IMG/VR virus record: IMGVR_UViG_3300028581_001824
Location: 1-25,121 of that record
Source of the DNA: a virus
Direction: 5' to 3' (one strand)
Length of the DNA stretch: 25,121 nucleotides
Position 1 is the stretch's first letter. Each line of letters begins with the position of its first letter. The notes under the pieces were generated by a model. It saw nothing but the letters and a program-made list of their open reading frames with translations. It searched no databases and was not told the DNA's origin. The position numbers and the translations under genes were made by a program. Of this stretch, positions 1-25,121 are shown in pieces.

Positions 1-43
1 CAATGAGCATGTCTACGATCTAGTCGAGTAATTGTAAAGTTCA

Positions 44-277
44 TTAGTGACTAGACCTATTTAGGTAATACCACTTGTGTGCTTGATACTCTGCGTTAAA
101 CACTTGTTCAAAGTCTGCCCAAGAACAACATTTCCATTCTCTGGCATACTCGTCACCTTTAAGGGTTGCAATGATTGCCTTGCGATTGTGCCCAGTAACC
201 TGTGCTTGTGCCTTTGACTCGGTGTCATAGTAACGCATCAATTCGCCACCGTCTATACAGTAAACTACAAATCCCAT
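44..277 (-). CDS. small conserved-type phage protein, unknown function
   Basis: A 77-residue protein of unknown function. It is probably real because a good ribosome-binding site (AAAGGA, five bases before the ATG) precedes it on the minus strand, and it lies just downstream of another minus-strand gene with a strong promoter, so the two probably form one early transcript. The protein is soluble-looking, with no signal peptide or membrane segment, and has a Trp/Tyr-rich C-terminal half (WKCCSWADFEQVF). The general layout (short beta start, Ala/Lys-rich middle, a C-S-x-x-D-F segment) recalls small uncharacterised proteins of T4-like marine phages, but that is recollection and not a database match. 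Confidence 0.6.
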   Translation of the reverse strand: MGFVVYCIDGGELMRYYDTESKAQAQVTGHNRKAIIATLKGDEYAREWKCCSWADFEQVFNAEYQAHKWYYLNRSSH

Positions 278-298
278 GCGAGTCCTTTGATATTGAAA

Positions 299-787
299 TT
301 ATCTTGCAATTGCAAGTCGTTTAAAAGACTCAACACGGTAGTCTTCAAACCATCCATAATTGTCGCTTTTTTTACTGTATGTGAATTTGATACGCTCTTT
401 AAAAGACTGATTTAATCCATAACACGGTTCCTTGACGTATGATAAATCTGATTTTGGCACAAAGAAAAAATCTACACCATCTTTAAAAGGATTATAAGCA
501 GTGATTCGTATTGCACCAATCTTATTTTCAACGCTGTTAATTTCAGCCACGCGAGTGTTGGAATTTACAGTGACAGTCTTGCTATCAGAATAATCTGGTA
601 AAAAATCATATCCTTCGGCATCGACAAATTTTAGCCGTCCGACATGGGCCAGAGTTTCCTCAATCAAATGCTCTATATTAAATCGTTTAGGCATGTCTAA
701 TGCAAACTTTTGAAGGGCACAATTCTGCACAAACTCAGGGTGATATTGGCAAATTACATCACGCATTAACACCAAGGATTTACTCAT
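299..787 (-). CDS. phage protein of unknown function; possible PD-(D/E)xK-like core
   Basis: A 162-residue soluble protein and the first gene of a two-gene minus-strand unit. The start is well supported: GGAGG lies five bases upstream of the ATG and a sigma70-type promoter (TTGACC, 17 bases, TATAAT) lies just beyond. I do not recognise the family. The middle of the protein has a Pro-Asp pair (residues 64-65) followed about 20 residues later by Glu-Asn-Lys (87-89) ahead of a predicted beta strand (GAIRITAY). That spacing is compatible with a PD-(D/E)xK nuclease core, but the motif is common by chance, so the function is left open. Its position under an early promoter, pointing away from late genes, suggests a host-takeover or accessory role (inference). 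Confidence 0.7.
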   Translation of the reverse strand: MSKSLVLMRDVICQYHPEFVQNCALQKFALDMPKRFNIEHLIEETLAHVGRLKFVDAEGYDFLPDYSDSKTVTVNSNTRVAEINSVENKIGAIRITAYNPFKDGVDFFFVPKSDLSYVKEPCYGLNQSFKERIKFTYSKKSDNYGWFEDYRVESFKRLAIAR

Positions 788-816
788 GTTACCTCCAAAA
801 ATTTAACTATACAACT

Positions 817-845
817 ATTATACTTGAAACGGATTTTACGGTCAA
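817..845 (-). promoter_or_regulatory. sigma70-type early promoter for the 299-787 gene
   Basis: Read on the minus strand, TTGACC is followed after exactly 17 bases by a perfect TATAAT, then GGAGG and the ATG at 787. Five of six -35 bases and all -10 bases match the consensus. It should be used by host RNA polymerase early in infection. Confidence 0.75.
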
Positions 846-859
846 CCTGGCTAAAAAGT

Positions 860-867
860 GATAAATA
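860..867 (+). promoter_or_regulatory. T4-type late promoter box (GATAAATA)
   Basis: GATAAATA differs from the T4 late box TATAAATA only at its first base. In T4 the transcript starts about six bases after the box, which here would be about position 873, two bases before the ATG at 875. No Shine-Dalgarno sequence is visible, so the mRNA would be nearly leaderless. Late expression would fit a virion-related role for the genes downstream. Confidence 0.5.
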
Positions 868-874
868 ATATACT

Positions 875-2167
875 ATGAAAACACTACGCGAAATGATGGA
901 TTTGATTGAATCTGCTCAGCCGGTAGATCTACGATCTCGTGCGGCAGAATTGGCCATACAAATACTCAAAAATGCCGATATGGACGATGACAGCGAACAA
1001 GGATACATTCGAGTTGATCCCAATGCCCTGTTTCAGTTTCATGTGCTCATGAACACAGCCAAAAAACAAGGTGTGGCGGAAAGCGAAAACAATGATACTG
1101 CAATAAGTTTGTCCAAGTTAGGTAAATTTCATCCTGGCGCAGACTCACTGGCCGAGTTTGTTCCTGAAAGAGCAACTGCACAATATGCCTTGCATCCAGA
1201 CAAATGGGAATCAACTTTTTACAGTTTGACCAACAAAGATTCTGACAAATTAAAATACTACGGTCCAAAAAAGATTTCAATTCCCCCGGGAACTTTAGTA
1301 GGCGACATGGCCATTGCCAACAAGTTTTACAGAGCCAAAACACCCGAAGAAAAACAACAGTATGCCGAATTGTATAAAGCATCACTACAGCCGTATCCAG
1401 TGGATGTTAGTGCGTATCGCATGCCTGAATTATTGATTCCTCGGCAAGGTGTGGCGGAGGGCTTTGGCAAATTAACCCCGCAACAAAAAGCACACGAATA
1501 TAATTTAGATTCAGCACAAAGAGAAATGGATCGTCGACATGCAGAAGGTGAAGATATGACTGGTGCTAAGATTGATAAAAAAACATATAAAATTGTTAAA
1601 CCTAAACAGCAAGGTGTGGCGGAAGGTCATGCAGACCAACAACGCAAAATCTTTAAGAAGAATGGTGAGCCAGTGGGTGAAGTTGGTATTGATAGAGAGT
1701 CAAGTCCCGGTAATGGTCAGTGGTATATGAAACATTATGCCAGTGATAAAGATTTGGCTGGGTATGATTCATATGAAGAAGCATTAGCAGAATTAAAGCA
1801 TTGTATGAAGCAAGGTGTAGCGGAAGCTGAAACAGATTACTCCAAGCGTCGCCAGCGTGAGCGTGATATTGATGCAGGTAAACCTGTAGCTAAACAACGT
1901 CCGAGCAAGATGACTGACTATCAGAAGCGTCGTGCTCAGCAAAAGAAAGAAATGGAACTTGGTGAAAGTAATGATGACAGTGGCGTTGAGCAAGCTATTA
2001 TCCGTCGTATCATGGTTGCACACAAAGACTTATTGTTGAAATTTGGTCCAGCTAAAATTATGCAGGCCGCAGAAGAAGTTGCTTACAATGTCGGCGATGT
2101 TGACGAGATTGGCACCAGTGATGTTAGTGCTTATGTTGCTCAAGTTCGACAGATACTTGGTGCCTAA
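875..2167 (+). CDS. mosaic protein with four QGVAE linkers; possible packaged internal protein
   Basis: A 430-residue hydrophilic protein made of unrelated segments joined by the linker QGVAE at residues 65-69, 191-195, 246-250 and 313-317. The N-terminus (MKTLREMMDLIESA) is a short amphipathic helix resembling the capsid-targeting leader of T4 internal proteins (MKTYQEFIAEA type, from memory). Segments include a compact block at residues 251-310 (GEPVGEVGIDRESS, WYMKHYAS), a very basic stretch at 318-362 (repeated YSKRRQ/YQKRRAQ) and a C-terminal helical module ending GDVDEIGTSDVS (407-418), which recurs in the next gene. No enzyme motif is seen. The T4 prohead protease gp21 cuts after Glu in L/I-x-E; the linkers (V-A-E) and the leader (L-I-E) fit that pattern loosely. 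The stop overlaps the next start as TAATG. Confidence 0.8.
   Translation: MKTLREMMDLIESAQPVDLRSRAAELAIQILKNADMDDDSEQGYIRVDPNALFQFHVLMNTAKKQGVAESENNDTAISLSKLGKFHPGADSLAEFVPERATAQYALHPDKWESTFYSLTNKDSDKLKYYGPKKISIPPGTLVGDMAIANKFYRAKTPEEKQQYAELYKASLQPYPVDVSAYRMPELLIPRQGVAEGFGKLTPQQKAHEYNLDSAQREMDRRHAEGEDMTGAKIDKKTYKIVKPKQQGVAEGHADQQRKIFKKNGEPVGEVGIDRESSPGNGQWYMKHYASDKDLAGYDSYEEALAELKHCMKQGVAEAETDYSKRRQRERDIDAGKPVAKQRPSKMTDYQKRRAQQKKEMELGESNDDSGVEQAIIRRIMVAHKDLLLKFGPAKIMQAAEEVAYNVGDVDEIGTSDVSAYVAQVRQILGA
1067..1825 (+). repeat. four dispersed copies of a 15-base QGVAE linker repeat
   Basis: Copies lie at 1067-1081, 1445-1459, 1610-1624 and 1811-1825. Two read CAAGGTGTGGCGGAA; one ends in GAG and one has GTA for GTG, so there is only one synonymous change per variant. 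The sequences around them are not similar. This near identity at codon level, including GCG, suggests recent spread or selection on the DNA itself as a joining sequence. Confidence 0.9.
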
Positions 2168-2555
2168 TGAGAGCTGAAGAGTTCCTGCCTGATATTACCC
2201 TGGGCAAACTAGAAAAAACTGGACAAGTGGTTCAGTTGATCAAACATGCAGACCAGGTAGGGTTTAGCGATGAATCAGGATGGCTGCTGATCAATATAGA
2301 ACCTGGTAAGAAATCCGGACCCAGCGGATTAGTAAAATGGATTCCAGATTCAACACGTTTTACCTGGGTTAAAAAATATCGCGGCAATGAACAACTAGAC
2401 GAACTTAGCTTTTTGGGTTCACCGTGTACCAAAGACTGCTCAGGACACCGTGCAGGCTACGACTGGAGCAAAGCTCGTGGCGATGTTGACGAGATTGGCA
2501 CCAGTGATGTTAGTATCTGGGTCAGAGAAGTAGCACAAATACTTGGTGCCTAATG
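2093..2555 (+). repeat. direct repeats joining the ends of two adjacent mosaic genes
   Basis: An identical 36-base sequence encoding GDVDEIGTSDVS lies at 2093-2128 and 2479-2514. An identical 17-base sequence, which includes the last codons, the TAA stop and the ATG of the following gene, lies at 2153-2169 and 2539-2555. Between the two blocks the copies have diverged. Each duplicated unit therefore carries a gene end plus the start of the next gene. Confidence 0.9.
2167..2553 (+). CDS. small mosaic protein: unique N-domain, CTKDCSGHRAGY tag and GDVDEIGTSDVS tail
   Basis: A 128-residue protein translated directly after the 430-residue mosaic gene (stop and start share one base, TAATG). Residues 1-75 look like a small beta-rich domain (GWLLINIEP, TRFTWVKKY). 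Residues 79-101 carry the module ELSFLGSPCTKDCSGHRAGY, which also ends the next protein. Residues 104-128 carry the GDVDEIGTSDVS tail of the previous protein. The gene is thus a hybrid that shares one module with each neighbour. The two cysteines and one histidine in the tag (C87, C91, H94) could bind metal, but this is unproven. The N-terminus MRAEEF resembles MRASDF of the next protein and may be a common leader. Function unknown. Confidence 0.75.
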   Translation: MRAEEFLPDITLGKLEKTGQVVQLIKHADQVGFSDESGWLLINIEPGKKSGPSGLVKWIPDSTRFTWVKKYRGNEQLDELSFLGSPCTKDCSGHRAGYDWSKARGDVDEIGTSDVSIWVREVAQILGA

Positions 2556-3185
2556 CGAGCATCAGACTTTGAAATACGCAATCACGATAAGTTAGACGAA
2601 ATTCTAACTCGTCTGTGCGAGCTGGTTATTCGAGGTCAGCAAAAAAATCAAGATCTTGGCATGGTTGCTGCCGCCGTACTTGATCCTATGAATAATTGTG
2701 TAGTAGGTATAAACTATCCTACTCGAGATAGTCGTCGTGTTCATGCTGAACGTGCCGCTATAGATAGTTATACTGCTAGATTTGGGCCAGTTCCGCCTGG
2801 TAGTATAATCGTTACAACCCTAAGTCCTTGCTGTCATCCAATGGAAGAACGTGCCGGAGATAACTGCCAAGAGTTAATTGAACTACACGGTATACATAAA
2901 GTCTATTGTGGATATAAAGATCCTACACAAGAACCTTCAAGAAAAACATTCCATACACAATTCACTCGTAATCCAAAAATACAAGCACTATGCCGAGCAT
3001 TTGCTGACACATTCCTTAAAGATGATCTCACTGAACTCAGCTTCTTAGGCAGTCCTTGTACCAAAGACTGTTCAGGTCATCGCGCTGGCTATGCCTGGAG
3101 TCAAAGCAAAGGCGGCCGTGTTGCCCAAAGTCCATTTAGCCCCAGCTTCAATAATGGTAGCCAACTACATGTGGATGGTAAGTAA
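2553..3185 (+). CDS. cytidine/riboflavin-deaminase-like domain fused to a phage modular tag
   Basis: A 210-residue protein. Residues 35-125 form a zinc-dependent deaminase domain: H64-A-E66 supplies a zinc ligand and the proton-shuttling Glu, and P92-C93 with C105 (TLSPCCHPMEERAGDNC) would supply the Cys ligands. The 12-residue Cys-Cys spacing is longer than the PCxxC of dCMP deaminases and closer to the PCSHxGRTPPC layout of RibD-type deaminases, so the substrate is uncertain (nucleotide, pterin or flavin precursor, or nucleic acid). Residues 161-183 repeat the CTKDCSGHRAGY tag of the preceding gene, and a Ser/Asn-rich tail follows. It starts by TAATG overlap with the gene before. Because it shares the tag and the late-type transcript, it may be a virion-associated enzyme (inference). 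Confidence 0.75.
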   Translation: MRASDFEIRNHDKLDEILTRLCELVIRGQQKNQDLGMVAAAVLDPMNNCVVGINYPTRDSRRVHAERAAIDSYTARFGPVPPGSIIVTTLSPCCHPMEERAGDNCQELIELHGIHKVYCGYKDPTQEPSRKTFHTQFTRNPKIQALCRAFADTFLKDDLTELSFLGSPCTKDCSGHRAGYAWSQSKGGRVAQSPFSPSFNNGSQLHVDGK

Positions 3186-3189
3186 GCAT

Positions 3190-3264
3190 ATGAACAACTA
3201 CCCAGTGTACCCAGAACAAAACGGTGAAGAGGACGGGCCAGTCCTTCCTTACGCACCGGTATAG
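3190..3264 (+). CDS. possible 24-residue ORF, perhaps the front end of an interrupted gene
   Basis: A short acidic, proline-rich reading frame (ending GPVLPYAPV) begins four bases after the deaminase stop. It has no clear ribosome-binding site. It ends where an ACCGGTA repeat marks the left flank of the GIY-YIG gene, so it may be the remnant of a gene split by that insertion. Low certainty. Confidence 0.25.
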   Translation: MNNYPVYPEQNGEEDGPVLPYAPV

Positions 3265-3293
3265 AATACCCTTAGGACAATTTTAACATTAAA

Positions 3294-3301
3294 GATAAAT
3301 A
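3294..3301 (+). promoter_or_regulatory. T4-type late promoter box (GATAAATA) at the GIY-YIG start
   Basis: This is the same GATAAATA variant as upstream of position 875. With T4 spacing, transcription would start at about 3307, exactly the A of the ATG, giving a leaderless mRNA. No ribosome-binding site is present. Confidence 0.45.
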
Positions 3302-3306
3302 AAAGT

Positions 3307-3903
3307 ATGATTACTTACTATCTATATGTTAAAACTCATACCGTCACTGGTCTAAAATACTTAGGTCAGACTCGATGTAAAGATCCGCATGCATACCCCG
3401 GATCTGGCGACCACTGGACAAATCATCTTAAAAAACACGGGAAATTTTACACAACTGAAATTGTTAAAGAGTGTGCAAGTAACAGCGAAGTTGCACATTG
3501 GGGGAAGCATTATAGTAGTTTATGGGATGTGGTTGCTAGTAAGGAATGGGCAAATTTAATTCCGGAAGTTGGTGGTGGGTGGAATTTAGCAGGCGATTCG
3601 AATCCACAAAAAAGAAAAGCCGTCCGAGACAAAACTTCTGCTGGAATGAAAAAATATTTACAAGAGAATCCAGATAGAGTGGAAAAATTTACAGCATGGA
3701 GGAATACATTTTGGACTCCAGAAAAAATTAAAGAATTAAATCACGGCGGAAGAGGCACTGTTAGTGTAACTGATAAATGTGGTAACAGTCTTAGAATACC
3801 TAGCAATCAATATGCATTAGTTGATAAATCACAGCCCATGTCCCATTGGGAGTTTGTTCCAGTTTCGTCAAAAGAATCAAAGAAAAGAAGAAATTCACCT
3901 TAG
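3307..3903 (+). CDS. GIY-YIG family homing endonuclease
   Basis: A 198-residue free-standing endonuclease. The N-terminal GIY-YIG signature appears as YYLYVKTH (residues 4-11) followed by GLKYLGQT (15-22), with the typical downstream HLKKHGKFYTTEIVKEC segment. The C-terminal part is basic (KESKKRR) and probably binds DNA. Such genes spread by cutting alleles that lack them. The gene is flanked by short direct repeats (ACCGGTA at 3255 and 3905; CCTTAGGAC at 3270 and 3898), and possible remnants of a split gene lie on both sides. The start is chosen because the signature begins at once after the ATG; no Shine-Dalgarno sequence is seen and a late box abuts the start. Confidence 0.85.
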   Translation: MITYYLYVKTHTVTGLKYLGQTRCKDPHAYPGSGDHWTNHLKKHGKFYTTEIVKECASNSEVAHWGKHYSSLWDVVASKEWANLIPEVGGGWNLAGDSNPQKRKAVRDKTSAGMKKYLQENPDRVEKFTAWRNTFWTPEKIKELNHGGRGTVSVTDKCGNSLRIPSNQYALVDKSQPMSHWEFVPVSSKESKKRRNSP

Positions 3904-3915
3904 GACCGGTACTAG

Positions 3916-3978
3916 TTACCAAACAGTGAATGGGCGGCTGCTGCCCGTAGAAAGCGATTCGCTACCGTGGACTACTAA
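3916..3978 (+). pseudogene. possible C-terminal gene remnant right of the GIY-YIG gene
   Basis: An open frame without a start codon reads LPNSEWAAAARRKRFATVDY and stops. It looks like a real basic protein tail rather than random sequence and lies just beyond the right-hand ACCGGTA repeat. Together with the 24-residue ORF at 3190 it could represent a gene interrupted by the endonuclease, although joining at the ACCGGTA repeat does not restore this frame (one base out). Confidence 0.25.
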
Positions 3979-3999
3979 GTGAGCTTTACCTAAATGGTC

Positions 4000-4028
4000 T
4001 TGCTTTTTGTCACAGTTGCCTGTATAAT
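4000..4028 (+). promoter_or_regulatory. sigma70-type promoter for the DsbA-like gene
   Basis: TTGCTT is followed after 17 bases by a perfect TATAAT, and the ATG with AGGAGA ribosome-binding site lies 28 bases further on. The -35 matches only three of six positions; the -10 and spacing are ideal. Confidence 0.6.
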
Positions 4029-4055
4029 TACTAGACTAACACACAGGAGAATCAC

Positions 4056-4316
4056 ATGACATCAAGAGTATTCACAGCCGACCAAACCAAAAAACTTACT
4101 CAGATCATAAATGAGGGGATGCAGGTCACCATGGAGATCGAAACTCTTTCCGGTGGCCTCAATGATACTATTAAAGCCGTTGCTGAAGAATTAGAAATCA
4201 AACCCAACATTCTCAAGAAAGCTATTAAGCTCGCACACAAATCTGAATTTGGACGTGAGCAACAGGATCACGAACTGCTCGAACAAATTTTAGTCACAGT
4301 CGGCAAAACACTATAA
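4056..4316 (+). CDS. dsbA: probable DsbA-like double-stranded DNA-binding protein
   Basis: An 86-residue, largely helical protein with an AGGAGA ribosome-binding site six bases before the ATG and its own sigma70-type promoter. The core (GGLNDTIKAVAEELEIKPNILKKAIKLAHK, about residues 33-62) has a helix-turn-helix-like arrangement with a basic second helix. In T4, DsbA is a small DNA-binding protein that acts near late promoters, and homologues in marine T4-like phages have, as I recall, this GGLxDTxKAxAEE pattern and end in a short acidic helix. The size and the position next to DNA polymerase fit. No catalytic motif is present. The alternative is another small helical phage DNA-binding protein. 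Confidence 0.55.
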   Translation: MTSRVFTADQTKKLTQIINEGMQVTMEIETLSGGLNDTIKAVAEELEIKPNILKKAIKLAHKSEFGREQQDHELLEQILVTVGKTL

Positions 4317-4388
4317 GTAGTAATACGAATCGCTCACATTACGAGCATGAATCAAGGTCAGTGGGCCATAAGCCACAAGGAGAAGAAT

Positions 4389-5018
4389 TTGAGTTATAGA
4401 AAAATTTGGGAGTCTTACAACGGCCCTATTCCAAAAGAAAAGGATGGACGTCGATATGAAATACATCATATCGACGGTGATCGAACTAATAACAACATTA
4501 ACAATCTTGTAGCTCTTACAATCCAACAACATTATGATATCCATAAAGCACAAGGAGACTTGGCTGCTTGTTTAAAAATTGGAGCTAAGATGAAAATGTC
4601 GCCAGCAGAATTATCTGCTATAGCAACAGCTAATAACCTTCAAATGGTTAAAAACGGAACCCATCCTTTTGTTGGCGGCGCGGTGCAAAAAAAATCTTCA
4701 AATAGACGAGTAGCCGACGGAAGTCATAATTTCTTAGATGGCACTATTTCAAAAGCTGTTCAACAACAGCGACTTAAAGATGGCACTCATAATTTTTTAG
4801 ATAGCAAAGCCGCCAGAACACGAAATATTTGTAGAGTAAAAAATGGAAGCCATCATTTATTAGGCGGTAAAGTGCAACAAAAACAACTGCTTGATGGCTC
4901 TCATTCTTCATGTAAAGAATGGACCTGCCCTCACTGCTCTATAGCAGGTAAAGGATCTACTAATGCCAAGAGATGGCATTTTGATAACTGCAAGGAAAAT
5001 CCCAATGTCGTATATTGA
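4389..5018 (+). CDS. HNH homing endonuclease with 21-residue GTHxF repeats and zinc-finger-like tail
   Basis: A free-standing HNH endonuclease inserted directly before the DNA polymerase gene. I choose the TTG at 4389 (209 residues) because AAGGAG sits six bases upstream and the protein then begins at the conserved YRKIWE...GPIP segment; the ATG at 4347 lacks a ribosome-binding site. The HNH core is YEIHHIDGDRTNNNINNL with a downstream HYDIH (residues 23-52). It is followed by four copies of a module starting G-(T/S)-H-x-(F/L), three of them 21 residues apart and the last 17, probably DNA-binding, and a C-terminal CPHC...H...C zinc-finger-like segment. The 3' end overlaps the polymerase start by 14 bases and contains its ribosome-binding site. 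Confidence 0.85.
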   Translation: MSYRKIWESYNGPIPKEKDGRRYEIHHIDGDRTNNNINNLVALTIQQHYDIHKAQGDLAACLKIGAKMKMSPAELSAIATANNLQMVKNGTHPFVGGAVQKKSSNRRVADGSHNFLDGTISKAVQQQRLKDGTHNFLDSKAARTRNICRVKNGSHHLLGGKVQQKQLLDGSHSSCKEWTCPHCSIAGKGSTNAKRWHFDNCKENPNVVY

Positions 5019-7662
5019 TGCGTTGTTTGACAGAGAGCACGATCGCATCCATGTAGTCGAACGCAGAGACGGTCGTCGATGCTATCAAGAATACCCTGCG
5101 AATTTTGTATTTTATTACGAAGACCAACGAGGCAAATTCCAAAGTATCTTTGGAACACCTGTGTCGAGATTTAGTTCGCGCAATAACAAAGAGTTCCGCA
5201 AAGAACTTAGAATACAATCAGGTAAGAAACTATTCGAGTCGGATATTAATCCGTTATTCCGTTGCCTTGAAGAAAACTACAAAGGGCAAGATGGTCCTCG
5301 ACTTAATGTAGCGTTTTTTGACATTGAGGTAGACTTTGATCCCGAGCGTGGTTTTAGTCGTCCGGAAGATCCATTTAATGCTATTACAGCCATTAGTGTT
5401 TACTTACAATGGCTAGAGCAAATGGTTACCTTGGTTGTTCCTCCTAAACACATGAGTAAAGAAACAGCCCAAGAAATTGCCGCTGAATTTGAAAATTGCA
5501 TTGTGTTTGATACCGAAGGGGATTTGCTAAAAACATTTCTAGACTTACTCGAAGATGCTGATGTGCTAACGGGATGGAACAGCGAAGGCTATGATATTCC
5601 ATATACTGTTAATCGTGTTACTCGTATCTTAAGTAAAGATGATACTCGCAGATTCTGTTTATGGAACCAATACCCCAAGCCCAGAGAATTTGAACGATTC
5701 GGGGCAACTAGTCACACCTATGACTTGATCGGTCGGGTACACATGGATTATATGCAACTGTATCGCAAGTACACATACGAAGAACGTCATAGTTATAGTT
5801 TGGATGCCATTGCTGAATACGAGCTAGGCGAAACTAAAACAGTATTCGAAGGTACCCTGGATCAACTGTATAATCAAAACTTCAAACGGTTTATTGAGTA
5901 CAACCGTCAAGACACCATGATTGTTGCCAAGTTAGATAAGAAGTTAAAGTTTTTGGATCTAGCAAATACACTGGCGCATGAAAATACTGTATTACTCCAA
6001 ACCACAATGGGTGCTGTGGCTGTGACCGAGCAGGCTATTATCAACGAAGCCCACGAACGTGGTATGGTAGTGCCTAATCGCAAGGAACGTTACAGCGACG
6101 AGGACACACAGGCCGCGGGTGCTTATGTTGCGTATCCACGCAAAGGCATTCACGAGTATGTAGGCTCTATCGACATTAACTCCTTGTATCCAAGTGCGAT
6201 TCGTGCATTGAACATGGGCCCCGAGACCATTGTCGGACAGTTACGTCCAGTAATGACCGATCGATATATCAAAGAGAAAATGGCCAAGGGTAGTAGCTTT
6301 GCAGCCGCATGGGAAGGCTTATTTGGTAGTTTGGAATACGAAGCTGTAATGGCCATGGAAAAAGGCACAGAGATTACCATTGACTGGCAAGACGGTGAGG
6401 AATCAGTACACAGTGCCGCTGATGTGTGGCATATGATTTTTGATAGCAATCAACCGTGGATGCTTACTGCCAACGGTACAGTCTTTACATATGAAAAAGA
6501 AGCAATTATTCCTGGATTACTCAAGCGTTGGTACAGCGAGCGCCAAGATATGCAGGAAAAACTAAAAGCCTGTACTACCAAGCACGAAGAAGAATATTGG
6601 GATAAACGTCAGTTAGTTAAAAAGATTAATCTTAATAGTTTGTATGGTGCAATCTTAAATCCAGGTTGCAGGTTCTTTGATAAGCGTATCGGTCAATCAA
6701 CTACACTTACCGGTCGTGCCATTGCCAAACACATGGATGCGTATGTAAATGAATGTATCACTGGCAAGTACGACCATGTGGGCGAATCAATCATTTATGG
6801 CGATACTGACTCGTGTTATTTTACGGCATACCCTGTGCTTAAAGATGAAATTGATGCCGGCAAGATGACATGGAATCGAGAAATTGCAGTACAACTCTAC
6901 AACAACATTGCTGATCAAGTCAATATTAGTTTTCCAGGGTTTATGGAAACTGCATTCCATGTACCTAGAGAGATGGGTGAAGTAATCAAAGGTGGCCGCG
7001 AGATTGTAGCCAGCAAGGGGTTGTTTATTACCAAGAAACGCTACGCTGTATTGTACTATGATAAAGAAAACAAGCGGGTGGATACTCACGGCAGTCCTGG
7101 CAAAGTAAAAGCCATGGGACTAGATCTAAAGCGTAGTGATACTCCCAAGGTTATTCAGGAGTTCCTAAGTACCATCCTTGATGATGTATTAACAGGTGCT
7201 ACCCGAGATGAAATTATTGAAAAGATTCGCGAATTTAAATATATCTTTAAAGAGCGCCCAGGTTGGGAAAAAGGATCGCCTAAGCGTGTAAACAACCTAA
7301 CCAAGTATGGCAAGGAAGAAGAACGGCTGGGCAAGGCAAACATGCCAGGACACGTTAGAGCCGCTATGAACTGGAATAATCTACGCAGAATGAATGGCGA
7401 CAAATACAGTTTACAAATTGTAGATGGTATGAAAACCATTGTATGCAAACTAAAAGCTAATCCACTTGGGTGGACAAGCATCGGGTATCCTACAGATGAA
7501 ACACATTTACCACAGTGGTTCAAAGATTTGCCATTTGATGATACTACTATGGAAGCCACAGTGGTTGACCAAAAGTTGGATAATTTATTAAGCGTATTAG
7601 ACTGGGACTTGGCCTCGGCCACTAACACAGAAAATACCTTTCAAACATTATTTGAGTGGTAA
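5005..7662 (+). CDS. 43: T4-like family B DNA polymerase (gp43)
   Basis: The replicative DNA polymerase with proofreading exonuclease, 885 residues, close to the usual 900 of T4 gp43. Exonuclease motifs: ExoI FFDIEVD (105-110), ExoII GWNSEGYDIPY (190-200), ExoIII YNRQD (299-303). Polymerase motifs: A DINSLYPS (390-397), B KINLNSLYG (540-548), C YGDTDS (598-603), then KKRY in the thumb-palm region. The extreme C-terminus FQTLFEW resembles the clamp-binding peptide of T4/RB69 polymerases, which would dock on the gp45 clamp encoded two genes downstream. The start at 5005 is preferred over an in-frame ATG at 4963 because AAGGAAAA precedes it and the upstream residues are read from the HNH gene end. 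The stop is followed one base later by the next ATG. Confidence 0.97.
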   Translation: MSYIDALFDREHDRIHVVERRDGRRCYQEYPANFVFYYEDQRGKFQSIFGTPVSRFSSRNNKEFRKELRIQSGKKLFESDINPLFRCLEENYKGQDGPRLNVAFFDIEVDFDPERGFSRPEDPFNAITAISVYLQWLEQMVTLVVPPKHMSKETAQEIAAEFENCIVFDTEGDLLKTFLDLLEDADVLTGWNSEGYDIPYTVNRVTRILSKDDTRRFCLWNQYPKPREFERFGATSHTYDLIGRVHMDYMQLYRKYTYEERHSYSLDAIAEYELGETKTVFEGTLDQLYNQNFKRFIEYNRQDTMIVAKLDKKLKFLDLANTLAHENTVLLQTTMGAVAVTEQAIINEAHERGMVVPNRKERYSDEDTQAAGAYVAYPRKGIHEYVGSIDINSLYPSAIRALNMGPETIVGQLRPVMTDRYIKEKMAKGSSFAAAWEGLFGSLEYEAVMAMEKGTEITIDWQDGEESVHSAADVWHMIFDSNQPWMLTANGTVFTYEKEAIIPGLLKRWYSERQDMQEKLKACTTKHEEEYWDKRQLVKKINLNSLYGAILNPGCRFFDKRIGQSTTLTGRAIAKHMDAYVNECITGKYDHVGESIIYGDTDSCYFTAYPVLKDEIDAGKMTWNREIAVQLYNNIADQVNISFPGFMETAFHVPREMGEVIKGGREIVASKGLFITKKRYAVLYYDKENKRVDTHGSPGKVKAMGLDLKRSDTPKVIQEFLSTILDDVLTGATRDEIIEKIREFKYIFKERPGWEKGSPKRVNNLTKYGKEEERLGKANMPGHVRAAMNWNNLRRMNGDKYSLQIVDGMKTIVCKLKANPLGWTSIGYPTDETHLPQWFKDLPFDDTTMEATVVDQKLDNLLSVLDWDLASATNTENTFQTLFEW

Positions 7663-7663
7663 T

Positions 7664-8599
7664 ATGAAACTCAGCGAACTTGTTAATTATCGTAATCAGC
7701 TAAATGCCTTGTCTGCATTACCAGCGTTAACCACAGCTACAGGTGAACTTGATAAAGTTTTACATTTAGTTAACACTCAGCCAGAGTTAATAAACTCAAT
7801 GACTCACAATCTTGATGCCCAGTATGCTACTATACAACAGGCATTTGAAAATTTTGAAACTGATCTTAATAATTTAAAAGCCCAACTAAAATTAAAAATT
7901 GAAGAAGCCGAGAGGCCCTGGTTTCAAGAGAGTTATGTATTATATGACCAAGGAGAGTTATATCAATCAGCAGATTCTATTCTTAAGTTGCGTCAAGATA
8001 ATTCTGTAGAATCTACTCCATTTCGTATAAGACTAAATCAATATGCTAATTGGAAACACTCAGCAATGGTTATTCGCCCAGGTCTTGAAACATTCGTTGA
8101 AGATATGGTAGCATATGATCCTCTTTATCTTGTAGACCTCTCGCATGAATATCTCGCACCTGCAATGCAAAAATTTAATCAGCAATATCAAAATCGTCTT
8201 AGACCATATGTGGTCAAGGAAAGTGCCGATGATGAAATTTTGGGTAAATTACCCAACAATCAATTTGGCATGTGCCTTGCCTATAACTATTTTAATTTTA
8301 GACCCTTTGAAATAATTAGACAATACCTAGCCGAGATCTATCAAAAACTTAAACCAGGCGGCATTTTTGCATTTACCTTTAACGACTGTGACCGAGCAAG
8401 TGCAGTTATATTAGTAGAGCAATATTATTGCTGTTATACTCCGGGATATCTTGTTCGAGAATTGGCCATAACCATGGGCTATGAAATTGTGTACTCGTTA
8501 AGTGACCCAGGCCCATCAACCTGGATCGAATTAAAGAAACCAGGAGTATTGTCCTCGCTCAAAGGCGGTCAAGCCCTGGCAAAAATATTACCAAAGTAG
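7664..8599 (+). CDS. methyltransferase-like phage protein between polymerase and clamp
   Basis: A 311-residue protein whose ATG follows the polymerase stop (TAATATG), so translation is probably coupled. Residues 1-90 are helical and probably coiled (DLNNLKAQLKLKIEEAE). Residues 125-300 resemble a class I SAM-dependent methyltransferase: a VDLSHEY strand-2-like acidic motif, an N-Q-F-G...YNYFNF motif-IV-like region, and LKPGGIFAFTF typical of strand 5. The glycine-rich SAM loop (GxGxG) is not recognisable; MVIRPGLETFVEDM sits in its place. The fold is therefore likely, but SAM binding and activity are uncertain. I recall similar proteins in T4-like cyanophages. The substrate is unknown; the location in the replication cluster hints at a DNA- or nucleotide-related role. 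Confidence 0.7.
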   Translation: MKLSELVNYRNQLNALSALPALTTATGELDKVLHLVNTQPELINSMTHNLDAQYATIQQAFENFETDLNNLKAQLKLKIEEAERPWFQESYVLYDQGELYQSADSILKLRQDNSVESTPFRIRLNQYANWKHSAMVIRPGLETFVEDMVAYDPLYLVDLSHEYLAPAMQKFNQQYQNRLRPYVVKESADDEILGKLPNNQFGMCLAYNYFNFRPFEIIRQYLAEIYQKLKPGGIFAFTFNDCDRASAVILVEQYYCCYTPGYLVRELAITMGYEIVYSLSDPGPSTWIELKKPGVLSSLKGGQALAKILPK

Positions 8600-8628
8600 T
8601 TGCAAAATCTAAATAAATCAAGTATAAT
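8600..8628 (+). promoter_or_regulatory. sigma70-type promoter for the sliding clamp, with embedded CTAAATA
   Basis: TTGCAA, 17 bases, TATAAT: four of six -35 bases and a perfect -10, followed by AAGGAG and the clamp ATG. The spacer contains CTAAATA (8609-8615), a variant of the T4 late box, so the site may be used both early and late. Confidence 0.7.
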
Positions 8629-8649
8629 CAAACACAAGGAGAATTATCA

Positions 8650-9372
8650 ATGAAGGATCACTTATTAGACTTAGTAGAGCACACACACGATTTAGGCTGT
8701 ATCGATCTGGTTAAACTTACCGGCGATGACAAAACCACTGTTATTTCAGGTGTAGCCGAAGACCGTAGTGTAGTAGTAGACGGCACATTTGCCTCACCAC
8801 ATGCAGACTTTATCGGCACATTCGGTATGCCAAATTTAAGCAAGTTAAAAATCTTGTTGAACTTGCAAGAATATAAAGAAAATGCCGAATTAAGTCTTAC
8901 TAAGAGAGACACAGGCGCACCAGATGGCATTAACTTTAAAAATGCCACAGGCGATTTTAAAAATAATTATCGTTTTATGGCCGCCGAAATTGTTAATGAA
9001 AAACTTAAAACAGTTAAGTTTAAGGGTGTAAATTGGAATATTGAGTTTGAACCAACAGTGGCTAGTATTCAGCGACTTAAGATGCAAGCACAAGCCAATG
9101 CCGAAGAAGTTAACTTCCAAGCAAAAACAGAAAACGGTGACTTGAAGTTTTTCTTTGGTGATCACTCTACACACGCTGGCAACTTTGTGTTTCAACCAGG
9201 CGTTACTGGTACACTCAAACGTGCATGGGCTTGGCCTATCAAGACTGTAATTAGTATTCTTGACCTAACTGGTGATAAGACATTTAAGATCTCAGATGAC
9301 GGAGCCGCAATGATTACTGTTGATTCCGGGCTTGCTGTTTATAACTATATTCTCCCAGCACAATCTAAATAA
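8650..9372 (+). CDS. 45: sliding clamp, DNA polymerase processivity factor (gp45)
   Basis: A 240-residue protein with the length and layout of T4 gp45 (228 residues), which forms a trimeric ring around DNA, tethers the polymerase and, in T4, activates late transcription. Features consistent with the family are the repeated beta-alpha-beta pattern of a PCNA-type fold, the NNYRFM segment near residue 108, the KFFFGDHSTHAGNFVF segment near 165-180, and the C-terminal strand AVYNYILPA. An AAGGAG ribosome-binding site lies eight bases upstream, and the gene has its own promoter. In T4 the clamp-loader genes 44 and 62 follow gene 45; here a dpdA-like gene follows instead, so the loader must lie outside the window. 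Confidence 0.85.
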   Translation: MKDHLLDLVEHTHDLGCIDLVKLTGDDKTTVISGVAEDRSVVVDGTFASPHADFIGTFGMPNLSKLKILLNLQEYKENAELSLTKRDTGAPDGINFKNATGDFKNNYRFMAAEIVNEKLKTVKFKGVNWNIEFEPTVASIQRLKMQAQANAEEVNFQAKTENGDLKFFFGDHSTHAGNFVFQPGVTGTLKRAWAWPIKTVISILDLTGDKTFKISDDGAAMITVDSGLAVYNYILPAQSK

Positions 9373-9375
9373 TAG

Positions 9376-11073
9376 ATGACTCAAGATAACTTAACAGCCA
9401 AGCAAAACGATTTTGCTGTTTTTCTTCCGGCTATCAGTGGCTTCTATTCTACGTTTATTGGCAAGCAACGTGATCCAGTAAACGGACCTTATGTAGATCC
9501 TGCTCGTATGCCCGCAGGTCTTAAAGATATGGAGATGATGAATTGGCTAAACCCACAGAAAGGATTGTTTCCTTACAAGTGGTCATTATGCTCCGGCGGA
9601 CATGCTAACTTAGATCTCAATAAGCAAGACTGGTCGGAGGACATGGTTCGCAATCGTGATCCTGGATCGTTTATGTTGGGTGACTCGGGTGGGTTCCAGA
9701 TTGCCAAAGGATTATGGGAAGGCGAATGGCGAGACCCGACTAGTCCGGCAGTATTGGCTAAGATGGCCGAGGCAGTTGCCAAGGGCATCGAACATGTACC
9801 AGATCTAAAACCCGATGGAACTCCTAAGCATGATAAGAACGGCAATACCAAATATATCAAAATTGATCATGTTAAACAATATCAAAATCTATTAGATGCG
9901 GCGCAAAAGAAGCGCGATGCTGTTCTTAAATGGATGGATGGTATAGCAGACTATGGCATGATCTTAGATATTCCAACTTGGGTTATTCACGATAAGAAAG
10001 CCAGCAAGGCCTGTGGTATTACCACCTATGAAGAAGCAGTTGCGGCCACTAAGTTTAATAACGATTACTTCATGCAACATCGTAAAGGTGTAGCCAATGG
10101 CGGTGCCAAGTTCTTAAATGTATTGCAAGGGTCAAACCACGCAGAAGCAGACAAGTGGTACGATCTAATGAAAGACTATTGTGACCCTGCAAAATATCCA
10201 GACACACACTTTAATGGGTGGAGTATGGGTGGTCAGAATATGTGTGACATTCACTTGGTGCTCAAACGATTAGTGGCATTGCGGCACGATAACTTGTTAC
10301 AAGAAGGCGTTCATGATTGGATGCACTTCCTGGGCACAAGTAAACTAGAGTGGGCGGTATTATTAACAGACATTCAACGTGCTGTTCGTAAGTATGTTAA
10401 TCCTGCATTTACAATCTCGTTTGATTGTGCTAGTCCATTCTTAGCCACAGCCAATGGACAAGTGTACCATCATATCGATTTACCGCACAATGAAAAATGG
10501 TGCTATCGTATGAGTCCCATTGTGGATGACAAAAAGTACTCAGCCGACACACGACCATATGGTCCAACTGTGGTTGCTGAAGGATTTGTTAAACACTTTG
10601 ACGAAAGTCCAATTAGCCAACAGTTACAAATGAAAGATATTTGTATCTATAAGCCAGGTGATCTAAATAAGATTGGTAAAGAAGGCAAAACATCATGGGA
10701 TAGTTTTAGCTATGCATTGCTAATGGGTCACAATGTATGGATGCACTTAGAAGCAGTACAGCGAGCAAACCGTGAATATGACAATGGGTCGTGGCCTGCT
10801 ATGATGTGGAACCAAAATGGTGATCATGCTCGATTTAAAGATATTGTAGATGCGATTTTTGCCACAAGTAGTCGAGACGAAGCCGAAGCAATTATCGAAC
10901 ACTATGATCGCTATTGGATGGACATTGTAGGCACCCGTGGATTTAAAGGCAAGAAAACCAAAAATGCCAGGGCACAGTTTAACATTTTGTTTGATGTTGA
11001 AGAACCCGATGATGGCCTAGACGGTGATGAAATTGAATTAGATCAAAATAAATTAGACGCTTTGGAGGCATAA
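9376..11073 (+). CDS. dpdA: DpdA-like DNA-guanine transglycosylase (TGT superfamily)
   Basis: A 565-residue member of the tRNA-guanine transglycosylase superfamily. DpdA enzymes swap guanine in DNA for a 7-deazaguanine derivative, protecting phage DNA from restriction. Visible family motifs are GDSGGFQ (102-108) with the general-base Asp103, a substrate-pocket NVLQG (248-252, cf. GIVQGG in bacterial TGT), GWSMGG (281-286), HFLGTSK (317-323), and SFDCASP (348-354) where D350 corresponds to the nucleophile in FDCVxPTR. The CxC/zinc signature of tRNA-type TGT is not seen, favouring the DNA-acting branch. It is longer than tRNA TGTs (about 375 residues). The presence of folE and queD in the same window supports the DNA-modification role. 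The start lies four bases after the clamp stop; no ribosome-binding site is visible. Confidence 0.85.
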   Translation: MTQDNLTAKQNDFAVFLPAISGFYSTFIGKQRDPVNGPYVDPARMPAGLKDMEMMNWLNPQKGLFPYKWSLCSGGHANLDLNKQDWSEDMVRNRDPGSFMLGDSGGFQIAKGLWEGEWRDPTSPAVLAKMAEAVAKGIEHVPDLKPDGTPKHDKNGNTKYIKIDHVKQYQNLLDAAQKKRDAVLKWMDGIADYGMILDIPTWVIHDKKASKACGITTYEEAVAATKFNNDYFMQHRKGVANGGAKFLNVLQGSNHAEADKWYDLMKDYCDPAKYPDTHFNGWSMGGQNMCDIHLVLKRLVALRHDNLLQEGVHDWMHFLGTSKLEWAVLLTDIQRAVRKYVNPAFTISFDCASPFLATANGQVYHHIDLPHNEKWCYRMSPIVDDKKYSADTRPYGPTVVAEGFVKHFDESPISQQLQMKDICIYKPGDLNKIGKEGKTSWDSFSYALLMGHNVWMHLEAVQRANREYDNGSWPAMMWNQNGDHARFKDIVDAIFATSSRDEAEAIIEHYDRYWMDIVGTRGFKGKKTKNARAQFNILFDVEEPDDGLDGDEIELDQNKLDALEA

Positions 11074-11279
11074 TGATTGACCATTTAGAACATAGATTGA
11101 AACGCTTAGAAGAAGATCATGCCCAAATTAACAAACGAATTGATGGTTTGGAAAGTACCGGCGTGTTTGAAGATGCTACTTTAGAGGTTTTGAAGAAGCA
11201 ACGGTTGCATTTGAAGGACGAACTTGTTAAACTTAAACTTAAACTTGCATACGAACTTGGCGAAGCTGAAAATGATTAG
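11073..11279 (+). CDS. small coiled-coil protein, DUF465/YdcH-like
   Basis: A 68-residue, almost entirely helical, highly charged protein whose ATG overlaps the dpdA stop by one base (TAATG). The pattern LEHRLKRLEEDHAQINKRI...LKKQRLHLKDELVKL matches the short helical hairpin of the DUF465 (YdcH-like) family, whose ending (L-K-K-x-x-L-x-L-K-D-E) is very typical. The molecular role of the family is unknown. It is translationally coupled to both neighbours and might assist the transglycosylase or the next protein (inference). Confidence 0.75.
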   Translation: MIDHLEHRLKRLEEDHAQINKRIDGLESTGVFEDATLEVLKKQRLHLKDELVKLKLKLAYELGEAEND

Positions 11280-11805
11280 AGATGGGCACGAAGAAGTAAG
11301 TTTCTTTATTGGAACCGAAGTAGAACATACACCAGCGTTTGGTATGCTAACTCTATTTGTAGTTGGGGTTCATTCTCAAGATGCTATTACGCAGGCAATC
11401 AATACACACTATGCATTGGGTGGATATCCTATTACCCACGTATACTTTGGTGCTAATCAAAGTTTCCCAAGCCTGGATAAGAACGATTTCGATGCTTGGC
11501 ACGAATGGGAAAGCATGATACAGTTATGCCTTGACGCTGGATGGTTATGCACTCTTGATTTAGATCACGCACAAGCCGAAGGCCTGTTAGAATCCGGCCT
11601 TGTAGAGCATCACAATTTTATACCAATGATTTCTGTTAAACTCCCTTATATTAAACAATTTGGATACAATGCCACTCTTAAAATTGATGACAAAGACTTT
11701 GCAGCAACAAACCCAGGCGTCTGGTGCCACTCGCTACACGACTTACAAAAGCGTGAGGTGTTTACTAACTGGTCTAAATACACAAAGGATGAAGTAATAA
11801 AATGA
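11272..11805 (+). CDS. phage protein of unknown function coupled to dpdA
   Basis: A 177-residue protein. The ATG at 11272 lies inside the end of the previous gene (eight-base overlap) and gives a sensible beginning (MIRDGHEEVSFFIGTEVEHTPAFG); upstream in-frame codons belong to the other frame. It shows alternating hydrophobic strands and helices (MLTLFVVGV, HVYFGANQSF, WLCTLDLDH, FIPMISVKLP), which suggests an alpha/beta or partial barrel fold, and has a well-defined C-terminal motif TNPGVWCHSLHDL. No catalytic signature is recognised. I recall similar proteins in T4-like marine phages but know of no function. Its place in a four-gene coupled string after dpdA makes a role in the base-modification pathway possible, which is inference only. 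Confidence 0.7.
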   Translation: MIRDGHEEVSFFIGTEVEHTPAFGMLTLFVVGVHSQDAITQAINTHYALGGYPITHVYFGANQSFPSLDKNDFDAWHEWESMIQLCLDAGWLCTLDLDHAQAEGLLESGLVEHHNFIPMISVKLPYIKQFGYNATLKIDDKDFAATNPGVWCHSLHDLQKREVFTNWSKYTKDEVIK

Positions 11806-12146
11806 GAAACTGGTTAAGACAAAAATTAATTAACATATTAATAGACGATGGCACAGAGCCAGAGAAGAATGCCCCCCGGCAACGACCTGCCACAATGAAT
11901 CGTACAACTCGAGGTAGTATTAGTGTTTGCTTGGATGACGGATTTGACAACAGCCCGGAAGGCATCGATCTTCCAGATCCTATTGTGTTTAAGGTGCAAG
12001 CAGTGTCGGGTGGAACAGTAGTCGAGTCCAAGTGGTATGATCACAAAAAAGACGAGCAACGCATTAAACTACACATTATTACCCAGGATGAAAACTTATC
12101 AGAATCTATTGGTAAAATTGTAACTATGGAGTTATTACAGAAATGA
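11802..12146 (+). CDS. small phage protein of unknown function
   Basis: A 114-residue protein starting by ATGA overlap with the previous stop and ending by ATGA overlap with the next start. It begins with an amphipathic, basic helix (MRNWLRQKLINILI), then has a Pro/Arg-rich linker and a beta-rich C-terminal half (VFKVQAVSGGTVVESKWYDHKK, RIKLHIIT). It has no signal peptide or catalytic motif. The layout resembles short uncharacterised T4-like phage proteins. Function unknown. Confidence 0.65.
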   Translation: MRNWLRQKLINILIDDGTEPEKNAPRQRPATMNRTTRGSISVCLDDGFDNSPEGIDLPDPIVFKVQAVSGGTVVESKWYDHKKDEQRIKLHIITQDENLSESIGKIVTMELLQK

Positions 12147-12586
12147 TACCAGAACAACGTGAAACTATTGAACGAGTCATGCAGGGCGCACAACGTCAGA
12201 TCTGGACGACTTTCAGGAAAGAAGGAATTCATCGGTATCCAGCTGCGGCAACCGATCCAATGTTATGTACAGCAGGAGAATATGATGTATCGTTTTTGGC
12301 TAATCCTCATCGTCACATTTTCTGGTTTAAAGTTTGGATAGATGTATTTCATAATGATCGTGATTTGGAATTTATACAGGTAAAGCGTTGGCTCGAAGGT
12401 CTGTATAATAAAGATATTTTACAACTTGATTTCAAAAGTGTAGAGATGATCGCAGATGATTTATATTTACAAATTGCAGATCGTTATCCAGGTCGTGCAG
12501 TAGTAATTGAAGTATCCGAAGACGGCGAGAACGGATGCTCCATTAGTTATAACCTTACTCGTCCAACACACTCAATTGTAATTTAA
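12143..12586 (+). CDS. T-fold protein related to QueD/pterin synthases (tentative)
   Basis: A 147-residue protein coupled to the previous gene by ATGA. Its motif order is that of the tetrahydropterin-synthase (T-fold) group: an H-x-H pair in HRHIFWFKVWIDVFHNDRDLEF (residues 56-77), where zinc-binding histidines sit in QueD; DFKSVEMIADDLY (96-108), matching the conserved Glu of the (P)T-x-E-x-L-A segment; and VIEVSEDGENGCSISY (121-136), where the substrate-anchoring Glu of the last strand lies. The catalytic Cys-His-Asp set of QueD is not clear, so it may bind a pterin- or deazaguanine-like ligand without doing the QueD reaction. It sits in the coupled string after dpdA. T-fold assignment is moderate; function unknown. 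Confidence 0.55.
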   Translation: MIPEQRETIERVMQGAQRQIWTTFRKEGIHRYPAAATDPMLCTAGEYDVSFLANPHRHIFWFKVWIDVFHNDRDLEFIQVKRWLEGLYNKDILQLDFKSVEMIADDLYLQIADRYPGRAVVIEVSEDGENGCSISYNLTRPTHSIVI

Positions 12587-12596
12587 AGGAAACATT

Positions 12597-12824
12597 ATGG
12601 GCAAGCCCCAACATCGTGTAAACCCAAGAGCCCTTCAAGCATTTGAAGATTTATCAATTTACTTAGAATTCTGTGTCGACTACGGTTATCGCTATAACGA
12701 AGCCGACTTGTATAACTTCAAGAGTTATGCTTGGCAACAGTACAACAAGTTTACACAAGGCAAAAACGCCAAGAACATGTGGGATGAAGATACACGTAGA
12801 TTCTCTGGATATCGTCGTGCGTAA
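12597..12824 (+). CDS. small phage protein, unknown function
   Basis: A 75-residue, Tyr/Asn/Arg-rich, basic protein preceded by AAAGGAAA about seven bases before the ATG. It contains EFCVDYGYRYNEADLYNF and ends DEDTRRFSGYRRA. I recall close relatives among small conserved T4-like marine phage proteins of this size with the same VNPRA...YLEFCVDYGY beginning, but no function is known. It lies 10 bases after the T-fold gene and probably belongs to the same transcript. Confidence 0.65.
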   Translation: MGKPQHRVNPRALQAFEDLSIYLEFCVDYGYRYNEADLYNFKSYAWQQYNKFTQGKNAKNMWDEDTRRFSGYRRA

Positions 12825-12835
12825 TAAGTAATAAA

Positions 12836-13585
12836 ATGCCTCGCAGAAAAACCAAAGAAGAATTTATACAAGAAGCCATAGCGGTACACGGTACTAAGTA
12901 TGATTACTCTTTGGTTGATTATGTAAACAATAGAACCAAAGTAACTATAATCTGTCCTACACACGGTAAATTCTCAATTTCGCCAGCAGGGCATTCCTGT
13001 ATGAAATATGGATGTATTGAATGCGGCGGTACTCGTAAAAAGACAACAAACGAGTTTATAGAACAAGCCAATGCGTTACACAAACATAGATATGATTATG
13101 ACAAAACGGTTTATGTAAATCAAGAAACTCCAATATTTGTTAAATGTTTAACTCACGGCGAATATACCCAAACACCGTTTGAACATTTACACTCATTTGG
13201 GTGTCGAGAATGTGGCATTGTACAGCGAACTATTACTAAGATTGAAGCAGGATTGATTCCGCCCGATGTGCTTGACAAATCTGCGTATGAAGTGTATTAT
13301 CAACAAGTAAGACGCCTTACTAATCGTAGTTATAAACAGCACAAAGAAAAAATCAATCCTCTTAACTTAAAACGGGCACACCAAAATGCTAATCATTTAG
13401 ATCATATCTATTCGATAGTATATGGGTTTCACAATAATGTACCTCCAGAAGTAATAGGGCATTGGACTAATTTACGAATGACTAACGGGTTAGACAATTT
13501 AATAAAAAATAGTCGTTGCGATAAAACTTTAGAGCAACTATATGAAGATTACAATTTAATAGAAGGAATGTTATGCGAAAGCTAA
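12836..13585 (+). CDS. putative homing endonuclease with two DUF723 repeats and an HNH-like C-domain
   Basis: A 249-residue protein. Two tandem DUF723-type repeats of about 62 residues occupy 7-64 and 69-126: each has (E/F)FI..A...H...YDY...YVN...(V/I)..C.(T)HG.(F/Y)...P..H....GC.EC, with paired cysteines and histidines that suggest small zinc-binding DNA-recognition units. The C-terminal part, LDHIYSIVYGF, GHWTNLRMTNGLDNLIKNSRC, resembles the His-Asn-containing nuclease domain found behind such repeats in phage mobile genes. The gene ends 13 bases inside the following glycosyltransferase gene, whose ribosome-binding site it contains. No ribosome-binding site is seen before its own ATG. Confidence 0.75.
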   Translation: MPRRKTKEEFIQEAIAVHGTKYDYSLVDYVNNRTKVTIICPTHGKFSISPAGHSCMKYGCIECGGTRKKTTNEFIEQANALHKHRYDYDKTVYVNQETPIFVKCLTHGEYTQTPFEHLHSFGCRECGIVQRTITKIEAGLIPPDVLDKSAYEVYYQQVRRLTNRSYKQHKEKINPLNLKRAHQNANHLDHIYSIVYGFHNNVPPEVIGHWTNLRMTNGLDNLIKNSRCDKTLEQLYEDYNLIEGMLCES

Positions 13586-14778
13586 TATACATCGGTCTCG
13601 AGTCGTATCAAGAAAGATACACTTTACAATTAACTGAGTGGAATCGTCGAGTATTCGAACGCCGCGGATTAGATGTGGTATATGTACCAGGTGAAACATT
13701 AGATAATACAGGTGCTATTTCTGTTGGGCAGGTGTTAGATGCTCATGGTCGTAGTTACTTTAGCATGAGTCAAATGATGAATGTTGTCAAGATGATGAAG
13801 GCTGGTGAAGTTACAAGTGACGATGTTATCTATTTTGAAGATATGTTTGCTCCAGGTATTGAAACTTTGCCATATATTCTTGATCAAGTGGACCCGAAGT
13901 ACAGACCAAAGATTTTTGTTAGATGCTTGGCCCAGTCGGTAGATCCAGATGACTTTGTTCATGTCTGGGGCATGGCCAAGTGGATGGATCTATATGAAAA
14001 GATGGTCAATGAGTTTGTAACAGGTGTATTAGCCACTAACGAAGAGATGGTGGCTCATATGCGTATTGCAGGTTGGTCTGCGCCAATCTACAATATTAGT
14101 GGTCTAGCATTTGGCAAAGAGGAAGTTCTAGAGCGTATAGGTGGCTCGCAAAATATTAAACCGTTTGATCAACGTAGAATGCGTGTAGGCTTTGCCGCTA
14201 GGTTTGACCAAGAGAAGCAACCAGACTTCTACATGGACTTGATTGAAATGTATCATGATCAAGGTCGCCACAAAGATATCGAATTTGCTATCTTCCAAGG
14301 TGGTCCATTGCGTAGTAATAACGCTAAGTATATTGATCGTGCTCGTCAGCTAGAGAGTGAAGGCAAACTTACAATATACGAAAACTTGAAGAAAAATGAT
14401 TATTATACTCTGCTCAACGATACTCGTGTGCTATTTAATTGTGCTTTACAAGACTGGGTCTCTAACACTGTGTCAGAAGCAGATACTCTGGGCTGTAATG
14501 TTCTTTATCCTGCTTATAGAAGTTTTCCCGAGACTTTTGCTGATGACCCTAATCGCCTTTATGTTCCTTGGTCAATCGACGACGCATATCATAAGTTAGA
14601 AAACTTGCTACAAGCGCCACATCACAACATGGGCTTGATTAGTGACTGGACTGATGGTACTGTTGATCGTGTTGTAGACATCATGACGGGCAAAGGTGAA
14701 CAGTGGAATCGTGCTGGTAATCGTTATCGTGACCATGTTAGTCAAGCCAAGTATCATGTAAGAAAGATTGAAGGATGA
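13573..14778 (+). CDS. GT-B glycosyltransferase (GT4-like)
   Basis: A 401-residue protein with two Rossmann-like halves, as expected of GT-B enzymes. The N-terminal half ends around ATNEEMVAHMRIAGWSAPIYNI (residues 155-176). The C-terminal half begins with MRVGFAARFDQEKQPDFYMDLIE (202-224), the standard strand and helix after the hinge in GT4-like enzymes, and continues to NYYTLLNDTRV-type and VSNTVSEADTLGCNVLYP segments (about 298-318), where the donor-binding E-x-x-x-x-G motif is found (SEADTLG). It transfers a sugar from a nucleotide donor; the acceptor is unknown. It overlaps the endonuclease before it and the epimerase after it (ATGA), and GAAGGAA precedes the ATG. Probably works with the sugar-nucleotide enzymes that follow. 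Confidence 0.8.
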   Translation: MRKLIYIGLESYQERYTLQLTEWNRRVFERRGLDVVYVPGETLDNTGAISVGQVLDAHGRSYFSMSQMMNVVKMMKAGEVTSDDVIYFEDMFAPGIETLPYILDQVDPKYRPKIFVRCLAQSVDPDDFVHVWGMAKWMDLYEKMVNEFVTGVLATNEEMVAHMRIAGWSAPIYNISGLAFGKEEVLERIGGSQNIKPFDQRRMRVGFAARFDQEKQPDFYMDLIEMYHDQGRHKDIEFAIFQGGPLRSNNAKYIDRARQLESEGKLTIYENLKKNDYYTLLNDTRVLFNCALQDWVSNTVSEADTLGCNVLYPAYRSFPETFADDPNRLYVPWSIDDAYHKLENLLQAPHHNMGLISDWTDGTVDRVVDIMTGKGEQWNRAGNRYRDHVSQAKYHVRKIEG

Positions 14779-15725
14779 GAGTAATAGTTACCGGTGGTGC
14801 AGGATTTATTGGCGGCGAAACTGTTCTTAAGCTACTTGATGCTGGACACAATGTATTAGGCATTGACCGTGATATGCCATCGCCATATTTAATTAACTCA
14901 GGGGCTACGTGGCACACTGGTGATTTTGCCAGCGAAGTTGGGCTTGACTGTATTCGCGGTTTTGAGCCAGATGCTATTATTCATTGTGCTGGCACTAGTC
15001 TGGTTGGCCCTAGTATGCTCGATCCAGAAGAGTATTACAATAATAACTTTGCCAAGACCAAGGCAATGTTAGATTACATTGTCAAAAACAAGTTAACCGA
15101 CATTAGAATTATCTTTAGTAGTAGTGCCGCAACATATGGCAATCCTGTTATAACACCTGTACAAGAAGTTGATCCTACAGAACCTATCAGTCCATACGGC
15201 GAAAGCAAATTAATGGTTGATTGGATGTTGAAAAGTTATCAACGTGCATATGGTTTAGACTACGTGAGTTTTCGTTACTTTAATGCCTGTGGGGCAGATA
15301 GTCGAGCTCGACATGGACAGCTCGATGGTGCAACACATATCATTGCTCGTGTGCTAGAAAGTGTTAAAGCCGGAACAAATTTTACACTATACGGAACTGA
15401 CTATCCAACCAACGACGGCACCTGTATTAGAGATTATATTCACGTGGAAGATTTGGCCGAAGCACATATATTAGCCACAGATCGAACTATTCCTAGTGGC
15501 ATTTATAATCTTGGTACCAACACAGGTCATAGTAATCTTGAAATTATTCAACTAGCCGCAGTCATAACCAACATTGCTGTTACTCATAAGAATGGGCCAA
15601 AGCGTGAAGGCGATCCTGCTATACTTACAGCCGATGCCGGTAAGTTTATGAGTGTAAGTGCTTGGCGACCCAAATTTAATTTACAAGACATAATTACTCA
15701 CGCTTGGGCATGGTATACCAGATGA
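14775..15725 (+). CDS. NAD-dependent sugar-nucleotide epimerase (GalE-like)
   Basis: A 316-residue short-chain dehydrogenase/reductase of the extended type, most like UDP-glucose 4-epimerase. NAD-binding GGAGFIGG is at residues 7-14. The active site has SSSAATYG (about 115-122, catalytic Ser) and SPYGESK (Tyr and Lys about 140-144). Substrate-site sequences are RYFNACGAD and IRDYIHVEDLAEAH, both very typical of GalE. It makes or interconverts an NDP-hexose. It starts by ATGA overlap with the glycosyltransferase and its stop overlaps the aminotransferase start. The exact sugar cannot be told from sequence. Confidence 0.85.
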   Translation: MRVIVTGGAGFIGGETVLKLLDAGHNVLGIDRDMPSPYLINSGATWHTGDFASEVGLDCIRGFEPDAIIHCAGTSLVGPSMLDPEEYYNNNFAKTKAMLDYIVKNKLTDIRIIFSSSAATYGNPVITPVQEVDPTEPISPYGESKLMVDWMLKSYQRAYGLDYVSFRYFNACGADSRARHGQLDGATHIIARVLESVKAGTNFTLYGTDYPTNDGTCIRDYIHVEDLAEAHILATDRTIPSGIYNLGTNTGHSNLEIIQLAAVITNIAVTHKNGPKREGDPAILTADAGKFMSVSAWRPKFNLQDIITHAWAWYTR

Positions 15726-16315
15726 GCTTTGACAGCATACTAAAATTTGAACAAGAGTTAGCCGAGTACACTGGCGCTCCATATGCTATTATGACTGACT
15801 GCTGTACTCATGCCATTGAGTTATGCTTGCGATATGATCAAGTAAAAGAAACATGTTTTACTCCATATACATATTTGTCAGTGCCGATGACCATGCACAA
15901 ATTAGGTATTAAGTATAGCTATCACACACAGCTACACAGACAACAGTGGGTCGGAGAATACAAGTTTGAAGCTACTAGGATTTGGGATAGTGCCCGTAGA
16001 TTAGAACGTGGTATGTACCGCCCTGGTACACTAACCTGTGTAAGTTTTGGTCGTACTAAACCATTGGAGATTGGCCGTGGCGGTGCTATACTACTAGATG
16101 ACGCAGAAGCATATCGAATTATGTTGCTACAAAGATACGATGGTAGAGATCTATCTATCATTCCTTGGCAAGCACAAGACGTATTCCATGTGGGGTATCA
16201 CTATAAGCCTACCACAGAAGAAGCAGAATTAGGCAGTCGATTATTGCCCTTGGTCAACGAACAACCTAAATATGTAGAATACCCGGATTGCCGAAAGATT
16301 AAAATAATTGATTAA
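15722..16315 (+). CDS. miniature DegT/DnrJ-type PLP aminotransferase
   Basis: A 197-residue relative of the sugar aminotransferases that put an amino group on keto-sugar nucleotides. The ATG at 15722 overlaps the epimerase stop (ATGA) and begins at the conserved FEQELAEYTGAPYAIM segment; frames further upstream are not needed. Family landmarks are DCCTHAIELCLR (PLP phosphate region), FTPYTYLSVP, the Asp of IWDSARR and VSFGRTKPLEIGRGGAILLDD, where the lysine of TKP aligns with the PLP-binding lysine (SF..xK...GGA). Normal members are about 370-400 residues; the usual C-terminal domain is missing. It may be a natural phage-type short form or a truncated gene. Function as amino-sugar synthase is plausible but not certain. 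Confidence 0.7.
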   Translation: MSFDSILKFEQELAEYTGAPYAIMTDCCTHAIELCLRYDQVKETCFTPYTYLSVPMTMHKLGIKYSYHTQLHRQQWVGEYKFEATRIWDSARRLERGMYRPGTLTCVSFGRTKPLEIGRGGAILLDDAEAYRIMLLQRYDGRDLSIIPWQAQDVFHVGYHYKPTTEEAELGSRLLPLVNEQPKYVEYPDCRKIKIID

Positions 16316-16319
16316 GCCG

Positions 16320-16348
16320 TAGACATAAACCTAAATAACCTTTATAAT
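16320..16348 (+). promoter_or_regulatory. sigma70-type promoter for folE, with embedded CTAAATA
   Basis: TAGACA, 17 bases, TATAAT: five of six -35 bases and a perfect -10. The spacer contains CTAAATA (16331-16337) as at the clamp promoter. GGAG and the TTG start follow. Confidence 0.7.
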
Positions 16349-16391
16349 AGTAGTATAAAAGCCATCCACGGCACAAACTCGGAGAATAGAA

Positions 16392-17216
16392 TTGACATCA
16401 TTTACATCAGAAGATAGAGAAAACGCTAAAAAATTAGTAGACGAAGCACCGTTTCATCCAGGCTATGAAGATGCCGCTATGGGTAATATCCTTGCAGGCG
16501 CAGAACAACAAGACAACGACAAAGATTATAAAGAAGCCAATCTAGCAGATGCTATTCGCTTTAACATGAAGCGTGATAAGAAACGCTTTTGGGCAGGCGA
16601 CAACATTAGTGAATATGTAGTTGGTCACAGAGATGAACTAATTGCAAATGCAACTGTGGCATTTGAAGGTGTTTTAGATGCCTTACTTATCGACCGCGAA
16701 AACGATCCTAACTCAAAGGGCACAGCTCACAGGCTTGCTAAGATGTACTACAAGGAAATTATGGAGGGCAGATATGCTCCAGCACCAGATGCAACAGCTT
16801 TTCCAAATGATAGTGAGGATCGATATGAAGGTATGTTGGTTGTGCGTAGTGAGCTCCGTAGTATGTGTAGTCATCATCATCAGCCTGTGTCTGGTGTTGC
16901 TTATATCGGTATTATTGCCGCTAACAAGCTCATTGGATTGTCAAAGTATACAAGGATCGCACAGTGGTGTGCTCGCCGTGGCACCTTGCAGGAAGAACTC
17001 TGTAACGATATCGCAAGAGAGATAATGAAGGCCACTGAGTCGGAGCACATCGGAGTCTATATAGAATGTGAACATGGTTGCTGTACCAATAGGGGCATAA
17101 TGGCACACTCAAGTTTAACTCAGACTACTGTATTACGAGGTGCGTTCCTTAAGGATCCTGGTACTAAGAAAGAGTTTTTTGATAATATTGCTTTACAATC
17201 AAGGAACGGCAAGTAA
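16392..17216 (+). CDS. folE: GTP cyclohydrolase I
   Basis: Converts GTP to dihydroneopterin triphosphate, the first step toward 7-deazaguanines (and folates). The translation has 274 residues; the enzyme core of about 190 residues follows an N-terminal extension of about 75. Zinc ligands are visible as C159 and H162 in RSMCSHHHQPVSG and C230 in ECEHGCCTNRG; GLSKYTRI (182-189) and AHSSLTQTT are typical active-site segments. The TTG at 16392 is chosen since GGAG lies seven bases before it and no earlier ATG exists; internal ATGs would still keep the catalytic core. It has its own sigma70-type promoter and is followed by the HIT gene. In phages with dpdA, folE usually feeds DNA modification, which is the likely role here. 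Confidence 0.93.
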   Translation: MTSFTSEDRENAKKLVDEAPFHPGYEDAAMGNILAGAEQQDNDKDYKEANLADAIRFNMKRDKKRFWAGDNISEYVVGHRDELIANATVAFEGVLDALLIDRENDPNSKGTAHRLAKMYYKEIMEGRYAPAPDATAFPNDSEDRYEGMLVVRSELRSMCSHHHQPVSGVAYIGIIAANKLIGLSKYTRIAQWCARRGTLQEELCNDIAREIMKATESEHIGVYIECEHGCCTNRGIMAHSSLTQTTVLRGAFLKDPGTKKEFFDNIALQSRNGK

Positions 17217-17220
17217 GATA

Positions 17221-17583
17221 ATGGACTTAGAAGATGCACAAAAATATGGTATAGCACCTTGGGACAATATTGTCCGTGAGGATTTTCACATCGTGGTATA
17301 TGCCGACAAATATCCCTGCACCCCAGGGCATTTGTTATTCGTTCCTAGGTATGATTCTGAACCGTTGATTAACCAATGCTTAACTGATGCATTTAAAGCT
17401 GGTCAGGATATGATTACTGCGGGAGAATGCGAAGGATTTAATATTGGCATGAACTGGGGCCAGGTTGCCGGGCAGACTGTTATGTATCCACACGTTCATC
17501 TTATACCACGCAGGGCAGGCGATGTTGACGATCCCGTTGGCGGTGTGCGTAACACAATCCCAGGCAAGGGCAATTATAAATAG
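17221..17583 (+). CDS. HIT-family nucleotide hydrolase-like protein
   Basis: A 120-residue histidine-triad protein. The ATG at 17221 comes four bases after the folE stop and gives the normal HIT beginning (MDLEDAQKYGIAPWDNIVRED). Family features are VVYADKYPCTPGHLLFVPR, FNIGMNWGQVAGQTV and the signature MYPHVHLIPRRAGD. In most HIT proteins the signature is H-x-H-x-H; here the first His is replaced by Tyr (Y-P-H-V-H). The last His, the catalytic one, is kept. Relatives hydrolyse dinucleotides or nucleoside phosphoramidates. It probably shares the folE transcript; a link with the pathway is possible but unproven. The terminal codons NYK-stop contain a TATAAATA sequence. Confidence 0.85.
   Translation: MDLEDAQKYGIAPWDNIVREDFHIVVYADKYPCTPGHLLFVPRYDSEPLINQCLTDAFKAGQDMITAGECEGFNIGMNWGQVAGQTVMYPHVHLIPRRAGDVDDPVGGVRNTIPGKGNYK
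17575..17582 (+). promoter_or_regulatory. perfect T4-type late box within the end of the HIT gene
   Basis: TATAAATA on the plus strand, formed by the last codons and stop of the HIT gene. A transcript from it would run antisense through the inverted HNH gene and on to queD. It may be a chance result of the codons Tyr-Lys-stop. Confidence 0.35.
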
Positions 17584-17604
17584 TATTATACCGGCCTTTA
17601 GGTG

Positions 17605-18300
17605 TCAACCCACTGTGGTCAGGTTCCAACCCTTAATAGATTTATACCTGCCGGTCATCATCGACGAAAAGTTTCCTATATTTAGGTTGTATTTTTTACG
17701 CATATCGTGCCTAGTGATATTTTTTTCAACCCTTCCATCATTATTTACAAACGTGTAGAGAGTAGGATCATAATGAGAATGCGTTTCTCCGGTGAAATGT
17801 TTATTTAGAAAAGGATGTGTTCCTGCTTTTACCATATCACTGGCAATAGTAGATCCATCTGCTCTACGGCAGAACGGATTTGTTCCATTCTTTACTCGGT
17901 CCATCGATGACGAACTACCATCTTTCCTGCGCTGTAAGGGATGTGTTCCTGCTTTTACCATATCGCTTGCTAGCGACGACCCATCTTCTCTTTTTTGAAA
18001 TGGGTGTGTATTTGTTTTAACTCGCAATAGAGCAGATTTTTTCATCAACTCAGATTGTTCATAGAGAGAATTATTCATTCGTTTTCCTAGTAACCAACAG
18101 GCACTATAGTCACCTTGTTGATAATGAATATCGTAATGATCTTGTATTGATAATGCTACTAGGTTATCTATTGAATTATTTTCTCTATTTCCGTCTTTAT
18201 GATGTATATGGTATCGCCGACCGGTTACATCTTTTAGAATAGGCCCAACATGATTTTCGTAGATTTTTCGATATTTGTTTGTGCCGCAATAAGTACACAT
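17605..18300 (-). CDS. HNH homing endonuclease with 21-residue repeats (inverted)
   Basis: The only minus-strand gene in the right 24 kb, placed between the HIT and queD genes. I choose the ATG at 18300 (231 residues) because AAAGGA lies nine bases upstream; an ATG at 18324 would add eight residues without a ribosome-binding site. HNH core: RRYHIHHKDGNRENNSIDNLVAL with HYDIH (about 28-59). Then three 21-residue repeats beginning THP(F/L)xxRxDGSS and a fourth partial copy (residues 99-165), followed by a C-terminal helix-turn-helix-like block (NITRHDMRKKYNL...GNFSSMMTGRYKSIKGW) of the NUMOD1/IENR1 kind that reads DNA. It belongs to the same family as the HNH gene before the polymerase. Opposite strand and intergenic position mark it as an inserted mobile gene. 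Confidence 0.85.
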   Translation of the reverse strand: MCTYCGTNKYRKIYENHVGPILKDVTGRRYHIHHKDGNRENNSIDNLVALSIQDHYDIHYQQGDYSACWLLGKRMNNSLYEQSELMKKSALLRVKTNTHPFQKREDGSSLASDMVKAGTHPLQRRKDGSSSSMDRVKNGTNPFCRRADGSTIASDMVKAGTHPFLNKHFTGETHSHYDPTLYTFVNNDGRVEKNITRHDMRKKYNLNIGNFSSMMTGRYKSIKGWNLTTVG

Positions 18301-18328
18301 GCTGATTGTTCCTTTCTTGAACATTAGA

Positions 18329-18358
18329 GTAGTTGGGGATTCCCGTCCCGCGAACTAC
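18329..18358 (-). promoter_or_regulatory. 5' hairpin upstream of the inverted HNH gene
   Basis: GTAGTT (18329-18334) and AACTAC (18353-18358) form a six-base stem with a GC-rich inner part. It would lie at the 5' end of an HNH mRNA started from the late-like box at 18364. T4 homing-endonuclease genes are known to be held back by 5' hairpins in early transcripts, but here the ribosome-binding site is outside the stem. Confidence 0.4.
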
Positions 18359-18363
18359 ACTAT

Positions 18364-18370
18364 TATTTAG
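18364..18370 (-). promoter_or_regulatory. late-like box CTAAATA for the inverted HNH gene
   Basis: On the minus strand CTAAATA lies about 60 bases before the chosen HNH start, just ahead of the hairpin. It is a variant of the T4-type late box. Such short A+T motifs are frequent, so support is modest. Confidence 0.35.
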
Positions 18371-18379
18371 CCATATTAT

Positions 18380-18408
18380 TTGTGTTTTTTTAGATAATAT
18401 GCTACAAT
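18380..18408 (+). promoter_or_regulatory. sigma70 extended -10 promoter for queD
   Basis: TTGTGT, 17 bases, TACAAT with TG one base before the -10 (TGCTACAAT, an extended -10). AGGAG and the queD ATG follow 8-19 bases downstream. Confidence 0.6.
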
Positions 18409-18426
18409 CTAACATAGGAGAAATAA

Positions 18427-18939
18427 ATGGCAATCCAACCAGTAACATATAAATTCACTAGTACCAAAGAGTATGTAGATGCTTTCCCTGTGGCCTATCG
18501 CCAGTGGAAGGCCGATAGCCATTGTAACCTAATCCATGGCTATGCGTTTAGTATGAAGTTTTACTTTGGTACTAACGACCTGGACGTTCGTAACTGGGCG
18601 TGCGATTATGGCGGACTAAAAGAACTCAAGCAGGTTCTTGAGGACCAATTTGACCACACCACACTTTGTAGTTCCGATGACCCGGAACTTGATTGGTACA
18701 AAGAAGCCGAGAGGCGCGGCCTGATGAAATTGACTATACTACCAAAGTTAGGATGCGAGTCCCTCGCTGACTATCTTTACAAGTATGTCAATGGCGTTTA
18801 TATCCCAGATATGTGGGGAGAAGCCGAAGCAAAAAGACTTTGGTGCTATAGAGTTGAAGTCCGAGAGACCCAATCTAATATGGCATTTCGTGAAGGCCAT
18901 AGAGAATGGAACGAAGATTTATTTGTTGGTTTTGAGTGA
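18427..18939 (+). CDS. queD: 6-carboxytetrahydropterin synthase QueD-like
   Basis: Turns dihydroneopterin triphosphate (the FolE product) into 6-carboxytetrahydropterin, the second step to 7-deazaguanines. It has 170 residues against about 120 for E. coli QueD. Motifs: catalytic Cys in SHCNLIHGYAF (C33) with zinc ligand H37; FDHTTL (75-80) supplying the catalytic Asp-His; CESLADYLY (110-118) with the conserved Glu; RVEVRETQSN (142-151) with the pterin-binding Glu. The usual HGH is HGY here, so one zinc ligand is replaced by Tyr39; from memory this is common in phage forms. AGGAG lies six bases before the ATG, and the gene has its own promoter. Its last 30 codons are duplicated, with synonymous divergence, at 20393-20482. 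Confidence 0.85.
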   Translation: MAIQPVTYKFTSTKEYVDAFPVAYRQWKADSHCNLIHGYAFSMKFYFGTNDLDVRNWACDYGGLKELKQVLEDQFDHTTLCSSDDPELDWYKEAERRGLMKLTILPKLGCESLADYLYKYVNGVYIPDMWGEAEAKRLWCYRVEVRETQSNMAFREGHREWNEDLFVGFE

Positions 18940-18944
18940 TTTCG

Positions 18945-18952
18945 TATAAATA
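18945..18952 (+). promoter_or_regulatory. T4-type late promoter (TATAAATA) for the second GIY-YIG gene
   Basis: A perfect TATAAATA box 28 bases before the GIY-YIG ATG, leaving room for a normal leader with an AAAGGA ribosome-binding site. Late expression is typical of T4 homing endonuclease genes. Confidence 0.65.
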
Positions 18953-18979
18953 AACATAGTTAGTAGCAAAGGACGAACT

Positions 18980-19840
18980 ATGTATTATGGATTTATTTAC
19001 GAATGGACCAATATGCTTAATGGTAAAAAGTATATTGGTTCTCACGCAGGCACAATAGATGATGGTTATATCGGTTCAGGTAAAGTTTTTCAACGGGCTA
19101 TCAAAAAGCACGGTATTGAGAACTTTACAAGAGCCATTATTGAGTATGTTGAAGTAGAAGATAGACAATATCTTTTACAGCGTGAAAAGTTTCATCTGGA
19201 CGAAGTCAATGCTTACTACTCTGCCGACTATTACAATGTAGCCAAAGATGTTATCGGCGGTGATACTAAGGCAGGGTGGACTGACGAACGCAGGCAAGAG
19301 TTTAGTAATCAAATCAAACAAATCTGGGCAAATAGAACAGAAGAAGAAAAGCAAGAGATTTTGAGCAGAACCCACACAAAAACTAAAGAATGGTTTCAGT
19401 CCGAAGAAGGTGAGCAGTTTAAGGAAAAGTTGCGTGGTAATATACCTAACATGATTGCAGGTGTTAAAGCACGTGACCTGGAAGATAGAAAGCGTAGTGC
19501 CCGTTTAGGTAAAGAGCGTATGGGTGCTGAACGCAGAAAAGAGGTCGCCCGCAAGGGTGTAGAGAATCGTAATCCCAAAACTGAAGCATTAGCAAGACAA
19601 CAGGCCAAAGAAACAAGAGCAAACTGGTCAGAAGAAAAGCGTAAAGAAGTATTTGAGAATAGCAGTAAAGGTAGAAAAGGTAAATGTGCTGGTAGTGAGA
19701 ACGGAAGGGCAAGAAAGATTGTTGCCGAGTCCAGAACATTTGACACATTGAAAGATGCTATGCTACAATTGAATATATCTGAATACAAACTACATAGTAG
19801 ATTGAAAGATCCAAATAACAAGGAATATTATTACCTATGA
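18980..19840 (+). CDS. GIY-YIG homing endonuclease (long, SegA/I-Tev-like)
   Basis: A 286-residue endonuclease. GIY-YIG motif: GFIYEWTNMLNGKKYIGSH (residues 4-22), then GYIGSGKVFQRAIKKHGIENFTRAIIEYV, the standard first helix with its Arg/Lys, and an E in the following helix (LLQREKFHLDE). Residues 115-235 are long, charged, Arg/Lys/Glu-rich helices (repeated R-K-E-V patterns) that act as linker and DNA-binding arm. The C-terminal 45 residues (ARKIVAESRTFDTLKDAMLQLNISEYKLHSRL) resemble a NUMOD/IENR1 helix-turn-helix. It has a late promoter and AAAGGA six bases before the ATG. It heads a three-gene cassette placed between the true end of queD and a second queD end. Confidence 0.9.
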   Translation: MYYGFIYEWTNMLNGKKYIGSHAGTIDDGYIGSGKVFQRAIKKHGIENFTRAIIEYVEVEDRQYLLQREKFHLDEVNAYYSADYYNVAKDVIGGDTKAGWTDERRQEFSNQIKQIWANRTEEEKQEILSRTHTKTKEWFQSEEGEQFKEKLRGNIPNMIAGVKARDLEDRKRSARLGKERMGAERRKEVARKGVENRNPKTEALARQQAKETRANWSEEKRKEVFENSSKGRKGKCAGSENGRARKIVAESRTFDTLKDAMLQLNISEYKLHSRLKDPNNKEYYYL

Positions 19841-20148
19841 TTGATTATTACGAAGCATTGAAAGAAATGCACAAAGGCAATGTGGTCAAGTATGTGGGCA
19901 CAGTAAATGGCAATGTGATGAGCGATAATGGTGCTAGTTTCTGTATGTGTCGTGGTTGTATCTTTCTCTTTGACGATGGAGCAATCAAATGGAACAAGTT
20001 GGGCTATATGGTTTATGACCCAGACTTCAGATATGAACTTACAGGTGCTACAGTTGATCCAAGAGCGTGGAAACCAGAGAAGAACAAAGACCGTAAAGAT
20101 ATCAAGAGCCGGTTAGGTTATTCAAGAATAGGATTAGGAAATATATGA
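19837..20148 (+). CDS. small cassette protein, unknown; weak DUF2829-like start
   Basis: A 103-residue protein coupled to the GIY-YIG gene by ATGA overlap, and to the next gene the same way. The N-terminus DYYEALKEMHKGNVVKYVG resembles the opening of DUF2829 proteins (F-x-x-A-L-x-x-(L/M)-x-x-G-x-x-V), a family that includes the anti-Thoeris protein Tad2, but the characteristic downstream segment is not clear. The C-terminal third is basic (KPEKNKDRKDIKSRLG). It could equally be an unrelated small protein carried with the endonuclease. Function is not assigned. Confidence 0.65.
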   Translation: MIDYYEALKEMHKGNVVKYVGTVNGNVMSDNGASFCMCRGCIFLFDDGAIKWNKLGYMVYDPDFRYELTGATVDPRAWKPEKNKDRKDIKSRLGYSRIGLGNI

Positions 20149-20372
20149 AAAAAATACCTATGTTAGAAAAGTTTGCCGCACAGAGTCTTGTGGAATCGGA
20201 TGGTGAACTAATCTTCAGTAAAGAAAAGTTCGCCGAGTTGCTTGTGAGAGAATGTTTAGGATGTTGTGAACAAGTTATCAGTGATCCTGTTCCAGAAAGT
20301 GTAGACACTTGGTTGAATGGTGGCACACAATGTATGGTGGAGATTCGAGAACATTTCGGAGTTGAAGAATGA
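20145..20372 (+). CDS. small cassette protein with FAELLVRECL...HFGVEE motif
   Basis: A 75-residue protein coupled by ATGA overlap to the gene before and, through its own stop, to the queD-tail ORF. It ends in EIREHFGVEE and contains KFAELLVRECLGCCEQV, a pattern I recall in many short, uncharacterised T4-like marine phage proteins, where it forms a helical C-terminal domain. No enzyme motif. Part of the inserted cassette 18980-20485. Confidence 0.65.
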   Translation: MKKIPMLEKFAAQSLVESDGELIFSKEKFAELLVRECLGCCEQVISDPVPESVDTWLNGGTQCMVEIREHFGVEE

Positions 20373-20485
20373 AAACAAGGTTAGAACAGCGTCTATGGTG
20401 CTACAGAGTTGAAGTTCGCGAAACACAATCAAATATGGCTTTTAGAGAGGGGCATAGATGTTGGGACGAAGACTTATTTGCATAG
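20369..20485 (+). pseudogene. second, diverged copy of the queD 3' end (38-codon remnant)
   Basis: A 38-residue frame starting by ATGA overlap with the previous gene. After nine unrelated-looking residues it reads RLWCYRVEVRETQSNMAF and on to a stop, matching the QueD C-terminus at 27 of 30 positions, while 19 of 90 bases differ, mostly at synonymous sites. So it is not a recent copy of the neighbouring queD but a homologous end from another lineage. Alone it lacks the catalytic Cys and zinc site. It was probably brought in with, or left by, the endonuclease cassette. Confidence 0.85.
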
Positions 20486-20496
20486 TAATATACGCA

Positions 20497-20504
20497 TATA
20501 AATA
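20497..20504 (+). promoter_or_regulatory. T4-type late promoter (TATAAATA) at the GT-A gene
   Basis: A perfect TATAAATA box eight bases before the ATG at 20513. With T4 geometry the transcript begins at about 20510, three bases before the start codon. No Shine-Dalgarno sequence is seen. Confidence 0.55.
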
Positions 20505-20512
20505 TTTCCACA

Positions 20513-21346
20513 ATGACAAACGAATATAAAATAGCCATATTGTTGCCTACTCGTGGCCGCACAACAACACTAACCCGCAGTCTAATAGGCCTATTAGAAA
20601 AAGCCAATGACCTGGACAGTATACAGGTCTTATTAGGACTCGATACCGATGATGCTGTGGGCATTACTCATTTCCAAGATGAAATACAACCTAAATTAGA
20701 TGATATGGGTGTTCATTATACAGCCATGTCTTTTGAACCAATGGGATATAGTCAATTACATGACTATGTAAACACCCTGGCTAAAAATAGTTCAGCAGAT
20801 TGGATGTTCTTCTGGAATGACGATGCTGTAATGGAAACACAAGGTTGGGACACCGAAATAGAAAAATATACCGGTGAGTTTAAACTCCTGGCTGTTCATA
20901 CACACAATGACCATCCTTACAGTATATTCCCTATTGTTCCGCGAGCATGGTTAGATGTAATTGGTCATCTAAGTTTGCACAGCATGAACGATGCTTGGCT
21001 TAGTCAAAATGCCTATTGCGTTGGTATTTGGGAACGGATTGAGGTTAATGTATTGCATGATCGTGCAGACCTTACTGGTAATAATCGAGACGCCACCTAC
21101 CAGCAACGAGAGTTACTAGAGGGAAATCCAAGTAATCCTAGAGACTTTCATCATCCAGATATGATATACCTGCGTATGGCGGAATGCGATAAACTCAATG
21201 AGTACTTAGGTAGTATAGGTGTGGATAATAGTTTTTGGTGTCGGGCTAAAGATAACAAACAAGACCCGTGGGAAAATCTACGCAACAATGATATAAATGG
21301 GCAGATGCGACAGTTTCAAGTGGCCGTTCCAGCGAGTACACCATGA
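20513..21346 (+). CDS. GT-A glycosyltransferase (GT2-like)
   Basis: A 277-residue protein beginning with the nucleotide-sugar binding start of GT-A enzymes (IAILLPTRGRTTTLTRSL, residues 7-24). The metal-binding D-x-D-type motif is FFWNDDAVM (about 100-108), followed by a typical GW (QGWD). YIVPRAW- and WL-rich segments follow, as in phage and bacterial family 2-like transferases. It likely uses a nucleotide-activated sugar made by the enzymes encoded just downstream; the acceptor is unknown. It ends by ATGA overlap with the dehydratase gene, so the two are translationally coupled. Confidence 0.75.
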   Translation: MTNEYKIAILLPTRGRTTTLTRSLIGLLEKANDLDSIQVLLGLDTDDAVGITHFQDEIQPKLDDMGVHYTAMSFEPMGYSQLHDYVNTLAKNSSADWMFFWNDDAVMETQGWDTEIEKYTGEFKLLAVHTHNDHPYSIFPIVPRAWLDVIGHLSLHSMNDAWLSQNAYCVGIWERIEVNVLHDRADLTGNNRDATYQQRELLEGNPSNPRDFHHPDMIYLRMAECDKLNEYLGSIGVDNSFWCRAKDNKQDPWENLRNNDINGQMRQFQVAVPASTP

Positions 21347-22383
21347 AAAAAACTGTACTAGTAACTGGGGGTGCTGGGTTCATTGGTCATCACATGATTC
21401 GTCGACTACTCAAGCATGAAGAATACAGTATTATCTCGATGGATCGGCTGGATTTCTCTGGCAATTTAAATCGATTGTCCGAGTTAAGCCAGGAGTTTGG
21501 ATCTGACGCAATGAGTCGATTACGTGTGATTTTTCATGACCTACGTGCAGAAATTAATCCACAGTTGGCAAAACAAATCGGTCATGTCGACTATATTATT
21601 CACATGGCTGCAGGCAGCCATGTAACTCGTAGTATCGAAAATCCTATGTTGTTTGTACAAGACAACGTGGTCGGTACTTGTAATTTGTTAGACTATGCTC
21701 GTAGATATTTGCCCGACCTAGCAAAGTTTATTAACTTTGGCACAGACGAAGTCTTTGGTTCTGCGCCAGAAGGTGTAGAATATAAAGAATACGATCGTTA
21801 CAATAGTCGTAGTCCGTACTCGGCCACCAAAGCCGGCGCAGAGGAACTATGCGTGGCTTACGAAAATACGTTTGGCATGCCCGTCTACTGTACACACACC
21901 ATGAATGTGTTTGGTGAGCGCCAACTACCGGAGAAGTTTATTGGTATTGCTATGCGTAAGATCTTGGCTGGAGAGGAAGTTACCATCCACTGCGATGAAG
22001 AAACAGGTACACAAAGTGGCCTTCGTCATTGGGTGCATGCCGCAGATGTTGCAGATGCTACTATGTTTATCATGGCGTTACCACACAAAGGCTTTCCTCT
22101 CGCTAGTGACTTTGGTGGTGCCACATGTCCTAAGTTTAACATTGTAGGACAGCAAGAAGTTTCAAACTTTGACGTAGCACAAAAGATTGCCGATGTATTA
22201 GGACAAGAACTCAAGTACACCATGGTTGGCTACGATACACAACGCCCAGGACACGATTTCCGTTATGCTCTCAGCGGCGAGTACATGAAAAAGCTAGGCT
22301 GGGAACCCAAGTATAGTTTTGATACTAGAATTGAACAAATGGTTACTTGGACCTTAAAGAACGATCGCTGGTTAAAGATATGA
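21343..22383 (+). CDS. dTDP-glucose 4,6-dehydratase-like enzyme (RmlB family)
   Basis: A 346-residue extended short-chain dehydrogenase that would convert an NDP-hexose to the 4-keto-6-deoxy form, the entry step to deoxysugars. NAD-binding GGAGFIGHH is at residues 9-17. Diagnostic for RmlB is TDEVFG (about 134-139, with catalytic Asp-Glu), then SPYSATKAGAE (about 155-165, Tyr and Lys) and NVFGERQLPEKFI (188-200). RHWVHAADVADA matches the usual R-x-W-x-(Y/H)-V-x-D. No RmlA thymidylyltransferase is in the window, so the activated sugar must come from elsewhere. Its start overlaps the GT-A stop, and its stop overlaps the methyltransferase start. Confidence 0.88.
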   Translation: MKKTVLVTGGAGFIGHHMIRRLLKHEEYSIISMDRLDFSGNLNRLSELSQEFGSDAMSRLRVIFHDLRAEINPQLAKQIGHVDYIIHMAAGSHVTRSIENPMLFVQDNVVGTCNLLDYARRYLPDLAKFINFGTDEVFGSAPEGVEYKEYDRYNSRSPYSATKAGAEELCVAYENTFGMPVYCTHTMNVFGERQLPEKFIGIAMRKILAGEEVTIHCDEETGTQSGLRHWVHAADVADATMFIMALPHKGFPLASDFGGATCPKFNIVGQQEVSNFDVAQKIADVLGQELKYTMVGYDTQRPGHDFRYALSGEYMKKLGWEPKYSFDTRIEQMVTWTLKNDRWLKI

Positions 22384-23591
22384 GTTATGTAAAAGAAAAT
22401 AATAAGTGTTTAGCCTGTGGATCAGATGATATTCACACTGCATTAGACCTAGGCACACAGCCGTTGGCTAATAGTTATAAGGAGTCTATAGACGAACACG
22501 AATCTCGTTATCCGTTGGGTGTACGTCTCTGTCATAATTGTTTTCATTTGCAGTTAAGTCATACAGTAGATCCTGAAATTATCTATAAAAATTATTTGTA
22601 TGCCACAGGAACAAATCGAACTATCAAAGACTATTCTAAGTGGTTTGCAGATTTTTGTTTAGAATCTTGCACAACAGCCAAAACTGTATTAGACATCGGC
22701 TGTAATGATGGTACACAACTTGATTATTTTAAGGCTTTGGGGGTTGATACGTATGGCATTGATCCTGCAGAAAATTTACACTCCCGAAGCAATAAAAATC
22801 ATAATGTAGTTTGCGATTTCTTTGGGCCTGCGGCGGTAAACGAGTTAAACAAAGTTGACTACGATATTATTGTGGCACAAAATGTATGCGCTCATAATCC
22901 GGATCCATACGGATTTGTTAAAACTTGTAGTGAACTAATGTCTGACGATACTGTGTTGTTTATACAAACTAGCCAAGCTGACATGGTTTTACACAACGAG
23001 TTTGACACTATCTATCACGAGCATGTAAACTTCTTTAATGCCAACAGCATGAATGAACTGGCACGGCGTGTTGGGCTTAATCTAGTCGATGTTATTAAAA
23101 CTCCCATACATGGCAATAGTTACATATTTGTGTTAAGCAAGCGATCAGCCAATCAGCATCGTGTTCAAAATATCTTAGACCTTGAAGAAGCCAACGGATT
23201 ACTAAACATCAACACATATGATCGTTGGTCCGAGACTGTTTACAAAAATGTAAATCAATTAATTTCCACAATCAATCAGCATCGCCGACAAGGATTCACG
23301 TTAGTCGGATATGGTGCGGCTGCCAAAGGTAATACATTACTAAATTTTGCCGACATCCAATTGGATGTTATTGTAGATGACAATCCACTTAAACAAGGAA
23401 AATTTACACCTGGAACTAGTGTGCCTATTGTTAGTATTGATTATCTTCAGAAGCAAGGCGAAGATGCTCGGTTATTATTTGTTCCTCTGGCATGGAATTT
23501 CTTTAAAGAAATCAAGTCAAAGATTCAATCAGTTAGATCTAATCCTAATGATCATTTTGTAAAATACTTTCCGGAAGTAGAAGTTCTGTGA
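22380..23591 (+). CDS. sugar C-methyltransferase (NovU/TylC3/EvaC-like)
   Basis: A 403-residue SAM-dependent enzyme that adds a methyl group to the carbon of a keto-deoxysugar, giving branched sugars. The ATG at 22380 overlaps the previous stop (ATGA). The domain order is typical: a zinc-binding N-terminus (CLACGS, LDLGTQPLANS, LCHNC; residues 9-61), a central methyltransferase core with SAM loop LDIGCNDGTQLDYF (about 106-119) and GIDPAENL, the YHEHVNFF segment with the active-site His region (about 218-226), and a C-terminal Rossmann-like domain beginning GYGAAAKGNTLLNF (about 315-328). It fits directly after a 4,6-dehydratase because its usual substrates are the 4-keto-6-deoxy sugars. Confidence 0.88.
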   Translation: MSYVKENNKCLACGSDDIHTALDLGTQPLANSYKESIDEHESRYPLGVRLCHNCFHLQLSHTVDPEIIYKNYLYATGTNRTIKDYSKWFADFCLESCTTAKTVLDIGCNDGTQLDYFKALGVDTYGIDPAENLHSRSNKNHNVVCDFFGPAAVNELNKVDYDIIVAQNVCAHNPDPYGFVKTCSELMSDDTVLFIQTSQADMVLHNEFDTIYHEHVNFFNANSMNELARRVGLNLVDVIKTPIHGNSYIFVLSKRSANQHRVQNILDLEEANGLLNINTYDRWSETVYKNVNQLISTINQHRRQGFTLVGYGAAAKGNTLLNFADIQLDVIVDDNPLKQGKFTPGTSVPIVSIDYLQKQGEDARLLFVPLAWNFFKEIKSKIQSVRSNPNDHFVKYFPEVEVL

Positions 23592-24355
23592 AGAATTATC
23601 TAGTTAAAGGTCTACATCGTATCGATAGTACACAGTGGTGGCCTGGACGCGACCGTGCCGACGAAGGCGACTTATACTACTATTATGAAAAGATGGCCAA
23701 GTTAAGTGAAGCCAGCTTCTTTCAAAACTTACTAGGCGACTGGGAATATATCAAACTAGAATCAACGGCTACAGATGTTAACCATGTGTTCCGTCAGCAA
23801 TTCCGTGCTATTTGGGATATTTGGTCAAGCGAGCCTTGCAACATTTATTATTGCGGTAGCGATGTACAAGTTATTAAACCAGTGGAAGTATTTGGTCGGT
23901 ATAAACATTTCTTACTGTTTAACTACACAGATCCAAAGAATCTTGATGAGTACTCGCATTTCCTAAATGCTGACATACGTTACTATCCTGCCGAAATGGA
24001 TCGTGCAATGTTTGAGCAAGCACTAACAGATGTTGCAGAAGCTACAGAATGGAACAATGATCAAAAGCTATACAATCGCATGGTTTGGTCGCAAGGACTT
24101 ACTCTGGATCAGGTAATCGATCCAACAATGGCTTACCAAGGTCCCTGGTTACCCGGAGACGAACGTACCAAACAATTTACTGACAACTGGAATGGTTGCC
24201 GTTTAGAAGATGCTAATATTGTTCACTGGCACGGTAGTCGTAATGCTGATGCTAAACTAAATCTTATGCAATCAATTAACGACCAATTGGGTATTCCTGC
24301 TATTCCGGTAAATCCTAGAGCAACAAAAACCCTGGATATCTCTCATTATCCTTGA
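23588..24355 (+). CDS. putative glycosyltransferase-like protein
   Basis: A 255-residue protein starting with GTG (23588), overlapping the previous stop as GTGA; GGAAG lies about nine bases upstream. Sequence resembling a GT-A-type donor site is YYCGSDVQVIKPVEVFG (about 86-102), with the Asp in the place of a D-x-D strand end, and NIVHWHGSRNADAKLNL (about 213-229) resembles the C-terminal H-(W/F)-x-G-x-x-K loop that binds the diphosphate in family 8-like and related transferases. Position behind the sugar enzymes supports this. No closer family is recognised, and it could be another enzyme of the sugar pathway. Confidence 0.55.
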   Translation: MKNYLVKGLHRIDSTQWWPGRDRADEGDLYYYYEKMAKLSEASFFQNLLGDWEYIKLESTATDVNHVFRQQFRAIWDIWSSEPCNIYYCGSDVQVIKPVEVFGRYKHFLLFNYTDPKNLDEYSHFLNADIRYYPAEMDRAMFEQALTDVAEATEWNNDQKLYNRMVWSQGLTLDQVIDPTMAYQGPWLPGDERTKQFTDNWNGCRLEDANIVHWHGSRNADAKLNLMQSINDQLGIPAIPVNPRATKTLDISHYP

Positions 24356-24380
24356 CATGCTATCATAGTAAGTGTATAAT
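24352..24380 (+). promoter_or_regulatory. perfect consensus sigma70 promoter, TSS predicted at the start codon
   Basis: TTGACA, exactly 17 bases, TATAAT, with every position matching consensus. The usual start site seven bases after the -10 is 24387, the A of the ATG, which would give a leaderless mRNA. Confidence 0.85.
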
Positions 24381-24386
24381 AATAAT

Positions 24387-24917
24387 ATGAAAAAAGTATA
24401 TTATACCTGGCAAGATGTTGAGCGTCAGACCCAAGAAATCCTACGTCAACTACAACGTGATGCATGGATGCCCGATTATGTTGTTGGACTTACCCGCGGC
24501 GGATTGGTTCCAGCTAACCTTATTAGTCAATACTTAGAAGTTCCAATGGAAACACTTAAAGTAAGTCTACGTGACGGTGGTGAACCTGAATCAAACCTAT
24601 GGATGGCCGAGGATGCATACGGCTACGAAGTTTTTGATCCAATGTGTTCCAACGATGGTCGTAAGAAGATCCTTATTGTAGATGATATCAATGATTCAGG
24701 TGCTACACTAAACTGGATTAAACAAGATTGGATGAGTAGTTGTATGCCAGTTGACAGCCGGTGGGATCATGTATGGGGAAATAATGTTCGTGTTGCTGTA
24801 CTCGTAGATAACGAATCTAGTGCTAGCGAATTAAATGTTAGTTATTCAGCTGTCGGCCTAAATAAAGCTGAAGAAGATGTCTGGATTTGTTTCCCCTGGG
24901 AGGAATTTTGGAAATGA
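24387..24917 (+). CDS. phosphoribosyltransferase
   Basis: A 176-residue type I phosphoribosyltransferase, which joins a purine or related base to PRPP. The PRPP-binding loop ILIVDDINDSGATL (about residues 94-107) is unmistakable, and VVGLTRGGLVPANLISQYL (33-51) is the usual first strand and helix. It has the size and look of xanthine-guanine or hypoxanthine phosphoribosyltransferases. The substrate cannot be told; a 7-deazaguanine-type base is conceivable given the other genes but unproven. I chose the ATG at 24387 (MKKVYYTWQD) rather than the in-frame GTG at 24372 because the GTG lies within the promoter spacer and overlaps its -10 region. It is coupled by ATGA to the next gene. Confidence 0.85.
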   Translation: MKKVYYTWQDVERQTQEILRQLQRDAWMPDYVVGLTRGGLVPANLISQYLEVPMETLKVSLRDGGEPESNLWMAEDAYGYEVFDPMCSNDGRKKILIVDDINDSGATLNWIKQDWMSSCMPVDSRWDHVWGNNVRVAVLVDNESSASELNVSYSAVGLNKAEEDVWICFPWEEFWK

Positions 24918-25111
24918 AAATACATTATAGAGAACCTACACTTTTAGAACAAATGGCAGATGCTATCCGTGATAGCAAAAAACCTATTGATTATTTTGAA
25001 TTAGACAGTAACGAACTTAATACATATTACAGCAATTTTGATAGAACCGCACAAAACGATGGAACCAATCATTATTCATATAAAGGTGTTCCAATAAAGG
25101 TTAAACAATGA
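24914..25111 (+). CDS. small phage protein, unknown function
   Basis: A 65-residue protein whose ATG overlaps the phosphoribosyltransferase stop (ATGA); GGGAGGAA about nine bases upstream is a strong ribosome-binding site. It starts MKIHYREPTLLEQMADAI and is rich in Asn and Tyr toward the C-terminus (HYSYKGVPIKV). No known domain. Probably cotranscribed with the phosphoribosyltransferase. Its stop overlaps another start at 25108. Confidence 0.65.
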   Translation: MKIHYREPTLLEQMADAIRDSKKPIDYFELDSNELNTYYSNFDRTAQNDGTNHYSYKGVPIKVKQ

Positions 25112-25121
25112 AAATTAAAGT
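25108..25121 (+). CDS. start of a further gene cut by the window edge
   Basis: ATGAAAATTAAAGT begins by ATGA overlap with the preceding stop and runs off the window. Only the first four codons are seen, so nothing can be said about the product. The coupling pattern matches that of the neighbours. Confidence 0.35.

Follow-up and report, generated by a model that had tools for sequence, protein, structure and literature searches.

An in-frame DNA repeat encoding QGVAE joins exchanged modules in putative head-cargo polyproteins of T4-superfamily phages

A modular gene and its surroundings

The window studied here is a 25,121-nucleotide stretch of viral DNA (IMG/VR record IMGVR_UViG_3300028581_001824). 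Near its start lies an open reading frame (ORF) whose product contains the pentapeptide QGVAE four times (at 1067, 1445, 1610, and 1811). The 15-base sequences that encode it are near identical (CAAGGTGTGGCGGAA, then copies ending in GAG and GAA, then CAAGGTGTAGCGGAA), with a single third-position change in each of two of the four copies, as stated in the original prediction, which was made without database searches. We refer to this repeat as the seam and to the segments that it joins as modules. The features of the locus are as follows.

875..2167, plus strand: ORF of 430 residues, a modular seam protein and putative head-cargo polyprotein
875..910, plus strand: MKTLREMMDLIE, N terminus resembling a capsid-targeting sequence, its last residues being LIE (hydrophobic-x-Glu), judged from the N-terminal motif statistics of seam ORFs
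1067..1081, plus strand: seam 1, QGVAE (CAAGGTGTGGCGGAA)
1082..1444, plus strand: module M1, 121 residues, a confidently predicted globular domain, present in 64 IMG/VR loci in varying contexts
1445..1459, plus strand: seam 2, QGVAE (CAAGGTGTGGCGGAG)
1460..1609, plus strand: module M2, 50 residues, flanked by two seams
1610..1624, plus strand: seam 3, QGVAE (CAAGGTGTGGCGGAA)
1625..1810, plus strand: module M3, 62 residues (GHADQQ..HCMK), predicted small beta-beta-beta-beta-alpha domain, present in 42 IMG/VR loci
1811..1825, plus strand: seam 4, QGVAE (CAAGGTGTAGCGGAA)
1826..1966, plus strand: module M4, 47 residues, recognized by the contexts of TDYSKRR, with an LGE junction (1958-1966) at its end
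1967..2164, plus strand: module M5, C-terminal domain with the end GDVDEIGTSDVS..QILGA, present in 65 IMG/VR loci
2167..2553, plus strand: neighboring ORF, an associated modular gene with an M5 tail and a SPCTKDCSGHRAGY tail, by DNA tail identity
2553..3185, plus strand: cytidine/dCMP deaminase (PF00383, E = 1.3e-09) fused via an LTE junction to a C-terminal SPCTKDCSGHRAGY module, for which the junction rule described below holds in 8/8 contexts

At three or fewer mismatches, the 15-mer has five matches, against 1.19 expected, and five were reached in none of 100 shuffles. The segments separated by QGVAE are mutually unrelated (best blastp E value, 0.18), as had been claimed. A fifth junction, overlooked in the original prediction, is the LGE at 1958-1966, which is hydrophobic-x-Glu and whose DNA is unrelated to the seam. 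M1 and M3 are each predicted to fold independently (AlphaFold2 pLDDT of 88 and 78, respectively), and neither predicted fold has a significant match in the PDB. The sole match of M1 is an 884-residue phage protein. Neither Pfam nor PHROG has a match for the complete protein, which also has no relative among 50,697 isolate phage records; M3, a marine relative of M1, and a paired seam probe likewise found no match in isolate phages.

The three adjoining ORFs have related tails. That of ORF 2167-2553 is 80% identical to the tail of ORF 875-2167 over 76 bp of DNA, and 79% identical to that of ORF 2553-3185 over 75 bp. As these duplicated tails have drifted while the linker is frozen, the contrast with synonymous sites that was originally drawn is real. 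About 36 bases (GGCGATGTTGACGAGATTGGCACCAGTGATGTTAGT) are identical in two of these adjacent genes (2095-2130 and 2481-2516) and are followed by a common ATACTTGGTGCCTAATG end, the mark of gene conversion or of a tail that was duplicated recently. Deaminase-like genes resembling 2553-3185 often lie downstream of an M5-bearing gene elsewhere (e.g., on contigs L212, L227, and L249).

Several other features of the window deserve mention. ORFs at 9376-11073, 16392-17216, and 18427-18939 between them encode GTP cyclohydrolase I, a 6-pyruvoyl-tetrahydropterin synthase/QueD-like enzyme, and a 565-residue protein. The last has a transglycosylase-like GDSGGFQIAKG motif, spotted by eye, and no match in Pfam or NCBIfam; together the three look like a 7-deazaguanine DNA-modification set. 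Five ORFs (3307-3903, 4347-5018, 12836-13585, 17605-18324 on the minus strand, and 18980-19840) match or resemble homing-endonuclease families (GIY-YIG, HNH/HNH_3, and DUF723), and the two HNH ORFs have repeated THPF/DGS-type tails. A NATAAATA-type box occurs within 60 bp upstream of 20% of seam ORFs and 8.5% of other ORFs, and GATAAATA lies just upstream of position 875. The box may, on this slight evidence, be a variant late promoter; for the strict form TATAAATA, the difference between seam ORFs and other ORFs is not significant.

Exchange of modules at a repeat constrained as DNA

A search beyond the window, as originally proposed, showed that numerous phages carry the repeat, in numerous genes. 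At least 120 IMG/VR stretches contain the 18-mer CAAGGTGTGGCGGAAGGC, whereas none contains its letters in reversed order, and each of the 204 exact copies checked is in an open frame that translates it as QGVAEG. A scan of IMG/VR with a 14-mer returned at least 119 stretches, about 110 of which have (Q/K/E/R)GVAE in open frames, many with two to eight copies that separate different segments. Each of 26 long contigs carries 1 to 19 near-exact copies, which are clustered and lie on one strand per cluster. One copy (L049:2900-2917) is gene terminal, with QGVAE followed directly by TAA, and may be what remains after the loss of a C-terminal module. Across 85k bacterial and archaeal genomes, the 18-mer was found in 26 stretches, one copy apiece, many of them in actinomycetes and other mutually unrelated bacteria; we take these single matches as chance and reject a bacterial or prophage origin of the seam. 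Among the literature matches listed for QGVAE, nearly all concern alpha-synuclein, and none, by title, concerns phages. The window gene is one member of a large modular gene family of T4-superfamily (often jumbo), mostly freshwater phages. Comparison of the window's DNA polymerase, and of the capsid of one seam-bearing contig (G002), with isolates points to jumbo members of the T4 superfamily, PA5oct and Phosso among them, as the nearest.

Modules are exchanged, duplicated, and lost at the seam. The 42 M3 loci, found by protein search with the seam playing no part in their selection, give this module 23 different neighbors on its upstream side and 27 on its downstream side. Pairwise DNA identity among them is mostly 0.7 to 1.0 inside the module (at constrained positions), is high over the seam, and drops at the seam edges to 0.27 beyond. 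M1 and M5, too, adjoin many differing neighbors. The most direct case is a pair of contigs (L142 and L145) with 99.9% identity across 8 kb, apart from a single exact M3 duplication of 201 bp that only one of them has. At the new junction, CAAGGTGT-CGCAGAAGGT, the left part derives from the downstream seam and the right part from the upstream seam, and this hybrid places the crossover inside the seam. A wider screen listed 21 pairs with an indel breakpoint at the seam (including L136/L143, L134/L135, and L273/L287), of which 19 are in frame, mostly with 16 to 18 bp of overlap; the pairs are partly nonindependent and represent about five separate events by our reading. Metagenome contigs could hide misassemblies, yet the same module orders recur across samples (L150-L153 and L143/L144). 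The proposal that the DNA repeat is a joining point for module exchange is thus borne out, as breakpoints map to the repeat and module neighbors vary.

The seam is also constrained as DNA. We counted codons in 119 nonredundant GVAE contexts, from which redundant contexts had been removed beforehand and whose loci were picked by module protein only. GGT is used in 113, GTG in 96, and GCG in 100 of the 119, against background frequencies of 0.44, 0.21, and 0.08, and the exact triple GGT-GTG-GCG occurs in 86, where 0.9 would be expected. Codon preference above background amounts to 1.25 bits per residue for GVAE, in a set that includes seam-selected loci, and to 0.04 for L(D/N)E junctions. Among the M3 loci, fourfold sites within the module are 55% identical and the seam is 74% identical, and seam identity is independent of module divergence. 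Since the seam codons are constrained while those of L(D/N)E junctions are free, and since seam identity is not tied to module divergence, selection on protein alone does not explain the seam, as had been suspected. Module order varies while linker codons are conserved far above expectation, the reverse of a fixed order with freely varying codons. The system makes DNA-level selection acting on a protein-coding linker open to test.

Hydrophobic-x-Glu junctions and candidate head cargo

Nearly every module type examined begins after hydrophobic-x-Glu, of which GVAE is one case. Counted over distinct contexts, this motif directly precedes KWSQKYK in 10/10, SPCTKDCSGH in 8/8, LKKWF in 14/15, and GHADQQ in 23/24, where 1.5% would be expected per site, and it stands just before the TDYSKRR anchor of M4 in 8/9. 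For CYKKVKSRY it is found, anywhere in 16 residues, in 13 of 14 contexts; for two looser anchors (a CW motif and a CGG motif) the values are 44 to 45% at a fixed offset and 73 to 90% anywhere in 16 residues. Upstream of M5, it ends the great majority of the junctions listed, despite differing neighbors. This is the likely protein-level reason for QGVAE, which the original prediction missed: the peptide is a variant of the hydrophobic-x-Glu junction, and that junction fits the site cut by the T4 prohead protease.

The same motif marks the N termini of seam proteins. Within residues 6 to 18 it occurs in 84 of 118 seam ORFs and 378 of 1172 others (71% versus 32%; p = 4e-16), and the difference was replicated in new loci (31/46 versus 127/431; p = 7e-7). 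It peaks at residues 8 and 9 (e.g., MKANEFITE and MIIDDLFE), with E at residue 8 in 28% of seam ORFs versus 5%. The remaining 29% of seam ORFs have no such motif in the tested range, start codons having been assigned mechanically. In T4, L/I-X-E is the motif behind which gp21 cleaves, and ten N-terminal residues of IPIII are enough to bring cargo into the head (PMC9026906). Long seam-bearing contigs encode homologues of gp21, gp22, and gp23; PF03420 (gp21-type protease) was found in 11 and PF07068 (gp23 shell) in 5 of the long seam-bearing records, and neither was seen in the 25-kb window, which is a genome fragment. We infer that a gp21-type protease cleaves at VAE; the main weakness of this reading is the V that the seam has where the T4 consensus has L/I. 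Genes that look Dps/ferritin-like by eye recur beside seam genes (e.g., L029:5173-5604, L144:4957-5391, and L153:4305-4736). Many other neighbors of seam genes start with MRAxEF(I/L)xE, which suggests a far wider set of head-targeted proteins.

The domains found in seam proteins include GNAT, PARP-like, nucleotidyltransferase, deaminase, and T7-type kinase domains, along with many modules without an assigned function. One micro-domain, CYKKVKSRYSVWPSAYASG, is common to seam proteins and to the cyanophage proteins syn9 gp114, P-SSM2_123, and S-SCSM1 gp029, whose boundaries are also hydrophobic-x-Glu and which lack the DNA seam. The S-SCSM1 record labels gp029 a "virion protein," and in the S-SCSM1 paper 45 virion proteins are reported from mass spectrometry. 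The P-SSM2 relative is noted as "similar to Synechococcus phage S-SM1 protein," a remark otherwise found, in the stretch examined, only on the virion proteins gp3, gp13-15, gp18-21, and gp23; its counterpart was probably in the S-SM1 virion proteome (PMC3037559). The record of S-SM1's own relative says "hypothetical protein." As the seam family has no isolated representative, the case for packaging of seam proteins in the head, and for their injection, is drawn from these distant cyanophage relatives.

Proposed mechanism and known systems

We think it probable, at about two chances in three, that seam genes encode head-packaged cargo polyproteins that are processed by a gp21-type protease and shuffled by general recombination at a seam encoding the cleavage site. 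One repeat of 15 to 18 bases may be recombination seam and protein scissor mark at once. The protein, a capsid-targeting-like peptide followed by a string of small independent domains, would be drawn into the prohead, where the phage's own gp21-type prohead protease would most likely cut after hydrophobic-x-Glu and leave the cargo domains as separate units within the head, ready to be injected. The junction type (Q/K/E)GVAE would also be kept near constant as DNA (AAGGTGTGGCGGAAG), and its copies would serve as short, directional, in-frame repeats for duplicating, deleting, and swapping modules, with products such as those described above. Exchange would proceed by phage general recombination, through either UvsX-type strand exchange or single-strand annealing. 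Since the cleavage site is spelled by the repeat, nearly any exchange would give an in-frame, processable polyprotein, and this guarantee of frame and processability, together with continual exchange, would keep the seam DNA uniform. RecA/UvsX was found in 13 of 22 long records. A length of 15 to 18 bp is short for RecA-type exchange, which counts against general recombination as the mechanism. A more ambitious formulation, to which we would give somewhat less than an even chance, is an in-frame cassette system specific to phages, where a single short DNA sequence is both a dedicated seam recognized as DNA and a set of protease-site codons, so that combinatorial polyproteins of injected effectors are built from a shared environmental pool of modules.

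The strongest rival would make the seam the recognition site of a dedicated enzyme, a homing-type endonuclease or an unrecognized recombinase, whose cuts at GGTGTGGCGGAAG would set modules in motion, a role for the site like that of attC in integrons. We regard this as unlikely, with perhaps one chance in five. It would suit a DNA sequence that is near invariant over 13 to 18 bp, nonpalindromic, and strictly directional, as well as the five homing-endonuclease-like ORFs of the window. However, neither a tyrosine recombinase (PF00589) nor a serine recombinase (PF00239) was found in any of 22 long records (0/22 each), so we reject an integrase or resolvase as the shuffling enzyme; moreover, with as many as 19 sites present, such a nuclease would attack the genome that encodes it, and seam variants with one or two base differences persist.

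Far less probable is the idea that modules and seam are selfish in-frame mobile elements, like the Rickettsia palindromic elements, that are merely tolerated and whose peptide reading has no function. Their occurrence in many unrelated host genes and contexts, their unit-wise movement, and the presence of up to 19 copies per genome would fit such elements, but every exact copy checked lies in an open frame, hydrophobic-x-Glu is also obeyed at junctions without the DNA seam, and the modules are conserved folded domains, some with enzyme matches. Least probable, and already contradicted, is ordinary mosaic evolution, in which QGVAE is a mere linker peptide and its codons are alike through recent shared ancestry: phage mosaicism is common (PMC10684548) and some loci are near-identical relatives, but redundant contexts were out before codons were counted, the seam stays more alike than fourfold sites within modules regardless of module divergence, and LDE/LNE junctions of the same kind show no codon constraint.

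If the cargo polyprotein reading is correct, phages diversify injected proteins not only through whole-gene swaps but also by trading cargo units smaller than a gene, much as exons are exchanged, and frame and cutting site are always kept. The modules would form a large pool of uncharacterized putative host-takeover or antidefense functions, and hydrophobic-x-Glu, often as GVAE, offers a simple rule by which many aquatic phage proteins that lack annotation can be divided into their single domains. To our knowledge, a recombination repeat that doubles as the code for a cleavage site has not been described in any system, and the literature searched held no example.

Like the internal head proteins of T4 (IPI-III and Alt; PMC9026906), seam proteins combine an N-terminal peptide of 8 to 15 residues ending in hydrophobic-x-Glu with variable cargo, in phages that encode a gp21-type protease. 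The T4 proteins, however, are separate single-cargo genes, whereas seam proteins have many cargoes per polypeptide with internal junctions, one type of which is conserved as DNA. The cyanophage T4-GC 119 proteins (syn9 gp114, P-SSM2_123, and S-SCSM1 gp029) are similarly built from CYKKVKSRYSVWPSAYASG and other micro-domains bounded by hydrophobic-x-Glu; unlike seam proteins, the examples examined show no GVAE DNA seam and a more fixed domain order. Polyvalent proteins of phages and conjugative elements also hold several unrelated effector-like domains per polypeptide (GNAT, PARP/ART, etc.), and packaging, injection, and proteolytic release have been proposed for them; in contrast to seam proteins, they often contain a built-in peptidase domain, and their description mentions no short recurring DNA seam (Iyer et al. 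2017, PMC5512222). In the seam system the site of the general prohead protease would serve instead, with shuffling at that site, and none of the polyvalent domain set (MPTase, MuF, DarA, and ParB/DdrB) is among the 25/28 Pfam families listed for 55 seam proteins.

On the side of exchange, the seam lies inside open frames in all 204 copies, where a PeSL consists of an intergenic early promoter and stem-loop. In the PeSL regulatory cassettes and internal-protein locus shuffling of T-even phages, short conserved repeats reportedly flank the exchanged units. PeSLs are promoter/terminator units located between genes, which they move as a whole, whereas the seam is within the reading frame and encodes peptide. 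Integron gene cassettes are likewise head-to-tail units joined via a recurring directional site, but in the seam system no integrase and no palindromic attC-like site were found, and the units are sub-gene and in frame. The phrase "cassette shuffling" in the original prediction therefore holds as a description of the pattern and not in the sense of an integron-like dedicated recombinase; as the defining enzymes were looked for and not found, we do not place the seam system in the integron or resolvase families. In function, seam proteins would appear to work like T4 internal proteins and polyvalent proteins, and in evolution like cassette arrays.
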